64,000 nucleotides of DNA from Haladaptatus sp. QDMS2 (GTDB taxonomy: Archaea > Halobacteriota > Halobacteria > Halobacteriales > Halococcaceae). Below, piece after piece: positions 1 to 64,000 of the stretch (positions within the stretch are counted from its first letter, which is position 1; each line of letters opens with the position of its first letter). The notes beneath the pieces are model-generated. The model made no database searches and had not been told where the DNA came from. It saw only the letters and a program-made list of their open reading frames with translations. Location: positions 1,612,001-1,676,000 of the forward strand of contig NZ_CP119791.1 in the NCBI RefSeq assembly GCF_029338295.1. The letters are read 5' to 3'. The position numbers and the translations under genes are program-made.

Positions 1-179
1 CTCTCGGGACCGTAACCGAGCCGGAAGTAAAACCGCGTCGTGGCCGGGTCGAAGCCGTAGGAGATGGGAATCGCGTAGCTGTCGGCGTCGCGAGCCAGCG
101 CCAGTACGCCGGATCCGCCGCGGTCGAGAAACGCCTCGATCTCCGCGTCGCCCATCACCGACGAGTGGGTGTCACTCAT
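1..179 (-). CDS. Pyridoxamine 5'-phosphate oxidase-like protein, N-terminal part only
   Basis: The reverse strand opens at ATG 179 and reads 59 residues before the window edge, so the C-terminus is missing. The visible part starts MSDTHSSVMGDAEIEAFL and continues with a stretch around GVLALARDADSYAIPISYGF, the strand-turn-strand pattern that opens FMN-binding split-barrel proteins. Haloarchaea carry many such small pyridoxamine-oxidase-like proteins, most without a known substrate. The family call rests on this short segment. A flavin- or F420-dependent reductase of the same fold is equally possible. Confidence 0.6.
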   Translation of the reverse strand, partial: MSDTHSSVMGDAEIEAFLDRGGSGVLALARDADSYAIPISYGFDPATTRFYFRLGYGPE

Positions 180-227
180 AAGTGGACTGACGTGAGCAGC
201 GTGCAAAAAGCTAGGTCTAGGTGGCTG

Positions 228-461
228 TCAGTGCTGGTGGGTGAACAACAGCACGTCGTCGTCGTGCATCGAGACGCAGAGGTCGAGCAACCGGCTCAGT
301 TCGAGGCTGTTGTACTCGTCTTCGCACACGACGAGGTCGTCGAATGGTTTTTCGCAGGCAGGACAGGCGATGCTCACCGTGTTCCGGTAGGTCGTCACAC
401 CACCTGCGCTTTCGTGGGGCGTGAGCGACTGCACCAGGTCGTCGTAGGTGTCTGAATCCAT
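228..461 (-). CDS. Small haloarchaeal protein with one CPxC knuckle
   Basis: A 77-residue acidic protein beginning MDSDTYDDLVQSL. Residues near 33-36 form CPAC, and a further Cys lies near residue 46 (VVCEDEY). This looks like half of a zinc ribbon rather than a full CxxC/CxxC pair. The C-terminal part is helical and ends in a short hydrophobic stretch with histidines. It resembles short haloarchaeal proteins sometimes labelled flagella-cluster or DUF7385 proteins, but no motility gene lies nearby. The function is unknown. It sits alone between a flavoprotein-like gene and a membrane protein, all on the reverse strand. Confidence 0.6.
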   Translation of the reverse strand: MDSDTYDDLVQSLTPHESAGGVTTYRNTVSIACPACEKPFDDLVVCEDEYNSLELSRLLDLCVSMHDDDVLLFTHQH

Positions 462-509
462 CGCTAGAGTGGTCGTCGTCGATCCGTGATAACTCTAGGT
501 ACGGGAACG

Positions 510-1070
510 TCAGAAGTACCCGCTCATCCCAGGCATAAGGAGGGTGAGCACTAGCACGATGATGAAACTGAGAGCAATGAAGCTGATAATTCCGAACACA
601 CCGCCGAGAACAACCGCACTCGACGCGAGGAACCCGCTCATACGATGACGGTTCTGGAGCCCCTTCGCTTGCATCGAGAGTCCATAGACGATGGCGATGA
701 GGTTGAGAACTGGAATCCAGCCGACAGAGAGCAGCAAGGCGGTGGGGTACGCCAGCGCTTCGACGGTGCGCTTTAACCCCCGTGCCCCGAACGCGCTCAC
801 CACCGCGTGCGTACACACGACGTGACAGAGGAAACTCGTGTAGCCGAACAGACTGGCCAGGATGACGACAAGCGAGACGCTCGAAAAGACCGAGGAGAGC
901 CCGGTCAAATCGACCACCGCACTCACCCCTCCGAGTAGCATTCCCCCTACCACTGCCGAGGCAGCGGCGTAAACGAGGGGGAATCGAACGTCCCTACTCG
1001 ATTCATAGAACGCTTCTGAAGATAGGATGACTGAACGGGCACCATTGGCCCCTGTCTGTCGGCTTTTCAT
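510..1070 (-). CDS. YIP1-like integral membrane protein
   Basis: A 186-residue protein with a short polar N-terminus (about 28 residues) and five or so hydrophobic segments around residues 30-50, 63-85, 105-130, 145-165 and 165-182. The spacing and the segment around YPTALLLSVGWIPVLNLIAIVYG fit the YIP1 family, whose prokaryotic members are membrane proteins of unknown role. A TATA-like GTATAAC at 1101-1107 on the reverse strand lies about 31 bases before the start codon. No neighbour gives a functional hint. Base composition is lower in G+C than in the ribosomal genes that follow. Confidence 0.6.
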   Translation of the reverse strand: MKSRQTGANGARSVILSSEAFYESSRDVRFPLVYAAASAVVGGMLLGGVSAVVDLTGLSSVFSSVSLVVILASLFGYTSFLCHVVCTHAVVSAFGARGLKRTVEALAYPTALLLSVGWIPVLNLIAIVYGLSMQAKGLQNRHRMSGFLASSAVVLGGVFGIISFIALSFIIVLVLTLLMPGMSGYF

Positions 1071-1375
1071 GACATCTGGTTTACGGGTATGCCGGTGTTA
1101 GTTATACTACGGATAGCAATTTTCCGCTAGCGTACCTGTCCACTACTGTGAAATAACAGTCTTTTAATCAGACCCTTTAACGCGAGGTGCTGTGCCGACA
1201 GAAACTCGAACCAGAGAGTGCCTTCAACATTGTCATACTCATTGAAATCGACGCGTACTGCGGACAATCGAAGTACTAATATGGGGAGAGTCGTTCATCA
1301 GTGTACGTTCGTCGGATACAATCCAGACGGTGCGTGACTCGCTTCGCTCGTCGTGTTGTATCGCGAAAATAATAG
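1071..1375. other. Intergenic stretch, 305 bases
   Basis: This spacer between the YIP1-like gene and tRNA-Ala is relatively A+T-rich. Its left end holds the probable promoter of the membrane protein (TATA-like element at 1101-1107, reverse strand). Its right end holds a T-rich run on the reverse strand just after the tRNA (about 1366-1376), suitable as a Pol terminator for the tRNA transcript. No convincing coding frame or RNA fold was seen in between. Confidence 0.5.
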
Positions 1376-1447
1376 TGGACTTGCCGGGATTTGAACCCGG
1401 GGCCTCTCCCATGCCAAGGGAGTGATCTACCCCTGATCTACAAGCCC
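1376..1447 (-). tRNA. tRNA-Ala (anticodon GGC)
   Basis: The 72-nt reverse-strand sequence folds as a cloverleaf: acceptor GGGCTTG/CAAGTCC, D stem GATC/GATC, anticodon stem CTCCC/GGGAG with loop TTGGCAT, and T stem CCGGG/CCCGG with loop TTCAAAT. The discriminator base is A and CCA is not encoded. The anticodon GGC reads GCC codons. The acceptor stem contains the G3:U70 pair, the main alanine identity element, which confirms the assignment. There is no intron. An A+T-rich element at 1481-1485 upstream may be its TATA box. Confidence 0.95.
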
Positions 1448-1550
1448 GCGTCAGCAATATTCGCTTTCCGGCGGTTGTTCATAAACCCATCGAACCACCT
1501 TCGGGAGGGCGAAAATGCGCATAGAAACCGTTTAGTGGCTCAGGGGGTGA

Positions 1551-1643
1551 ACTACCCGTGGGAACAACACGGCCGCAAATCTGACATCGCCGTGCACTTG
1601 CACGGCTCTGGGATTGCGGTAGTGACCGGCGCGTCCCGCGCCG
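1551..1643 (+). other. Hairpin-rich spacer upstream of rpsO (possible structured leader or small RNA)
   Basis: Within the 235-base gap between tRNA-Ala and rpsO, several inverted repeats can nest. ACTACC (1551-1556) pairs with GGTAGT (1618-1623), or CCGCAA (1573-1578) with TTGCGG (1614-1619). GCCGTGC (1589-1595) pairs with GCACGGC (1600-1606) over a 4-base loop, and CGGCGCG (1627-1633) with CGCGCCG (1637-1643) over 3 bases. A TATA-like TTTAGT lies at 1531-1536. Whether this is transcribed is not shown by the sequence; it could be an rpsO leader, an independent small RNA, or DNA structure only. Confidence 0.35.
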
Positions 1644-1682
1644 AAACGTCTAGAGCGGTCTGTGCGGTTCCTATCCTCAACT

Positions 1683-2153
1683 ATGGCACGAATGCACACT
1701 CGACGCCGCGGCTCGTCCAAATCGGACCGACCCGTGGCTGACGAACCACCGGAGTGGAGCGACGTCGACGCAGACGCAGTCGAAGAGCGCGTCGTCGAAC
1801 TGGCAGAACAGGGTCACACCCCAGCCGTCATCGGACTCAAACTCCGTGACGAAGGTGTTCAGGGCACGCCTGTCCCGAACGTCAAGCTGGCGACGGGCAA
1901 GAAGGTCACCCAGATTCTCGAAGAGAATGACGCGAAGGACGACCTTCCAGCAGACCTCCGTAACCTCATGACGCGCGCCGTGCGTCTCCGAGACCACATG
2001 GAGGAGAACCCGAAGGACCACCAGAACAAGCGGGCACTCCAGAACACGGAGTCGAAAGTGCGCCGGCTGGTCTCGTACTACCGCGGCGACGAGCTCCCCG
2101 CGAACTTCAAGTACGAGTACGAAGAGGCCAAAGAAATCCTCGGTCTCCAGTAA
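1683..2153 (+). CDS. rps15: 30S ribosomal protein S15
   Basis: A 156-residue protein of the archaeal/eukaryotic S15 (uS15) type. It has a basic N-terminus (MARMHTRRRGSSKS), then the long archaeal N-terminal domain, and the core with LRDHMEENPKDHQNKRAL and SKVRRLVSYYR, which binds the three-way junction of 16S rRNA. The ATG at 1683 is preferred over an upstream alternative at 1662 because MARMH is the conserved archaeal start. It heads a tight operon; the next gene begins four bases after its stop. The spacer before it is unusually rich in hairpins. Confidence 0.95.
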   Translation: MARMHTRRRGSSKSDRPVADEPPEWSDVDADAVEERVVELAEQGHTPAVIGLKLRDEGVQGTPVPNVKLATGKKVTQILEENDAKDDLPADLRNLMTRAVRLRDHMEENPKDHQNKRALQNTESKVRRLVSYYRGDELPANFKYEYEEAKEILGLQ

Positions 2154-2156
2154 TCG

Positions 2157-3317
2157 ATGTCCGCAACCGGTCGCACAGGAGGAGACGCCCCCGACGCGAG
2201 TGAACTCGCCGCGACGTGCCGCGACGCCGACTTCGTTCGGTTCGTCGCCCACGCAGACGGCGATGCACTCGCCGCAACGGGGCTCATCGCCCGCGCCCTG
2301 AGCGGTGCTGGCGTCCCCTTCCAGGCGAGTGTGGCTCGCTCGGGGAACCTCTCGCGACCGGCCAACACGGACGACGTCACCACACTCCTCGTCGGCGGGA
2401 CCGACCCGTCGTACGACGGTGCCATCGACGCCAGCGCACGACCGGCGAGCGTGACGGCGGAAACCGTCGCACGCGAACTCGCTGCGGACCCCGACCCGGT
2501 GTGCGCCCTCGCGGGCGTCGTCGCCGCGGAAGGGCATCCGAGCGAGTACGCGGAGCTTCTCGAACGCGCAACGGAGCGTGACCTCGTGAATCAGCGACCC
2601 GGCGTCGGAATCCCGACGGCGGACCTCGCGAACGGGCTCGCCCATACGACCCTCGCTCACGCGCCCTTCTCAGGGAATGAGGGGGCCGCGACCGCGGCGC
2701 TGGCAGACATAGAGTTACCTGTCGACCTCGACACCCGCGCACAGCGACGCCTTGCTTCGTTGCTCGCCCTCGCTACTGTCTCTGCAGACGGGGCGACACC
2801 GCGAGCAGCCGAGGCGGTCGAGCGCGCCCTGCACCCCCATGCGACCGACGGCCCGTTCGCCACGGTCGAAGGGTTCGCAGACGTACTTGACACCGTCGCA
2901 CGCGAGCAGCCGGGCACGGCGCTCGCACTCGCGCTCGGACACGATGCGAAGGCCCCAGCACTCGACGCCTGGCGTGCCCATTCGAAGCGGACGCACGCGG
3001 CACTCCGCGAGGCGGCGACCGGCCGATACGACGGCCTGTTCGTCGCCCGCATCGACGACGACGCGAACCCGCCAGTTCGAACGACGGCCCGCCTGCTCCG
3101 GGATTTCCGCTCGCCGGAGCCCGTGGCGCTGGTCGTCGCGGACGGCCGGGCCGCAGTTTGCGCGACCGAGCAACAGGGGCTTCTTGGCGAAAAGATGGCA
3201 GCGGCCGCGGCTACCGTCTCTGGAACCGGCGGTGGGCGCGACAGACAGGGCTACGCCGAATTTGGGGCCGACGTGTCGGCTCCGGATTTCGTCACGGCGT
3301 TCAGGGAGGCGCTATGA
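2157..3317 (+). CDS. RecJ/Cdc45-like DHH-superfamily protein (RecJ3 type), degenerate active site
   Basis: A 386-residue acidic protein. Motif I of the DHH phosphoesterases is present as AHADGDALAATGL (residues 31-43), and the C-terminus ends in a DHHA1-like segment with GTGGGRDRQG. The diagnostic DHH triad (motif III) is absent: the corresponding region reads LLVGGTDP. This suggests a non-catalytic or altered member, comparable to Cdc45-like RecJ homologues that act with GINS at archaeal forks. Gene order rps15 - recJ-like - pcc1 - rps3ae is the usual haloarchaeal one. The stop overlaps the next start (ATGA), so co-translation is likely. The exact replication or repair role is inferred. Confidence 0.75.
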   Translation: MSATGRTGGDAPDASELAATCRDADFVRFVAHADGDALAATGLIARALSGAGVPFQASVARSGNLSRPANTDDVTTLLVGGTDPSYDGAIDASARPASVTAETVARELAADPDPVCALAGVVAAEGHPSEYAELLERATERDLVNQRPGVGIPTADLANGLAHTTLAHAPFSGNEGAATAALADIELPVDLDTRAQRRLASLLALATVSADGATPRAAEAVERALHPHATDGPFATVEGFADVLDTVAREQPGTALALALGHDAKAPALDAWRAHSKRTHAALREAATGRYDGLFVARIDDDANPPVRTTARLLRDFRSPEPVALVVADGRAAVCATEQQGLLGEKMAAAAATVSGTGGGRDRQGYAEFGADVSAPDFVTAFREAL

Positions 3318-3547
3318 AACGCGCGACCATCCGGACCACACACGAGCACGCCGCGGAGATTGCGGCGGCGCTCGAACCGGACAACACGCCAGAGATGCGC
3401 ATGACGGTCACCGACGGCGAAATCGAGATGATCATCGAGCGCGAGACGACCGGCGGCCTGCAATCGACCGTCGACGACTACGTGGTGAACCTCACGGTGG
3501 CAGCACAGCTTACGAACAACCCGAAAACAGAATCCAACAATGAGTGA
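3314..3547 (+). CDS. pcc1: KEOPS complex subunit Pcc1
   Basis: A 77-residue protein starting MKRATIRTTHEHAAEIAAAL. The short beta-alpha-beta-beta-alpha pattern with NTPEMRMTVTDGEIEMIIE matches Pcc1, the dimerising subunit of KEOPS, which with Kae1, Bud32 and Cgi121 makes t6A at position 37 of tRNAs reading ANN codons. The ATG at 3314 overlaps the stop of the RecJ-like gene by four bases, and the gene's end overlaps rps3ae by eight. It is thus embedded in a translation operon, which suits its role in tRNA modification. Confidence 0.85.
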   Translation: MKRATIRTTHEHAAEIAAALEPDNTPEMRMTVTDGEIEMIIERETTGGLQSTVDDYVVNLTVAAQLTNNPKTESNNE

Positions 3548-4223
3548 ACGATCAGTCTCTCGGCGTAAACAGCAGAAGCGTTGGTACAAGGTGCTCGCAC
3601 CTGAACAATTCGACCGCGCAGAACTCGGTCAGACGCCTGCTGACGAAGCCGAGAAGGTCTACGACCGAACCATCGAAACGACGCTTGGCGAACTGACGAA
3701 CGACGCCAGCAAGAACAACACCAAACTCACCTTCAAGGTGAACGACGTCGGCAGCGACGCCGCGTACACCGAGTTCGTAAAGCACGAACTCACCCGCGAC
3801 TACCTTCGCAGCCTCGTCCGGCGCGGAGCCTCGAAAATCGACGCGAACATTACGGCCATCACGAAAGACGGCTACCGCGTCGAGATTCAGCCGCTCGCCC
3901 TGACGACCAAGCGTGCGAACCACAGCCAGGAACACGCAATCCGCAAGCAGATGATCAACATGGTCGAGGAGACCATCGAGGACCACACCTACGAGCAGAT
4001 CGTCGACAGCATCGTCGACGGTCGCATCTCCTCCGCCATCTACGCGGAAGCGAAGACCATCTACCCGCTTCGCCGTGTCGAAGTCCAGAAATTCACCCTC
4101 GAAGCCCGCCCAGAAGAGGTCGAGGCCGAGGAAGAAGCCTCCGTCAGCGTAGACGAAGAGGACATCGGCGTCGACGTCGACGAAGAACTCGAAGCAGAAG
4201 ACGACGAAGAAACCGAAGCGTAA
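3540..4223 (+). CDS. rps3ae: 30S ribosomal protein S3Ae
   Basis: A 227-residue archaeal/eukaryotic-specific small-subunit protein (eS1). Typical stretches are KRWYKVLAPEQFDRAELG near residues 13-30, LTRDYLRSLVRRGASKID near 83-100, and the RANHSQEHAIRKQM region. The last 35 residues are almost wholly acidic (EEVEAEEEASV onward), a halophilic tail rather than part of the fold. It overlaps pcc1 by eight bases and closes the operon. A short T-rich stretch about 4250-4253 may end the transcript before the convergent halocyanin gene. Confidence 0.95.
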   Translation: MSERSVSRRKQQKRWYKVLAPEQFDRAELGQTPADEAEKVYDRTIETTLGELTNDASKNNTKLTFKVNDVGSDAAYTEFVKHELTRDYLRSLVRRGASKIDANITAITKDGYRVEIQPLALTTKRANHSQEHAIRKQMINMVEETIEDHTYEQIVDSIVDGRISSAIYAEAKTIYPLRRVEVQKFTLEARPEEVEAEEEASVSVDEEDIGVDVDEELEAEDDEETEA

Positions 4224-4313
4224 TTCGGCCTTCTCGTTATCGAGATATTTTGCGGTTTGCGGATAGGTTGCGGCCTGCGGACGGGTGCGTCCCATCGCCC
4301 CCACGAGCGACGG

Positions 4314-4742
4314 CTATTCGGTGACGACGAACGTCGCAATCATCCCGCCGGGTTCGTGGGGGACGCAGAAATAGGTGTACTCGCCGGGAACTTCGGGCGT
4401 GTATTCGTAGGTTTCACCCGGTGCGATGGAACCGCCGAGGTTGCCCGTCCAGGAGTCTCTCGCTGCCTGTTCTGACTCGAAGCCACCGGAGGCGAAGTAG
4501 GCAGCACCGTCGGGAATGTCGGCCTCGTAGGCCGTCACGGTGTGACTGCGGCCACCTGTGTTCTTCCAGACGATGGTCGTGCCGACGGGAACCTCGTAGG
4601 GGTCGCTCGGATGGACGAAGCGGTTTGCGGACATCCCGATGTCGTACTCCGCGCTCCCGTCTGGCTGTCCAGACGACGTACAGCCAGCCACAGACAGTGT
4701 CAGGGCGGTCGCGGCGGTGGAGAGAAACGCACGCCGGTGCAT
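4314..4742 (-). CDS. Halocyanin-like blue copper lipoprotein
   Basis: A 142-residue exported protein. The N-terminus has RR, a hydrophobic stretch and the lipobox VAGC with Cys21, so it should be lipid-anchored outside the membrane, probably after Tat export. The plastocyanin-like domain keeps the four type-1 copper ligands: His67 (RSHTV), Cys126 (YFC), His129 and Met134 (PHEPGGM). Halocyanins carry single electrons between respiratory complexes in haloarchaea; a role with the oxidase encoded at 42-50 kb is plausible but not shown. The gene is single and convergent to rps3ae. Confidence 0.9.
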   Translation of the reverse strand: MHRRAFLSTAATALTLSVAGCTSSGQPDGSAEYDIGMSANRFVHPSDPYEVPVGTTIVWKNTGGRSHTVTAYEADIPDGAAYFASGGFESEQAARDSWTGNLGGSIAPGETYEYTPEVPGEYTYFCVPHEPGGMIATFVVTE

Positions 4743-4835
4743 AGTCGAATCTCACGGCTGGAACGATATATGCTCGCCGATTGGGTGTGCGAACGAACAT
4801 AAAGAGGTAAGGCCGAACCTCTCCACCGCCACAGT

Positions 4836-5519
4836 ATGCAGCCCCGTTTCGTCGGGCGGTTGGGACTCGCGGACGCGGTCACCGTCGCCAACGCGGCTCT
4901 CGGCTTTCTGGCCGCCGCCGTGGCGATGGTCGACCCGTCGCTCGCCGCGCGACTGATACTGCTCGCCGCCGTCGCCGACGGACTGGACGGCGTCATCGCC
5001 CGGAAGATGGGCGGGACGCCGGTCGGTGACTACCTCGACTCGCTCGCGGACGTGGCCTCGTTTGGCGTCGCCCCCGCGTTGTTCGTCGTGAGCGTCGCCA
5101 ACGCGGAGTGGGGCCTCGTTCTCGGTGACCTCTCGATGCGAGGCGTCGCCGCACTTGGTCTGCCCGCGCTGTTCGTCGCCGCGGCGGTCATCAGACTGGG
5201 GCTTTACACCGCCTACGACGTGGCGAAACACACGACAGAGGGCGTCCAATCGACGCTCGCGGCGACGATACTCGCCGTCGTCTTTCTCGCCGGCTTCCAG
5301 GGAGCGACGCTGCTCGTGGGACTTGCCGGGCTCTTTGCGTACCTCATGGTCACGACGATTCAGTACCCGGAACTGTACGCCCGCGACGCGATTGCCATGG
5401 GCATGATTCAGGCGCTCGCCATCCTCGCACCACTGGCGTTCGACCGCATCTTCCCAAAGGGCCTGCTGGTGGCCGCGGTAGCCTACCTCGTGTTGGCTCC
5501 GCGCTTTTACTGGCGATAA
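4836..5519 (+). CDS. pssA: CDP-alcohol phosphatidyltransferase, archaetidylserine synthase (PssA type)
   Basis: A 227-residue multi-pass membrane enzyme. The CDP-alcohol phosphotransferase signature is visible: Asp48, Asp51-Gly52, Ala55-Arg56, Gly64, Asp68 and Asp72, followed by SFGVAPA, typical of serine-type enzymes. The spacing between AR and Gly64 is one residue shorter than the textbook motif. It should move an archaetidyl group from CDP-archaeol to serine. Haloarchaeal PssA feeds archaetidylethanolamine synthesis, which is linked to ArtA-dependent anchoring of surface proteins. About six hydrophobic helices follow the motif. The glycerol- or inositol-type enzyme is a less likely alternative. 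Confidence 0.8.
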   Translation: MQPRFVGRLGLADAVTVANAALGFLAAAVAMVDPSLAARLILLAAVADGLDGVIARKMGGTPVGDYLDSLADVASFGVAPALFVVSVANAEWGLVLGDLSMRGVAALGLPALFVAAAVIRLGLYTAYDVAKHTTEGVQSTLAATILAVVFLAGFQGATLLVGLAGLFAYLMVTTIQYPELYARDAIAMGMIQALAILAPLAFDRIFPKGLLVAAVAYLVLAPRFYWR

Positions 5520-5566
5520 GGCCGAAGGGAAACGCTCTTAGGTTGACCTGCCGGTAGTTCACGTAT

Positions 5567-6847
5567 ATGAGCAACGGGGACGAGGAACCCGAGACCCCCG
5601 CGGAGGACGCACCCGCAGTAACACCCGAGTCGTTCGAAGAACGCCTGGCTGAGGTCGAAGAGTCCTTAGACGAGGCGGAAACCGAGTCTGACCTCGACGA
5701 AATCGAGGCGCGACTCGACGCTCTCGAGACGGACCTCGGAGCGGCCGAACTCCCAGAACCGGAGGACGACGACGAGGACGACCCCCGCGAGGAACTGGAA
5801 TCGAAACTGAGCGACCTGCGAGACGCACTCGAAGACGCTCGTGGCCCGTACGCCGAGGACGTCGTGAGTGAAATCGAGGCCGCGAAAACCAAAATCGAGG
5901 AAGGCGAGTGGACCGAGAAAGGCGACGACGAAGTCGTCACGGCCGCCGGGTCCTACGCCGACCGGATGGGCGAGATTCTCGATGCCTCGTTCGTCGTCGC
6001 GAGCGATTCGCACTACGACGTGCTCAACACGCTCGACGAAATCGCAGAAGCCGTCGAAGCCGCGAATCTCGACGCAGACGAGGACGAAGAGACCATCGCG
6101 GCACTCGTCGAAGCCACCGAAGAGTTCAAACAGGACCTGGAGGACGCCCAGGAGTGGGACGACCTCACTGTCGTCGAAAAGCTCGACGCACAGGGCTTCT
6201 ACGACGTGCTGACGCCGAAGAATCGCAAGGACTACCCACCGGAACTCAACGCGGTTCGCATCTACGAAAAGGAGAACAACCCGGAGATGATTCTCCTCGC
6301 ACTCGACATGCTCGAGTCGAACTTCATGCAGGAACACTGCATCGAAGCCCTCGGCCGCATGGGGTCGCCTGAGGCCTACGACGCGATGATCGGTCCGGCC
6401 CAGAAGCGCAAGAAGCCACAGATCGAAGTGCTCGGCAAAATCGGCAACCCGGACGCACTGGAGACGCTGCTCGAATACGTCGAAGCCGACAACGACCCAC
6501 AACTCCAGAAGGTCACGATGAAGGCACTCGGCGAAATCGGTGACGAAGAGGCCACGCAGGTCATCGCTAACAACCTCGTCGCGGAGAACGAAGGCGTTCG
6601 CAGCCAGGCGGCGCGCGCACTCGGCCTCCTCGGCGACACCCGCGCCGTCGAACCGCTCGGCGACGTGCTCGACGACGACGAGTCCGACACCGTCCGCGCG
6701 AGCGCCGCGTGGGCACTCAACCAGATTGGGACGAAGGCGGCCCTCGAAGAGGCTGCCCGCTACGACGAAGACGCGTCCTACATCCTGCAGGTCGAAGCCG
6801 AGAAGGCGTCTGCTGCGCTCAAACAGACGACCGAACCGGCGGCCTGA
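5567..6847 (+). CDS. HEAT-repeat protein with long acidic coiled N-terminus
   Basis: A 426-residue soluble protein. Residues 1-90 are extremely Glu/Asp-rich and likely helical. About 110-210 is a helical middle domain. From roughly residue 235 to 415 come tandem helical pairs of the HEAT/PBS-lyase type, seen as EALGRMGSPEAYDAMI, EVLGKIGNPDALETLLEYV, KALGEIGDEEATQVI, RALGLLGDTRAVEPL and WALNQIGTKAALEEA. Such repeats are protein-binding scaffolds. No catalytic motif is visible, and the partner is unknown. A TATA-like TCTTAGG at 5536-5542 sits about 27 bases before the ATG, in line with a leaderless transcript. Confidence 0.8.
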   Translation: MSNGDEEPETPAEDAPAVTPESFEERLAEVEESLDEAETESDLDEIEARLDALETDLGAAELPEPEDDDEDDPREELESKLSDLRDALEDARGPYAEDVVSEIEAAKTKIEEGEWTEKGDDEVVTAAGSYADRMGEILDASFVVASDSHYDVLNTLDEIAEAVEAANLDADEDEETIAALVEATEEFKQDLEDAQEWDDLTVVEKLDAQGFYDVLTPKNRKDYPPELNAVRIYEKENNPEMILLALDMLESNFMQEHCIEALGRMGSPEAYDAMIGPAQKRKKPQIEVLGKIGNPDALETLLEYVEADNDPQLQKVTMKALGEIGDEEATQVIANNLVAENEGVRSQAARALGLLGDTRAVEPLGDVLDDDESDTVRASAAWALNQIGTKAALEEAARYDEDASYILQVEAEKASAALKQTTEPAA

Positions 6848-6858
6848 CCGGACGAACC

Positions 6859-6981
6859 TTTTTACACGAAGCTGGGACCACTCCGTGGCGTGTTCGTCCG
6901 TCTGGTCCTCGCACTCGCGCTCGTGCTCACCGTGTTCCAGCGACCGCGTCACCGACCGCAGACTAGCCCACGTTCGTCGCG
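6859..6981 (+). other. Displaced promoter, start and signal peptide of the following PLD-like gene
   Basis: TTTTTAC at 6860-6866 is a TATA-like box about 27 bases before GTG 6890. From that GTG a signal-peptide-like stretch reads VFVRLVLALALVLTVF, but it is in frame 2 while the PLD protein is in frame 1. In frame 1 the continuation reads VPATASPTAD and then TAG (6964-6966), followed without a break by PTFVAVYPNP. The natural product would join these pieces. The segment therefore looks like a damaged 5' end: a one-base deletion near 6935-6942 plus a nonsense codon, or a single shift after 6966. Confidence 0.5.
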
Positions 6982-8484
6982 GTGTACCCAAATCCGCTCA
7001 CGGCAGACGACGCGGGCGAGTACGTCGTCATCGAGTTTCCGACAGCCAAAACAGGCAACTGGACGCTATCGGATGGAGAGACGACCGTCTCGCTGTCGCG
7101 TGTGAATTTGGCGGGACCTTGCGCCCTGACCGCCGAACTAGGGGTAACCGCAAATCGAACCGAGTATCCAGTCGCCACACTCCCGACTGCGCTCGAACTG
7201 TCGAACGGCGGGGAGACGCTAACGCTCCGGCACAAGAGAAACGTCTTGGATACCGTCACGTACGAGAACGCACCGCCGAGCGAACGGTGGGAGCGGACGG
7301 ACGTAGGATGGACGTGGGAACCCCTCGGTGCAACGAACCGCCCGGTCGTTTCGGTTGGACCTGTTCCCGTCACGACGTTCCTCCTCCCGGACGCACCAAA
7401 TGCGACGCTCGACGCAATCCAGACTGCAGACAGTCGCATCCTCCTCGCGGGTTACACCTTCTCTTCGTCGCGGGTGGCAGACGCCCTCGTCGCTGCCAAC
7501 GACAGTGGCATCGCTGTTCGAATACTGCTCGACTGCGACCCCGTCGGCGGGATGACGACTCAGCAGGCGGCGACGCTCGACCGACTCACAGCCGCAGGTA
7601 TCTCCGTCAAACTCGTCGGTGGCCCGCGTGCTCGCTATTCGTTTCACCACGCCAAGTACGCCGTCGTGGACGACCGTGCTATCGTCCTCACAGAGAATTG
7701 GAAGCCGGCGGGAGTCGGCGGTAACGCGAGTCGTGGCTGGGGAGTCGTCGTGGCGAACGCCACGCTCGCAGACGAACTCGCGGCCACCTTCCGGGCGGAT
7801 GCGGAGTGGCGCGATACAACGGCGTGGGAGCGGGCACGCTCCACTCGCGAGTTCGTTTCAATCCCGCCGGCCAACGGGTCGTATCCGCGTCGCTTCCGCC
7901 CGCAATCCCTCAGCGCCGAGTCCGTCGAACTGCTCGTCACCCCGGACAACGCCGAACCCCGACTCGTCGAGCACCTCGATGCGGCAGAGGAATCGATTCT
8001 GGTAGAGCAGGTCACGATTGGCGGTCGTGACCACGCGCTGTTGGAAGCTACCCTTCGGGCAGCGCATCGCGGCGTCTCGGTACGAATTCTCCTCAGCGGC
8101 GCGTGGTACGCCCGCGAGGAAAACGAGGCACTTGCCACCGCACTGAACGACCGGGCGCGTAGGGAAGGACTTCCGCTCGAAGTTCGCGTAGCAGAGCCAC
8201 GCGGCAGATTCGAGAAGATTCACGCGAAGGGCATCATCGTGGACGGCGACACAGTCGTCCTCGGCAGTCTGAATTGGAACGACCACGCGCTCAGAGAGAA
8301 TCGAGAGGTGGTAGTCGTTTTGCACGGCGACGCCATCGGCGACTATTTCACGAGCGTTTTCGACGCAGATTGTCGCGGCGGGTCGTGGTGGGTGTCGATG
8401 GGCGTGCTCGGCGCGGTTGCACTGTCGGCACTCGCGGCGGGAGTAGTTGGAAAGAAAGTTCGTTTCGTGGTCAGTCGTGGGTGA
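6982..8484 (+). CDS. Phospholipase D-like protein with lamin-tail domain, possibly a pseudogene at its 5' end
   Basis: From GTG 6982 there are 500 residues. Residues 1-120 resemble a lamin-tail domain. Two PLD domains follow, each with a complete HxK(x4)D motif: His223-Lys225-Asp230, and HAK...D near residue 410. Near 470-492 is one transmembrane helix followed by a basic tail, so the catalytic part should lie outside the cell. Such proteins are phosphodiesterases acting on lipids or nucleic acids. The start is doubtful: an exported protein needs a signal peptide, and one lies just upstream in another frame behind a stop. Codon use stays normal up to the break, so decay would be recent. The end overlaps the convergent nuclease gene by 14 bases. 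Confidence 0.7.
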   Translation: MYPNPLTADDAGEYVVIEFPTAKTGNWTLSDGETTVSLSRVNLAGPCALTAELGVTANRTEYPVATLPTALELSNGGETLTLRHKRNVLDTVTYENAPPSERWERTDVGWTWEPLGATNRPVVSVGPVPVTTFLLPDAPNATLDAIQTADSRILLAGYTFSSSRVADALVAANDSGIAVRILLDCDPVGGMTTQQAATLDRLTAAGISVKLVGGPRARYSFHHAKYAVVDDRAIVLTENWKPAGVGGNASRGWGVVVANATLADELAATFRADAEWRDTTAWERARSTREFVSIPPANGSYPRRFRPQSLSAESVELLVTPDNAEPRLVEHLDAAEESILVEQVTIGGRDHALLEATLRAAHRGVSVRILLSGAWYAREENEALATALNDRARREGLPLEVRVAEPRGRFEKIHAKGIIVDGDTVVLGSLNWNDHALRENREVVVVLHGDAIGDYFTSVFDADCRGGSWWVSMGVLGAVALSALAAGVVGKKVRFVVSRG

Positions 8485-10384
8485 CGATGGTGCTGCGAAG
8501 CTCTTCGTCGATTTCCGCGGCCGCCATTTTCTCGACGAGCGCGTCGAGGACTTCCTCACGCATCCCCTTCACGAACTTGATGGACCCGACGACGAGATGG
8601 CCGCCGCCGCTGACGCCGCCGCCTTTGACCTCCTCATTGAGTTCCTGAACCATGTTCGGGATGTCGAGGCGGACGCCGTCGGAGCGGAGGACCGTGAAGT
8701 CGGGACCGTAGCCGATGGTGATGACCGACTCGCCCGTCTCCTTGACCTTGCGGTCGTGGATTTCGCCAGTCGTCTTCCCCGGTGCGGGGTAGGTAAACCG
8801 GTGGGCGTGGCGCTCTAAGTCGATGCGGTAGAGGTGTGCGTCGTTGTCGAGCACCTCGTGTTCGACGTGGGGCATCACGGAGTCGAGTTGCTTCTCGACG
8901 TCGCGCTCTGCCCGCGAGGAGAGGAACTCGACGAGCTTCCGGTGGCGCTCCTCGTCGTCACAAGCGACGTTCAGGATGTCGTTGATGAGGTCACGACCGT
9001 CGTTGTACTTGAGCCAGTAGGCCTCGTAATCGAGTGCCTCGCCGATGTTCCAGAGGTCGTCCTCAGTGTAGCCTTCGGCTTCCGCGAGGTCGATGTACTG
9101 CTCCATGGCCTCGGCCTTCGAGCGGTCAGTGAGCCCGGCGACAGCAGGGACGTGGTTGAGTTCGTCCGCCAGGTCCGGGTAAATCATCCGCGCGAGTTCG
9201 ACGCACATCATGCCCGTCGTGATGCGGTAGTCCTCGTCGTGCATGTACGGGTTCACGTGCTCTTCGACGAGCGGTTCGACCGCCTCCGGGTCGGGGTGGT
9301 GGTGGTCGACGACGACGATTGGGATGTCGTAGTGGGCCAGGTTCTGGTAGGCCGGGATGTCCTCCTCGGTGCTGCCGTTGTCGAGCATGAGCAGGAGGGG
9401 GAGTTTCTGGCCGTGTCGGGCGCGGTCTTCGAGCGAGAAGTTCAGGTCGCGGACGACGTCCTCCATCTCGTAGAACGGTGCCTTACTCGGCAGGCGCTTG
9501 AGCAGGTGGCGCGGTGCCGATGGGTCCTGATGGGTCTCCTCGATGAAGCGCTCGATGGCGAGTTGGACGGGGACGCTCGCGCACATCCCGTCACCGTCTG
9601 CGTGGTGGCGCATCTTGATGGGGCGCCCTTCGAGCACGGTGCGTCGCAGGAGCGTCGCCACGCGCTTCAGGTCGGGTCGGAGTTTCTCGAACGCGGGCCA
9701 GTCGATGAGCGGGTCGACGTCTGCAGCCTCGGCGCGTGCGTCGAGGGCGGTTTCGAGTCGGGCTGCGACCTCGGTGGCTTCCTCGCCGTCGAGGGCGTCG
9801 ATGTTCGAGGCTTCGACCTGAATCGCGTCGTCGCGCGAATCGACGACGCCCGTGACGCGAACCACGTCGCCGACTTCGATGTCGGGGTAGGCGCGGACGC
9901 CAGCGTCTTCGAAGGCTGCACACGGGACGACGGCCGTCTCGTCGCGCACCTGGAAGATGGTCGGGCCGCCGGTCTGTTTGATCTGGACGACCTCACCCTC
10001 CAGATGGATGGTGTCGGTCGAGGACGGGGTCAGCGAGTCGGCGTCCGAAATCTCGTAGTCGTGGGCGACGGTGACTGTCTCGTAGTCCGGGAGGTCAGCG
10101 ACGGTAAAACTCAGGTCGCCGTTCTCGCGAATTTCGGTCAGGTAGACGATGAGTTCGTCGCCGACTTCGTAGCTTCCGTCGAGTGCGGACTCGTGAACCA
10201 GACCGGATACTTCGTCGGAAATATCGACGAAGATGCCGTAGTCGACGACTCCGTTTACGGTTGCGTGGTAGTACTCCTCGGCGGTGACGTCTTTCAGCGT
10301 ACACTCCGCAGCGAGGTCATAGACAACAACCCGGTCAGAAGAACTTGCGCCGGCAGTATCGCCGGCATCGGGTGGTGATGACAT
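8471..10384 (-). CDS. RecJ-like DHH phosphoesterase with S1 and OB-fold domains
   Basis: A 637-residue protein from ATG 10384. Domain order is an S1 RNA-binding-like domain (about 35-95, with GVVDYGIFVDISDEVSGLVH), an OB-fold nucleic-acid domain (about 125-195), and the DHH catalytic domain with HHADGDG (260-266), the acidic LMLDNGS region and VVDHHHPD (358-365). A DHHA1 domain with GGGVSGGGH near residue 600 closes it. All metal-binding motifs are present, so it should be an active 5'-3' single-strand exonuclease or nanoRNase-type enzyme. The upstream ORF extension is ignored because MSSPPDAGD gives the expected start. It contrasts with the degenerate DHH protein at 2157-3317. Confidence 0.85.
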   Translation of the reverse strand: MSSPPDAGDTAGASSSDRVVVYDLAAECTLKDVTAEEYYHATVNGVVDYGIFVDISDEVSGLVHESALDGSYEVGDELIVYLTEIRENGDLSFTVADLPDYETVTVAHDYEISDADSLTPSSTDTIHLEGEVVQIKQTGGPTIFQVRDETAVVPCAAFEDAGVRAYPDIEVGDVVRVTGVVDSRDDAIQVEASNIDALDGEEATEVAARLETALDARAEAADVDPLIDWPAFEKLRPDLKRVATLLRRTVLEGRPIKMRHHADGDGMCASVPVQLAIERFIEETHQDPSAPRHLLKRLPSKAPFYEMEDVVRDLNFSLEDRARHGQKLPLLLMLDNGSTEEDIPAYQNLAHYDIPIVVVDHHHPDPEAVEPLVEEHVNPYMHDEDYRITTGMMCVELARMIYPDLADELNHVPAVAGLTDRSKAEAMEQYIDLAEAEGYTEDDLWNIGEALDYEAYWLKYNDGRDLINDILNVACDDEERHRKLVEFLSSRAERDVEKQLDSVMPHVEHEVLDNDAHLYRIDLERHAHRFTYPAPGKTTGEIHDRKVKETGESVITIGYGPDFTVLRSDGVRLDIPNMVQELNEEVKGGGVSGGGHLVVGSIKFVKGMREEVLDALVEKMAAAEIDEELRSTIVTHD

Positions 10385-10460
10385 TCTTATTTCTCGTTTG
10401 GCTTTGCTCCGTTTAACGCTTTGCAAACGGTGTCTCGCGTATGCGAGGACTCGGCCCAAA

Positions 10461-11597
10461 TTAGCGACGCGTATCGTACACAGCGGCGGCGAGCGCGTCC
10501 CGGTGGCCTTCGTTCGGCCCGCCGGCGATTGTGAGGAGTTTCGCGTCCCGAAGGTAGCGTTCGACGTGTCGTTCGGTGGTGTAGCCGATGCCACCGTGCA
10601 GTTGCATCGCCTCGTTTGCGTTCTCGACCGCCGCCTCCGTGGCGTGGATTTTCGCCATGTGCAACGCACCGTCGAGCGGGACGCCGCGGTCCGCACGGTC
10701 GGCGGCGTGAAGGGTGAGCAACCGGGCGGCATCCACCCGCGTCGCCATCTCGCCGACCCGCCACCGGAGGCCCTGCTTGTCGCTGAGCGGGCGACCGAAC
10801 TGCTCGCGCTGGCTGGTGTGGGCGACCGTCTTTTCGAGTGCCGCGCGAGCGATGCCGACGCCCCGTGCGGGGACGTTGACCCCGTTGGTGATAGTTTTCC
10901 GTTCGACGTAGGCCATCCCCGTCTCTCCGACTCGGCGGGTGTCCGGGACGCGAACCGAATCGAGCGTCACTTTCGGCGAGGGGACGCTTCGTGCTCCGAG
11001 CGTGTCCCAGACCGTCTCCACCTCGAATTCGTCGGTCGGAATCAGGAAGGCGCTGATGTTCTCCGGGGCCGCCTCCTCGGGGCCGGTTTTCGCGTAGGTG
11101 AGGACGTAATCGGCCTCGAAGAAGTTCGTGACCCACTGTTTGTGGCCAGTCACGACCCACTCGTCGCCGTCTCGTTCCGCAGTCGTCTCCATGGCGAGTT
11201 TGTCGCTGCCCGCGTTCGCCTCGCTGAGGCCGAGCGCCCCGACCGTTTCGAACCGAGCCATCTCGGGCAAGAGGGACTCTTTCAAGTCGTCGTTCCCGAA
11301 CCGTTCGACGACGGTGGCGACGCCGAGGTGGAGCGCGAGGGCGCTCGCGACGGGCATCATCGCCGCGGCCAGTTCTTCGATGACGATACAGAATTCGACC
11401 AGTCCCTCGTCGCGCCCGCCGTACTCCTCTGGAAGCGTGAGGCCGGTCAGGCGACGGTCGCCGAGTTCTGCGAGGATTGCTTCGGGATAGTCACCCGCGT
11501 CGTCAAGTTCACGGGCGACGGGTTCTATCTCCTCGGTCGCAAACTCGCGGACATCGTCACGAAGGACCCGCTGTTCGTTGGTGAGTCGAAACGCCAT
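10461..11597 (-). CDS. Acyl-CoA dehydrogenase-family protein without the usual catalytic glutamate
   Basis: A 378-residue protein with the full acyl-CoA dehydrogenase architecture: N-terminal helices, the middle domain with LGLSEANAGSD and the beta strand WVVTGHKQWVTN, and the C-terminal helices with REQFGRPLSDKQ and QLHGGIGYTTE. The residues that normally read YEGTxEI near the C-terminus are IAGGPNEGHR, so the general-base Glu is replaced by Gly. The alternative position used by isovaleryl- and long-chain enzymes (before the Arg of helix G) also lacks Glu. FAD binding appears intact. It may use another base, another reaction, or be a non-catalytic flavoprotein. The start at 11597 (MAFRLTNEQ) fits the family. 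Confidence 0.8.
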   Translation of the reverse strand: MAFRLTNEQRVLRDDVREFATEEIEPVARELDDAGDYPEAILAELGDRRLTGLTLPEEYGGRDEGLVEFCIVIEELAAAMMPVASALALHLGVATVVERFGNDDLKESLLPEMARFETVGALGLSEANAGSDKLAMETTAERDGDEWVVTGHKQWVTNFFEADYVLTYAKTGPEEAAPENISAFLIPTDEFEVETVWDTLGARSVPSPKVTLDSVRVPDTRRVGETGMAYVERKTITNGVNVPARGVGIARAALEKTVAHTSQREQFGRPLSDKQGLRWRVGEMATRVDAARLLTLHAADRADRGVPLDGALHMAKIHATEAAVENANEAMQLHGGIGYTTERHVERYLRDAKLLTIAGGPNEGHRDALAAAVYDTRR

Positions 11598-11703
11598 GAC
11601 TGGCAATTGCTCACAGGGACAAATAGGTGTACGGCAACCGGCATCGTCGGCGGTTCGTCCCCCTTCCGGAACGCTTAGAAGGCGCGCCTTCCGAGTGAAC
11701 GGT

Positions 11704-12183
11704 ATGCGGCTATTCCGTTCGAGCGAGGTACTCGGCATCGCCGAGGAGACCCTCGAATTCGTGCTCGAAGCGTCACGAGAGACGCATCCGAACGAGTACA
11801 TGGGACTACTCCGAGGCGAACGAGCAGCGGACCTCGGGCTGGACGAGGAAGGGGTCGTCATCACGGACGTGCTCGTCATCCCCGGTACCGTCTCGAACGA
11901 GGAGAGCGCGACGGTCCGGACGAACATGATTCCGAACGACATGCGGGCCATTGGGTCGGTTCACTCCCACCCGAACGGCGTCCTCCGGCCGAGCGACGCA
12001 GACCTCGCGACCTTCGGGAATGGCCAGGCACACATCATCATCGGCGCGCCTTACGGGCGTGACGACTGGCAGACGTTCGACCGTGAGGGCAACCCCCGTG
12101 ACCTTCGCGTCATCGACGTAGACCTGCCGGACGAACCGTTCTTCGACTTTACGCAGGAAGACATCGACAAGGAACTCAAATGA
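11704..12183 (+). CDS. JAMM/MPN metalloprotease (Mov34/PAD-1 family)
   Basis: A 159-residue protein carrying the complete JAMM zinc motif: Glu31, His87 and His89 in VHSHP, and Asp100 ten residues on (RPSDAD). Archaeal JAMM proteins remove ubiquitin-like SAMP modifiers or sulfur carriers; this one resembles the second haloarchaeal JAMM type rather than the best-studied desampylase, so the substrate is uncertain. Its stop overlaps the start of the FAD synthase gene by four bases, so the two are co-translated. That pairing is a recurring haloarchaeal order and its reason is unknown. The start ATG 11704 faces the divergent dehydrogenase gene over 106 bases. Confidence 0.85.
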
Positions 12184-12608
12184 CGACGGTAATCGCACAG
12201 GGCACCTTCGACATTCTCCACCCTGGCCACCTCCACTATCTTCGCGAAGCGGCGGCCATGGGTGACGAACTCTACGTCATCATCGCCCGCCGGGCGAACG
12301 TGACGCACAAACAGAAACCCATCCTCCCCGACGAGCAACGCCGCGACATGATTGCCGCCCTCGACTGCGTCGACGAAGCGGTACTGGGACACTTAGAGGA
12401 CATCTTCGTCCCCATCGAGGAGATCCAACCGGACATCATCGTCCTCGGCCACGACCAGCACCACGACGAGGATGGCATCGCCAAGGCGCTCGCCGGACGC
12501 GGCATCGACTGCGAGGTTCGACGCGCCTCGATGCGTGACAAAAAGTTCGAGGGTGAACTACTCTCGACGGGCCGCATCATCGAGCGCATTTGCGCCGAAC
12601 GCTGCTAG
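12180..12608 (+). CDS. ribL: FAD synthase (archaeal RibL, cytidylyltransferase-like)
   Basis: A 142-residue nucleotidyltransferase. The N-terminal [14 protein letters not shown] carries the HxGH motif, and STGRII near residue 130 corresponds to the second nucleotide-binding motif. Archaeal RibL transfers AMP to FMN to make FAD, and is air-sensitive because of two C-terminal cysteines; here they are Cys138 and Cys142 (ICAERC), at the very end. A cytidylyltransferase for lipid precursors is the alternative, but the size and the terminal cysteines favour RibL. The flavin it makes would serve the two acyl-CoA dehydrogenases in this window, among many others. Confidence 0.85.
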
Positions 12609-12611
12609 GGC

Positions 12612-12659
12612 AACTTTTTGGGCGCGAGCGATGAAACACTCGCGCGAAAAAGTTTCATC
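12612..12659. repeat. A+T-rich double inverted repeat after ribL
   Basis: Two interleaved inverted repeats lie just after the ribL stop. AACTTTTTGGGCGCGAG (12612-12628) is nearly complementary to CTCGCGCGAAAAAGTT (12640-12655), and GATGAAAC (12630-12637) is complementary to GTTTCATC (12652-12659). The stem ends in T or A runs on both strands, so it could stop transcripts from both sides: ribL from the left and the lipoprotein gene from the right. It may also be a dispersed genomic repeat; a copy count is needed to tell. Confidence 0.5.
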
Positions 12660-12726
12660 AAAAAGCGTTGCGACCACGTCCGTGCTCGCACCACGTCGGT
12701 TCTGCGGTGGTATTCTGTTCGGTTGT

Positions 12727-13260
12727 TTAGTTTCGGCTTGGCGGGAGTTCGTCGTCTCGGTGGAGTTCTGCGAAATCGTATGTTTCCACGTCATTTGGCA
12801 CGTCGGAGCGCGCGCTTTCGTAGACGTCAATCACGTCGAACCAACTTGGTTTTGCATAGACTTCAGCTTCGTCGGTCAGCTGTACCCTATTGAAATCTTC
12901 TCTGCTCGTCCATGTATTGAGGCAAGGTGAGAAATCATCGCCACAAATTCCGAGAAGGTATTTGACCCTAAATCGAGAAGCGAGTGCGTCATGAACTGCT
13001 TCGTCGATGACGAAGTTTACAGGGTTCTGGGGGGTTTGCCCAACGAACTGTGGGTCGAAACTACCGGTAAGCCCATCTTCGCGTCCCCAAATCGAAAGCA
13101 CGTCATCGATGTAGCGTTGCCCATCGTACTCCCATTCTAGAAGTATTGCTTTCTCTTCTACTTGGCCGATCTTTGTAATGCCAATTGTCGATAAGCAACC
13201 GCTCAAACATACAGTCAGAGTCAAGCCGGAAGTCGAGAGAAACTGTCGTCTAGAGGGCAT
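12727..13260 (-). CDS. Lipoprotein of unknown function in a lower-G+C patch
   Basis: A 177-residue protein with a Tat-like N-terminus (SRRQFLSTSG), a hydrophobic stretch and the lipobox LSGC at Cys22. The mature part is acidic with no recognised domain; it contains a Cys pair near residues 106 and 113 (GICGDDFSPC) that could form a disulfide. Codon choice uses far more A and T in third positions than its neighbours, which suggests recent acquisition. A TATA-like TTTATTA lies about 27 bases upstream (13284-13291, reverse strand). It is flanked by the inverted repeat at 12612-12659 and a GNAT gene. Confidence 0.6.
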   Translation of the reverse strand: MPSRRQFLSTSGLTLTVCLSGCLSTIGITKIGQVEEKAILLEWEYDGQRYIDDVLSIWGREDGLTGSFDPQFVGQTPQNPVNFVIDEAVHDALASRFRVKYLLGICGDDFSPCLNTWTSREDFNRVQLTDEAEVYAKPSWFDVIDVYESARSDVPNDVETYDFAELHRDDELPPSRN

Positions 13261-13319
13261 AAACTACTCATCGACAATGCCAGTAATAAACTTTCAATTG
13301 TACATCTCGAAGCCCGTGA

Positions 13320-14036
13320 TCAATCGAATCTGCCAAAGTACGACGTTGCGAACCGCTCGAAGCCCAAATTTTCGGCCAGTGCCACCGACCACGGCCAGGC
13401 GTCGAGCGTCCGGTACTGCGGAAGCAAGCCCCGAGAGAGCGCCAGTTCGGTAACCCGTGAGACGACTGCCCGGCCGTGTCCCGCGTTCCGGTGGTCGGGA
13501 TGGGTGACGACCGAGATGTGCGCAATCTGGGTATCCCACACGTCATACCCGGCCACGGCGACGAGACGGCCGTCAACGAATCGTCCGACAGTGGTCTTCG
13601 GGCCGAACTCCGGGCCGCCTGCGTCCCACTCGTCGTCTGAAACGCTGGCCTGGAACGTGTCGAAGGCTGGTTCGTCGGCCACTCCAAGCAGGCGAGCGTC
13701 GGAGGAAACCGGCTGGAATCCCTCGCGGTCAGTATAGCCGTAGAACGCCGGCCCGAGGAGTTTCGAGAGCGAGAGAAAGCTGTCGAACCACTCTACTACC
13801 GCGTCGCTGTCGTCGAAATCGAGCGATTCGAGCGCGGGTGCGTGGCGTTCGACGGCGTCGAGGAACGACGCTGGCGCAGAGACGACCAGCGAGTCTTCGT
13901 GGCGAAACAGCTGCACTCCGCCTTCGTCAATGCTGCCGACAGTGATGCCAGGTGCGTCGAATGCCTTCGGGGAAACACCCAGGCGGGCTGCCCAGTAGCG
14001 GCAGAGTTGACGGCGGGTGCGGGCGGAGAATCCCAT
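13320..14036 (-). CDS. GNAT-family N-acetyltransferase (FR47-like)
   Basis: A 238-residue protein. Residues 1-110 are an N-terminal domain of unknown role. The GNAT core is at about 120-238, with VAVAGYDVWDTQIAHISVVTHP forming strands 4-5 and the acetyl-CoA pyrophosphate loop as HRNAGHGRAVV. A YRTLDAWPWSVALAENLGFER segment supplies the family's final helix and strand. The start at ATG 14036 (MGFSARTRRQLC) is chosen because upstream residues are low-complexity Arg/Pro. The substrate cannot be told. It is convergent neither with a toxin nor an antitoxin partner, so a toxin role is not suggested. Confidence 0.8.
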   Translation of the reverse strand: MGFSARTRRQLCRYWAARLGVSPKAFDAPGITVGSIDEGGVQLFRHEDSLVVSAPASFLDAVERHAPALESLDFDDSDAVVEWFDSFLSLSKLLGPAFYGYTDREGFQPVSSDARLLGVADEPAFDTFQASVSDDEWDAGGPEFGPKTTVGRFVDGRLVAVAGYDVWDTQIAHISVVTHPDHRNAGHGRAVVSRVTELALSRGLLPQYRTLDAWPWSVALAENLGFERFATSYFGRFD

Positions 14037-14071
14037 AGTCGAACGTGGACGACGGCGGTGAAAATTGTGTC

Positions 14072-14296
14072 CTACGGGCGAAAGCGGTGCCCGCACTCAG
14101 CACACCGATACACGGCCCGCCAGCCACCGCCGGTCACCATCTGTTTTCGATACGACCCTTTCGCTCCGCACTCGGCGCATTTCGTGGCGGGACCGGGAAC
14201 CTTCGCCATGAATTCGGGTTCGTACTCCGTGTCAGTAAGTGTTCGTTTCGCCACGAGCTGCGCCCCTGGCTTTTGGTCCACGCCCTCGCCGTGCAC
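14072..14296 (-). CDS. Small zinc-ribbon protein, start uncertain
   Basis: The conserved part runs MAKVPGPATKCAECGAKGSY and ends YRCAECGHRFRP, giving two CxxC knuckles about 26 residues apart: a classic four-Cys zinc ribbon. The reading frame can start at GTG 14296 (74 residues) or at ATG 14209 (45 residues). The ATG form is compact and typical of such proteins. The long form would place its start only 13 bases from the opposing promoter at 14303-14309. Basic residues between the knuckles suggest nucleic-acid or ribosome binding, but the partner is unknown. Confidence 0.6.
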   Translation of the reverse strand: MHGEGVDQKPGAQLVAKRTLTDTEYEPEFMAKVPGPATKCAECGAKGSYRKQMVTGGGWRAVYRCAECGHRFRP

Positions 14297-14302
14297 AGAA
14301 AG

Positions 14303-14309
14303 TATTTAT
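14303..14309 (+). promoter_or_regulatory. TATA box of the lipoprotein gene at 14333
   Basis: TATTTAT lies 24-30 bases before ATG 14333 with no Shine-Dalgarno sequence between, the classic haloarchaeal leaderless arrangement. Confidence 0.6.
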
Positions 14310-14332
14310 CAGGAAATTAACTACATTCGCAT

Positions 14333-14962
14333 ATGTCCTCCCAGACGCGTCGAACCGTCTTACAACTGACCGTCGCATCGCTCGGTGTCGGTTTCGCGGG
14401 GTGTACCTCGACGGGACCGGCGACTACGGACACGCTCTCATCCGAAACAAGCGAACCGACGACAGAGACGCCGACGGAGACCCAATCCACACCGCAGGGA
14501 ACAACCGTCGAGTACGAGGCTCTGACGGCTGACGAACAGGTACTGTTCGACGAACTGCTCTCGAAGCGGACGGCTACCAGGGGGTCAGACCGCGTCTCGA
14601 AGACGCTGGTGGAAGCGGAGTTCGTCCTGTATCAGGATTCGAGATATCGAATCGAGAAAGAGCAGGCAGGCTACATCGCGGAGTACGCACTGGAGGCGAC
14701 GTTGACGAGCGATTCGAACGTCGAGGTCGGCGATTTGGTTGCCTACGGAGACCTGACGCAGGAAGCGGCGGCAGCGTTCGACGAAGCCCAAACAGGCGAC
14801 CGGTACACCATCCGTGGAGAGACGCTTCCCGACCAAGTCGTGAGTAACCAGTACGTCGAATTCGACGGCGAGTACTACGAACTCACCGTCATCGTGGCCG
14901 ATATTCCCAGTTGGACGTTCACGGCGACGAAAGTAGCGGAACGGGTGGCGCGTGGTTTCTGA
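14333..14962 (+). CDS. Tat-type lipoprotein of unknown function
   Basis: A 209-residue protein with twin Arg at 6-7 (SQTRRTVLQL) and lipobox FAGC at Cys24, followed by a Thr/Glu-rich linker (about 28-56) typical of haloarchaeal surface lipoproteins. The mature domain (about 58-209) is alpha/beta, rich in Tyr and Glu, with no motif that I recognise. A leaderless promoter precedes it. The next small membrane-protein gene starts inside its last codons, so the two are probably made together and may act as a pair at the membrane. Confidence 0.65.
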   Translation: MSSQTRRTVLQLTVASLGVGFAGCTSTGPATTDTLSSETSEPTTETPTETQSTPQGTTVEYEALTADEQVLFDELLSKRTATRGSDRVSKTLVEAEFVLYQDSRYRIEKEQAGYIAEYALEATLTSDSNVEVGDLVAYGDLTQEAAAAFDEAQTGDRYTIRGETLPDQVVSNQYVEFDGEYYELTVIVADIPSWTFTATKVAERVARGF

Positions 14963-15125
14963 GTCGATTCGCCTCGTCGCGTGCGTCTTCGTCGGTCTCT
15001 TCGCAGGCCGTGTGCTCGGACCGCTGTTCGTCCCGGACCCGACGAGCACGCTCGCAATCATCCTCACGGGAGTTGTCGCACTGGGTGTCGGGGGCGGACT
15101 CTACCGGTCTGCCTGGCTCCAGTGA
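14952..15125 (+). CDS. 57-residue two-helix membrane protein, overlapping the lipoprotein gene
   Basis: GTG 14952 opens a frame beginning VVSESIRLVACVFVGLFAG and ending with TGA at 15123-15125. Two hydrophobic segments (about 7-25 and 35-50) are separated by a short polar turn with VPDPTST, a small helical-hairpin membrane protein. It overlaps the last 11 bases of the lipoprotein gene, which favours translational coupling. It is shorter than usual gene-calling limits and could be missed. No family was recognised. A chance frame is possible, but the hydrophobic pattern and third-position G+C bias favour a real gene. Confidence 0.5.
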   Translation: MVSESIRLVACVFVGLFAGRVLGPLFVPDPTSTLAIILTGVVALGVGGGLYRSAWLQ

Positions 15126-15191
15126 AATAGCTCGGCACCCGCGACCGGCCCCGCTGCCAAGAGTTATCCCCGTAAAATAGAATAGTCAGCT

Positions 15192-15719
15192 ATGGACCAA
15201 CAGTTCGACTGGCTCACCTTAGACGAGGGTGAGGAGATTCTCTGGGCGGACACACCCCACCCCTACAGTCTCGTGCCCGCGTTCATCGTCGGCGTCCCGC
15301 TCATGCTCATCCTCGTCGGGATTCCCATCGTGGTCGGGGCGTATCTCACCCACAAGAACACCAACTTCGTCGTGACGAACCGCGCCCTCTACAAGAAGAC
15401 CGGCGTCCTCTCGCGCAACGTCCAGCGCATCGAGTTCGACAAGGTGCAGGACACCTCCTACCGTCAGACCTTCTTCGGGTCGCAGTTTGGCTACGGCGCG
15501 GTGGACATCTCGACGGCCGGCGGCGCGGGCGTGGAACTCAGCTTCCAGAGCGTCGCGAACCCACAGGAACTCCAGTCGCTCATCAACGAGCGCATCAACC
15601 GCCGCGAGGGACGCGGTGGCTCGGCAGACGACAAGGCCGCCGTTCTGGACGAGATTCTCAGCGAACTGCGCGCGATGCGCGAGACGTTAGAGACGAACTC
15701 CCCGTCTAACCGTCCATGA
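15192..15719 (+). CDS. PH-domain membrane protein (bPH2/YdbS-like), first of a pair
   Basis: A 175-residue protein: an acidic N-terminus with GEEILWADTPHPYSL, one hydrophobic hairpin (about 28-55), then a bacterial PH-like domain marked by NFVVTNRALYKKTGVLSRNVQRIE and FGYGAVDISTAGG. Residues 140-175 are a helical acidic tail. Such bPH2 proteins sit at the inner face of the membrane, and their roles in archaea are not known. The gene overlaps the next by four bases (ATGA), and the two products are clearly related, so a heteromeric membrane complex is likely. Confidence 0.8.
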   Translation: MDQQFDWLTLDEGEEILWADTPHPYSLVPAFIVGVPLMLILVGIPIVVGAYLTHKNTNFVVTNRALYKKTGVLSRNVQRIEFDKVQDTSYRQTFFGSQFGYGAVDISTAGGAGVELSFQSVANPQELQSLINERINRREGRGGSADDKAAVLDEILSELRAMRETLETNSPSNRP

Positions 15720-16255
15720 GCGACCTCGATTGGCTCGTCCCCGACGCAGGTGAGGAAGTCCTGTGGTCGGGCCATCCACGACTCACGACGGTGCTTCCGG
15801 CGATGGTCATCGGAGCGCTTCTCGTCGGCGGATTTGGCGCGGCTGGATTCGCATTCAACGAACCGCTGCTCGCCATTCCGGCACTGCTTGGATTCCTCAT
15901 CGCAGGCGCTGCCTACCTGTTGGTCGTGAACACCGAGTTCGTCGTGACGAACGTCGGCCTGTACCGGAAAACCGGCGTCTTCTCGCGGAACGTCCGTCGG
16001 GTCTCGCTCTCGCGTGTCCAGAACAGTGCGTTCAGCCAGGGCCTCCTCGGGTCTATTTTCGGCTACGGGTCGGTCGGCGTCGAGGCCGCCGGTGGCGGGT
16101 CGATTCGATTTTCGAACATCGAAAATCCCCGCGACGTGCGGGCGCTGGTCGATACGTACGCTGGAGCAGACGACATTCCCGGAACGCTCGACCAGTGGCA
16201 AGCGGTGCTCGAAGAAGTTCGCGGCCTGCGAGCGGCGTTCGAGGCGCGGTCGTAG
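15716..16255 (+). CDS. PH-domain membrane protein (bPH2/YdbS-like), second of a pair
   Basis: A 179-residue paralogue of the preceding protein: N-terminal GEEVLWSGHPRLT, a two-helix membrane hairpin (about 22-62), and a PH-like domain with EFVVTNVGLYRKTGVFSRNVRRV and FGYGSVGVEAAGGGS. The two genes overlap by four bases and probably arose by tandem duplication. The N-terminal W-x-x-x-P pattern is shared by both. No enzyme motif is present. It ends the little operon that begins at 15192; the next gene converges on it. Confidence 0.8.
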   Translation: MSDLDWLVPDAGEEVLWSGHPRLTTVLPAMVIGALLVGGFGAAGFAFNEPLLAIPALLGFLIAGAAYLLVVNTEFVVTNVGLYRKTGVFSRNVRRVSLSRVQNSAFSQGLLGSIFGYGSVGVEAAGGGSIRFSNIENPRDVRALVDTYAGADDIPGTLDQWQAVLEEVRGLRAAFEARS

Positions 16256-16358
16256 GAATCTTCGTTTTACCAGCCTGTCCAGTCAGTGTAGCTCCCTAAC
16301 ACACCGCATTTCCGGTGAAAACTGAAGGACTGCGCGGGTGAAAACGGACGACTGGCGA

Positions 16359-17504
16359 TTAGAGGTAGCCCGCGTCCGCGAGGCGGGTGACGGCTTCTTC
16401 CAGTCGTTCCTTGCTGTTCGCGTAGGAGATGCGGGCGTAGCCGGGTGCATTGAACGCACTCCCCGGAACCGTCGCGACGTGGGCTTCCTGAATCGCGCCC
16501 TCACACCAGGCCGAATCGTCGTCGTCCACGGGAACCATCATGTAGAAGGCACCCTGCGGGACGGCGACGTCGACGCCGTGGTCTGCGAGGAGGTCGACGA
16601 GGAAGTCGCGGCGTTCTTCGAAGGCCGCACGCATCTCTTCGACCGCCTCAGACGTGTTTTCGAGGGCTTCGACGCCGGCGTACTGGACGAAGTGGGTCGC
16701 CCCAGACACCGAGTGAGAGTGAAGTTTGCCCGCCTCGTCGATGAGGGATTTCGGCGCGGCGAGGTAGCCGAGTCGCCACCCGGTCATCGAGAACGCCTTC
16801 GAGAACCCGTTTACCGTGACAGTGCGGTCTTCCATTCCGTCGAGAGTTCCGAGACTGGTCTGTTCGACGCCCTCGTAGGTGATTTCGTCGTAGATTTCGT
16901 CGGAGATGACGGTGAAGTCGTGTTCGACGGCGAGGTCGCGGACGCCTTCGAGGGCGGCGTCCGAGTACACCGCGCCCGTCGGGTTGCTCGGGGAGTTGAC
17001 GATGAGCAGGTCGGTGTCGTCGGAGACGGTCTCCGCGAGGTCTGAGAGGCCGGGTTCGAGCTGGAAGTCGTACGGGGCGAGGTCGACGCGCTTCAGGTCG
17101 CCACCAGCGAGTTTGACCATCGCCTCGTAGCTGACCCACGCGGGGTCGAGCAGCACGACTTCGTCGCCGTCCTGAACGAGCGTGTTCACCGTCTCGTAGA
17201 GCGCCTGTTTCGCGCCGGGCGTGACGATGATTTCGTCCGTGGCGTAGTCGAGGCCGTCTGCGTCGAGTTTCTGCTTTATCGCTCGTTTGAGCTGTGGAAT
17301 CCCGTTCGACGGCGGGTAACCGGTGTGGCCGGCGTCCATCGCGTCCTTGCCCGCCTGAATCACGTTCTCGGGGGTCGGGAAGTCGGGTTCGCCGACGCTC
17401 AGGTTCACGACGTCCACGCCGTCTGCCGCCAGTTCGGAGGCGAGGTTGGAGATAGCAAGGGTCGCGCTCGGTTCGACACGTTTCACTCTGTCTGCGAATT
17501 TCAT
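16359..17504 (-). CDS. PLP-dependent aminotransferase, class I (aspartate aminotransferase-like)
   Basis: A 381-residue fold-type I enzyme. Visible cofactor and substrate residues are Asn174 (SPSNPTG), Asp202 and Tyr205 (SDEIYDEI), the Schiff-base Lys236 in GFSKAFSMTGWRLGY, and Arg358 (YARISYA), which binds the substrate carboxylate. SVGEPDFPTP near the N-terminus is typical of the Igamma subgroup of aspartate aminotransferases. The substrate could be aspartate or an aromatic amino acid. It overlaps the ribH stop by four bases, so it is the second gene of a ribH operon, an odd metabolic pairing that may only reflect shared expression. Confidence 0.85.
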   Translation of the reverse strand: MKFADRVKRVEPSATLAISNLASELAADGVDVVNLSVGEPDFPTPENVIQAGKDAMDAGHTGYPPSNGIPQLKRAIKQKLDADGLDYATDEIIVTPGAKQALYETVNTLVQDGDEVVLLDPAWVSYEAMVKLAGGDLKRVDLAPYDFQLEPGLSDLAETVSDDTDLLIVNSPSNPTGAVYSDAALEGVRDLAVEHDFTVISDEIYDEITYEGVEQTSLGTLDGMEDRTVTVNGFSKAFSMTGWRLGYLAAPKSLIDEAGKLHSHSVSGATHFVQYAGVEALENTSEAVEEMRAAFEERRDFLVDLLADHGVDVAVPQGAFYMMVPVDDDDSAWCEGAIQEAHVATVPGSAFNAPGYARISYANSKERLEEAVTRLADAGYL

Positions 17505-17905
17505 TGTAGTTCCTCCACGAGGTCGAGAGCGCCCGTGACCGCGTGGGCACCCATGTCGGTACGTGCTCGGGCCTCGTCCGCCGTCATCCCCGGCCCGGCG
17601 ATGCCGAGCGTGACCGGCGTGTCGCGGTCGATGCTCACGTCCGTGAGTTTCTGGGCGGCGGCGTTGCCGATGACTTCGTCGTGGCTCGTCTCACCGGTGA
17701 TGATACAGCCGAGCACCGCGACGGCGTCGATGTCGTCGCGACGGGCGAGTCGGTCCGCCGCGAGCGGCGTATCGTACGCCCCGGGAACGGCGAGGGTTGC
17801 TGCGATGTCCGCGCCGCGCTCTGCTGCGGCCTCACGGGCCAACTCCTCCATCTTCGACGTAATCGCGCGGTTGAACTGCGCGACCACCAGCCCAAGCGTT
17901 ACCAT
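17501..17905 (-). CDS. ribH: 6,7-dimethyl-8-ribityllumazine synthase
   Basis: A 134-residue protein of the usual archaeal length, starting MVTLGLVVAQFNRAIT. The substrate loop reads PGAYDTPLAADRL, and the catalytic His is in ITGETSHDEVI. It joins 5-amino-6-ribitylaminouracil with dihydroxybutanone phosphate, the last step before riboflavin synthase. The start at 17905 is preferred over the longer frame because a TATA box (TTTTAGTA, 17926-17933 on the reverse strand) lies about 25 bases upstream. With ribL at 12.2 kb, this window encodes two flavin-pathway steps. Confidence 0.9.
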   Translation of the reverse strand: MVTLGLVVAQFNRAITSKMEELAREAAAERGADIAATLAVPGAYDTPLAADRLARRDDIDAVAVLGCIITGETSHDEVIGNAAAQKLTDVSIDRDTPVTLGIAGPGMTADEARARTDMGAHAVTGALDLVEELQ

Positions 17906-17925
17906 GTGTTCGCGGTGGTGCAGGG

Positions 17926-17933
17926 TACTAAAA
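17926..17933 (-). promoter_or_regulatory. TATA box of the ribH operon
   Basis: TTTTAGTA on the reverse strand is centred about 25 bases before ATG 17905, with no ribosome-binding site between, so a leaderless ribH-aminotransferase transcript is expected. Confidence 0.5.
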
Positions 17934-18048
17934 GAAGTACCGTTCCCGGTATCGCCTGCGAACAGTTTTCTGCGACTGGACGGCATATGTCAAAGACGCG
18001 TTTAACAAACAGAAGGATTCTAACCCCCGCGTGCGCTTTAGTGGTTCA

Positions 18049-19773
18049 ATGGCAACGGTTGACGACCCCCGCTCTCGCTCTGACGACCGCCGGAGATTGT
18101 TCTTCGCGCTCGTCGCCATCGCCGCCGTCGCACTCATCGCGCGTCTCATTTTCCTCGGCGACCGCGTCGCCCACTGGGACGAAGGCCGCGTGGCGTACTG
18201 GACGCTTCGCTACGCAAAGACCGGCGTCTGGGAGTACCGCCCCATCGTCCACGGGCCGTTCCTCTTTCACGTGAACAAGTACGTGTTCACGCTGCTCGGG
18301 CCGACGGACTTCGCAATGCGCCTCGTCGTCGCCATCGTCGGCGGCCTGCTCCCGCTCACCGCGTGGAACTTCCGCGAGCACCTTCGCGACCTCGAAGTCG
18401 GCGTCCTCGGGGCGCTCCTCGCGTTCAACCCACTCCTGCTCTACTACTCGCGGTTCATGCGCAACGACCTGCTCGTCGCCGCGTTCATGTTCGTCGCCCT
18501 CGGCTTCTTCGCCCGCGCTTACGACACTGGCAAACACCGGTATTTCTACGTCGGCGTCCTCGCGTTCGCCCTCGCCTTCACCACGAAAGAGAGCGCGATT
18601 CTCTACCCCGTTTGCTGGGCCGGCGCGGCCGCCCTTTTGCTCGACCATCGGCTCTTCCGTGCTCGCGACCGCTTGCCCCACTCGTGGAAGCAGGAAGTCG
18701 TCGATTACGGCTTCTGGCTTCGTGACGTGCTCCGGGCGTGGGCCATCCCCCTCGTCGTCGGCCTCGTCGAGTTTTTCGTCGTCATCGTCGTGTTCTACGC
18801 GCCGCGCGTCGGCGGCGACGGCGTCGGGTTCGACACGATGTTCTCGAATCCTGCGCTCCTGCCAGCAGTCGTCGAACGGGCAACCGTCGGGTCGTGGGAA
18901 ACCTTCTACGGCCTCTGGATTGCTGGCGGCCATCAGGACCACGCCTACCTGCCGTACCTCGGCGACTTCATCGAAACGCTCGCGTTCGGGGCCGGCCCGC
19001 TCGTGCTGTTCGCCGTCATTGGATTCATCGCAGACCGCTACTCCCGTGAGGGGCCACGCGACCTCGTCGCACTCGCGGCGTACTGGGGATTCGTCTCGAT
19101 TCTCGGCTACCCCATCGTCACCGACATCATGGCACCGTGGGCGACCATCAACGCCATCGTCCCTCTCGCCATTCCGGCAGCGGTGGGCGTGGCGCTCATC
19201 CTCCGTTGGGGCCGGGAAGCCTTCGAAGATGAGGACATGGTAAGCGTCGGCCTGACGGCGATGCTCATCATCTTCGTCGCCGGATTTACCGTCGGCACCG
19301 CCGTGGACGTGGCGTACCTCAACTCCGCGAGCGAGGAGAACAAGGAACTCCTCCAGTGGGCCCAGCCACACAACGAGATTCGCCCGACGCTGGAGAAAAT
19401 CTCCGCCATCTCTGAGAACCACGACGATGGGCCTGACGTGCTGTTCTACGGGACGACACCGCCGGGCAGTTCGGAGGAACGCTTCTACGTCTCGAACGAA
19501 TCGAGCACGCTATACGCGCCTCCCGGCGGCCCGTCGTGGCACACGCGCCTCCCATTGCCGTGGTACTTCGAGGCCGACGGCGCACAGGTGACGAGCACGA
19601 AGCCCGGAACCGACCCCGAGTCCATCGAGGACATGCCACCAGTCGTCATCGCCTACGAATGGGACCGCGAGGAGTTAGAACCGCACCTCGAAGGCTACAC
19701 GGCCTACGAACACGAGTTCCGCCTCTGGGCCGACACCATCGTCATCTTCGTCGACGAGTCGCAACTCCAGTAA
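18049..19773 (+). CDS. Agl23-like flippase-associated membrane protein (TIGR03663 type), copy 1
   Basis: A 574-residue multi-pass protein of the GT-C type. After the first helix comes RVAHWDEGRVAYW, with the Asp-Glu pair of GT-C enzymes in the first external loop, then IVHGPFLFHVNKY and YYSRFMRNDLLV. About ten helices follow, and then a soluble C-terminal domain of roughly 140 residues. The family is called flippase activity-associated Agl23 and is linked to protein N-glycosylation in haloarchaea, presumably using a lipid-linked sugar. ATG 18049 (MATVDD) is preferred to GTG 18031. It is followed by a clear paralogue. Confidence 0.8.
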   Translation: MATVDDPRSRSDDRRRLFFALVAIAAVALIARLIFLGDRVAHWDEGRVAYWTLRYAKTGVWEYRPIVHGPFLFHVNKYVFTLLGPTDFAMRLVVAIVGGLLPLTAWNFREHLRDLEVGVLGALLAFNPLLLYYSRFMRNDLLVAAFMFVALGFFARAYDTGKHRYFYVGVLAFALAFTTKESAILYPVCWAGAAALLLDHRLFRARDRLPHSWKQEVVDYGFWLRDVLRAWAIPLVVGLVEFFVVIVVFYAPRVGGDGVGFDTMFSNPALLPAVVERATVGSWETFYGLWIAGGHQDHAYLPYLGDFIETLAFGAGPLVLFAVIGFIADRYSREGPRDLVALAAYWGFVSILGYPIVTDIMAPWATINAIVPLAIPAAVGVALILRWGREAFEDEDMVSVGLTAMLIIFVAGFTVGTAVDVAYLNSASEENKELLQWAQPHNEIRPTLEKISAISENHDDGPDVLFYGTTPPGSSEERFYVSNESSTLYAPPGGPSWHTRLPLPWYFEADGAQVTSTKPGTDPESIEDMPPVVIAYEWDREELEPHLEGYTAYEHEFRLWADTIVIFVDESQLQ

Positions 19774-19796
19774 TCGACTGCCCGCCGCGGAATTTC

Positions 19797-19802
19797 TTTA
19801 TA
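19797..19802 (+). promoter_or_regulatory. TATA box between the two Agl23 paralogues
   Basis: TTTATA lies 26-31 bases before ATG 19828. It gives the second paralogue and the purKE genes behind it their own leaderless start, independent of the first copy. Confidence 0.6.
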
Positions 19803-19827
19803 CCTGCCGGTGAAATCCGCGATACGA

Positions 19828-21561
19828 ATGACAACCCAGCGTCACGATTCCCGACTGTTTCTCGTCGTCACCGGTGTCGTTGTCGTGGCGCTCGCACTCA
19901 GACTGTTTACCCTCGGTGACCGCATCGCCCACTGGGACGAAGCGCGCGTCGCCTACTGGATTCTCGACTATCTGCGCACAGGCAACTACACGTATCGTCC
20001 AATCATCCACGGCCCCTTCCTTCAGCAGGTAAACCGCGTCGTCTTCGCGCTCATCGGTCCCTCTGACTTCGCCATGCGGCTTCCCGTCGCGATGCTCGGC
20101 GGCCTCCTCCCGGCAGCAGCCCTGCTCTTTCGGGCCCATCTCGACGACTGGGAGGTCGTAGCGCTATCCCTCTGGCTGGCGTTTACGCCGGTCCTGCTCT
20201 ACTACTCGCGGTTCATGCGCGGGGACCTCCCGGTCGCGGCTTTCTCGCTTATCGCGGTGGGTTTCTTCGTCCGCACACTCGATACTGGCCGTCGCCGCTA
20301 CCTCTACGCGGGCGTCGCCAGCCTTGCGCTCGCGATGACGGTCAAAGAGAACGTCATCGTGACCATCGTGACGTGGGTCGGCGCGGCCGTCCTCCTCCTC
20401 GACTACAGACTGCTGGTCGCCCGCGAGCGTGACTGGACGTGGCCAGCCGTTTCTGCCCAAGGAAAACAGCGGCTCGCCGCGCTGCGACCGTGGACCGTCC
20501 CGCTCGCGCTTGCCGCCGTCGAACTCGTCGCCATCATCACCGTGTTCTACGCGCCGCGCTCTGGGGAGGGGGGACCTGACTTCGCAACCGCACTTTTGAA
20601 CCCTGGATTGCTGCCCGGCATCGTCTGGGAAGCCACCGTCGGGTCGTGGATATCCTTTTACTCGCTGTGGGTGCTCGGCGACCTGAGTGAGCACGCCTAC
20701 GTCCCCTACCTCGTCCACTTCGTCGAGACGCTCGCGGTGGGCGGTGGGGCACTCACCGCCTTCGCAGTCGTCGGCTTCGTCGCCGCCCGCTACCGTCCCG
20801 AGGGTCACCGCGAACTCGTCTCGTTTTTCGGCTACTGGGGATTCGTCTCGATTCTCGGCTACCCCATCGTCACCGACATCATGGCTCCGTGGGCCATCAT
20901 CCACGCCGTCGTCCCGCTCTCGATCCCGGCGGCCGTCGGCCTCGTCTGGTTCGCCCGGGCCGGCCGGAGCGCGGTCGCCGCGAGGGACTATCGGACGGCT
21001 GGACTCACGGCGGTAATCCTCCTGCTGGCGGTCAGTCAGGTCACCCTCGGCGGCGTGAGTCAGGTGTACCTCCAGCCCCAGGCAGAGGACAACCAACTGG
21101 TGCAGTACGGCCAGCCGGCGGACGACCTGCGCCCGACGCTCAACCGCATCGAACGCGTGGCCGCAGCAAACGACGGCGTGGACGTTCTCTACTTCGGCGA
21201 GTTTTTCTACATCACGAACGAGACCAGCGGGTCACTCCCCGAACGCGATAAGTGGTTCAACCAGCTTCCGTTGCCGTGGTACACAGCCATGTACGACGCG
21301 AACGTCACCTCTGCGCGCAATCGAACCCAGTTCGATCCGTTGTTCGAGCGCGAGCGCCCACCGGTCATCATCACCATCGCGAACGACCGCGGCTACGTCA
21401 CGCGGCGCATTGGTGTCCACGAGGGAAGCGGGTACGACGAGGAAATCTACCGCCTGCGAACCTTCGGGACGCGGACGGCGTTCTTCGTGAACGAGTCGGC
21501 CGTTCCGCGAACCGAGGTGGTAACGTTTATTCCACCTCCATCGAAATCGCCGGATAACTGA
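19828..21561 (+). CDS. Agl23-like flippase-associated membrane protein (TIGR03663 type), copy 2
   Basis: A 577-residue paralogue of the preceding protein. It shares RIAHWDEARVAYWILDY, IIHGPFLQQVNRVVF, YYSRFMRGDLPVAAF and the nearly identical GFVSILGYPIVTDIMAPWA. The helix pattern and C-terminal soluble domain match. The two differ enough throughout for an old duplication. ATG 19828 is chosen over GTG 19810 because a TATA box is correctly placed for it. Its stop codon shares one base with the purK start, so glycan and purine genes are joined in one transcript, probably for convenience rather than function. Confidence 0.8.
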   Translation: MTTQRHDSRLFLVVTGVVVVALALRLFTLGDRIAHWDEARVAYWILDYLRTGNYTYRPIIHGPFLQQVNRVVFALIGPSDFAMRLPVAMLGGLLPAAALLFRAHLDDWEVVALSLWLAFTPVLLYYSRFMRGDLPVAAFSLIAVGFFVRTLDTGRRRYLYAGVASLALAMTVKENVIVTIVTWVGAAVLLLDYRLLVARERDWTWPAVSAQGKQRLAALRPWTVPLALAAVELVAIITVFYAPRSGEGGPDFATALLNPGLLPGIVWEATVGSWISFYSLWVLGDLSEHAYVPYLVHFVETLAVGGGALTAFAVVGFVAARYRPEGHRELVSFFGYWGFVSILGYPIVTDIMAPWAIIHAVVPLSIPAAVGLVWFARAGRSAVAARDYRTAGLTAVILLLAVSQVTLGGVSQVYLQPQAEDNQLVQYGQPADDLRPTLNRIERVAAANDGVDVLYFGEFFYITNETSGSLPERDKWFNQLPLPWYTAMYDANVTSARNRTQFDPLFERERPPVIITIANDRGYVTRRIGVHEGSGYDEEIYRLRTFGTRTAFFVNESAVPRTEVVTFIPPPSKSPDN

Positions 21562-22718
21562 TGAAACTCTCGTTACCCGGCCCGACGCTCGGCATCGTCG
21601 GCGGCGGCCAACTCGGGCGCATGATCGGTGAGGCGGCGGCCCCCCTCGGGGTCGAAGTCATCGTCTCCGACCCGACACCCGACCCGCCGGCCGCACCGAC
21701 CGTCCGCGACACGCTCGTTGGCGACTTCGACGACCCGGAAGCGGTCCGCGAACTCGCCCGCCGCGCAGACGTCCTCACGTTCGAAATCGAACTCGCAGAC
21801 CCGGACGTGCTGGAGGACGTCCGCGAGGAGTTTGGCGTCGACGTTCACCCGACGCCCGAGACCCTGCGCATGATTCAGGACAAGTTCGTCCAGAACACGC
21901 GCCTCGCAGACCACGGGATTCCCGTTCCGGCGTTCGAAGCCGTCGAAGGCCCAGACGACCTCCGTGCCGTGTGCGAGGAGTTCGGTTATCCCGCGATGGT
22001 AAAAGCCCGACAGGGCGGCTACGACGGCCGGGGGAATCTCCCAGTCGAATCACCAGACCACGCAGAGACCGTCCTCGACGAAGTCGGAGGCGACGCGCTC
22101 GTAGAGGAGATGGTCGAGTTCGTCCGCGAAATCTCCGTGATTGCGGTCAAGGGCAAAGACGAAGTGGCCACGTACACCGCGGGCGAGAACGTCCACGAGG
22201 AAGAGATTCTCCGTGAGACAGTTGTCCCCGCGCGTGCGCCAGACGCCGTTCTCGACCGCGCCCACGACGTGGCCGAATCAGTCCTCGAAATTCTGGAGGG
22301 CCGGGGCGTCTACGGCATCGAACTGTTTGAGACGGACGACGGCGAGATTCTCGTGAACGAAATCGCCCCGCGCCCGCACAACTCCGGCCACTGGACCATC
22401 GAGGGCGCGGTGACCTCGCAGTTCGAGCAACACGCCCGCGCCGTCCTCGGGTGGCCCCTCGGGTCGACGGCCCTGCGCTGTCCGACCGTCTCCGCGAACA
22501 TCCTTGGCGACGTGGACGAACCGGAACCCGCCGAACTGTCGGGCGTCGAGGAGGCCCTCGCTACGCCCGGCGTCAGCCTCCACTGGTACGGCAAACGCGA
22601 GGTGCGCCCGCTGCGGAAGATGGGACACCTCACGCTCGTCGATTCACCCGACAGCGACACAGACGACTTACTCGACCGAATTCGAACCGTCCGCGACTAC
22701 CTGACTTTCTCCCAATGA
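21561..22718 (+). CDS. purK: N5-carboxyaminoimidazole ribonucleotide synthase
   Basis: A 385-residue ATP-grasp enzyme. The N-terminal GGGQLGRMIGEAAAPLG binds AIR, the ATP-grasp centre includes YPAMVKARQGGYDGRGN, and the metal site reads EIAPRPHNSGHWTIEG. It converts AIR, bicarbonate and ATP to N5-CAIR in purine synthesis. The start ATG shares its A with the TGA of the Agl23 gene, and its stop overlaps purE by four bases. PurK plus class I PurE is the usual haloarchaeal route. Confidence 0.95.
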   Translation: MKLSLPGPTLGIVGGGQLGRMIGEAAAPLGVEVIVSDPTPDPPAAPTVRDTLVGDFDDPEAVRELARRADVLTFEIELADPDVLEDVREEFGVDVHPTPETLRMIQDKFVQNTRLADHGIPVPAFEAVEGPDDLRAVCEEFGYPAMVKARQGGYDGRGNLPVESPDHAETVLDEVGGDALVEEMVEFVREISVIAVKGKDEVATYTAGENVHEEEILRETVVPARAPDAVLDRAHDVAESVLEILEGRGVYGIELFETDDGEILVNEIAPRPHNSGHWTIEGAVTSQFEQHARAVLGWPLGSTALRCPTVSANILGDVDEPEPAELSGVEEALATPGVSLHWYGKREVRPLRKMGHLTLVDSPDSDTDDLLDRIRTVRDYLTFSQ

Positions 22719-23335
22719 CCGTCGACGCAATCCAAGACCTCGTAGACCAGTTCGAACGCGAAGCGAACCTCGACCAGGAAAAGACCCCCGACGTGGGCAT
22801 CATCATGGGCTCTGACTCCGACTTAGACGTGATGTCGGGAGCCTACGACGCGCTTACGGAACTCGGCTTCGCGGAGGTGACCGACTACGAGAACCCACCA
22901 GATGCCGAATTTACCTTCGAGACGTACGTCATCTCCGCGCACCGAACGCCGGGACTGATGTACGCCTACGCGCAGACGGCGGCCGACCGCGGTCTGGACG
23001 TCATCATCGCCGGCGCAGGCGGGAAATCAGCCGACCTGCCGAACATGACGGCTTCGCTCGCGTACCCGATTCCGGTCATCGGCGTCCCCGTCCAGGAGAA
23101 GTCCGTTGACTCGGTCATTGGCATGCCGACGGGCGCGCCAATCGTCGCCGTGGACGCCGGGAAATCTTTTAACGCCGCGCTTTCTGCTGCACAAATCCTC
23201 GCACGCTCCTCGTCGGCGCTCGAACGGAAGCTCGTCGAGTACCACGAAAGTCTCCAAGGAGACGTGGCGGCTGTGTCCAGGAAACTGCACGACAGCGGGA
23301 CTCCCGGTTTCATGGCCCAACGCGACGCTGAGTGA
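22715..23335 (+). CDS. purE: N5-CAIR mutase
   Basis: A 206-residue protein, starting MTVDAIQDLVDQFEREAN. The first 25 residues are a helical extension. The PurE core follows, with IIMGSDSDLDVM (phosphate and substrate binding), YVISAHRTPGLMYAYA (catalytic His) and AGAGGKSADLPNM. It moves the carboxyl group of N5-CAIR to make CAIR. The C-terminal 40 residues form a helical tail. A run of five T at 23367-23371, about 30 bases after the stop, may end the transcript before the nuo promoter. Confidence 0.95.
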   Translation: MTVDAIQDLVDQFEREANLDQEKTPDVGIIMGSDSDLDVMSGAYDALTELGFAEVTDYENPPDAEFTFETYVISAHRTPGLMYAYAQTAADRGLDVIIAGAGGKSADLPNMTASLAYPIPVIGVPVQEKSVDSVIGMPTGAPIVAVDAGKSFNAALSAAQILARSSSALERKLVEYHESLQGDVAAVSRKLHDSGTPGFMAQRDAE

Positions 23336-23366
23336 GCGAACCATCCGCATGACTGCTGAGCGCTGA

Positions 23367-23371
23367 TTTTT
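23367..23371 (+). terminator. Poly-T terminator after purE
   Basis: TTTTT lies 32 bases downstream of the purE stop and just before the nuo promoter. Short T runs like this are the usual archaeal intrinsic stop. Confidence 0.4.
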
Positions 23372-23396
23372 CGGGGAGAACGGGAAGAATCAACCC

Positions 23397-23402
23397 TTAT
23401 AT
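23397..23402 (+). promoter_or_regulatory. nuo operon promoter
   Basis: TTATAT is 40 bases before the nuoA start, which predicts a leader of about 13-15 bases carrying AGGAG (23429-23433), nine bases before the ATG. Most genes here look leaderless; nuoA has a real Shine-Dalgarno sequence. ACCC/GGGT directly flanks the TATA element as a small inverted repeat. Confidence 0.6.
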
Positions 23403-23441
23403 GGGTGCGTTCCCAACCGCCGAACGATAGGAGATAACGGT

Positions 23442-23849
23442 ATGAGCAATCCATGGATAGCGATCGGCGCACTCGCGGTGGTCGGGGTCGGCATCCCTCT
23501 CGGTATGATGGCAGTGTCGAGTCTGCTCCGCCCCAGTGTGCCTGAGCAAGGAAAACGCGCCGTCTACGAGAGCGGCGAGATCCCGACGGGGAACACACGC
23601 ATCCGGTTTAACATTCAGTACTACATGGTTGCGTTGCTGTTCGTCGTTTTCGACATCGAGACTGTCCTCATCTTCCCTTGGACAGTCATCTACCGTGACG
23701 CCGTCACCAACGCCGGGTTGGTACAGGCGCTCGCACCGATGCTTGTCTTCATCGGGGTCCTCGTCGTCGGCCTCGCGTGGGCGTGGCGCAAGGGCGCAGT
23801 GCAGTGGGTCAAAAGCCCACGGGCTGAACAATCGCGGGTGGACCAATAA
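23442..23849 (+). CDS. nuoA: NADH-quinone oxidoreductase subunit A
   Basis: A 135-residue protein with three transmembrane helices. The conserved ALLFVVFDIETVLIFPW in the second helix carries the acidic residues near the quinone channel, and KRAVYESGEIPTG matches the loop that switches conformation in complex I. It is the first gene of an eleven-gene operon with almost no gaps. Its stop shares one base with the start of nuoB. The N-terminus is not an exported signal. Confidence 0.95.
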   Translation: MSNPWIAIGALAVVGVGIPLGMMAVSSLLRPSVPEQGKRAVYESGEIPTGNTRIRFNIQYYMVALLFVVFDIETVLIFPWTVIYRDAVTNAGLVQALAPMLVFIGVLVVGLAWAWRKGAVQWVKSPRAEQSRVDQ

Positions 23850-24547
23850 TGAGTAATCAGCCACAAAACACGGCGACAGGTACAGAAATTCAATCAACGC
23901 AGGAGGCCCGAATGGGTGGCGGCGTCGACGCACGCTTCAATTCTACGCTTCGTGAAGCGTTCGGGTCGACCCCGTTCATCCTCACCAAGTTCGACAAGTT
24001 CATGAACTGGGTCCGGGGCTCCTCGATGTTCATGCTGCAGTTCGGTATCGCCTGCTGCAGCATCGAGATGATGCACACGTACGCCATCAAGCACGACCTG
24101 GACCGGTTCGGTGCGGGTGTGCCGCGTGCATCGCCTCGCCAGGCGGACGTCATCATCGTTCCCGGGACCATCGTCTCCAAGTTCGCGCCCCGGATGAAGC
24201 GCGTCTACGACCAGATGCCAGAGCCGAAGTTCGTCGTCGGCATGGGGTCGTGCACCATCTCCGGTGGCCCGTTCCAGGAAGGCTACAACGTCATCAAGGG
24301 CGCAGAAGAGGTCATTCCGGTGGACATCCACGTCCCCGGTTGCCCACCGCGTCCCGAGGCGCTCATCTACGGCATTGCGAAGCTTCAGGAACGCATCGCG
24401 AACGGCGAGACCAGCCCGGTCACCGTCAAGCCGTACGAACTCGAACAGTTCGGCGACCTCGCGCGTGACGAACTGGTGGACAAGCTCGCAGAACAAATCG
24501 ACGAGGACCAACTCGTCATGCGCTACAACTGGGCCGACTCACCATGA
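23849..24547 (+). CDS. nuoB: NADH-quinone oxidoreductase subunit B
   Basis: A 232-residue peripheral-arm subunit binding the last iron-sulfur cluster N2. All four ligands are present: the adjacent pair Cys69-Cys70 (GIACCSIEM), Cys135 (GMGSCTISGG) and Cys165 (VPGCPPRPE). The first 35 residues are a polar haloarchaeal extension. It passes electrons to quinone at the junction with NuoD and NuoH. The stop overlaps nuoCD by four bases. Confidence 0.95.
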   Translation: MSNQPQNTATGTEIQSTQEARMGGGVDARFNSTLREAFGSTPFILTKFDKFMNWVRGSSMFMLQFGIACCSIEMMHTYAIKHDLDRFGAGVPRASPRQADVIIVPGTIVSKFAPRMKRVYDQMPEPKFVVGMGSCTISGGPFQEGYNVIKGAEEVIPVDIHVPGCPPRPEALIYGIAKLQERIANGETSPVTVKPYELEQFGDLARDELVDKLAEQIDEDQLVMRYNWADSP

Positions 24548-26214
24548 GCTTAGAGGAACCAACCCCAGACGTCGGTGAACTGCCCGGTGGCGACGTCAAT
24601 TACGACGCCCTCGAAGAGCTGCTCGGCGACAAAGTCCTCGGTCGCGAAGAGCACCTCAACGCGACGGCCTTCGTCGTCCGACCGGACGCCGTAGAGGAGA
24701 CGCTGCTCGCGCTTCGCAACGAAGCCGGCTTCGACCACCTCTCGTGTGTGACCGCACAGGAGTACGAAGACCGCTTCGAGAGCATCTACCATCTCCGCAA
24801 GTTCGATGCGCCGATGCAGGAAGTCGGCGTCGTCGTCCCGACGGCCCGCGACAACCCGGTGAGCCAGTCCGGCAACGCGGCGTTCCGCACCGCCGACTGG
24901 CACGAGCGCGAAGCGTACGATCTCGTTGGAATCAACTACGAAGGGCACCCAGATATGCGGCGTATTCTTCTGCCCGAAACTTGGCAGGGTCACCCACTTG
25001 GGCTCGACTACAACCAGGAAAAGCCACAGATCGTCACCCTCGACAAGCACAAGAACCCGCTCGAACCGGACAACGCACAAGGTGAATCGGACACGATGTT
25101 CCTCAACATCGGTCCCCACCACCCGGCGACCCACGGTGTGCTCCACCTGAAGACGGTGCTCGACGGCGAGCAGGTGGCCGACGTCGAACCCGACATCGGC
25201 TACCTCCACCGCTGTGAGGAGCAACTCTGTCAGAACGGCACCTACCGCCACCAGATTATGCCGTACCCGGACCGCTGGGACTACATTTCTGCTGGCCTCT
25301 TGAACGAGTGGGCCTACGCACGCGCCGCAGAGGACTTAGCTGACCTCGAGGTGCCCGAGTACGCACAGGTCATCCGGACGATGAGCGCAGAGATGTGCCG
25401 CATCGCGTCGCACATGCTGGCGCTCGGGACGTTCGCACTCGACGTGTACGGCGACTTCACGGCTATCTTCCAGTACGCGTTCCGCGACCGTGAAATCGTC
25501 CAGAACCTCTTAGAGGACCTCACCGGTCAGCGGCTGATGTTCAACTACTTCCGCCTCGGCGGCGTGGCGTGGGACCTCCCAGAGCCACGCGAGGAGTTCT
25601 TCGGCAAGACTCGTGACTTCTTGGACGAGCTGCCGGAGAAGATGGAAGAGTACCACGACCTGCTGACCTCGAACGAGATCTTCCAGCTGCGGTGTGTCAA
25701 CACCGGCATCCTCGAACCCGAGGTCGCCAAATCCTATGGCGTGACCGGTCCGGTCGCCCGTGGCTCCGGTATCGACTACGACCTGCGCCGCGACGACCCG
25801 TACGGCTACTACGACAAGCTCGACTGGGACGTCGTGACGATGGAGGGCTGTGACAACTACGCTCGCGTCCTCGTTCGCCTCGGCGAAGTCGAACAGTCCG
25901 CACGCATCATCGAACAGTGTGTGGATCTCTTAGAGGACTGGCCAGAAGAGGACCGCGAGATTCAGAGCAACGTGCCACGCACCCTGCGCCCCGACGAGGA
26001 CGCGGAGATTTACCGCACCGTCGAAGGCGCGAAGGGTGAACTCGGCATCTACATCCGCTCTGACGGGACGGACAAGCCGGCCCGTTTCAAGATTCGCAGT
26101 CCGTGCTTCTCGAACCTGCAGGCGCTGCCGGAGATCGCAAACGGGGAGTACATCCCTGACCTCATTGCGGCCCTTGGCAGCCTCGACATCGTGCTCGGCG
26201 AGGTGGACCGGTGA
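24544..26214 (+). CDS. nuoCD: NADH-quinone oxidoreductase subunit C/D fusion
   Basis: A 556-residue fusion. Residues about 20-165 are NuoC (with FDHLSCVTAQEYEDRFESIYHL and WHEREAYDLVGINYEGHPDM). NuoD follows from about residue 180, opening with NIGPHHPATHGVLHL, whose His sits at the quinone pocket, then RCEEQLCQNGTYRHQ and the C-terminal RIRSPCF-like KIRSPCFSNLQALPEI. The NuoCD fusion is common in haloarchaea and some bacteria. It overlaps nuoB by four bases and nuoH by one. Confidence 0.95.
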   Translation: MSLEEPTPDVGELPGGDVNYDALEELLGDKVLGREEHLNATAFVVRPDAVEETLLALRNEAGFDHLSCVTAQEYEDRFESIYHLRKFDAPMQEVGVVVPTARDNPVSQSGNAAFRTADWHEREAYDLVGINYEGHPDMRRILLPETWQGHPLGLDYNQEKPQIVTLDKHKNPLEPDNAQGESDTMFLNIGPHHPATHGVLHLKTVLDGEQVADVEPDIGYLHRCEEQLCQNGTYRHQIMPYPDRWDYISAGLLNEWAYARAAEDLADLEVPEYAQVIRTMSAEMCRIASHMLALGTFALDVYGDFTAIFQYAFRDREIVQNLLEDLTGQRLMFNYFRLGGVAWDLPEPREEFFGKTRDFLDELPEKMEEYHDLLTSNEIFQLRCVNTGILEPEVAKSYGVTGPVARGSGIDYDLRRDDPYGYYDKLDWDVVTMEGCDNYARVLVRLGEVEQSARIIEQCVDLLEDWPEEDREIQSNVPRTLRPDEDAEIYRTVEGAKGELGIYIRSDGTDKPARFKIRSPCFSNLQALPEIANGEYIPDLIAALGSLDIVLGEVDR

Positions 26215-27278
26215 TGTATCCGCTGCAGACGCTGCCGGAAACCATCGGCCAACTGCTCGGGTTCGGGTCCGAACTCGGTCCCGGTCAGGACTTCATCGCG
26301 TCGCTGCTCGCGGCATTTCTCATCGGGAACATCATGCTCGGCATGACGGCACTCGCCGGTCCGTGGGCAAAGCGGAAGATTACCGCCGCGTTCACCGACC
26401 GCATCGCAGTCAACCGTGTCGGGCCGTTTGGCCTACTCATCATCGTGGCAGACGCAGTGCGCCTCCTATCGAAGGAGCTCATCGTCCCCGAGGGCGTCGA
26501 CCGCCCAGCGTGGGACCTTGCGCCCCTCATCATGGCTTCTTCTGCGCTGCTCGGTTTCGCGGTCATCCCAATGGGGAGCGGCATTCAACTCGCAGACCCC
26601 GAGACGGGGCTCGCGTACGTGTTCGCCGTTTCCTCGCTCGCGTCGCTCGGTATGGTTATGGCCGGCTACGCGTCGAACAACAAATACTCCCTACTCGGTG
26701 GCCTTCGTGCCGTCGCGCAGAACCTCGCGTACGAGATTCCGCTCGTCGTGACCGCGGCGTCCGTCGTCATCTTCGCCGGCACGCTCCAGATGAGTGGAAT
26801 CGTCGCCGCCCAGCAGGAGACGCTCTTCTCCCTCGGTGGCTTCGACATTCCAGCGTGGTACGCCTTCGTGAACCCGTTCGCGTTCGTACTGTTCATGGTG
26901 GCGAACCTCGCGGAAGTCGGTCGGAATCCGTTCGACACGCCGGAAGCACCGACAGAGATTGTTGCTGGCTACCAGACCGAGTACTCCAGCGTCTACTTCG
27001 TGCTGATGTACCTCGGTGAGTTCCTGCACATCTTCCTCGGTGGCGCAATCGTCGCGACCCTCTTCCTCGGTGGCCCAGCAGGGCCCGGACCAGAGAGTAT
27101 CGGCTTCATCTGGTTCGTCGTGAAGATTTGGGCCGTGTTCCTGCTCACGCAGTGGTTCCGTGCGGCGATCCCGCGCGTCCGTATCGACCAGATGATCGAA
27201 ATCGGCTGGAAAGGGATGCTCGTGCTCTCGTTCGCGAACCTCGTCCTGACCGCCGTCATTGTGGGTGTGATTGCATGA
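26214..27278 (+). CDS. nuoH: NADH-quinone oxidoreductase subunit H
   Basis: A 354-residue protein with about eight transmembrane helices. It forms the quinone-channel floor, with AFTDRIAVNRVGPFGLLIIVADAVRLLSKE and the strongly conserved ANLAEVGRNPFDTPEAPTEIVAGYQTEYS, rich in the charged residues that link quinone chemistry to proton pumping. The start is ATG 26214 (MYPLQTLPE), or GTG three bases earlier. The stop overlaps nuoI by four bases. Confidence 0.95.
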   Translation: MYPLQTLPETIGQLLGFGSELGPGQDFIASLLAAFLIGNIMLGMTALAGPWAKRKITAAFTDRIAVNRVGPFGLLIIVADAVRLLSKELIVPEGVDRPAWDLAPLIMASSALLGFAVIPMGSGIQLADPETGLAYVFAVSSLASLGMVMAGYASNNKYSLLGGLRAVAQNLAYEIPLVVTAASVVIFAGTLQMSGIVAAQQETLFSLGGFDIPAWYAFVNPFAFVLFMVANLAEVGRNPFDTPEAPTEIVAGYQTEYSSVYFVLMYLGEFLHIFLGGAIVATLFLGGPAGPGPESIGFIWFVVKIWAVFLLTQWFRAAIPRVRIDQMIEIGWKGMLVLSFANLVLTAVIVGVIA

Positions 27279-27736
27279 TTGGCTTACTCAAATCGATGGC
27301 AGCGACGATGAGACACGCCCTGGACGGGTCTACGTTCACGGTCGAATACCCGGACGTCGAACCCGAAGTGAGCCCACGGTTCCGTGGCGTTCACAAGTTC
27401 AGCCAGGAGCGCTGCATCTGGTGTCGCCAGTGTGAAAACGTCTGTCCGAACGACACGATTCAGATCGTGACGGACGACAAGCGCAACGGCGAGCAGTACA
27501 ACCTCCACATCGGCCAGTGTATTTACTGCCGACTCTGTGAGGAAGTCTGCCCCGTTGACGCCATCATCCTCACCCAGAACTTCGAGTTCACGGGTGACAC
27601 GAAAGACGACCTGGCGTACAACATGGAACAGCTGAAAAACGTCCCGTGGTACAAGGACATCGACCCCCTCAAGTCCCGCGAACCGGACCGTGGCGTCTGG
27701 ATTGGCGAGGGCGAGGGCGAAGTCGACTACCAGTAA
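27275..27736 (+). CDS. nuoI: NADH-quinone oxidoreductase subunit I (two 4Fe-4S ferredoxin)
   Basis: A 153-residue subunit with two complete 4Fe-4S motifs, CIWCRQCENVCP and CIYCRLCEEVCP, which hold clusters N6a and N6b. Without NuoEFG in the operon, this subunit is the most outward iron-sulfur carrier encoded, and so is the likely entry point for electrons from a separate donor such as a ferredoxin or another dehydrogenase. The next 53 bases hold the only real gap of the operon, with a small hairpin. Confidence 0.95.
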   Translation: MIGLLKSMAATMRHALDGSTFTVEYPDVEPEVSPRFRGVHKFSQERCIWCRQCENVCPNDTIQIVTDDKRNGEQYNLHIGQCIYCRLCEEVCPVDAIILTQNFEFTGDTKDDLAYNMEQLKNVPWYKDIDPLKSREPDRGVWIGEGEGEVDYQ

Positions 27737-27746
27737 ACCACACCTC

Positions 27747-27769
27747 GCGTCCGGGTGGCTAACGGACGC
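27747..27769 (+). promoter_or_regulatory. Hairpin in the nuoI-nuoJ gap
   Basis: GCGTCCG (27747-27753) and CGGACGC (27763-27769) form a perfect seven-base stem with a nine-base loop, in the only gap longer than four bases within the nuo operon. It separates the peripheral-arm genes from the membrane-arm genes. It could affect RNA processing or partial termination. There is no T run behind it. Confidence 0.4.
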
Positions 27770-27789
27770 AAACCACGCACAACAAATCA

Positions 27790-28056
27790 ATGGCAATCTA
27801 CGAGACAATCGCGTTCGCGCTGTTCGCCATCATCACGGTGGGGAGCAGCCTCGGTGTTGTCCTCGCGCGGGACGTGTGGCACTCTGCACTCCTGCTCGGG
27901 ATGGCACTGTTGAGCGTGGCGGTTCACTACGTGATGCTGCAGGCAGAATTCCTCGCAGCGATGCAAATCCTCGTCTACGTCGGCGGGGTTCTCATCCTCA
28001 TCACGTTCGCCGTCATGCTCACGCGCGCACAGCAAACGGAGGTGAGTAACGCATGA
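27790..28056 (+). CDS. nuoJ1: NADH-quinone oxidoreductase subunit J, N-terminal half
   Basis: An 88-residue protein with three transmembrane helices, matching the first half of bacterial NuoJ. LLGMALLSVAVHYVMLQAEFLAAMQILVYVGGVLILITFAVML contains the pi-bulge helix region of complex I and the conserved Glu near the quinone-coupling axis. Haloarchaea usually split NuoJ into two genes, and this is the normal state rather than a frameshift: the second half starts with its own ATG four bases before this stop. Confidence 0.9.
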   Translation: MAIYETIAFALFAIITVGSSLGVVLARDVWHSALLLGMALLSVAVHYVMLQAEFLAAMQILVYVGGVLILITFAVMLTRAQQTEVSNA

Positions 28057-28400
28057 CAAGCAAACCCCGATTCAAGCTTGGGTCACACCTGGCTCCGGGG
28101 CTGGCTGCCGTCGCGCTCTTTGGCGTGCTGGCTGCCGTCTTCCTGACCGCATCCTTCCCAGAACCCGCCGGGTTCGGTGAGGGTTCGATTACGGCGAGCA
28201 TCGGCTACGCCATGTTCGACCTGGTCAACCTCGCACAACACGACAGTGAGAGCTTCCTCGTGGCGTTCGAGATTATCGACCTGGCGCTCGTGGCGGCGCT
28301 CGTCGGTGCGGTCATGCTCGGTCGCCGCGACGAAGGTGAGGCCTTCGGCGGAGCGTTCAAACCGGGCGCAAAACAGACCGAACAGGAGAGTGACGACTGA
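28053..28400 (+). CDS. nuoJ2: NADH-quinone oxidoreductase subunit J, C-terminal half
   Basis: A 115-residue protein with two transmembrane helices (about 15-33 and 68-86) and a hydrophilic acidic tail (DEGEAFGGAFKPG onward), corresponding to the C-terminal half of NuoJ. It overlaps nuoJ1 by four bases and nuoK by one. The segment SESFLVAFEIIDLALVAALVGAV is the conserved last helix. The split keeps both halves in frame with separate starts. Confidence 0.85.
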   Translation: MTSKPRFKLGSHLAPGLAAVALFGVLAAVFLTASFPEPAGFGEGSITASIGYAMFDLVNLAQHDSESFLVAFEIIDLALVAALVGAVMLGRRDEGEAFGGAFKPGAKQTEQESDD

Positions 28401-28702
28401 TGGTACCGGTCGAATACTATCTCCTGCTTTCGGCTGCGGTCTTCTGTATCGGCCTGTTCGGCATCCTCACCCGACAGAACGCGCTGTTGTTCCTCATGTC
28501 GGTCGAGCTGATGCTGAACGCCGCGAACATCAACTTCGTCGCGTTCTCGGCGCAGTGGGGGAACATCACCGGACAGGTGTTCAGTCTGTTCACGATGGCC
28601 CTCGCTGCCGCGGAAGTTGCAGTCGGTATCGGCATCATCCTGGTGCTCTACCGCAACTTCCGCGACGTCGACGTGACCAAGGCGACGACGATGAGGTGGT
28701 AA
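28400..28702 (+). CDS. nuoK: NADH-quinone oxidoreductase subunit K
   Basis: A 100-residue three-helix subunit. Conserved glutamates in the proton path are visible in LLFLMSVELMLNAANINFV and in ALAAAEVAVGIGIILVLYR. Length and pattern are standard. It is between NuoJ and the antiporter-like NuoL in the membrane arm, and the gene order matches. Its start shares one base with the nuoJ2 stop. Confidence 0.95.
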   Translation: MVPVEYYLLLSAAVFCIGLFGILTRQNALLFLMSVELMLNAANINFVAFSAQWGNITGQVFSLFTMALAAAEVAVGIGIILVLYRNFRDVDVTKATTMRW

Positions 28703-28705
28703 TCT

Positions 28706-30727
28706 ATGGCAGGTGTATTTGAATTTGCTCCGGCAATTGCGGCACTCCCGTTCGCATCGTTCCTCGTAGCACTGTTCTTTGGCAAGTACATGCCAAAGCG
28801 CGGCGCGCTCGCAGGAATCTTCGCGACGGCGGGGTCGCTGCTGCTGTCGCTGTGGGTGTTCCTCACGGTGGCTGGCGGCGAAGCGTACAACGAAAATCTC
28901 TACACGTTCGTCGCGGGGCAGGACACCTTTAGCCTGCACCTCGGCCTCCTGCTCGACCCGCTGTCCGCGATGATGCTCGTCATCGTGTCGCTGGTCGCGT
29001 TCCTGGTCCACATCTTCAGTCTGGGCTACATGAACGACGAGGGCGAGACGGGACTCCCACGGTACTACGCTGGCCTCGGCCTGTTCACGGCGTCCATGCT
29101 CGGGTTCGTGTTCGCGAACAACCTGCTCATGGCGTTCATGTTCTTCGAACTGGTCGGCCTGTGTTCGTACCTGCTCATCGGCTTCTGGTTCCGCGAACAG
29201 GGCCCACCATCCGCCGCGAAGAAGGCGTTCCTCGTCACCCGTTTCGGTGACTACTTCTTCCTCATCGGTGTGGTCGCTATCTTCGCAACCTTCGGGACGG
29301 CGGCGTTCGCCGGTTCCGAGAGCTTCCCACACATCGCAGAACTGGTGCTTGCGGGTGAGGAAACCCTCGAGTACGTGCCGTTCGGCTTAGAACCGGCACA
29401 GTGGTTCACCGTCCTCGGCCTGCTCGTCCTCGGTGGCGTGATGGGTAAGTCTGCGCAGTTCCCGTTCCACACGTGGCTGCCAGACGCGATGGAAGGTCCA
29501 ACCCCAGTCTCTGCACTCATCCACGCAGCGACGATGGTCGCAGCCGGTGTGTACCTCGTCGCCCGGATGTACGGCTTCTACGCACTCTCCCCGACGGCGC
29601 TCGCGGTCATCGCGCTCGTCGGCGGCTTCACGGCGCTGTTCGCCGCGACGATGGGTGTCGTAAAGCGCGAAATCAAGCAGGTGCTCGCGTACTCCACCAT
29701 CTCCCAGTACGGCTACATCATGCTCGGCCTGGGTGCTGGTGGCTACGTCGCCGGTGTCTTCCACCTGCTCACCCACGCCTTCTTCAAGGCGCTGCTGTTC
29801 CTCGGTGCTGGTGCGGTCATCATCGCGATGCACCACAACGAGAACATGTGGGACATGGGTGGTCTCAAAGAGAAGATGCCAGTCACGTACTACACGTTCC
29901 TTTCGGGGTCGCTCGCCCTCGCGGGCATCGTCCCGTTCTCTGGCTTCTGGTCGAAAGACGAGGTGCTCTACGAGGCGCTCGTCCACGGCCTGAACACTCC
30001 CGTGCTGCTCCTCGCGTACGCGATGGGGCTCATCGCGGTGTTCTTCACCGGCTTCTACACCTTCCGGATGGTGTTCCTCACCTTCCACGGGAAGCCACGG
30101 TCTGACACCGCTCGCGACCCACACGGCGTCCGGTGGAACGTCAAGTTCCCGCTCGTCGTGCTCGGGATTCTCGCAGCGACCATCGGCTTCGTCAACATGG
30201 TTCCGGTGGCAGAACTCACCGGGCTGGAAATCGAGTACCTCCACAGCTGGCTGGACTTAGAAGAAGGCTTCGCTGAGGCACTCAGTGCGCACCACTACAG
30301 TGAACTGCTCCACGACTTCGCTGGCTACAGCGCGGCAGAACTGTCGTCGCTCGTGGCTGGCGCTGTTTCGCTCGCACTCGCACTCGCGGGCGCAGGACTG
30401 GCGTACACGCTCTACAACGTGCCAGAGCCAGTCGAGCACACCGACAAACTCGGGAGCATCAAGACGCTCCTCTACAACAACTACTACCAGGACGAGTACC
30501 AGGTCTGGCTCGCAACGGGCCTCACCCTCCCGCTCGCTCGCGCCGCGGACAAGTTCGACAACGGCGTCGTCGACGGCATCGTAAACGGCGTCTCCAGCGT
30601 GAGCCTGTTCTCCGGCAACCGCGTCCGCCGGGTGCAGACGGGTGTGGTCAGCAACTACGCGGCACTGCTCACGGTTGGGCTGGTCGCGCTGCTGGTCGTT
30701 CTCGGTATCACAGGAGGTTGGTTCTAG
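28706..30727 (+). CDS. nuoL: NADH-quinone oxidoreductase subunit L (antiporter-like)
   Basis: A 673-residue subunit with about 16 helices. The proton channel residues lie in FFELVGLCSYLLIGFWF (Glu), GKSAQFPFHTWLPDAMEGPTPVSALIHAATMVAAGVY (Lys, His) and KREIKQVLAYSTISQYG. The C-terminal part contains the long lateral helix region (about 520-620) that braces the membrane arm. The start follows nuoK by three bases, and its stop directly abuts nuoM. Confidence 0.95.
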   Translation: MAGVFEFAPAIAALPFASFLVALFFGKYMPKRGALAGIFATAGSLLLSLWVFLTVAGGEAYNENLYTFVAGQDTFSLHLGLLLDPLSAMMLVIVSLVAFLVHIFSLGYMNDEGETGLPRYYAGLGLFTASMLGFVFANNLLMAFMFFELVGLCSYLLIGFWFREQGPPSAAKKAFLVTRFGDYFFLIGVVAIFATFGTAAFAGSESFPHIAELVLAGEETLEYVPFGLEPAQWFTVLGLLVLGGVMGKSAQFPFHTWLPDAMEGPTPVSALIHAATMVAAGVYLVARMYGFYALSPTALAVIALVGGFTALFAATMGVVKREIKQVLAYSTISQYGYIMLGLGAGGYVAGVFHLLTHAFFKALLFLGAGAVIIAMHHNENMWDMGGLKEKMPVTYYTFLSGSLALAGIVPFSGFWSKDEVLYEALVHGLNTPVLLLAYAMGLIAVFFTGFYTFRMVFLTFHGKPRSDTARDPHGVRWNVKFPLVVLGILAATIGFVNMVPVAELTGLEIEYLHSWLDLEEGFAEALSAHHYSELLHDFAGYSAAELSSLVAGAVSLALALAGAGLAYTLYNVPEPVEHTDKLGSIKTLLYNNYYQDEYQVWLATGLTLPLARAADKFDNGVVDGIVNGVSSVSLFSGNRVRRVQTGVVSNYAALLTVGLVALLVVLGITGGWF

Positions 30728-32251
30728 ATGATGATTGAATTGCTACTCGGCGTAACGTTCGTCGGCGCACTCCTGACGTTCCTCGCGCCGGATAAGGTGG
30801 CAGGAAAGCTGGCGTTCGCGATTAGCCTGCTCCCTGTCGTCGGCAGCGTCTGGATGTACCTGAACTTCGACGGCTCTGGCAACGCACTGCTCGGCGGCCA
30901 ACTGGCCTACGAGACGAACGCTCAGTGGGTCACGCTCGGCCCGTGGGACCTGACGTGGTTCGTCGGGCTTGACGGTGTCAGCATGCCGCTGCTCGTGCTC
31001 ACGACGGTTCTCACGACGCTCGCGATTCTGAGCGCGTGGACACCAATCGACGAGCGCCAGTCGCAGTTCTACGGCCTGATGTTGCTCATGGAAGCGAGCC
31101 TCATCGGCGTGTTCGCGGCGCTCGACTTCTTCGTCTGGTTCATCTTCTGGGAAGCTGTCCTCATCCCGATGTACTTCCTCATCGGTGTCTGGGGCGGCCC
31201 ACGCCGGAAGTACGCCGCGATCAAGTTCTTCGTCTACACCAACGTCGCCTCGCTGGTGATGTTCATCGGCTTCATGGCGCTGGTGTTCGGACTCGGTGAC
31301 TCCGTCACCTCCCTCAGCCTGCCGGCGGTTGCGCAGGCGCTCCGTGCGGGTGAACTCGGTTCACTCGCCGGAATCGATGCGAACACGTTGAAAGGACTCG
31401 CGTTCTTCGCGATGTTCGCTGGCTTCGCGGTGAAGGTTCCGGTCGTGCCGGTTCACACGTGGCTGCCCGACGCTCACGTCGAGGCCCCCACGCCTGTGTC
31501 GGTCATGCTGGCCGGCGTCCTCCTGAAGATGGGGACGTACGCCCTGCTCCGGTTCAACTTTACCATGCTCGCCGACGTCGCGACGGCCGCGGCGACCATC
31601 ATCGCCATCTTCGCCGTCGTCAGCGTCATCTACGGCGCGATGCTCGCGCTCGCCCAGCAGGACCTGAAGCGCATCGTCGCGTACTCCTCTGTGTCCTCGA
31701 TGGGCTACGTCATCCTCGGACTCGTCGCCTACACCGTCTACGGCGTCGGCGGCGCGACGTTCCAGATGATCGCACACGGCCTCATCTCGGGGCTGATGTT
31801 CATGGCGGTCGGTGTTATCTACAACACCACCCACACCCGGATGGTCGCTGACATGTCCGGGATGGCAGACCGGATGCCGTGGACGGTTGGCATCTTCGTC
31901 GCCGCCGCGTTCGCCTACATGGGCCTGCCGCTGATGGCTGGCTTCGCCGGCGAACTGTTCATCTTCCTCGGCTCGTTCGGCGCGTTCGCGGGCTCTGAAA
32001 TCTTCACGTCGGTGGCGATGTTCGGTATCGTCATCGTCGCCGGCTACCTGCTGTTCGCGATGCAGCGGACTCTGTTCGGGCCGTTCCGGCTCGAAACGGA
32101 CTACGAGGTCACGCCAGCGCCGTTCCACGACGTCGCACCGATGGCCGTGCTCCTCATCCTCATCATCGCACTCGGTGTCGCACCGGACATCTTCATGCAG
32201 ATGATTCAAGATGCAATTCGTCCGATTCTCGCCGTCGGAGGGGGTGCCTAA
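30728..32251 (+). CDS. nuoM: NADH-quinone oxidoreductase subunit M (antiporter-like)
   Basis: A 507-residue antiporter-like subunit with 14 helices. Key segments are FWEAVLIPMYFLIGVWGG (Glu of the channel), GFAVKVPVVPVHTWLPDAHVEAPTPVSVMLAGVLLKMG (Lys and His) and QDLKRIVAYSSVSSMGYVILG. Two ATG codons lie in a row at 30728 and 30731. The gene begins right after the nuoL stop and ends right before nuoN. Confidence 0.95.
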   Translation: MMIELLLGVTFVGALLTFLAPDKVAGKLAFAISLLPVVGSVWMYLNFDGSGNALLGGQLAYETNAQWVTLGPWDLTWFVGLDGVSMPLLVLTTVLTTLAILSAWTPIDERQSQFYGLMLLMEASLIGVFAALDFFVWFIFWEAVLIPMYFLIGVWGGPRRKYAAIKFFVYTNVASLVMFIGFMALVFGLGDSVTSLSLPAVAQALRAGELGSLAGIDANTLKGLAFFAMFAGFAVKVPVVPVHTWLPDAHVEAPTPVSVMLAGVLLKMGTYALLRFNFTMLADVATAAATIIAIFAVVSVIYGAMLALAQQDLKRIVAYSSVSSMGYVILGLVAYTVYGVGGATFQMIAHGLISGLMFMAVGVIYNTTHTRMVADMSGMADRMPWTVGIFVAAAFAYMGLPLMAGFAGELFIFLGSFGAFAGSEIFTSVAMFGIVIVAGYLLFAMQRTLFGPFRLETDYEVTPAPFHDVAPMAVLLILIIALGVAPDIFMQMIQDAIRPILAVGGGA

Positions 32252-33727
32252 ATGGCAGTCTCTGCCGGACTGGCGCTCTCGCCGGTCCTCATCCTCGGCG
32301 TCGCGGCGCTGTTGCTGTTCCTGTTCGACAGCCTCACGCCCGACAAACGCGACGACGGCCGCCTCGCGGGTATCGCGACGGCTGGCTCGCTGACGTCGCT
32401 CGCCGCGACTGGCTACCTCTTCACGGCGACGGACCTCGTCAGTGAGCCGCTCACGCTCTACGGTGACCAGCTGGTCATCGACGGGATGAGCCTGTTCTTC
32501 GGGTTCATCTTCACGAGCGTCGCGGCGATGGTCTCGCTCGCAAGCTACGACTACCTCCGCGGTCACCGCAACCAGGCCGAGTACTACATCCTCGTCCTGA
32601 TGGCCGCGATGGGGATGTCGCTCATGGCATCGGCAAACAGCCTCGCGTCGGCGTTCGTCGCACTCGAACTCGCCAGCCTGCCGTCCTACGCGCTCGTCTC
32701 GTTCCTCAAGCAGAACCGTGGCAGCGTGGAGGCAGGCCTCAAGTACTTCCTCATCGGCGCGCTGTCGTCTGCGGTGTTCGCCTACGGGATTAGCCTCGTG
32801 TACGCCGCGACCGGCGCACTGCAGTTCGGCGCAATCGCCGAAGCAGTCGCGAACACGGAGTTCGTCGGTATCCTCGGCCTCGGTGTGCTGATGGTGCTCG
32901 GTGGCTTCGCGTTCAAGACCGCGAGCGTGCCGTTCCACTTCTGGGCGCCGGAGGCCTACGAGGGCGCACCGGCACCGATTTCGGGCTTCCTGTCGTCGGC
33001 CTCGAAGGCGGCCGGGTTCGTCGTTGCATTCCGCGTGTTCGTCGAGGCGTTCCCGGTGGAATCGGTGCCCGTCGACTGGGTGCTCGCGTTCCAGATTCTC
33101 GCCGTCGTCACGATGACGCTCGGGAACTTCGCCGCCGCGGTCCAGGAGAACGTAAAGCGCATGCTCGCGTACTCCTCGATTGGCCACGCCGGCTACGTCC
33201 TCATCGGACTCGCCGCGCTCACCGGCGGCGGACAGAACGACCTCGTCCTCGGGGCGTCGATGATGCACCTGCTCGTCTACGGCTTCATGAACACGGGCGC
33301 GTTCCTGTTCATCGCCATGACCGAGCATTGGGGCATCGGCCGCAAATTCGAGGACTTCAACGGGCTCGGGAAGCAGGCACCGCTCGCCTGCGCCGCGATG
33401 ACCGTGTTCCTGTTCAGCCTCGCTGGCCTCCCGATTGGGGCTGGCTTCCTCTCTAAGTACGTGCTGTTCGCCGCCGCCGTCGGTGCGGGCTTCTGGTGGC
33501 TCGCCGCCTTCGGTGCCGTGAACAGTGCGCTGTCGCTCTACTACTATTCGCGCGTCGTCAAGGCGATGTGGATCGAAGAGTCGGCAGAACCACGCGAACT
33601 CGGTGGGTACCCGGCCGGCCTCTACGCTGCCGTCGTCGGTGCGGCAATCGTCACCGTCGTTCTGCTTCCGGCGTTCAACCCCGTCGCGAGCACGGCCGTG
33701 GACGCAGCGAGCGTCCTCTTCGGCTAA
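32252..33727 (+). CDS. nuoN: NADH-quinone oxidoreductase subunit N (antiporter-like)
   Basis: A 491-residue antiporter-like subunit with 14 helices. ALELASLPSYALVSFLKQN, FAFKTASVPFHFWAPEAYEGAPAPISGFLSSASKAAG and ENVKRMLAYSSIGHAGYVLIGL carry the proton-pathway Glu and Lys residues. It closes the operon. A run of five T at 33755-33759, 28 bases after the stop, is a likely terminator. The set A, B, CD, H, I, J1, J2, K, L, M, N is complete apart from the NADH module EFG. Confidence 0.95.
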   Translation: MAVSAGLALSPVLILGVAALLLFLFDSLTPDKRDDGRLAGIATAGSLTSLAATGYLFTATDLVSEPLTLYGDQLVIDGMSLFFGFIFTSVAAMVSLASYDYLRGHRNQAEYYILVLMAAMGMSLMASANSLASAFVALELASLPSYALVSFLKQNRGSVEAGLKYFLIGALSSAVFAYGISLVYAATGALQFGAIAEAVANTEFVGILGLGVLMVLGGFAFKTASVPFHFWAPEAYEGAPAPISGFLSSASKAAGFVVAFRVFVEAFPVESVPVDWVLAFQILAVVTMTLGNFAAAVQENVKRMLAYSSIGHAGYVLIGLAALTGGGQNDLVLGASMMHLLVYGFMNTGAFLFIAMTEHWGIGRKFEDFNGLGKQAPLACAAMTVFLFSLAGLPIGAGFLSKYVLFAAAVGAGFWWLAAFGAVNSALSLYYYSRVVKAMWIEESAEPRELGGYPAGLYAAVVGAAIVTVVLLPAFNPVASTAVDAASVLFG

Positions 33728-33754
33728 TCCGCGGCGGTTCCTTTCTGTCGCGTG

Positions 33755-33759
33755 TTTTT
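33755..33759 (+). terminator. Poly-T terminator of the nuo operon
   Basis: TTTTT 28 bases after the nuoN stop, before the TATA element (TTTTAG, 33794-33799) of the next gene. Confidence 0.4.
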
Positions 33760-33823
33760 CACCCTGTTTCACGACCCGTCTGTAGGCGGAGGGTTTTAGC
33801 CTCATGAACGGGTACGGAGGCAT

Positions 33824-35299
33824 ATGGTTTTCCGGCTGGTCCTCGGCTGTGGCTCGTTCGGCCATTCGTTAGTCGAGACCATCCGCCGCGACCCGGACAG
33901 GCTGGTCGTCCTGACCGACGAGGACCGACGAGTCGAAACGCTCCGCGGGGAGTCGATAAACGCGAAACTCGCAGACCCGACAGACCCCGCGGACCTCCGG
34001 GCGAACGCGAGCGACGTGGACATCGTCATCGTTGCGGACGACGACCCGAGACAGAATCTGGCGAGTGCGAACGCCGCGAAGAAGGCGTTCCCGGACGCCC
34101 ACCGCGTCGTCTTCGCCGGTGAAGAACCCGACGAAGCGACCTTCGAGGCGCTCGAATCCGTCGCCGACGAACTCATCGACCCGAGCGGCGCGGTCCGCGA
34201 ATACATCGTCGAGCGCGTCGGTGACAAGGGCCTACGCCTGCGTCGGCTAGTGCGGATGCTCCGAGCACTCGACGGGAAACTCGCCGTCGTCACCCACGAC
34301 AACCCCGACCCGGACGCGCTTGCGAGCGCCGTCGCCCTCCAGAAAATCGCCCACTCGGTGGGCTGTGAGGCCGACGTCGTCTACTTTGGCGACATCACCC
34401 ACCAGGAGAATCGGGCGTTCGTGAACTTACTCGACTTACAGCTGCGGAATCCGAAGACTTGGGCCGACCTCTCTGAGTACGCCGGCTTCGCGCTAGTCGA
34501 CCACTCTCGTCCGGGTGTCAACGACCAGTTGCCAGCCGACACGGACGTAGACGTGGTCATCGACCACCACCCGCCGCGTGCGCCAATCGACGCCCGGTTC
34601 GTGGACGTGCGAAGCGACGTCGGCGCGACGAGTACGCTGCTCACGGATTACCTCATGCAACTTGGCTACAAGGTTGACACCGCCGTCGCCACCGGGTTGC
34701 TCTACGGGATTCGGGTCGATACCAAGGACTTTTCGCGAGACATCTCCACCGCCGACTTCGAGGCCGCGGAGTTCCTCACGCCGCGGGCGGACAGCGCACT
34801 GCTCGCACAGTTCGAATCGCCGAGCATGAGCGCCGAGACGCTCTCCATCATTGGACGCGCCATCCGCGAGCGTCAGGTTCGTGGCGAGGTGCTCACGAGT
34901 TGTGTCGGGCCGATTTCTGACCGCGACGCGCTCGCGCAGGCCGCAGACCGCCTGCTCGACATGAAGGGCATCACGACGACGCTCGTCTACGGATTCAAGG
35001 ATGGAACCGTCTTCGTCTCCGGGCGCGCCCGCGGGGCGGACCTCGACCTGGGAGAAACGCTTCGGGATGCCTTCGGGCAGATTGGCTCTGCGGGTGGCCA
35101 CGCGGACATGGCCGGGGCGCAGATTTCCCTCGGCCTCCTCGGCGACGTAGAGGAGGGCCAGGAGGAGTCCCTGCGCCAGATTCTCACCGACGTCGTCACC
35201 GACCGGTTTTTCGACACGCTCACCTCGCGGCCGGGCCGGCCGGCCTCCGTGTACTCAATTCCGGAGTTCAACAGCCGCTTTTTCGACGACGACGAGTGA
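33824..35299 (+). CDS. RCK (TrkA-N) - DHH - DHHA1 fusion phosphoesterase
   Basis: A 491-residue fusion. Residues 1-115 are a Rossmann-type RCK/TrkA-N domain with LVLGCGSFGHSLVETI. The DHH domain from about 150 keeps the metal motifs HDNPDPDALASAVAL, LVDHSRPG and VVIDHHPP. The DHHA1 domain near 385-445 has GSAGGHADMAGAQ. The metal centre is intact, so it should hydrolyse a phosphodiester; DHH-DHHA1 proteins in this class cut cyclic dinucleotides, pAp or short oligonucleotides. The RCK domain could sense NAD or a cyclic dinucleotide. A leaderless promoter (33794-33799) precedes it. Confidence 0.85.
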   Translation: MVFRLVLGCGSFGHSLVETIRRDPDRLVVLTDEDRRVETLRGESINAKLADPTDPADLRANASDVDIVIVADDDPRQNLASANAAKKAFPDAHRVVFAGEEPDEATFEALESVADELIDPSGAVREYIVERVGDKGLRLRRLVRMLRALDGKLAVVTHDNPDPDALASAVALQKIAHSVGCEADVVYFGDITHQENRAFVNLLDLQLRNPKTWADLSEYAGFALVDHSRPGVNDQLPADTDVDVVIDHHPPRAPIDARFVDVRSDVGATSTLLTDYLMQLGYKVDTAVATGLLYGIRVDTKDFSRDISTADFEAAEFLTPRADSALLAQFESPSMSAETLSIIGRAIRERQVRGEVLTSCVGPISDRDALAQAADRLLDMKGITTTLVYGFKDGTVFVSGRARGADLDLGETLRDAFGQIGSAGGHADMAGAQISLGLLGDVEEGQEESLRQILTDVVTDRFFDTLTSRPGRPASVYSIPEFNSRFFDDDE

Positions 35300-35338
35300 G
35301 CGAGACATTTTTGCGGCGGGCCACCGTCAGGAAGTACA

Positions 35339-36139
35339 ATGGAAGACCTCGAATCGTCCGGCGGTAAACCCCGGGTCAAAGACTACATGACCCGGGACGT
35401 GGTCACCGTCTCACCCGACGCCACGGTCAAAGAGGTTGCGAGGCGCATCGCAGAGAGCGACGAGCACAGCGGGTTTCCGGTGTGTAGCGGCCGCCGAGTC
35501 GAGGGGTTCGTGAGCGCACGCGACCTGTTGCTCGCCGACGACGACGAACTCATTTTCAAGGTGATGAGCCAGGAACTCATCGTCGCTCACCCCGAGATGG
35601 ACCTCACCGACGCTGCCCGCGTCATCCTCCGGTCGGGGATTCAAAAACTCCCCGTCGTCGACGATGCGGGGAACCTCGTCGGCATTATCTCGAACGCGGA
35701 CGTCATCCGGAGTCAAATCGAGCGAGCGACCCCCGAGAAGGTGGGCAAACTCATGCGAACGCTCGAAAACATCCACGGCGTCACGGTGAGCGAGGAACGC
35801 CGGAAGGTGCAACTCGCGAACCTCAGACCCACGCAGGGCCGAGTGTACGCGGACGAACTGGAGGGGCGAAGTTACGAACTCCAGCGCGGCCTCGCAGAAC
35901 CCCTCGTCGTCATCGACAACGACGGCGACCTGTTGCTCGCAGACGGCCATCACCGCTCGAAGGCCGCAGACCGGCTCGGGATTCCGGAGATGGACGCCTA
36001 CGTCATCGTCCTCAACACCCCAGTGGACCTCGGGATGGCGAAGACCGCAGAGAAGGAGGGACTGTCCACCATCGACGACATCGAAGTGGTAGACTACGCC
36101 CGCCACCCACTCGTCGAGACGACCAAGCGATTCCAGTAA
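35339..36139 (+). CDS. Tandem CBS domains fused to a ParB/Srx-like domain (possible serine kinase)
   Basis: A 266-residue protein. Two CBS domains occupy about 13-130 (KDYMTRDVVTVSPDATV; MSQELIVAHPEMDLTDAARV; GIISNADVI). Residues about 150-266 are ParB/Srx-like, with QLANLRPTQGRVYADEL and the nucleotide-binding signature LLADGHHRSKAADRLG. This signature is shared by ParB nucleases, sulfiredoxin and the archaeal ADP-dependent free serine kinase. There is no HTH DNA-binding domain, so chromosome partition is unlikely. A CBS-regulated small-molecule kinase is the better guess. The gene has its own TATA-like element near 35305-35312. Confidence 0.75.
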   Translation: MEDLESSGGKPRVKDYMTRDVVTVSPDATVKEVARRIAESDEHSGFPVCSGRRVEGFVSARDLLLADDDELIFKVMSQELIVAHPEMDLTDAARVILRSGIQKLPVVDDAGNLVGIISNADVIRSQIERATPEKVGKLMRTLENIHGVTVSEERRKVQLANLRPTQGRVYADELEGRSYELQRGLAEPLVVIDNDGDLLLADGHHRSKAADRLGIPEMDAYVIVLNTPVDLGMAKTAEKEGLSTIDDIEVVDYARHPLVETTKRFQ

Positions 36140-36161
36140 TTGGCGAAATTCGCTGTCCGAC

Positions 36162-36186
36162 CCCGGAATCTTAATGAATTTCCGGG
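36162..36186 (+). promoter_or_regulatory. TATA box inside an inverted repeat, mutase promoter
   Basis: CCCGGAA (36162-36168) and TTCCGGG (36180-36186) are perfect inverted repeats 11 bases apart, and the TATA-like TTAATGAAT (36171-36179) sits between them, 23-31 bases before ATG 36202. A dimeric repressor bound here would block TBP. Confidence 0.5.
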
Positions 36187-36201
36187 CGGAAGCCTACGAG
36201 T

Positions 36202-37902
36202 ATGTACGATGATGCCGACCTCGAAAAAATTCGTGAGTCGCGCGAGCAGTGGGAGGACGACACCCTCTCACCCGTTCTCGACGCCTACGGCGAGCGCAGA
36301 GACCGGTTCGCGACCGTCTCCAATCTCGAAGTAGACCGCCTCTACACCCCCGAGGACGTAGACGACATCGACTACGAGGAGGACCTCGGAATGCCGGGCG
36401 AGGAACCCTTCACCCGTGGCGTGTACCCGACGATGTATCGCGGACGGACGTGGACGATGCGCCAGTTCGCCGGGTTCGGTACCGCAGAGGAAACCAACGA
36501 CCGCTTCCACTACCTCATCAAGGAAGGGCAGACGGGCCTCTCGACGGCGTTCGACATGCCGAGTCTGATGGGCATCGACTCCGACCACCCGATGAGCGAC
36601 GGCGAAGTCGGCAAGGAGGGTGTCGCCGTAGACACACTCCGGGACATGGAGGTGCTGTTCGACGGCATCCGCGTGGACGAAGTCTCCACCTCGTTCACTA
36701 TCAACCCGAGTGCGGCGGTCATCTACGCGATGTACATCGCCCTCGCGGACAAGCAGGGCGTCCCCCGCGACCAGATTCGCGGCACGCTGCAGAACGATAT
36801 GCTCAAAGAGTTCATCGCTCAGAAGGAGTGGGTCATCCCGCCCGCACCCTCGCTCGACGTGGTCACCGACACCATCGAGTTCGCCGCGAAGGAGACGCCA
36901 AAGTGGAAACCAGTCTCTATCTCGGGCTACCACATCCGCGAAGCGGGTTCGACGGCCGTCCAGGAACTCGCCTTCACCCTCGCAGACGGCTTTGCGTACG
37001 TCGAAGACGCGATGGACCGCGGCCTGGACGTGGACGACTTCGCGCCACAGCTTTCGTTCTTCTTCAACTCGCACAACTCCTTTTTCGAGGAAATTGCGAA
37101 GTACCGCGCCGCCCGGCGCATCTACGCCCGCGTCATGACCGAGTGGTACGGCGCAGAGAAGGACGCGAGCAAGCAACTCAAGTTCCACACCCAGACGGCA
37201 GGGCAGAGTCTCACCGCCCAGCAACCGCTCAACAACATTATCCGGACGACGATTCAGGCGCTCGCTGGCGTCCTCGGCGGCACCCAGAGCCTGCACACCA
37301 ACAGCTATGACGAGGCACTCGCCCTGCCCTCCGAAGAAGCAGTGCGTGTCGCGCTTCGCACCCAGCAGATCATCGCCGACGAGTCGGGTGCTGCAGACAT
37401 CGTGGACCCGCTCGGTGGCAGTTTCGCCGTCGAGGCACTCACCGATGAGATGGAGCAGAAGACGATGGCGTACATCGAGCACATAAAGGAGATGGGCGAC
37501 GGCTCCGTCCGCGACGGCGTGCTCGAAGGCATCGACCAGGGGTACTTCCAGCGCGAGATTCAGGAGGCCTCCTACGAGTACCAAAAGCGCGTCGACCAGG
37601 GCGACGAAATCGTCGTCGGCGTCAACAAGTACAAACTCGACGAAGAGGTCGAACCGGAACTGCTCCACGTCTCCGACGAAGTGCAGGAAAAGCAGTTAGC
37701 GCGACTCGCCGAGGTCAAAGCAGAACGCGACGACGAGGCGGTCACGGAGACGCTTGCCGCCCTCGACGAGGCCATCGAGAACGGCGACAACGTGATGCCA
37801 GCCATCATCGACGCGGTGAAAGCCTACGTCACGATGGGCGAAATCATGGACGTGTTCAAGGAACACTACGGCGCGTACTCGGAGAAAATCGGGCTGGCGT
37901 AA
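36202..37902 (+). CDS. mcmA1: Methylmalonyl-CoA mutase, catalytic (large) subunit
   Basis: A 566-residue TIM-barrel subunit without a B12-binding domain, as usual in archaea. YPTMYRGRTWTMRQFAGFGTAEETN holds the substrate-contacting Tyr and Arg, and SISGYHIREAGS contains the His that contacts the cofactor and substrate. LNNIIRTTIQALAGVLGGTQSLHTN is typical of the family. It isomerises methylmalonyl-CoA and succinyl-CoA. The B12-binding subunit lies 20 kb away at 58244-58663 with meaB. A possible operator encloses its TATA box. Confidence 0.9.
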   Translation: MYDDADLEKIRESREQWEDDTLSPVLDAYGERRDRFATVSNLEVDRLYTPEDVDDIDYEEDLGMPGEEPFTRGVYPTMYRGRTWTMRQFAGFGTAEETNDRFHYLIKEGQTGLSTAFDMPSLMGIDSDHPMSDGEVGKEGVAVDTLRDMEVLFDGIRVDEVSTSFTINPSAAVIYAMYIALADKQGVPRDQIRGTLQNDMLKEFIAQKEWVIPPAPSLDVVTDTIEFAAKETPKWKPVSISGYHIREAGSTAVQELAFTLADGFAYVEDAMDRGLDVDDFAPQLSFFFNSHNSFFEEIAKYRAARRIYARVMTEWYGAEKDASKQLKFHTQTAGQSLTAQQPLNNIIRTTIQALAGVLGGTQSLHTNSYDEALALPSEEAVRVALRTQQIIADESGAADIVDPLGGSFAVEALTDEMEQKTMAYIEHIKEMGDGSVRDGVLEGIDQGYFQREIQEASYEYQKRVDQGDEIVVGVNKYKLDEEVEPELLHVSDEVQEKQLARLAEVKAERDDEAVTETLAALDEAIENGDNVMPAIIDAVKAYVTMGEIMDVFKEHYGAYSEKIGLA

Positions 37903-37963
37903 GCGCCACAGTGTTGGCGTCGTGACAGCGGACTCATGCGATTTTTGGCGACGGTAGAACTAT

Positions 37964-37997
37964 GGCACCGTGTACCTAATTTGGGATGAACGGTGTC
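37964..37997 (+). promoter_or_regulatory. Inverted repeat around the acs promoter
   Basis: GGCACCGT (37964-37971) and ACGGTGTC (37990-37997) are complementary at seven of eight positions across 18 bases, and the TATA-like CTAATTTG (37976-37983) lies inside, 20-27 bases before ATG 38003. Confidence 0.45.
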
Positions 37998-38002
37998 AAC
38001 AT

Positions 38003-39997
<1,995 letters not shown>

Positions 39998-40016
39998 GCA
40001 CAAATTTCGGTTCCTC

Positions 40017-40022
40017 TTTTTT
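40017..40022 (+). terminator. Poly-T terminator after acs
   Basis: TTTTTT 20 bases after the acs stop codon, interrupted only by C from an earlier CTC; it separates acs from the acyl-CoA ligase gene. Confidence 0.5.
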
Positions 40023-40109
40023 CTTGGAGTAATCTCGCCTGCTGGTAAGACTTAACATCTGCCGATGGCGAAAAACCTATGGTCCATTTTACCAAGTTTA
40101 TCATGATAC

Positions 40110-41720
40110 ATGGAAAAACCGCTACTCGTCACCGAGTTTTTGGACAGAGCTCGGACCTATTACGGCGACAAAGAAGGGGTCATCGCGACCACTGGGGAGC
40201 GACTGACCTACGACGAAATCGGTGAGCGCGCAGACGGCTTTTCTGCGGCCCTCCAGGCCCGCGGTGTGGAGAAAGGCGACCGGGTGGCAGTGCTCGACCC
40301 CAACACCCACTACCACCTCGAAGCCGCCTACGGCAGCATGCAAATCGGCGCGGTTCACACGCCGCTCAACTACCGCCTCGTCCCCCGGGAGTTCGAGTAC
40401 ATCATGAACGACGCCGGCGTCAAGGCCATCTACGCCGACTACGAGTACGTTCCACAAATCGAGCAGATTCGTGACGACATCCCGACGGAAATCTTCATCA
40501 CGAACGACGCGGCTGCAGTCGAGGGCGACTGGGAAGAGTTCGACGACGTGGTCGCAGAGTCGACCGACTACGAGCGCCCGGAGATGGCTGAAGACGAAGT
40601 TATCACCATCAACTACACCTCCGGGACGACGGGCGACCCGAAAGGCGTCATGCGCACCCATCGCTGTGAGACGCTCCACGCCTACCTCATCACCCAACAA
40701 CAGCGCATTACCGACGAGGACGTGTACCTCTGGACGCTGCCAATGTTCCACGCAAACGGCTGGGGACACATCTTCGCGGTCACCGGCATCGGGGCGCGCC
40801 ACATCTGTACCCGCGGCATCGACGCAGAGGGAATCTTCGACACGGTCGTCGCAGAGGACGTTTCCTACATGTGTGCCGCACCGACGGTGCTCAACTTGCT
40901 GATGGAACACTACGACGAGGCCACGCCACAGACGATTGGGGACAGCGACGTACGCGTCGCCACCGCCGGCAGTGCGCCCCCCGAGGCGACACTCAGAGTG
41001 GTCGAAGACGAGTTCGGCTGGTATCTGATGCACGTCTACGGCGCGACGGAGACCGGACCGCTCATCACTACCTCCGACTTCAGGAGTTTCTTCGACGACG
41101 ATGACGACGGCCGCTTCCGATTCAAGAAGCGCCAAGGCATTGGCTACCTCGGCACGGAGATTCGCGTCGTGGACGCAGACGGCGAGGACGTGCCGTGGGA
41201 CAACGAAACCCTAGGAGAGGTCGTCGTGAACGGGAATCAGGTCATGGAAGGCTACTGGAACAAAGAGCAGGAAACGCACGAGGCCTTCAACGACCGCGTC
41301 GAGGGCTACTACCACATGGGCGACCTTGCGGTCGTGGACGAACACGGCATGATTTCGATTCAGGACCGCAAGAAGGATATCATCATCTCCGGCGGGGAGA
41401 ACATCTCCTCTATCGAACTCGAAGACACCCTGTTCGACCACGACGCCATCGCCGACGTGGCCGTGATTCCCGCGCCGAGCGACAAGTGGGGCGAAACGCC
41501 GAAGGCGTTCATCGTGCCCGCAAACGGCGATATTAACAACCCGGGTATCACGCTCGAAGACATCGAGGACTTCTGCCGAGAACGCCTCGCAGGCTACAAA
41601 GTCGTCCACAATGTCGAGTTCGTCGACGAACTGCCGACGACGGCGACCGGCAAGGTCCAGAAGTACGAACTGCGCAAGCAGGAGTGGGACGACCAAGACT
41701 CGATGGTCGGGCAGGGATAA
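40110..41720 (+). CDS. Acyl-CoA synthetase (fatty-acid-CoA ligase family)
   Basis: A 536-residue ANL enzyme. The P-loop reads NYTSGTTGDPKGVMRTH, followed by LPMFHANGWGHIF, VYGATETGPL, and GDLAVVDEHGMISIQDRKKDIIISGGENISSIE. The catalytic Lys is in TTATGKVQKYELR. The MFHANGW motif is typical of medium- to long-chain and aromatic acid ligases rather than acetate enzymes; the exact acid is unknown. A perfect ten-base palindrome, TATCATGATA (40099-40108), ends one base before the start codon and could be an operator or a stem hiding the start. Confidence 0.85.
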   Translation: MEKPLLVTEFLDRARTYYGDKEGVIATTGERLTYDEIGERADGFSAALQARGVEKGDRVAVLDPNTHYHLEAAYGSMQIGAVHTPLNYRLVPREFEYIMNDAGVKAIYADYEYVPQIEQIRDDIPTEIFITNDAAAVEGDWEEFDDVVAESTDYERPEMAEDEVITINYTSGTTGDPKGVMRTHRCETLHAYLITQQQRITDEDVYLWTLPMFHANGWGHIFAVTGIGARHICTRGIDAEGIFDTVVAEDVSYMCAAPTVLNLLMEHYDEATPQTIGDSDVRVATAGSAPPEATLRVVEDEFGWYLMHVYGATETGPLITTSDFRSFFDDDDDGRFRFKKRQGIGYLGTEIRVVDADGEDVPWDNETLGEVVVNGNQVMEGYWNKEQETHEAFNDRVEGYYHMGDLAVVDEHGMISIQDRKKDIIISGGENISSIELEDTLFDHDAIADVAVIPAPSDKWGETPKAFIVPANGDINNPGITLEDIEDFCRERLAGYKVVHNVEFVDELPTTATGKVQKYELRKQEWDDQDSMVGQG

Positions 41721-41731
41721 GGCTAATTAGT

Positions 41732-41740
41732 TTTCTTTTC
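41732..41740 (+). terminator. T-rich terminator after the acyl-CoA ligase
   Basis: TTTTCTTTT begins 12 bases after the stop codon, a typical archaeal termination tract. Confidence 0.45.
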
Positions 41741-41778
41741 CGAGTCTAACACTTATTTGCATCCTCTCCGAGTAGTTA

Positions 41779-41994
41779 TTGATTACCGTGTTCTTCCTCA
41801 TCGTCTCGCTTGCGTTCATTACTCTCGGGAGTATTTCGATGTACAACCCACAGCGATTACTGGCGTGGTCTTACGGACCACTAATGAAACATGACCCATT
41901 AACCGATTCTGGCACCATGTTCTATCAATTCGTTGGGTTCGTGAACGTCTTGATGGGCATTTTCATTCTGTTCACGGAGTCAGACCTACTGTAA
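41779..41994 (+). CDS. Small two-helix membrane protein
   Basis: A frame of up to 71 residues with two hydrophobic helices (about 2-20 and 46-64) and a conserved-looking loop SMYNPQRLLAWSYGPLMKHDPLTDSG. Possible starts are TTG 41779 and GTG 41788; a TATA-like TTATTT at 41754-41759 fits either. No family is recognised. Lying at the edge of the cox region, it may be a small oxidase-associated protein, but this is a guess from position only. Confidence 0.5.
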   Translation: MITVFFLIVSLAFITLGSISMYNPQRLLAWSYGPLMKHDPLTDSGTMFYQFVGFVNVLMGIFILFTESDLL

Positions 41995-42026
41995 CTGCGT
42001 TAGAAATCAAATCCGTAGAGACACCC

Positions 42027-42287
42027 CTACTCCACATACCGGTCTGAAACGTAGATAACCAGCCCGAGGACGACGCCGAGCACCACGGCGAGCGTCAATC
42101 CGCCGTAGGCGGCAAGGCCGAGCGGGGTCGGCGGGAACGGAATGATGCCGAGAAATTTCGGTGCGAGGATGTCGCCGCTCACGAACGTCCCGAGGATGAG
42201 GCCGGTGAGGGCCGCGATGGCGACGACGATGACGTAGATGGTGAGGACGACGCGCCGACCGCGGGTGAGCCCCTGCGTCTGTGCCAT
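42027..42287 (-). CDS. Two-helix cox-cluster membrane protein (DUF7520-like)
   Basis: An 86-residue protein: a basic N-terminus (MAQTQGLTRGRRVV), a helix at about 14-36, a Pro-rich loop (KFLGIIPFPPTPLG) and a second helix at about 58-80. It resembles the short proteins annotated as cox-cluster proteins in haloarchaea. The start ATG 42287 is used because the upstream frame is only basic low-complexity. It lies downstream of coxA on the same strand, separated by a 28-residue gene on the other strand. A structural or assembly role in the oxidase is possible. Confidence 0.6.
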   Translation of the reverse strand: MAQTQGLTRGRRVVLTIYVIVVAIAALTGLILGTFVSGDILAPKFLGIIPFPPTPLGLAAYGGLTLAVVLGVVLGLVIYVSDRYVE

Positions 42288-42346
42288 ACCGGGAGTTAGG
42301 AATCGCCGACGATTAGCCTTTTGACCTCGCGGTGCCAACCGCACGT

Positions 42347-42433
42347 ATGTCCGACAAAGAGCTGTTGATGCTCATTCTCGGTGCAATCGCCTCGCTAATG
42401 TTCCTCGGCGGCTTCATCCTCGTCCTGTTCTGA
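42347..42433 (+). CDS. 28-residue single-helix membrane peptide
   Basis: ATG 42347 to TGA 42433 encodes MSDKELLMLILGAIASLMFL followed by GGFILVLF: a charged N-terminus and one transmembrane helix, the build of the tiny extra subunits of respiratory complexes. A TATA-like CTTTTGA lies about 27 bases upstream (near 42319-42325). It is between two reverse-strand cox genes, so it has its own promoter. Its reality rests on the clean hydrophobic pattern and placement; a chance frame of this size cannot be excluded. Confidence 0.4.
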   Translation: MSDKELLMLILGAIASLMFLGGFILVLF

Positions 42434-42503
42434 GTCGCTGCGGGCGCTCAGACTTCTGTTTTCGACTGACCGCGAACGCGTCGCTCACGACGAGAGCACA
42501 CAG

Positions 42504-42522
42504 AAAAATCGACCCGCAAAAA
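42504..42522 (-). terminator. coxA terminator
   Basis: Read on the reverse strand, two T5 tracts (42518-42522 and 42504-42508) follow the coxA stop codon within 25 bases. Confidence 0.45.
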
Positions 42523-42526
42523 CGGC

Positions 42527-44311
42527 CTATTCGTCTTCGACTTCGCCGCCGTCGGTAGCGACTTCTTCTTCACCGCCGTCCGCGGCGATGAGCGAGCGGT
42601 TGAGGCGGTTGCGGTGCCAGACCCACTCGTGACCGAACTGGTTGGTTTCTTCTAAGTCCCACGGGTCTGCGTTCTCCAAGACCGGCCCTTCCATCCAGGA
42701 ACTGACGACGTTCCAGACGAAGATGAGCGTCCCGACAGCGATGAGGAACGCGCCGAGGGTCGCAATCTGGTGGAGTGCCGTGATGGCCTCCATCGGCGTG
42801 ATAGCCGGGTTGAAGTCGTAGGTCGCGTAGCGACGCGGCATGCCGAGGTAGCCGAGGATGAGCATGCCGAAGAACGTCAGGTTCGTCCCGATCATGACGA
42901 GCCAGAAGTGCCACTTCGCGAGCGTGCGCTGGTACATCCGACCGGTGACGATTGGGAACCAGTAGTAGAGCGCGCCAAAGAGACCGAAGCCGATGACGCC
43001 CATCACGATGTAGTGGAAGTGACCAACGACGTAGTAGGTGTCGTGGAGCACGAGGTCCACCGGAATCGAGGCGAGGAACACGCCGGTCACGCCGCCGATG
43101 ATGAAGTTCGAGATGAACCCGATACAGAACAGCATCGGGGCGGTAAGCCGGAGCTTCCCGTTCCAGAGGGTCGTAATCCAGTTGAACGTCTTGACTGCAC
43201 TCGGTATCGCGATGGCGAGCGAGACGGCCATGAACGAGGCCCGCAGACGTGGGTCGATACCCGTAGAGAACATGTGGTGGGCCCAGACGCCGAACGAGAG
43301 GACGCCGATGGCGAGCGTCGAGTAGACGACGAACTTGAAGCCGAACAGTTTCCGGCCCGCGAACTTTGGCAGGATGTAGCTGACCAGTCCCATCGGCGGC
43401 AGCACGAGGATGTACACCTCGGGGTGGCCGAAGAACCAGAACAGGTGCTGCCAGAGGATGGGCGACCCGCCGCCGACAGTGAAGAACGTCGTCGCGAAGT
43501 TCCGGTCGAGCAGGAGCATCACGATAGCGCTGCCGAGCAGTGGGAATGCGAAGAGCACGAGGCCGGACTGGGTCAGGATGGTCCACGAGAAGATGTCGAG
43601 GTTAGCCCAGTTGACCTTGCTTCCGCGTTCTGTGAAGATGGTGACGATGAAGTTGATGGCACCCATGGTGGCAGAAACCCCGGAAAGGTGCAGTCCCAAC
43701 AACATCAGGTCCACGCCGGGGTTTGCCTGTTCAGCAGACAGCGGCGTGTACATCGTCCAGCTGGTCTGGGCGGCCTGAATTTGCCCGCCCGTGAGTGGGT
43801 CGAGGAAGAAGCCAGCCCAGATGAGGAGTGCCGCCGGTGGCAGGAGCCAGAAGGCGATGGCGTTGATGCGTGGGAACGCCATGTCGTCTGCCCCGATGAG
43901 CAGCGGGATGAAGTAGTTCGAGAACGCCGCAATCATCGGCGTCCCGAACAGGAACAGCATCGTAATACCGTGACTCGTGAGCAGCCCGTTGTAGAGGGTT
44001 GGCTCGATGAGGTCCTGTGCGGGTGCCGCGAGCTCGATACGCATGAGCAGGACCGCGAGGCCACCCCAGACGAACGCAATAATCCCGTAGAGTCCGTAGA
44101 GGATGCCGATATCTTTGTGGTCAACCGTGGTCAGCCAGCGGATAAGTCCCGCAGGCTTCTCCTCGTGAGCGGTGCCTGTCTCTCGTCTGTAGCCCCCGCC
44201 ACCCGACAGCGGAGCGTACGAGCGCCAGTCCTCGACGCGCGAGAGCCAGGCAGCGACGGCGATGAGGAATACCCCCATCAACACCGTCAGTGCTAACTGT
44301 CCATTCGCCAT
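42527..44311 (-). CDS. coxA: Cytochrome c oxidase subunit I (heme-copper oxidase, type A)
   Basis: A 594-residue subunit with an extra N-terminal helix and acidic tail. Low-spin heme ligands are His114 (TSHG) and His433; the high-spin heme ligand is His431 (GHFHY). CuB ligands are His296, His345 and His346, with Tyr300 of HPEVY for the His-Tyr crosslink. Glu298, Asp143 (ADDMAFPR) and Lys374 (SAVKTFNW) mark the D and K channels of type A enzymes, so it should pump protons. A GAGGAG sequence (44317-44322) and TTTAC near 44333 precede it. Subunits II and III lie at 49151-49987 and 47001-47855. Confidence 0.95.
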   Translation of the reverse strand: MANGQLALTVLMGVFLIAVAAWLSRVEDWRSYAPLSGGGGYRRETGTAHEEKPAGLIRWLTTVDHKDIGILYGLYGIIAFVWGGLAVLLMRIELAAPAQDLIEPTLYNGLLTSHGITMLFLFGTPMIAAFSNYFIPLLIGADDMAFPRINAIAFWLLPPAALLIWAGFFLDPLTGGQIQAAQTSWTMYTPLSAEQANPGVDLMLLGLHLSGVSATMGAINFIVTIFTERGSKVNWANLDIFSWTILTQSGLVLFAFPLLGSAIVMLLLDRNFATTFFTVGGGSPILWQHLFWFFGHPEVYILVLPPMGLVSYILPKFAGRKLFGFKFVVYSTLAIGVLSFGVWAHHMFSTGIDPRLRASFMAVSLAIAIPSAVKTFNWITTLWNGKLRLTAPMLFCIGFISNFIIGGVTGVFLASIPVDLVLHDTYYVVGHFHYIVMGVIGFGLFGALYYWFPIVTGRMYQRTLAKWHFWLVMIGTNLTFFGMLILGYLGMPRRYATYDFNPAITPMEAITALHQIATLGAFLIAVGTLIFVWNVVSSWMEGPVLENADPWDLEETNQFGHEWVWHRNRLNRSLIAADGGEEEVATDGGEVEDE

Positions 44312-44464
44312 GCTCGCTCCTCGGAACCACAGGGTAAAGAATGGTTAGGTTCCGTCCCCGCGGCGGCCGGTTTTCCCGGCAAAATAGGTCGCAAATTGGC
44401 GGCGCTCAGCCCCATTCGTGAGGGGTGATATTAGGGGCAGTTCGAGACGCGTCACTCAGCGGGC

Positions 44465-44470
44465 AAAAAA
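44465..44470 (-). terminator. Terminator between the cox-associated small genes and coxA
   Basis: A T6 tract on the reverse strand, 29 bases after the DUF6684-like gene, suggests that the small upstream genes and coxA are separate transcripts. Confidence 0.45.
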
Positions 44471-44498
44471 TCGTCGAAACAAGGGCCCTGTGGACTGC

Positions 44499-44768
44499 TC
44501 AGTGGGTCTCGTACGGATTTTCCATGTTCTCGTTCTGTTCGATTTCACGCTCACCGGTCGAAATCGCCTTGCCGGCGTAGTAGGTGAGGATACCCATCGA
44601 GATGAAGGGGATGAGGAGGAGGCCGTACTGAAGGCTCGATTTCTCGAGGTTGAACCCCCACGGGTTGAAAATGGCGAACCCGATGATGAAGAACAGGATG
44701 ATTCCCATCGGAATCATGTTCACCGTGAGGTCGAGCCACGTATCCCGGTCGAAGAGCGGTGTTGCCAT
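44499..44768 (-). CDS. Two-helix membrane protein (DUF6684-like), cox-associated
   Basis: An 89-residue protein with two helices (about 15-35 and 46-66) joined by a loop NPWGFNLEKSS, and a charged C-terminal tail. It matches short haloarchaeal DUF6684 proteins found beside cox genes. Its place right behind coxA and its two-helix build suggest the role of a subunit-IV-like accessory or an assembly factor, but no experimental link is known to me. It is preceded by another small membrane protein on the same strand, 50 bases away. Confidence 0.65.
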   Translation of the reverse strand: MATPLFDRDTWLDLTVNMIPMGIILFFIIGFAIFNPWGFNLEKSSLQYGLLLIPFISMGILTYYAGKAISTGEREIEQNENMENPYETH

Positions 44769-44818
44769 CGTTGGGGGATGCTACGGCCACCGGAATAAAT
44801 AGATTGTTGGTTCGGCGT

Positions 44819-45223
44819 TCAGAGACGAGCGGGTTCTGCGACCGCGCCGACGACACCACCGATGGCGAGGATGGCCCCCGAGAGAAGAATCGACAGGCCA
44901 CGGAAGACGAGGCCGTTCATCGCTTCGAGTGCGGCGACGACGGCGTCGAGCGAGAGTCCGGCGGTCTGTGAGAGCACGAGGCCAGCCCCAACGACGAGGA
45001 GGAACACGCCGATACCCGAGAGGAGGGGCCACGGCGTCTCGATGTGGTCGGATTCTTGCAGGATGCCGGTCACGCTCCCTGCAAACAACAGGAGGCCGCC
45101 GACAGCGAGAGGAAACAACGCCATGACGATGCCGACCTCGGAGATGGCGAGGCCGAGGGCGACGAACACCGGCCACGGACTGGCCCGGCTGTACTGGTCG
45201 CTCAATCCCGCTTGTTCGTCCAT
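44819..45223 (-). CDS. Four-helix membrane protein, cox-associated
   Basis: A 134-residue protein starting MDEQAGLSDQYSRASPWPVF, with four hydrophobic helices (about 16-35, 38-55, 65-85 and 105-128) and few charged residues. It resembles haloarchaeal cox-cluster proteins of the DUF7541 kind. No metal or heme ligands stand out. It is part of a reverse-strand series with the zinc-finger membrane protein (46 bases upstream) and the DUF6684-like protein (50 bases downstream), so the three are probably one transcript. Confidence 0.6.
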   Translation of the reverse strand: MDEQAGLSDQYSRASPWPVFVALGLAISEVGIVMALFPLAVGGLLLFAGSVTGILQESDHIETPWPLLSGIGVFLLVVGAGLVLSQTAGLSLDAVVAALEAMNGLVFRGLSILLSGAILAIGGVVGAVAEPARL

Positions 45224-45269
45224 GGACGCGACTAGGGAGTGGCGATAGAAAGGGGCATCGGAACGCCAC

Positions 45270-45509
45270 TCAGGCGAACAGCGAATAGGCGAACAGGAAG
45301 CCGAAGTAGAGGAACACGAGGGCGGCGAGCGCCTTCAATCGGAACGTTCGGAGGTCGGCTTCCTCTTCGTCGCGAGCGGTCTCGACCGCCTCACGCTCTG
45401 CGGGGGTCAGCTTGCCGTCGTGTTCGAGGCCGAGGTGCAATGCCTGCCACTGTTCGCGGGCGAATCGCTGGTCACAGTACGGACACGAGGTGGGTGCTTC
45501 GTCGGTCAT
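45270..45509 (-). CDS. C2H2-type zinc finger with C-terminal transmembrane helix
   Basis: A 79-residue protein. The N-terminus is a single finger, CPYCDQRFAREQWQALHLGLEH, with Cys9, Cys12, His25 and His30. A charged helix (about 33-55) follows, then one transmembrane helix (58-78). This is an unusual layout: a zinc or metal knuckle tethered to the membrane. Its start overlaps the stop of the large membrane protein by four bases (ATGA), so the two are translated together. A metal-handling or assembly role for the oxidase is plausible, but is inference. Confidence 0.7.
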   Translation of the reverse strand: MTDEAPTSCPYCDQRFAREQWQALHLGLEHDGKLTPAEREAVETARDEEEADLRTFRLKALAALVFLYFGFLFAYSLFA

Positions 45510-46900
45510 ATGAACGGGGGAGTGAGGGCTGGTTCTGCGACGATCCAGAGGCTGACCATGGTGTAGAACATCATCACGGCGATGTAGGGGTACTGGCTGC
45601 GCACGGCCTGCAATCGTGACGGGAACAGGTCGTAGGCGGTGGCGTGGGCTACCCAGATGGCCCCGAGGTGGCCAAGCAGGACGAACGTGAGGTTGACGCC
45701 GCCGAACCACGACGGAAGCGGGAGGACGGGCACGTCCGGTGGGGGCGAGAAGGGGGAGGCCGCGACGGTCACCAGCGCGGGCGATAGCGAGAGAAAGTAA
45801 CCGAGGAAGTGCGCGAGGTGGTAGCCGGCGGCGATGGCGAGCAGCGACGGGGCGAATCGGTTCGCGAGCGTACGCGGTGGCAGATACGTCTCCGCGTACT
45901 CGATGCTTTTCGTCGTCGCGAGGCGGTAGGCTCCGAGGAACAGGGCGAACCCGGCGAGGATGGCGGCCGGGTAGAGGATGACTGCGGGCACGCCGAGGCC
46001 GACGAGCCACGTCGCGAAGTCCACCCACGCGGGCGTGGTGACGAGTCCGTCGTACGTGGTGACCCAGAGAATCGCGATGACGAAGGCGATCTCGTCCGGG
46101 CCGGTGACGAAGCGCGTCTCGGAGAGAGCGGCCCCGGGAAGGCGGAAGCTGAGCCCATCTTTCGTGCGCTTGAAGGGGGCGACCCGCCCGTAGTACCGAA
46201 ACACCCGCGAGACGGGGTCGACAGTCGAAAACCACGTCTCGGGACCGTAGACGACGGCTCCGGTGAGCGTGACGACGGTGTAAGCGAGCACCACCGTAGC
46301 GAGCAAGTCGGCCTGGTCTGCGAGCGGACTCACGACTTCGAGCCAAACGAGTGCGAGCAGGCCGGCGACGCTCGGCCACGCGCCGAGACTCTCGGGGTAC
46401 GGCGCATCGAGTGCGGGCAATGCCTCCGCGAGGGTGCGCCACGGGTTCACTGCCTCCCAGGTGTTCCCGAGGAGGTAGACGGAGATGGTGTACCCAGCCC
46501 ACCAGCCGACCCAGACGGTCAGGATTGCGAGATTGCTGAGGGGGAACTGTGGACCGAAGAGTCCGAAGTAGAGCACCGCGCCGAGGCCGACGACGCCGAC
46601 GAGTTTGAGGACGAGGGCGAACACCGTCTCGCGGGGGACCGAGAGGAGTCGGTGCCATTCGTGGACTGCGTCGATGAACCCGCGGTTCGTGACGAAACTC
46701 GCTAGCAGGAACGACGCGCCGATGACGCCGCCGCCGGTCATGAGAAAGAGCCACGTCGGAATGGCGAGTTCCTCGGGGGTGGCAGAGCGCAGACTCCCAC
46801 CGTGGGCGAGTGCGCGGCCGGTTGCGAGCGCGGACACGAGGAGAATAACCGTAACACGGCGGAGCCATCTGCGACCTCTCAGGGGGGCTCGGTCGCTCAT
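45506..46900 (-). CDS. Large multi-helix membrane protein of unknown function, cox-associated
   Basis: A 464-residue protein from ATG 46900 (MSDRAPLRGRRW). It has a signal-peptide-like N-terminus ending RALAHGG, then about ten helices. His residues occur at membrane borders (EWHRLL near 80, AAGYHLAHFLGYFLS near 360, LLGHLGAIWVAHATAYDLF near 420). Clustered His in helices can bind heme or copper, so a heme- or copper-handling role is possible. No known family was recognised. Its strict co-translation with a membrane-bound zinc finger, and position between coxA and coxC, make it a candidate oxidase assembly protein. Confidence 0.6.
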   Translation of the reverse strand: MSDRAPLRGRRWLRRVTVILLVSALATGRALAHGGSLRSATPEELAIPTWLFLMTGGGVIGASFLLASFVTNRGFIDAVHEWHRLLSVPRETVFALVLKLVGVVGLGAVLYFGLFGPQFPLSNLAILTVWVGWWAGYTISVYLLGNTWEAVNPWRTLAEALPALDAPYPESLGAWPSVAGLLALVWLEVVSPLADQADLLATVVLAYTVVTLTGAVVYGPETWFSTVDPVSRVFRYYGRVAPFKRTKDGLSFRLPGAALSETRFVTGPDEIAFVIAILWVTTYDGLVTTPAWVDFATWLVGLGVPAVILYPAAILAGFALFLGAYRLATTKSIEYAETYLPPRTLANRFAPSLLAIAAGYHLAHFLGYFLSLSPALVTVAASPFSPPPDVPVLPLPSWFGGVNLTFVLLGHLGAIWVAHATAYDLFPSRLQAVRSQYPYIAVMMFYTMVSLWIVAEPALTPPFI

Positions 46901-46970
46901 TGTCCGGCGGTAGTCGTGGCACGAACGTGTACCTTCCGAAAGCACTTCCTGGCAAACGCGGTTGGGAGGG

Positions 46971-46980
46971 TTTTTAGTAT
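46971..46980 (+). promoter_or_regulatory. coxC promoter
   Basis: TTTTTAGTAT lies 21-30 bases before ATG 47001, giving a leaderless coxC transcript that is divergent from the membrane-protein gene at 46900. Confidence 0.55.
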
Positions 46981-47000
46981 TCCACTGTAAACGTCCGACC

Positions 47001-47855
47001 ATGAGCGTAGAAGACGCATCGGATGACCACGGTGGTCACCACCACCTCCCCGCGGTCGAGGACTGGCCACGCGGGTTCGGTGAGGCGAGTTGGTGGCCGT
47101 TTATCACCGCCCTTGGTGGTGCTGGGCTGTACACCGGCGCGGGCCTGTTCGTGCTCGGTCGGGGTGAAGACGCACTCGTCGACCCGATGGCCGGGCCGGC
47201 GGTGTTCATCGCCAGCACTTTCCTCTTCCTCGCCGGCCTCTACGGCTGGCTGTACCACGCCTTCGTCGTGAACTTCTGGGAAGGCGGTTCCCACAGCAAA
47301 GGCCTGCGCCTCGGAATGGTCACGTTCCTCGGGTCTGAAGTCGCAACCTTCGGTGCCGGGTTCGTGTACTACTTCTTCATCCGTGCAGGCGCGTGGCCGC
47401 CAGAACACATACCTCACGGGTTCCTCGGTGCACTCGTCATCGGGAACACCATCCTGCTGATTCTCAGCAGTATCACACTCCACTACTCACACGTCGCCCT
47501 CCGGAAGGGCAACCGGACGCGATTCATCCAGTTGCTCGCCGCGACGCTACTCCTGGGTATCGTCTTCCTGTTCGGGCAGGTGTACGAGTACTACGAGTTC
47601 ATCGTCGTTGAAGGCTTCACGCTCACCGAGGGCGTGTTCGCGAGCGCCTTCTTCGGCCTGACGGGCCTTCACGGCCTCCACGTTTCGATGGGAGCTGTCC
47701 TTCTCGGCATCGTGTTCGTCCGCGCACTCAAAGGGCAGTACTCAGCAGAGCGCCACGTCTCCGTCTCGACGGCCTCGATGTACTGGCACTTCGTCGACGC
47801 AGTGTGGGTCTTCCTCGTCGTCGTGCTGTACGTCGGCGCGGTGTACTCCCTGTAG
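47001..47855 (+). CDS. coxC: Cytochrome c oxidase subunit III
   Basis: A 284-residue protein with a His-rich acidic N-terminus (DDHGGHHHL) and seven helices. LGSEVATFGAGFVYYFFIRAGAWPP and the final FGLTGLHGLHVSMGAVLLGIV and YWHFVDAVWVFLVVVLY are typical of subunit III, which stabilises proton uptake by the D channel. It is alone on its strand, opposite coxA and coxB, so the three main subunits here are three separate transcripts. TTTTT at 47867-47871 lies just after the stop. Confidence 0.9.
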   Translation: MSVEDASDDHGGHHHLPAVEDWPRGFGEASWWPFITALGGAGLYTGAGLFVLGRGEDALVDPMAGPAVFIASTFLFLAGLYGWLYHAFVVNFWEGGSHSKGLRLGMVTFLGSEVATFGAGFVYYFFIRAGAWPPEHIPHGFLGALVIGNTILLILSSITLHYSHVALRKGNRTRFIQLLAATLLLGIVFLFGQVYEYYEFIVVEGFTLTEGVFASAFFGLTGLHGLHVSMGAVLLGIVFVRALKGQYSAERHVSVSTASMYWHFVDAVWVFLVVVLYVGAVYSL

Positions 47856-47866
47856 TCGCCCACTCC

Positions 47867-47871
47867 TTTTT
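47867..47871 (+). terminator. coxC terminator
   Basis: TTTTT 12 bases after the coxC stop codon. Confidence 0.4.
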
Positions 47872-48000
47872 CGGCCTCCCATCGCCTGAGCGACGGCACC
47901 TCTTGCCGACACTGCCTGTCGAACATCGAGACATTCCAGGAATCGTGAATAATCCTTAACAGTTTGACACAGGAATTATTAGCTGTGGTTCTCTGTGACG

Positions 48001-49056
48001 ATGATTGATAAGCTCTGCTACCTCGACGAACCTGCAGTCCTCGACGGCTTAGACTGTACCGTCCACGAAACCTACGAGTTCGGCGAAGCCGGGAGCGCGG
48101 TCCACGTCGGCGCAACTCCCGGGGGCTTCAGACAGCTGCGTGCGGACGACCGCGTAAACCGCGTCGAGGAGAACCTGCTGGTTCGCGTGCCCTACGAACC
48201 CGCCTTCGTGAACGAGGAAAAATCCTCGCTCGCGACCATCGAAGACATCAGGCAAGTCCATTCGATTCCCCGCAACGGTTCGACCGGCGACGGCGTCACG
48301 GTCGTCGTCCTCGATTCGGGTGTGGACCCGAGCCATCCCGTCTTCGACGAGACAGCGATGCGCGAGGTGGACGTGACCGAGGAAGGGGGCGGCGACGCAA
48401 TCGGCCATGGAACCGCCGTTTGCGGACAGTTGGCTCGCCTCGCGCCAAATGCCGACCTCGTCTCGCTTCGCATCTTCGGCCAGCGCGGGCGCACCCGTAC
48501 TGACACCGTCCTCCGCGCCTACGAGTGGCTCCACAAAAACCGGTCGGCCTACGACGTGGTCGTCATGTCCTGGGGGACAGAGCGTCGGTCGCCCGCCCTC
48601 GACCGCATCCACGAACACCTACTCGACGCTGGAATCCGCGACGTGGTCGCCGCGGGCAGTTCAGCGGCGCGCAACGGCAGTCCGGCGACAGCCAAGCGCA
48701 CCCTGAGCGTCGGCGCGTGTACGATGGACAGCGAACGCGCCTCGTTTTCTGCGACCACGCCCGGTCGGGACAACCCGGACGTCCTCGCCATCGGCGTGGA
48801 CGCGCGCCTCGCGCAGGCAGGCCGGACGAAGATGGGTATCGACCTCGCGGGCCAGTGGGTCAAAGCCTCCGGCACGTCGGTGGCTGCTCCGACGGTGGCC
48901 GGACTCGCCGCACGGTATCTCGAACGGTTCCCGGAAGCTACTCCAGAGACGCTCAAACGCGATTTCGAAGCGGCAACGACGGCGAAGACCGAGGGTGGGG
49001 CCGGAGTTATCGATTACAGAGAGACGGTCGCACAGGCGATCCGACGAGCAGGCTAA
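48001..49056 (+). CDS. Subtilisin-like serine protease (S8), no signal peptide
   Basis: A 351-residue protein. The triad is present: Asp105 (VVVLDSGVD), His136 (IGHGTAVCG) and Ser293 (SGTSVAAPTVAG). The position of the oxyanion-hole Asn (usually AAGN) reads VVAAGS, with Ser220, so catalysis may be weakened. Residues 1-90 form a short N-terminal domain, perhaps an intramolecular inhibitor. No signal peptide or twin-arginine motif is seen, so it should act in the cytoplasm, unlike the halolysins. A TATA element (TTATTA, 47976-47981) fits ATG 48001; a GTG six bases earlier is less likely. It sits between coxC and coxB. Confidence 0.8.
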   Translation: MIDKLCYLDEPAVLDGLDCTVHETYEFGEAGSAVHVGATPGGFRQLRADDRVNRVEENLLVRVPYEPAFVNEEKSSLATIEDIRQVHSIPRNGSTGDGVTVVVLDSGVDPSHPVFDETAMREVDVTEEGGGDAIGHGTAVCGQLARLAPNADLVSLRIFGQRGRTRTDTVLRAYEWLHKNRSAYDVVVMSWGTERRSPALDRIHEHLLDAGIRDVVAAGSSAARNGSPATAKRTLSVGACTMDSERASFSATTPGRDNPDVLAIGVDARLAQAGRTKMGIDLAGQWVKASGTSVAAPTVAGLAARYLERFPEATPETLKRDFEAATTAKTEGGAGVIDYRETVAQAIRRAG

Positions 49057-49125
49057 CCGGGCCGCTGGCTCACTGCGGATGAAAACAGAGAGAAGAGGTG
49101 TGGTTACAGAAAATCAAGGAGAAAG

Positions 49126-49145
49126 CCCACGACTGCAGTCGTGGG
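49126..49145. repeat. Solitary palindrome, IS200/IS605 end-like, copy 1
   Basis: CCCACGACT and AGTCGTGGG form a perfect 20-base palindrome with GC at its centre, preceded by GAAAG. It lies in the convergent gap between the subtilase and coxB, six bases from the coxB stop. The same stem occurs at 54180-54199. It resembles the subterminal hairpin at the right end of haloarchaeal IS200/IS605-type (TnpB) elements, but no TnpB fragment is near. Confidence 0.6.
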
Positions 49146-49150
49146 AGAAG

Positions 49151-49987
49151 TCACGCGGCGAGTTTGGCCGTGGAGTTGTTGCTCGCGGCCGTCGTGTTGT
49201 TGCCGCCCGCCGTGGTGTTGTTGCCGCCAGACGTCGTGTTGTTGTTACCGGCTGGCGCTTCTTCTGCGCTCTGTTGCTGTTGTTGAATCCACGCGTCGTA
49301 GGTCTCGCCGTCGGTGACGTTCACTTCACCGAGCATCGCGGAGTGACCGACGCCACAATACTCAGCACAGTAGAGCTGGTAGGTGCCCTCACCGGACGGG
49401 TTCACCTTCGTCTTGATGGTGTGGGTCTCACCGGGGAAGGCGTCCTGCTTGAGGCCCAACTCCGGCACGTGGAAGGCGTGCAACCAGTCTGTAGAGGTTA
49501 TCTTTAGATACACCGGGCGGTCGGATGGGATGACCATCGTGTCCGAAGCGTTCACCCCGTGTTGTGGATAGTGGAACGTCCAGAAGTACTTCTGTGCGGT
49601 GACTTCGACCACCACGGCATTCTCTTCCTCGATGTTCTCGGCTGCGTCTTCTGGGGCGGTGACGAACTCGTTGCCAAGCACCTGGTAGGAGGCGACACCG
49701 ACGAAGAGCAGGATAATCGCGGTGGCAACGGTCCAGGTGATTTCGAGCCGACGGTTCTCCTGAGTCGGTTTCGCTTCATCCGACTTGCGGAACTTGAGGA
49801 CGGCGTAAATGAGGATGCCCTCGGTGAGAATTGTAATCGGAATCGCGACGTAGAGGAGTTTGCTGTTCAACCCATCGATGAGCCCCTTTGTAACCGACGT
49901 CGCTTCTTGCGCAGCCACTGGTTCGACGACGAATGCAAGAAGCGCTACGGAGAGCAGGGTCCCGAATCCGACGCGCTTGTAATTCAT
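49151..49987 (-). CDS. coxB: Cytochrome c oxidase subunit II with sequon-rich tail
   Basis: A 278-residue protein: signal peptide (cleavage near VAAQ), two helices (about 43-65 and 84-104), and the CuA domain with ligands His170, Cys207, Cys211, His215 and Met218 (CAEYCGVGHSAM). Residues 248-273 are a tail of NNTT-type repeats, packed with N-x-S/T sequons that could be N-glycosylated on the outside. The CuA centre accepts electrons from a carrier such as halocyanin. The TATA box (TATTTATG, 50013-50020, reverse strand) lies inside an inverted repeat. Confidence 0.95.
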   Translation of the reverse strand: MNYKRVGFGTLLSVALLAFVVEPVAAQEATSVTKGLIDGLNSKLLYVAIPITILTEGILIYAVLKFRKSDEAKPTQENRRLEITWTVATAIILLFVGVASYQVLGNEFVTAPEDAAENIEEENAVVVEVTAQKYFWTFHYPQHGVNASDTMVIPSDRPVYLKITSTDWLHAFHVPELGLKQDAFPGETHTIKTKVNPSGEGTYQLYCAEYCGVGHSAMLGEVNVTDGETYDAWIQQQQQSAEEAPAGNNNTTSGGNNTTAGGNNTTAASNNSTAKLAA

Positions 49988-50005
49988 CCTTGGTTGGGCT
50001 TAGAA

Positions 50006-50036
50006 AGAGGGGCATAAATACCTAACTTTCCCCTCT
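50006..50036 (-). promoter_or_regulatory. coxB promoter with flanking inverted repeat
   Basis: The TATA element (50013-50020, reverse strand) is 26-33 bases before ATG 49987. AGAGGGG (50006-50012) and CCCCTCT (50030-50036) flank it as a perfect seven-base inverted repeat. The ctaB promoter (AATAAATAG, about 50059-50066) lies divergently next to it. Confidence 0.5.
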
Positions 50037-50103
50037 CCGTGCGCGGAAAGCGCGGGGAATAAATAGCCACGCATGGAACGTCCGAGTAAGAGGGTACGTT
50101 ATC

Positions 50104-51504
50104 GTGTCCGACGCCACTGCTCCAAAATTTACCACGTTGCTCACCGGTGCAGCGATGGGTGTCTACCTGCTGGTGGTCGTCGGCGCAACCGCCTCACTCA
50201 CCGACGCAGCGGCCGCCTGTTCTGGCTGGCCGGTCTGTGGTGGCGGCGGATTCGACCTTTCTGACCCGGCTATCGTCGTCGCACTCGGCCATCGTCTCGT
50301 CGCCGCGCTCGTCGGCTTACTCGTGTTACTCGCCGTCGTCCGCGGCCTCCGCGGAGCCGCCTCCCGCCGGGTCAAACTCGTCCTCGCGGCCGTCACCGCG
50401 CTCTACCCGGCGCAAATCGGCCTCGGCGCGCTCGTCGCCACGACCGGCGCGACCGCGAGTCTGCCGACCGCCCACCTCCTCGTCGGCATGGCCATCTTCA
50501 CCGGCCTCGTCGTCGCACTCGCCTGGACCCTAGAGGAGGAGACGGCCCAGTTCAGCAACGAACCACACGAAGGCGAGGAGCCAGAGCCAGCACAGGCTCC
50601 CGACCACGTCACCCCGCTCAAAGACCGCCCGCTCGCCGCCCGCGCGAAGGCGACCATCTGGGCGTACTTCCAACTCATGAAACCGCGGCTGATGTGGCTG
50701 CTCGCACTCGTCGCCGCCGCCGGTATGGCGCTCGCCTCCGGCCCGGGACTAAGCATTCGCACCGTCGTTCTCACGCTCACGGGCGGCGTCCTCTCGATTG
50801 GCGCGAGCGGGACGTTCAACCACGTCCTCGAACGCGACATCGACCAGAAGATGGAACGCACCTCGAAGCGCCCGCTTGCGACCCACCAGGTGCCCGTCCG
50901 CAACGCGCTCATCTTCGGCTTCGCGCTCACGGGCATCTCGCTCTGGGTGTTCGCGCAGGTCAACCTGCTCGTGGCCGCCCTCGGCCTCACCGCCATCCTG
51001 TTCTACAGCGTCATCTACACGCTCGTCCTCAAGCCCAACACCGTTCAGAACACGGTGCTTGGCGGGGCTGCGGGCGCACTGCCCGCACTCATCGGCTGGG
51101 CCGCCGTCACCGGCGACATCGGCCTTCCGGGCCTCGCGCTCGCGGGCGTCATCTTCCTCTGGACGCCGGCGCACTTCTACAACCTCGCGCTGGCGTACAA
51201 GGACGACTACGCCCGCGGGGGCTTCCCGATGATGCCCGTCGTCCGCGGTGACGCGCTCACGCGAAAACACATCCTCTGGTACCTCGCGGCGACGCTCGTC
51301 GGCGCGAGCATCCTCGGCACGGTCACGACGCTCGGCTGGCTGTTCGCGTTCACGACCGTTGCCCTCGGTGGCGTGTTCCTCTGGGCGGTGGTCAAACTCC
51401 ACCGCGAGCGGACGACCGACGCAGCGTTCCGCGCGTTCCACGCCTCGAACGCCTACCTCGGGATGTTGCTGCTCGCCATCATCGTCGACGCCCTCGTCCT
51501 ATGA
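50104..51504 (+). CDS. ctaB: Heme A synthase-like half fused to heme O synthase (protoheme IX farnesyltransferase)
   Basis: A 466-residue fusion. Residues about 10-142 are a four-helix half of CtaA, with the Cys pair Cys39/Cys45 (ACSGWPVC) and His63 (GHRLV) and His124 (TAHLL) as heme ligands. Residues about 185-466 are a complete UbiA-type prenyltransferase, with KPRLMWLL, TFNHVLERDIDQKMERTSKRP and the second Asp motif region KDDYARGGFPM. CtaB farnesylates heme B to heme O, and CtaA oxidises it to heme A. A dimer of the fused half would supply a full CtaA-like core. GTG 50104 is the start. It serves the oxidase next door. Confidence 0.9.
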   Translation: MSDATAPKFTTLLTGAAMGVYLLVVVGATASLTDAAAACSGWPVCGGGGFDLSDPAIVVALGHRLVAALVGLLVLLAVVRGLRGAASRRVKLVLAAVTALYPAQIGLGALVATTGATASLPTAHLLVGMAIFTGLVVALAWTLEEETAQFSNEPHEGEEPEPAQAPDHVTPLKDRPLAARAKATIWAYFQLMKPRLMWLLALVAAAGMALASGPGLSIRTVVLTLTGGVLSIGASGTFNHVLERDIDQKMERTSKRPLATHQVPVRNALIFGFALTGISLWVFAQVNLLVAALGLTAILFYSVIYTLVLKPNTVQNTVLGGAAGALPALIGWAAVTGDIGLPGLALAGVIFLWTPAHFYNLALAYKDDYARGGFPMMPVVRGDALTRKHILWYLAATLVGASILGTVTTLGWLFAFTTVALGGVFLWAVVKLHRERTTDAAFRAFHASNAYLGMLLLAIIVDALVL

Positions 51505-52175
51505 GTATCACAAATCGCACGTTCAGCCTGCCGCGTCCGCGCCAGTCCACTCTGATGTGGGGGGCGCTGCTCGTCAACACCGAATTGTTGCTCGTCATCG
51601 CCTACCTCCAGGTTTCAGACGCGCAGCCGACGCTGGCGTCGCTGAAGTACTACATCTATCCGTGGGTCTGGATCAACGTCTCCCTCTGGGCGCTCATCCG
51701 GACGACACCCGCGCCGACGAGCCCCGAACACCGACGGCTCGCAAAAGCCGTCGCCGTCGGTTACTTTGTCGTCCTCGGCATTGCAGGCGGCATCGTCGGT
51801 CCCGCCTCGGGCCTCCAGCCGACGGGTCTGCGCCTCGCAGTGCTCTCGATTCCGCCCGGTTGGGGACCGGCGCTGCTCTACGGCGGCGAAGCCATCCGCT
51901 TTGCGCTGATGCCGTACAATCTGCTCGGCTACCTCGCGCTCGCCTACCTCGTCTACGCGACGGTCATCGACGCGGCGAGCTCGGCGATTACGGGCATCCT
52001 CGGGCTGCTCTCGTGTGTCTCCTGTTCGTGGCCCATCCTCGCCTCAATCGTGAGCGGCTTCGTCGGGAGTTCAACGGCCATCGCCGGCGCGGTGTACGCC
52101 CAGTCCTACGGCCTCTCGACGGCCGTGTTCGTCGTCACCGTCGGGTTACTCTACTGGCGGCCGTTCGGTCGGTGA
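51501..52175 (+). CDS. Six- or seven-helix membrane protein co-translated with ctaB
   Basis: A 224-residue protein with about seven helices and little soluble sequence. A CVSC motif lies in LGLLSCVSCSWPILASI (about residue 170), placed at a helix end, which could bind copper or heme or form a disulfide. The start overlaps ctaB by four bases (ATGA), so it is almost certainly made with the heme synthase. Similar haloarchaeal proteins of unknown function (DUF7546-like) occur next to ctaB. A copper-delivery or heme-transfer role for the oxidase is a reasonable hypothesis. Confidence 0.65.
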   Translation: MSITNRTFSLPRPRQSTLMWGALLVNTELLLVIAYLQVSDAQPTLASLKYYIYPWVWINVSLWALIRTTPAPTSPEHRRLAKAVAVGYFVVLGIAGGIVGPASGLQPTGLRLAVLSIPPGWGPALLYGGEAIRFALMPYNLLGYLALAYLVYATVIDAASSAITGILGLLSCVSCSWPILASIVSGFVGSSTAIAGAVYAQSYGLSTAVFVVTVGLLYWRPFGR

Positions 52176-52206
52176 AGCTAACCGTCCGGCGACGTACCCT
52201 CTTCAC

Positions 52207-52440
52207 ATGACCGACGTGGAAATCACCTACTGCGTGCCCTGTGGCTTTCTCCCGCGCGCAGAGGAGCTTCAACACGCGATTTGCACCTCTTTCGAAGGAC
52301 ACCTCGACAGTCTCACCCTCAGAATGGGTGACCACGGCGTCCTCCGGGTGACGGTCGACGACACGGTCGTCTTCGACAAGGCCGACGACGACTACGACGT
52401 GGACGCCATCGTCCGCGAGTGTCGCAATCACGTACGCTGA
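52207..52440 (+). CDS. Rdx/SelW-like thioredoxin-fold protein
   Basis: A 77-residue protein beginning MTDVEITYCVPCGFLPRAEEL. The CVPC motif after the first strand, the short length and the closing helix match the Rdx family (SelT/SelW/SelH), small redox proteins with a thioredoxin-like fold. The redox partner is not known. Its place between a ctaB-linked membrane protein with a CxxC and an ABC exporter hints at thiol or copper handling in oxidase assembly, but this is inference from position. Confidence 0.8.
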   Translation: MTDVEITYCVPCGFLPRAEELQHAICTSFEGHLDSLTLRMGDHGVLRVTVDDTVVFDKADDDYDVDAIVRECRNHVR

Positions 52441-52480
52441 AACCGAACCCCTTACGACCTGGACGAGTCTGCATTTAGGT

Positions 52481-53404
52481 ATGACTGACGTACTCGTCTG
52501 CGAGGACGTCCAACGGAAATACGGCGACACCGTCGCCCTCGACGGCGTTTCGCTGACCGTCGCAGACGGCGAAGTGTTCGCGCTCATCGGCCCGAACGGC
52601 GCGGGCAAGACCACCCTCATCCGGGCGCTGACGGGGACGACCGACGCCGAGGGAACCATCTCCGTCTTCGGCAACCCACCGGCCGAGGCAGACCGCGCTC
52701 GCATCGGCTTGCTCCCCCAGTCGTTCGACCCACCAGAGCGCCTCACGCCCCGCGAACTGCTCCACTATTACGCCGGCCTCTACGAGGAGGGCAACGACCC
52801 AGACGACTTGCTCTCGCTCGTCGGCCTCGAAGAGTCGGCCGACACCTGGTACGAAAAGCTCTCGGGGGGCCAACAACGGCGTACCTGCGTCGCCATCGCG
52901 CTCGTAAACGACCCCGACCTGTTGTTCCTCGACGAACCGACGACGGGCATCGACCCCGCCGGCAGACGAGCCATCTGGGGCCTGCTCGAAGACCTCGTCG
53001 CCTCCGGGACGACGCTCTTTCTCACGACCCACTACATGGAGGAGGCCCACCGCCTCGCCGACCGCGTCGGCCTGCTCTCTGCGGGGAAACTCGTAGAGGT
53101 CGGCCCACCCGACGAACTCGTCGCAGACTACGGGGGCGAGAGTCGCCTGACCTTCGAGACGAGCGCCCAGACCGCAGACCTCGCGGGGACGGGCTATCGC
53201 GTCGAGGCGAGTGAACATTCGCTCACTATCTTCGACGTGCCGCCTGAGCAAATCGGCGAGGTGGTGGCCGCCCTCGAAGCCCGCGGCGTGACCTACGACG
53301 CGCTCTCGTGGAGCCAGCCGACACTCGAAGACGTCTACCTCAGACTCACCGGGTCCTCGTTCGCCGACGACGATGCCCTTGCAGAACCGGAGGCAGCGCG
53401 ATGA
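52481..53404 (+). CDS. ABC transporter ATP-binding protein (ABC-2 exporter type)
   Basis: A 307-residue ATPase. Walker A is GPNGAGKTT (about 35-43), the signature is LSGGQQRR, Walker B is LLFLDEPTTGIDP, and the switch His is in LTTHYMEEAH. The C-terminal 80 residues form the usual regulatory domain of the CcmA/DrrA-type exporters. It overlaps the permease gene by four bases. The cargo is unknown; because it lies in the cox region, heme, copper or an assembly factor is possible. A TATA-like CCTTAC lies near 52449-52454. Confidence 0.9.
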   Translation: MTDVLVCEDVQRKYGDTVALDGVSLTVADGEVFALIGPNGAGKTTLIRALTGTTDAEGTISVFGNPPAEADRARIGLLPQSFDPPERLTPRELLHYYAGLYEEGNDPDDLLSLVGLEESADTWYEKLSGGQQRRTCVAIALVNDPDLLFLDEPTTGIDPAGRRAIWGLLEDLVASGTTLFLTTHYMEEAHRLADRVGLLSAGKLVEVGPPDELVADYGGESRLTFETSAQTADLAGTGYRVEASEHSLTIFDVPPEQIGEVVAALEARGVTYDALSWSQPTLEDVYLRLTGSSFADDDALAEPEAAR

Positions 53405-54162
53405 GTCCACCGGGTCGCGTCGCCGCGGAGTTCGTCGCCGCGTGGCGTTCGTTCACCCGTCGTCGGACGGCCGTGTTCTTCACGTTCTTCTTCCCGGCAC
53501 TGCTCGTGCTCATCTTCGGCGCGCTCGTCCAGACGCAACCGACCGGTGGCGGCCTGTTCGCGGAACCCGCGGGCTACTACGTCCCCGGCTATCTCGCCGT
53601 CGTCGTGCTGTTTACACCTCTTTCACGGGTGGGGAGCGAAGTCGCTCGTCACCGCGAGGGCAACCGGTTCGAGAAACTGGCGACGACCCCCCTCAGGCGA
53701 TGGGAGTGGCTTGCGGGCCAGACGCTCGTGAACGTCGTCATCATCGGGATTGCCGCGTTGCTGTTGCTCGGCATCATTCTGCTCACGACGGGCGCGGACA
53801 TCATCCTCTCGCCGGTCATCCTGCCGTTCCTCGTCGTCGGCGTCGCCCTGTTCTGTGGCCTCGGGGCGATTCTCGGCAGCACTGCTGGGTCTCAGGACGG
53901 CGTCATCGCGGCGAGCAACGCGATTGCCCTGCCGCTGTTGTTCCTCTCTGAGACGTTCATCACGCCCGACTTGCTGCCCGAATGGTTCCGCCCGGCGATG
54001 GAACTCTCGCCGCTCACCTACTTCGCCCGCGGCGTCCGCGCTGTGACCTACGGGCCTGTAAGTGGTGGGCCGACAGCGTGGATAGAATCGTTCGTCGTCC
54101 TCACGGTGCTCGCGGTCGTCGTCTTCGGCGTGGGTGCGGTGCTCATTCCGACGACGGACTGA
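53401..54162 (+). CDS. ABC-2 type permease
   Basis: A 253-residue membrane protein with six helices. It starts MSPPGRVAAEFVAAWRSFTRRR, with the basic elbow helix, and ends without a tail. The conserved ABC-2 segment RFEKLATTPLRRWEWLAGQ follows the second helix, and FITPDLLPEWFRPAMELSPLTYFARGVR precedes the last. It partners the ATPase encoded just before, with four bases of overlap. A convergent HtrA gene follows, with a solitary palindrome in the gap. Confidence 0.9.
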   Translation: MSPPGRVAAEFVAAWRSFTRRRTAVFFTFFFPALLVLIFGALVQTQPTGGGLFAEPAGYYVPGYLAVVVLFTPLSRVGSEVARHREGNRFEKLATTPLRRWEWLAGQTLVNVVIIGIAALLLLGIILLTTGADIILSPVILPFLVVGVALFCGLGAILGSTAGSQDGVIAASNAIALPLLFLSETFITPDLLPEWFRPAMELSPLTYFARGVRAVTYGPVSGGPTAWIESFVVLTVLAVVVFGVGAVLIPTTD

Positions 54163-54179
54163 TATGATTCGAGCGGAAG

Positions 54180-54199
54180 CCCACGACTGAAGTCGTGGG
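54180..54199. repeat. Solitary palindrome, IS200/IS605 end-like, copy 2
   Basis: CCCACGACT-GA-AGTCGTGGG, with GGAAG before and AGGATGTCAA after. The stem is identical to the one at 49126-49145; only the two central bases differ. It again fills a convergent gap, between the ABC permease (stop 54162) and the HtrA-like gene (stop 54212). The flanks match the remembered right end of haloarchaeal TnpB elements better than copy 1 does. Confidence 0.6.
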
Positions 54200-54211
54200 A
54201 GGATGTCAAGC

Positions 54212-55189
54212 TCAGGCGACCGATATTCTGCGGGCGGGTTTCGGCCGCGTGCCGAGCGTGAGCGTCTCGGTGAGGCGTTCGCCGTCACGGATGATTTCGA
54301 CCGTGAGCGGTTCCTCCGGGCGAGTCTCCAGAATTAAGTATCGCATGAGTTCCTCGTGGGCGCGAATCGGGTGGCCGTTTACGCCAACGATGATGTCGCC
54401 GCCGACGGGAACCTCCTGACCGCGAACCTCCTTCGTGCCGTGACATCCGACGAGTGCGCCGCTCGCCGGGCCGAGGCTTACGTCCGCGACGAGTACGCCC
54501 TCTGGGTGGTCGAGGTCGTTCGCTTCCGCGATGGTCGGCGAGACGTCGATGGTGCGAACCTTTAGATACGAGTGGTTGAACTCGCCGTGTTCGATGAGTT
54601 CCGGAACGACCCGGTTTATGATTTCTGCGGAGATGGCGAAGCCGATGTTGTCCCCGCCGCGCGCCCGGTTTACGCCGACGACTTCGCCGGCGAGTGTGAC
54701 GAGTGGGCCGCCACTGTTGCCGGGGTTGATGGGAGCGTCGGTCTGGACGGTGTCGGGAATAGAGAAGCCGTCCTGAGTTATCATCGAGCGATTCGACCCG
54801 CTCACGACGCCCGCGCTGATGGAGCCTTCTAAGCCCATCGGGTTGCCGAGTGCGGCGACGTACTGGCCCGGCCGAGGATTGGTCGACGCGATTGGCAGGG
54901 GGTTCGCGTAGTCGGGGAGGTCTGTGACTTCGACCACGGCGAGGTCGGTGTAGGCGTCCGTGCCGACGACGGTGCCGACGCGCCAGTCACCCTCGCTGAA
55001 GCGAATGTCCACCTCGGGTGCCGTGGTCACGACGTGCTGATTCGTGACGATGTAGCCGCGGCCGTCTCTCGCGTCGTAGACGAACCCGGACCCGGAGCCG
55101 TTGTAGCGCCCGCCGTGGAGAACGTACAGCGACACGACGGAGGGAATCGTCTCGCTGTACAGGGTTTCGTAGGTGTGATTTTGCGTCAT
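54212..55189 (-). CDS. HtrA/DegP-like serine protease with PDZ domain, no signal peptide
   Basis: A 325-residue S1C protease. The triad is His52 (TNQHVV), Asp82 (YTDLAVV) and Ser159 (NPGNSGGP). A PDZ domain follows at about 205-310, with GVLVADVSLGPASGAL and GGDIIVGVNGHPI. The N-terminus (MTQNHTYETLYSE) lacks any signal or membrane helix, which is unusual: most HtrA proteins are exported. It should act inside the cell, or reach outside by an unseen route. It is next to a DUF420 gene on the same strand. Confidence 0.85.
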   Translation of the reverse strand: MTQNHTYETLYSETIPSVVSLYVLHGGRYNGSGSGFVYDARDGRGYIVTNQHVVTTAPEVDIRFSEGDWRVGTVVGTDAYTDLAVVEVTDLPDYANPLPIASTNPRPGQYVAALGNPMGLEGSISAGVVSGSNRSMITQDGFSIPDTVQTDAPINPGNSGGPLVTLAGEVVGVNRARGGDNIGFAISAEIINRVVPELIEHGEFNHSYLKVRTIDVSPTIAEANDLDHPEGVLVADVSLGPASGALVGCHGTKEVRGQEVPVGGDIIVGVNGHPIRAHEELMRYLILETRPEEPLTVEIIRDGERLTETLTLGTRPKPARRISVA

Positions 55190-55269
55190 AGGTCAGACAG
55201 CTAGCGTCCGCGCTGGCTGCCTTTACCTGTGGTTAGGGTCGCTGAGAAGATAAGGCGTGTGCAGACCTG

Positions 55270-55899
55270 TCACGGCCGACGCAGGCCGAGCGTCGGGAGC
55301 AGGAACAGTGCCCCGCGATGGAGTGGTTCCCACGCGTAGATGTGGTTGAGCAGGAGGTAGGTGACGATGCCGAGGCCGAGACTGAGCGTCCACGCGGCGA
55401 CGGCGATGCGGCCGACTTTCGCGTGATTCGTCCGCTTCAGTTCTTCCGGTGTGTGCGTCAGTCCGAGGACGACGGCGAAGATGACCACCGGCACGGACAC
55501 CACCGAAAGGAGGATGTGGACGGCGAGCATGATGAGGTAAGGGATTTTCACCAACTCGGGCCCGACGAACGCCTTCTCGAAGCCGCCGCCGACCTTGAGC
55601 AGGTAGACGACGAGGAACAGCAAGATGAGCCCGAATGCGGTGAGCATCGCTGCCCGATGTTTGCGAATCTCGCCGCGCTTGATGAACCGCCAGCCGGCGA
55701 GCAGCGCGAGCAGCGCCGCCGAGTTGATGACGGCAATCAGGTCAGACAGCAGGATGACCGTCTCGTTGCTAATCTGCGGGAAGATGTCGATGACGCCGGC
55801 GAACACGCCGATGACGAGGGCGTAGCCGACCACCGACAGCAGGATGGTGAGCGTGCGCGGATTCTCCTTCGCCCAGGAGGTACCACTGGCAGTAGCCAT
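55270..55899 (-). CDS. DUF420 membrane protein (CtaM/YozB-like)
   Basis: A 209-residue protein with about six helices. The stretch GEIRKHRAAMLTAFGLI carries the basic-His pair, and FVGPELVKIPYLIMLAVHILLSVVSVPVVIF and LKRTNHAKVGRIAVAAWTLSLGLGIVTYLLL add the conserved membrane His and the last helices of DUF420. In Gram-positive bacteria the DUF420 protein CtaM is needed to mature aa3-type oxidase. Its presence at the edge of the cox region supports the same role here. Signal peptide and soluble domain are lacking. Confidence 0.8.
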   Translation of the reverse strand: MATASGTSWAKENPRTLTILLSVVGYALVIGVFAGVIDIFPQISNETVILLSDLIAVINSAALLALLAGWRFIKRGEIRKHRAAMLTAFGLILLFLVVYLLKVGGGFEKAFVGPELVKIPYLIMLAVHILLSVVSVPVVIFAVVLGLTHTPEELKRTNHAKVGRIAVAAWTLSLGLGIVTYLLLNHIYAWEPLHRGALFLLPTLGLRRP

Positions 55900-56014
55900 T
55901 GGTCGGGAGTAGCCACCGGTCGGCTATGTGTCTTTGCGTTTTGCGCCACCGCACGGGGACCTTTGGACGATTCCACTAGCCCACTTTTGAGGATACTCCG
56001 TCTGGGTTGATTCA

Positions 56015-58162
56015 ATGCGAGAGCGACACAATCTCAATCGACGAAGCGTCCTCCGGGCGGCGGGAGCACTCGCGGGCGCTGGCCTGCTTTCGACCACCAG
56101 CGAAACGGCCTTCGCGGCCGAGGTTCAGGACGGCATCGAGACGACGACGGGGACGTCAGAACCCGACTACGAGGCCGCCCCGGCGTATCACGAGTACGTC
56201 CAGACAGAATTCGAAATCGACGGGCAAGCAGAAGACCCGAAACTGTACGGTGAAATCATCCGCCCGCGCGACCCGGAGACGGGCGACCTCGTCGAAGACG
56301 TGCCAGTCATCCTCACCTACTCGCCGTACAACGATCTTCGGAGTCCGAACCGCGAGGCTCCGGACACCCTCGCGCCGACCGAAGACTCCGGTGAGAGCAA
56401 ATCGACGGCCGACGACGCCACCTCACAGTACTTCGTGCCCCGGGGCTATGCCCGGGCGATGTTCGACCTCGTCGGGACGCGAAACTCGGGCGGGAAGTAC
56501 GACTACGGGGGCATCCGCGAGCGCAAAACGGCCGCGCAACTCGTCGAATGGTTCGCAGCCCAGCCGTGGACCAACGGCAAGGTCGGCATGATAGGCGGGT
56601 CCTACGATGGCACGACGCAGTGGGCCGCAGCCATCGAGCAACCACGGGGCCTCGCCACCATCGTCCCGCAGGTAGCCATCGACCGCTGGTACGACTACGC
56701 CTACATCGAAGGCGTTCGCTTCGACACGTTCGGGACGCCACACCTGTTCGACTTCGGGTTCTCCGTGGCCCCGCCGCTCGACGCAGACCCCGAAATCGTC
56801 GAGACCATTCTCGAACACGCCCAGCCCGGTGACCGCCTCGAACACACCGTCGAATCCTCCGAGTTCGACGTGCTGTATGACGAATTCTGGGACCGCCGCG
56901 ACTACAAGGCCAAGGCAGACCAGATTCAGTGTTCAGCCTACGTCGAAGGCGGATGGCTCGACGACAACGTCAAACACTGGGACTCGACGCGGATGTACAA
57001 CGCTCTGCCCGACGACGCGCCGAAGAAACTCGTCATGGGCCAGTGGGGGCACGACGTGAACCAACTGCCAGACGCCCTCGACGTGCGCCACGCGTGGTTC
57101 GATTACTGGCTCAAAGGCCTCGATACCGGCGTCATGGACCTGCCACAGGTGGACACGCAGATTAATACCGGAAGGCGGTACCAGTACGACGCGCCGTCGT
57201 TCCCACCCGAAGACACGCCCGAAGTCGCGTTCCCGCTCGTCCGGTCCGACCCCGACCCGGGCGAACTGGCGCTTCGCGGCGCGAGCATCCCTACCTACGA
57301 AGACACCCTCGAAGGCATCGACGAGGCCACGATGCTTTCGGAAGACGGGGCCGGAGAGACACATCTTTTGTTCGAGACTGACCCACTCGCAGACCCGCTC
57401 CGGTTTTCCGGAACGCCCGTCCTCGACCTGCTCGCGAACACCACCGACGACTCGGCGCACTTCGCCATCCTCGTCTACGAGCGGACGGCAGACGGTTCGA
57501 CAGAACTGGTCGCCCGCGGCGCACGCAACGCAAAAAATCGCCACAGTCTCCGCGAACATTCGGACGTCCCGACCGACCGCCCGTATCGCGTGCCCGTCGA
57601 AGCCATCGACATCGACCACGAAATCGCCGCCGGCAACCGCCTCGGCCTCGCCATTGCCGCCGACAACACCGACTTCATCCGCGAGGACCCGGACGGCAGC
57701 GGTACCCACGAAGTCGTCCTTCGCGCACCCGACGGGACGGGCGGGACGGCACTTCGCCTACCCATCATCGACGGTGCGGCGACCGCAGGCGAGAACACGA
57801 CGGTTCTGCCCGACGTAGACGTGACCCGATCTGACGACGGAAGCGTGTTCTACGGCGGGCAGACGAATCAGGTCACGCTCGACCTCGCCGTCGCCGACGC
57901 TCCGGTCATGCTCCGGGAACCCGTCCCCGAGGGCTGGTCGGTGGTCGGCGGCGACGGCACCGTGAGCGACGGCTACGTCACGTTCGCAGAACGCACGCAG
58001 GGAGCGAACGTCTCGTACTTCGCAGAGGCCCCCGACGACCTCGCCGCGACCGGCGAGTACACCTTCGGGCCAGTCGAGTTCAGCCCCGACGACGGCGCGA
58101 CATGGGTGACGCTCTCTGAGACGACGGACACCAACGCCGTTCTCGGCGTAAGCGAGACCTAA
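56015..58162 (+). CDS. Secreted CocE/NonD-type hydrolase (X-Pro dipeptidyl-peptidase family)
   Basis: A 715-residue protein with a Tat signal (NLNRRSVLRAAGALAG, cleavage near FAAE). The alpha/beta hydrolase core has GGSYDG with Ser196 as nucleophile, EGGWLDD for the Asp and GQWGHDVN for the His. The C-terminal part is the jelly-roll domain of PepX/CocE (PLRFSGTPVLDLLAN onward). Substrates in this family range from Pro-peptides to esters such as cocaine or glutaryl side chains; the natural one here is unknown. It is a stand-alone gene, divergent from DUF420. Confidence 0.8.
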   Translation: MRERHNLNRRSVLRAAGALAGAGLLSTTSETAFAAEVQDGIETTTGTSEPDYEAAPAYHEYVQTEFEIDGQAEDPKLYGEIIRPRDPETGDLVEDVPVILTYSPYNDLRSPNREAPDTLAPTEDSGESKSTADDATSQYFVPRGYARAMFDLVGTRNSGGKYDYGGIRERKTAAQLVEWFAAQPWTNGKVGMIGGSYDGTTQWAAAIEQPRGLATIVPQVAIDRWYDYAYIEGVRFDTFGTPHLFDFGFSVAPPLDADPEIVETILEHAQPGDRLEHTVESSEFDVLYDEFWDRRDYKAKADQIQCSAYVEGGWLDDNVKHWDSTRMYNALPDDAPKKLVMGQWGHDVNQLPDALDVRHAWFDYWLKGLDTGVMDLPQVDTQINTGRRYQYDAPSFPPEDTPEVAFPLVRSDPDPGELALRGASIPTYEDTLEGIDEATMLSEDGAGETHLLFETDPLADPLRFSGTPVLDLLANTTDDSAHFAILVYERTADGSTELVARGARNAKNRHSLREHSDVPTDRPYRVPVEAIDIDHEIAAGNRLGLAIAADNTDFIREDPDGSGTHEVVLRAPDGTGGTALRLPIIDGAATAGENTTVLPDVDVTRSDDGSVFYGGQTNQVTLDLAVADAPVMLREPVPEGWSVVGGDGTVSDGYVTFAERTQGANVSYFAEAPDDLAATGEYTFGPVEFSPDDGATWVTLSETTDTNAVLGVSET

Positions 58163-58214
58163 TCCGGGCACGCTGTTTTCGCTATCTCGCCCGTGGATGT
58201 CGGTTCCGGTAGAG

Positions 58215-58220
58215 TAAAAT
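58215..58220 (+). promoter_or_regulatory. TATA box of the mcmB-meaB operon
   Basis: TAAAAT lies 24-29 bases before ATG 58244 with no Shine-Dalgarno sequence, fitting a leaderless transcript. Confidence 0.5.
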
Positions 58221-58243
58221 TGCCTGATAAAGAATGACTGACC

Positions 58244-58663
58244 ATGAGTACAGAGCAAGCACAGCGACCGATTCGGTGTCTCGTAGCGAAAGTGGGTCTC
58301 GACGGCCACGACCGCGGCGCACACGTCATTGCTCGCGCCTTCCGCGACGCCGGATTCGAGGTCATCTACTCGGGGCTACACAAGGCCCCCGACGAAGTCG
58401 TGCAGGCGACGGTCCAGGAGGACGCAGACGTCCTGGGCATCTCCATCCTCTCTGGCGCACACAACACCCTCGTCCCGAAAATCATCGACGGCCTGAAGGA
58501 GTACGACGCCTTCGACGACACGCTCATTCTCGTCGGCGGAATCATCCCGGACAAGGACAAGAAGGCACTGCGGGAAGCGGGCGTCGACGCCGTCTTCGGG
58601 CCGGGCTCTGCGATGGAAGACACCATCAAATTCGTCCGCGAGAACGTCCCCGCTCGCGACTGA
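58244..58663 (+). CDS. mcmA2: Methylmalonyl-CoA mutase, B12-binding subunit
   Basis: A 139-residue cobalamin-binding protein. VAKVGLDGHDRGAHVIARAF holds the DxHxxG motif whose His replaces the lower ligand of B12, and SILSGAHNTL and LVGGIIPDKD complete the nucleotide-tail pocket. It pairs with the catalytic subunit at 36202-37902, 20 kb away; together they equal the two-domain bacterial enzyme. The meaB gene starts two bases after its stop. Confidence 0.95.
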   Translation: MSTEQAQRPIRCLVAKVGLDGHDRGAHVIARAFRDAGFEVIYSGLHKAPDEVVQATVQEDADVLGISILSGAHNTLVPKIIDGLKEYDAFDDTLILVGGIIPDKDKKALREAGVDAVFGPGSAMEDTIKFVRENVPARD

Positions 58664-58664
58664 T

Positions 58665-59639
58665 ATGAGTGCGACAGCGAGTCTCGTAGACGACCTGCTG
58701 GCTGGCAAACACCGGGCGCTCGCGCGGACCATCACGAAAATCGAGAACCGCTCGCCGGGCTACCGCGAGCTGGTCTCACAATTACACGCCCACACCGGCG
58801 ACGCGGAAGTCGTCGGCGTCACGGGCAGTCCCGGCGCGGGGAAATCGACGCTCGTCGACCAGATGGCGAAAGTTTACCGCGACCAGGGGTTCACCGTCGG
58901 CGTCATCGCCGTCGACCCTTCCTCGCCGTACACGGGCGGGGCCGTCCTCGGCGACCGCATCCGAATGGCTTCGACGGTCGGCGACATGGACGTGTTCTTC
59001 CGGTCGATGAGCGCCCGCGGCAGCCTCGGCGGTCTCTCTACGGCCACCGCAGACGCGGTCAAAGCGCTCGACGCCTTCGGCAAGGATAAAATCATCATCG
59101 AGACGGTCGGTGCGGGACAGAACGAAATCGACATCGTTCGCACCGCGGACACCGTCGCCGTCCTCGTGCCGCCCGCGAGCGGCGACGACATCCAGATGCT
59201 GAAAGCCGGCATCCTCGAAATCGGCGACGTGTTCGTCGTGAACAAAGCCGACCTGGATGGCGCAGACCGCACGGTCCAGGAGCTAAAGGAGATGATTCAC
59301 ATGCGCGATTCGGACGACGACTGGGAGCCACTGGTCGTCGAAACCATCGCCAAGTCGGGCGAGGGCATTGCGGAGTTCCTCGACGCGCTCTCCGAGCACT
59401 ACGCGTATCTCGAAGACTCGGGCCGCCTCGAAGAGAAAGCCCGGACCCGCTACGCAGAGGAGATTCGGGCGCTCTTGCGGGCCGATATTGGCTCGCTCAT
59501 CAGCGAGGAAGTCGAAGACCAGGGCGGCATCGAGGCACTGGTGGACGAAGTCGTCGCCCGCGAGGCAGACCCCTACACTATCGCCGACCGAATCATGGAA
59601 CCGCTCGAAGACTGCGTGAGCGAGCGCCGTCAGTCCTAA
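58665..59639 (+). CDS. meaB: Methylmalonyl-CoA mutase-associated GTPase MeaB
   Basis: A 324-residue G3E GTPase. Walker A is GSPGAGKST (about 54-62), the switch and metal motifs are VDPSSPYTGGAVLGDRIRM and ETVGAGQNE, and the base-recognition NKAD comes after DVFVVNKADLD. It gates cofactor loading and protects the B12 mutase. The gene follows the B12 subunit by one base. The C-terminal 90 residues form the dimer-forming helices of the family. Confidence 0.95.
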   Translation: MSATASLVDDLLAGKHRALARTITKIENRSPGYRELVSQLHAHTGDAEVVGVTGSPGAGKSTLVDQMAKVYRDQGFTVGVIAVDPSSPYTGGAVLGDRIRMASTVGDMDVFFRSMSARGSLGGLSTATADAVKALDAFGKDKIIIETVGAGQNEIDIVRTADTVAVLVPPASGDDIQMLKAGILEIGDVFVVNKADLDGADRTVQELKEMIHMRDSDDDWEPLVVETIAKSGEGIAEFLDALSEHYAYLEDSGRLEEKARTRYAEEIRALLRADIGSLISEEVEDQGGIEALVDEVVAREADPYTIADRIMEPLEDCVSERRQS

Positions 59640-59664
59640 AGCGTTCGCCCCCGTTTGATTTTCT

Positions 59665-60576
59665 ATGAAGCGACGCCTCCTCGCCGGAGCCTCAGCCCTC
59701 GCACTCGCATCGCCCGTTATCGCAAACACGTATCTCGCCCGCCAGGCCGAGGACCTCGAACCCGCGCTTTCTGGAACCCAGCACACCTTCCACTGGCGCG
59801 GCTTCGACGTGGCGTACACCGAGGCGGGAGACGCAGACGACCCGGACGTCCTCCTCTTGCACGGCATCAACGCCGCCGCCTCCAGCCAGGAGTGGGTGGA
59901 ACTGTTCGACGCGCTCGCCGAGGACCACCACGTCATCGCGCCAGACCTGCCCGGATTTGGCAGTTCAGAGCGCCATCCGGTGACCTACGACGCCGAGTTC
60001 TACACGAACTTCGTCAGCGAGTTCGCCGCCGCCATCACCGAGGACGCAACGTGGGTCGCCTCCTCGCTCACGAGCGCCTACGCGGCCGCCGCAGCCGAGG
60101 ATGCAGACTGCGCGGAACTCGTCCTCATCTGCCCGACGACCACGACGATGGGCCAGCGCCCGTGGGTACAGACGCTGATTCGCCTGCCGATTCTCGGCCA
60201 GACGCTGTTCAACCTCGTCGCCTCGAAGCGGTCGATTCGCCACTTCAGCGCGGACCACAGCTACTACGACGAGGCCGAAATCACCGACGAGCGCACGGAC
60301 TACGAGTGGCAAACGGCCCACCAGCCGGGTGCCCGCTTCGCCCCCGCCGCGTTCGTTTCGGGAGCACTCGACAGCGACATCGACCTCGGCGAAACCCTCG
60401 CCGCACTCGACGTACCCGTGACCATCGTCTGGGGCAACGACGCGGACATCTCACCGGTCTCCGAGGGTCGCGAACTCGCAAAGGAAGCCGATGCGAAGCT
60501 CTTCGTGTTCAAGCGGGCGAAACTGTTGCCGCACGTCGAGCGCTCCGAAAAAGTGTTCGAGAAAGTGTTCGCTTAA
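59665..60576 (+). CDS. Alpha/beta hydrolase with an unusual nucleophile elbow
   Basis: A 303-residue protein with an N-terminal hydrophobic stretch (ALALASPVIA) that may be a signal anchor, then an alpha/beta hydrolase fold with LLLHGINAAASSQEW (oxyanion loop) and PDLPGFGSSERHP. The nucleophile elbow, usually G-x-S-x-G, is A132-S-S134-L-T136. His290 (LPHVERSE) matches the catalytic His. The acid region WGNDADISP has Ala where the Asp is normal, with Asp259 and Asp261 next to it. Catalysis is plausible but not certain. The stop codon overlaps that of the convergent DUF35 gene through TTAA. Confidence 0.75.
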   Translation: MKRRLLAGASALALASPVIANTYLARQAEDLEPALSGTQHTFHWRGFDVAYTEAGDADDPDVLLLHGINAAASSQEWVELFDALAEDHHVIAPDLPGFGSSERHPVTYDAEFYTNFVSEFAAAITEDATWVASSLTSAYAAAAAEDADCAELVLICPTTTTMGQRPWVQTLIRLPILGQTLFNLVASKRSIRHFSADHSYYDEAEITDERTDYEWQTAHQPGARFAPAAFVSGALDSDIDLGETLAALDVPVTIVWGNDADISPVSEGRELAKEADAKLFVFKRAKLLPHVERSEKVFEKVFA

Positions 60577-60959
60577 CGCGGGCGGAAGATGAGCAGACGT
60601 TCGCCCATCGTCGCCGTCTGTTCGACGCCCACACCGACGACGAGGCCCGTAGACACGTCCTCGGGGTCGATACCGCGCACCTGCCCGGTGAGACGCACCG
60701 GGCCAAAGTTCACGACGGCGGTCACGTAGGGCGTATCTTCTGCGAACTCCGGGGTTGCGACGTGGACCACGGTGTACGTTTCGATTTCTCCGGATTCGGG
60801 GAGCGGTTCCTGTTCTAACGCCTGAGTTCCGCAGTGGGGGCACGCTCGCCGCGGCGGGAGCGACCCGTGGCCGTTCGCACAGCGCAGGTAGAACCCCTCG
60901 CCCGCCTCGATGGCGTCGAGCAGGTCGTCGTACCCGGCGTCGCGGACGTTTTCGGTCAT
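60573..60959 (-). CDS. DUF35 (Zn-ribbon and OB-fold) acyl-CoA-binding protein
   Basis: A 128-residue protein. An N-terminal helix is followed by a zinc ribbon with Cys27, Cys40 and Cys43 (CPHCG); the usual second Cys is lost and His31 is close enough to replace it. The OB-fold from about 55 has IETYTVVHVATPEFAEDTPYVTAVV. DUF35 proteins form complexes with thiolases in archaea and channel the acyl-CoA. Here the start overlaps the thiolase stop by four bases, so the two make a typical pair. Confidence 0.9.
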   Translation of the reverse strand: MTENVRDAGYDDLLDAIEAGEGFYLRCANGHGSLPPRRACPHCGTQALEQEPLPESGEIETYTVVHVATPEFAEDTPYVTAVVNFGPVRLTGQVRGIDPEDVSTGLVVGVGVEQTATMGERLLIFRPR

Positions 60960-62122
60960 GCGACCACCTCCAGCACGTGGACGACGGCGCTGCCGACGGT
61001 ACCACCCGCGTTGTGACAGACGCCGACGGAGGCCCCCGGGATCGCGTCGCTGCGGGCGTGGTCGCCGCGCAGGAGTTTGGTCATCTCGACGAGTTGGGCC
61101 GTGCCCGTCGCGCCGACGGGGTGGCCCTTCGCTTTCAGACCGCCAGAGAGGTTGACCGGCAGCGACCCGGAACGGGTGGTCTTCCCGTCTCGGGCGGCCG
61201 TGATGCCTTCCCCGCGCTCGAAGAAGCCGAGCGACTCGATGGCGAGCACTTCGGCGATGGTAAAGCAGTCGTGAACCTCGGCGACGTCAACGTCTTTCGG
61301 GCCGATACCGGCGTCCTCGTAGGCCTGTTTTGCAGCCTTGTCCGCTGCGGGCGACGTGGCGAGGTCGCCGCGGTCCTGAAGGGCCATCTTGTCGCCACCC
61401 TGGCCCGTCCCGGTGACGGCGACGGTCGCTTCGATGTCGTGGCGCTTTGCGTAGTCCTCACTCACGAGCACCGCCGCGCTCGCCCCGTCGGTGATGGGGC
61501 AGGCGTCGAACAGGCCAAGTGGAGAGGCGATCATCGGCGCCGAGAGCGCCTGCTCGACCGTGATGGTCTTTCTGAACTGGGCGTACTCGTTGGGCAGCGC
61601 GTTGTCGTGGTTCTTCACCGCGATAGCCGCGAGGTCCTCGCGCGTGCCGCCGAACTCGTCGAAATACGCGCGGGCCATGAGAGCGTAGGCCCCGGGGAAG
61701 GTCATTCCCGCGCGGACTTCGTAGAGGTCGTCTGCGGCGATTGCGAGCGCCTCGGTCGCACCTGCGGTTCCGAGGTTGTTCATGCGCTCTGCGCCTCCGA
61801 CGAGCAGGACGTCCGCCTCGCCGTTGCGGATGTTCTTCACGGCCTGCCTGAGGGCGACCCCGGATGAGGCACACGCCGCCTCGAAGCGTGTCGCGGGCAC
61901 ATCGAGGCCCACGGCTTCGGCCATGAGCGGGCCCTGATGGCCCTGATGTTCTGCTAACTCGCCCATGAAGTTGCCGTAGAGGAGGGCTTCGATGTCGTCT
62001 CGGTCCACGCCCGAGTCTGCGATGGCCGCGAGCCCCGCCTCGGCGAAGAGGTCACGGGCGGTCCGTTCTGGCTGCACGCCAAAGGGTGTGAGTCCGACCC
62101 CCGCGACGCGTACGGTAGTCAT
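60956..62122 (-). CDS. Thiolase-family acetyl-CoA acetyltransferase (SCP2-like)
   Basis: A 388-residue thiolase. The nucleophile is Cys84 (RFEAACASSG), the His of VHDCFT and GLKAKGHPVGATG support catalysis, and VCHNAGG near the C-terminus gives the second Cys. Enzymes of this subgroup work with a DUF35 partner, which is encoded right after it. The direction may be acetoacetyl-CoA formation for mevalonate, or thiolysis in fatty-acid or propionyl-type breakdown; the surrounding acyl-CoA dehydrogenase favours catabolism. Confidence 0.9.
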   Translation of the reverse strand: MTTVRVAGVGLTPFGVQPERTARDLFAEAGLAAIADSGVDRDDIEALLYGNFMGELAEHQGHQGPLMAEAVGLDVPATRFEAACASSGVALRQAVKNIRNGEADVLLVGGAERMNNLGTAGATEALAIAADDLYEVRAGMTFPGAYALMARAYFDEFGGTREDLAAIAVKNHDNALPNEYAQFRKTITVEQALSAPMIASPLGLFDACPITDGASAAVLVSEDYAKRHDIEATVAVTGTGQGGDKMALQDRGDLATSPAADKAAKQAYEDAGIGPKDVDVAEVHDCFTIAEVLAIESLGFFERGEGITAARDGKTTRSGSLPVNLSGGLKAKGHPVGATGTAQLVEMTKLLRGDHARSDAIPGASVGVCHNAGGTVGSAVVHVLEVVA

Positions 62123-62205
62123 ACGTTGACATAAGTCGTGTGCGAGATAAAGCCCTGCCGGACGCTCCGATATTTGAAAAGTGGTGTCTGTGAACGTGAC
62201 AGTCG

Positions 62206-62481
62206 CTACATTCCCATGTCGTCTGCGGCCTCCGGAATGGGAAGGTCGTGGGGCGAGACGGCCAGGAGTTCTGCGGCGTGGTCTAAGGCCATGTCGAAGC
62301 CGTAGTAGCGTTCGAGTTCGTCGCCGTCGGCACTCGGGCGCACCTTGAGCATGGCGTACCCCTCGATGTTCTGGGCGATGGCTGCCGTTTTTCCGCCTTT
62401 GTCGAAGGTGAGGACGCGCTCGTGGTCGGTTTCGAAATACCGGGCCGTAATGTCGTTTTCCGTGAGTTCCGTCTCGCTCAT
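62206..62481 (-). CDS. Small acidic haloarchaeal protein (DUF7111-like)
   Basis: A 91-residue soluble protein, starting MSETELTENDITARYFET. It has alternating strands (ERVLTFDKGGKTAAIAQ; YAMLKVRPSADGDEL) and one helix (YYGFDMALDHAAELLAV). No catalytic or metal motif is visible. It lies between the thiolase and the acyl-CoA dehydrogenase on the same strand, with gaps of 83 and 45 bases, so it may share their expression. Function is unknown. Confidence 0.6.
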   Translation of the reverse strand: MSETELTENDITARYFETDHERVLTFDKGGKTAAIAQNIEGYAMLKVRPSADGDELERYYGFDMALDHAAELLAVSPHDLPIPEAADDMGM

Positions 62482-62526
62482 TGAGAGCAGTAGTGAATGA
62501 AGGCAGTCGTACCTATCGGTTCTCGC

Positions 62527-63669
62527 CTACTTCAGCAACTGTGCGGCGATGGTGTTGCGCAGCACCTCAGAGGTGCCCTCGTAGATTTCGTTCAGCTTCG
62601 CGTCGCGGTAGAAGCGCTCTGCCGGGAAGTCCTTGGTGTAGCCGTAGCCGCCGTGAATCTGAATGCCCTCGTTCGCGACTTCGCGGGAGATTTCACTGGC
62701 GTAGAGTTTTGCCTGTGCGGCCTCCTTGATGAAGTTCTCGCCGCGAATCTTCTTGTCCGCCGCGAGGTGCATGAGCATGCGGGCGGCCGATATTTTCGTA
62801 TCCATGTCGGCGAGTTTGTGCTGGATGGCCTGGAACTGTGAGATGGGGCCGCCGAACTGCTCGCGCTCCTGGCTGTATGTGACAGCCTCGTCGAGTGCTG
62901 CCTGTGCAATTCCAATCGACCGGGCGGCGATGGTGATGCGCCCACCGTTCAGGGTCTTGAGCGCGTGGACGAAGCCCTCGCCTTCCTCGCCGAGCAGGCG
63001 GTCTTCGGGGATGCGCAGGTCGTCAAAGCGGAGTTCGGCGGTCGGACAGCCCTTGTCGCCGAGTTTATCCTCCGTGCCTTCGACGTAGAAGCCGTCGTCT
63101 TCCTCGGGGCGGACGATGAACGAAGAGATGCCCTTGTTACCGGCGTCGGGGTCGGTTTTGGCGAACAGGGTCACGGTGTCGGCGACCGACCCGTTCGAAA
63201 TCCAGAGTTTGCCGCCGTTGATGACGTACTCGTCGCCGTCTTTCTCCGCGGTCGTGCCCATCGCGGGCACGTCGCTACCTGCCTGTGCCTCAGAGAGAGC
63301 GAACGCGCCGATGTCTTTGCCTTCGGCGAGTGGCGTGAGATACTCCTGTTTTTGCTCCTCGTTGCCGAACTCGTAGAGCATGTTGCCCGCGAGCGAAATG
63401 TGTGCCGCGACGATGGTGCCGACGCCGCCACTGCCGCGTGCAATCTCCGAGAGCCCAATCGCGTAGGAGTGGTAATCGAGGCCTGCACCGCCGTACTCCT
63501 CGGGGAAGGGCATTCCCATGAGGCCGAGTTTGCTCATCTCGGAGATGAGGGCTGCCGGGAATTCGTCGTCGTGGTCGATGTCCGCTGCAATCGGTTTGAT
63601 CTCCTCGTCGACGAACTCGGAGACCATGTCCTTTATTTGCTGTTGCTCAGCGGAGAGGCTGAAGTCCAT
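62527..63669 (-). CDS. Acyl-CoA dehydrogenase
   Basis: A 380-residue enzyme with all family hallmarks: FALSEAQAGSDVPAM, YVINGGKLWISNGS, LNGGRITIAARSIGIAQAALDEA and the catalytic Glu364 in EIYEGTSEV. It oxidises an acyl-CoA to the enoyl-CoA with FAD, passing electrons to an electron-transfer flavoprotein. The chain length is not evident; short or branched-chain is typical for this size. It contrasts with the dehydrogenase-like protein at 10461-11597, which lacks that Glu. Confidence 0.95.
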   Translation of the reverse strand: MDFSLSAEQQQIKDMVSEFVDEEIKPIAADIDHDDEFPAALISEMSKLGLMGMPFPEEYGGAGLDYHSYAIGLSEIARGSGGVGTIVAAHISLAGNMLYEFGNEEQKQEYLTPLAEGKDIGAFALSEAQAGSDVPAMGTTAEKDGDEYVINGGKLWISNGSVADTVTLFAKTDPDAGNKGISSFIVRPEEDDGFYVEGTEDKLGDKGCPTAELRFDDLRIPEDRLLGEEGEGFVHALKTLNGGRITIAARSIGIAQAALDEAVTYSQEREQFGGPISQFQAIQHKLADMDTKISAARMLMHLAADKKIRGENFIKEAAQAKLYASEISREVANEGIQIHGGYGYTKDFPAERFYRDAKLNEIYEGTSEVLRNTIAAQLLK

Positions 63670-63744
63670 ACGGAGGAATTAGGATGGTCGTTCCTTTACT
63701 TTTCGTATCCCCGCCACGATTTGCCATCGCAGCGAGGGACGGTC

Positions 63745-64000
63745 TTACTTGTCCTCGAGAGCGTCTGCGATGCGGCCGAGTTCACGGCGGATGTCGACCA
63801 TCTCGTCGCGGACCTTGCGCACTTCACGGACGAGTTCCTCGTTCGCGCGGCTGTTGCTCTGTTCGCGCTCTGGTCGCCCGCCCATGGCACCGCCGGGGCC
63901 GCCACCGCCCATCATGCCGCCCATCATCTGGGCGAATGGGTTGCCGCCGCCACCCATGCCGCCGCCCATACCGCCACCGCCGAAGGCTTCTTCGAGGCGC
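63745..64000 (-). CDS. Gly/Met-rich protein with C-terminal coiled coil, 5' end outside the window
   Basis: The reverse-strand frame is open to the window edge and reads RLEEAFGGGGMGGGMGG, then NPFAQMMGGMMGGGGPGG, then a charged coiled coil EELVREVRKVRDEMVDIRREL to the stop at 63745. Only the last 84 residues are seen. The Gly/Met stretch looks like a flexible, low-complexity linker, and the coiled coil (about the last 35 residues) suggests oligomerisation. The family was not recognised. Confidence 0.55.
   Translation of the reverse strand, partial: RLEEAFGGGGMGGGMGGGGNPFAQMMGGMMGGGGPGGAMGGRPEREQSNSRANEELVREVRKVRDEMVDIRRELGRIADALEDK

Follow-up and report, generated by a model that had tools for sequence, protein, structure and literature searches.

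Can a signal peptide in one reading frame and an enzyme body in another belong to a single working gene, or is the gene dead? The question is raised by a locus in the window, by which we mean the whole stretch of 64,000 nucleotides that was analysed. It comes from contig C1 of a genome of 3.88 Mb in 3 contigs, and the host is haloarchaeal, judged from its relatives. A phospholipase D (PLD) gene is flanked there by a HEAT-repeat gene (5567-6847) and by a convergent gene that we take from its sequence to be of the DHH type. All features of the PLD gene given below are on the plus strand. A TATA-like promoter element, TTTTTA, is found at 6859-6864, which is 26-31 bases upstream of a GTG start codon at 6890-6892. 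The distance between this T-rich box and the start is that expected of a leaderless transcript, and the GTG is probably a leaderless start. Leaderless transcripts make up 72% of the protein-coding transcripts of Haloferax volcanii, and some of these have GUG starts (PMC4983044). The signal peptide is encoded in frame 2 at 6890-6937 (VFVRLVLALALVLTVF) and resembles that of an orthologue, L003 (VFARVVLVLALVLTAF). Continuing from 6890 in frame 2, the product is closed by a stop at 7103-7105 after 71 amino acids. In frame 1, VPATASPTAD leads into a TAG at 6964-6966, and this is followed by PTFVAVYPNPL and the body of the protein. The body is open from 6967 to 8484, and its earliest possible in-frame start is GTG 6982, which leaves 500 amino acids.

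It is worth considering what the intact protein would do. The window protein matches PLDc_2 in two stretches (E 3.8e-37). The initial annotation called both HKD motifs intact, and both are present in alignment A1: HAKYAVVD at 7648-7671 (PLDc_2) and HAKGIIVD at 8221-8244 (PF00614). It also placed a lamin-tail domain after the TAG. Here the outcome is divided, as 2 of 8 family members have a Pfam LTD match (best E 2.3e-4) and the window protein itself has none. The lamin-tail label therefore rests on the relatives, and the limits of 6982-7350 are approximate. A C-terminal hydrophobic helix at 8389-8451 (predicted helix 470-486, low confidence) is presumed to be a membrane anchor. The predicted model has a mean pLDDT of 67.9. 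A fold search puts phospholipase D on top with PLD3 and PLD4 among the matches (rmsd about 8-10 A), and sequence matches in the PDB include NucT and PLD3. From the PLD match with its two HKD motifs, the weak lamin-tail domain of the relatives, the signal peptide and the C-terminal helix, we suggest that the intact protein would be a surface-anchored phosphodiesterase, most likely a nuclease. NucT, DrmC of DISARM and PLD3/PLD4 have the PLD fold with HKD motifs in common with it, but their accessory domains differ. Membership of DISARM DrmC or NucT was rejected since all NCBIfam equivalog matches are far below their cut-offs (DrmC has 68.8 of 133 bits).

Hvo_1477 of Haloferax volcanii is a surface lamin-tail nuclease that is required for growth on DNA (PMC3929857). 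Lamin-tail proteins of this kind also come up in PMC5118699. Hvo_1477 has the layout of an exported haloarchaeal hydrolase with a lamin-tail domain, a layout that the PLD protein shares as far as the lamin tail of its relatives goes, and the PLD protein too is likely a cell-surface nuclease. However, Hvo_1477 has a thermonuclease (SNase) domain and a lipobox in the place of the PLD domains and the C-terminal helix. Its catalytic family is a different one, which makes it an analogue and not an orthologue. The window's own genome has two SNase-family (PF00565) matches (G000:C2:453558-453935 and G000:C1:1755589-1755963), which are candidates for a remaining surface nuclease. A search of one literature library found no paper on haloarchaeal PLD pseudogenes or frameshifts, or on archaeal proteins that combine a lamin tail with phospholipase D.

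The origin of the two frames can be read from orthologues in two other species of the genus (L002 and L003). The initial annotation had proposed such a comparison, and both congeners carry the signal peptide in one unbroken frame with a body that is 67-68% identical to the window's. They have the same GTG start, two HKD motifs, C-terminal helix and convergent DHH-type neighbour, and they keep the promoter box as CCTTTTT. The window copy in contrast is split over two frames with a TAG before the body. It has the two HKD PLD domains of an exported LTD/PLD protein, but the signal peptide is out of frame with them. Both congeners read on from this signal peptide into the body without a change of frame, so its presence in frame 2 of the window is not due to chance. 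The initial annotation was correct in placing the TATA box, the GTG start and the signal peptide in frame 2, and also in placing the mature protein in frame 1 with a TAG after VPATASPTAD, which we confirmed by reading and by tblastn.

Relative to L002 and L003 the 5' end of the window gene is one base short. A single gap was slid along this end against both congeners over 304 positions. Placing it after 6932, 6933, 6934 or 6936 gives 219/304 matches and after 6935, 6937 or 6938 gives 218/304, so the best-fitting interval for the missing base, where frame 2 passes into frame 1, is 6932-6938. The placements shown after 6965-6973 give at most 200/304. In tblastn from both congeners frame 1 is entered at 6934 or 6937, and the alignment continues past the TAG at 6964, whose column is a Ser codon in L002 and an Ala codon in L003. 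The window copy thus carries two lesions at a distance of about 30 bases, first a missing base and then a stop aligned with sense codons. One can imagine a single lesion instead, with the frame change after the TAG so that the TAG was never in frame. This model is rejected on the base matches of 6937-6966, which are 17/30 and 14/30 to the two congeners with the gap before this segment and 5/30 to each with the gap after it. An imperfect tandem repeat (10-nt copies at 12-nt spacing) lies between both lesions at 6938-6959. It is a possible slippage substrate and may hint at one local slippage event.

The initial annotation raised recoding as a way for the exported enzyme to be made. Here programmed -1 frameshifting, with or without readthrough of the TAG, would connect the signal peptide with the body. 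One -1 shift downstream of the TAG, within 6968-7103, would be enough to join the frames, and there are weak single-tRNA slip sites at 6968, 7037 and 7049. However, no slippery heptamer is found in 6890-7105, and the RNA fold is ordinary with a z of 0.41 (pseudoknots are outside the model). By base-level homology the frame changes upstream of the TAG. A -1 shift at that site would run into the stop, and readthrough would be needed as well. Pyrrolysine as the meaning of the TAG was rejected, since the best PylS match in the genome scores 22.4 bits against a cut-off of 178.15, a cut-off that most control genomes also score below. The joint is not conserved either: intact relatives are read in one frame and need no recoding, while broken relatives break at other residues. 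With heptamer, structure and conservation all absent we reject recoding, and we regard a programmed shift here as very improbable. That part of the initial annotation is not supported.

Its claim that the damage is recent fares better. The body is open, both HKD motifs are kept and constraint is the same as in the congeners, which places the damage recently on the window branch. In a three-species codon model the body has an omega of 0.123 on the window branch versus 0.120 elsewhere (range about 0.08-0.17). Values of 0.08 and 0.18 are both rejected (2dlnL 4.34 and 4.77), and this model sees no relaxed constraint on the window body among the three species. None of ten neighbouring genes has a significant shift in omega. 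If omega went to 1 after inactivation, by arithmetic at most about 6% of the window branch could be neutral. Of 66 columns conserved in at least 24 of 25 other sequences, four of which come from broken or partial copies, one is changed in the window, two in L002 and none in L003. No lesion was seen in the 1500-base body. An unchanged omega means that the loss is either very recent or not real. It must be noted that the window has a Cys at 8371-8373, within the C-terminal DADW stretch, where the other seven rows of alignment A1 have Trp. This substitution could be a further sign of decay.

Two lesions in about 30 bases and none in the body is tighter clustering than independent decay usually gives. 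Such clustering would be in keeping with a single complex mutation, with a local sequence error or with a body that is still in use. Continued use would mean that a shortened protein without a signal peptide is still made from GTG 6982 and that the damage before this codon is tolerated. Both lesions do precede 6982, and the body is under the same constraint as in the congeners, as one would expect in that case. However, 6982 falls inside the conserved FVAVYPNP stretch and the codon is GTC in the congeners. No Shine-Dalgarno-like sequence or second promoter is evident by eye before it, and an enzyme with this layout is expected outside the cell. We consider an internal start unlikely. With such a start, loss of the export signal would have turned a normally exported nuclease-like enzyme into an intracellular or differently placed one in this species, which would be relocation and not gene death, but we give this little credence.

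A local sequencing or assembly error would mean that the real gene is intact and that, as in the congeners, an exported enzyme is made. The open body under unchanged constraint, the near-universal presence of the gene described below and the clustering of the two anomalies would all fit such an error. The quality of the surrounding sequence speaks against it. Orthologous stretches of 40 kb from each congener are largely collinear with the window, and non-overlapping stop-to-stop open frames were picked mechanically for the comparison (32 with G001 and 34 with G002). Stops inside aligned stretches were flagged in 8/32 and 7/34, along with one adjacent frame-shifted piece in each, an ORF that runs antisense to the gene at 4836-5519. 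Apart from those of the PLD gene, the flagged stops, sorted by eye, precede a conserved start, fall close to the end of an ORF or belong to a shadow frame. Since these other stops lie outside conserved coding sequence, the sequence compared is not error-ridden. General poor quality was rejected, as the PLD gene is the only gene that is clearly broken, by eye, in the roughly 40 kb compared, and a gross sequence error is unlikely. The assembly is in 3 contigs with 99.96% completeness. One of the two changes is of the substitution type and the other is an indel outside any long homopolymer; the only runs of at least 4 in 6859-7110 are the T5 of the promoter and AAAA at 7048. A local error is therefore a less likely account, although it has more to be said for it than the internal start.

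We argue that this is probably a pseudogene of recent origin, and that what was lost is the genome's only copy of an exported, membrane-anchored lamin-tail/PLD nuclease-like gene. Close relatives have intact orthologues in one frame, the window copy has a disabling lesion, and the gene has one match only in its own genome with no second copy. Ribosomes that start at GTG 6890 would make a 71-residue dead-end peptide, and the exported enzyme would not be made. The loss would have to be tolerated, as it seemingly is in other lineages. Whether it is ordinary gene loss or sequence error, it is not a new decoding trick. If the loss is real, the locus illustrates cleanly how a nearly universal, single-copy gene for a haloarchaeal surface enzyme is lost while its start and a promoter-like box are still present. 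It is also a caution that recoding need not follow when a signal peptide is out of frame with its body.

The distribution of the gene argues in part against this pseudogene reading. A match is found in 285/293 genomes of the order, the window's own included, and in 254/255 of the better assemblies. A gene that is so nearly universal is not commonly lost. The open frame of the window, with a length of 505, is the shortest among 150 of the listed matches, and the next is 524. At 27 other orthologous loci the N-terminus has a hydrophobic signal in frame in 23, mostly from GTG. The remaining four (L033-L036) are broken or do not have the start of the gene in frame. Of 17 relatives in the window's family, four (G011, G014, G015 and G017) have the PLD gene in pieces, in three cases through a change of frame and in one case across two contigs. 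All four are draft assemblies with 72-88% completeness. The DHH neighbour is unbroken in 18/18 family genomes, own included. The break sites differ, being near residue 159 in L033, 67-70 in L034, 178-181 in L036 and 353-380 in G011, and mid-gene in G014 and G015. Counts at the level of the order are partial, since they come from 30 chosen genomes with multiple matches that were searched again, and many of the assemblies are draft. By coordinate arithmetic, without the sequences being read, 8 of these 30 have frame changes or large deletions (G054, G069, G148, G159, G164, G179, G189 and G280). In another three (G236, G261 and G277) the split is close to the second HKD region or coincides with the end of a contig. 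We sorted the other 19 as continuous-looking, split by a variable insertion or distant paralogues. Several other species thus carry independent breaks in the PLD gene, at sites other than that of the window, and these breaks, like the intact DHH neighbour, speak for the pseudogene reading.

Some of these breaks are apparently the work of integrating elements. The PLD gene of G236 is interrupted at the LNWN codons of its second HKD region (L042:1572-3278 and L043:10201-11613), and about 21 kb separates the two parts. A gene of the phage integrase family (PF00589, E 9.9e-14) begins 34 bases from the split. In G261, which belongs to a different family, the parts are on two contigs (L044:738-3658 and L045:1611-1733) with 15 bases in common at the LNWN motif. 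A related tyrosine integrase gene adjoins it here too, and its product is 52% identical over 424 residues to that of G236. The parts in G017 are also on two contigs (L018:1-1570 and L019:2100-2240), but the split is at the first HKD motif, with 11 common bases (CACCATCCCAA). Near the C-terminal part there is a recombinase-like gene, of the tyrosine type by eye. This is possibly a second kind of element that uses the other catalytic motif. Integrating elements thus seem to use the codons for the catalytic motifs of the PLD gene as attachment sites. Repeated independent breaks, some of them apparently made in this way, suggest that the enzyme, which has been little studied, is often dispensable and that its gene is a target for mobile elements. 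Directly beside the broken PLD gene of G017 there is also an ORF (L019:2254-3615) whose product looks by eye like a lipoprotein with a domain of the thermonuclease type, and which may encode a surface nuclease comparable to Hvo_1477.
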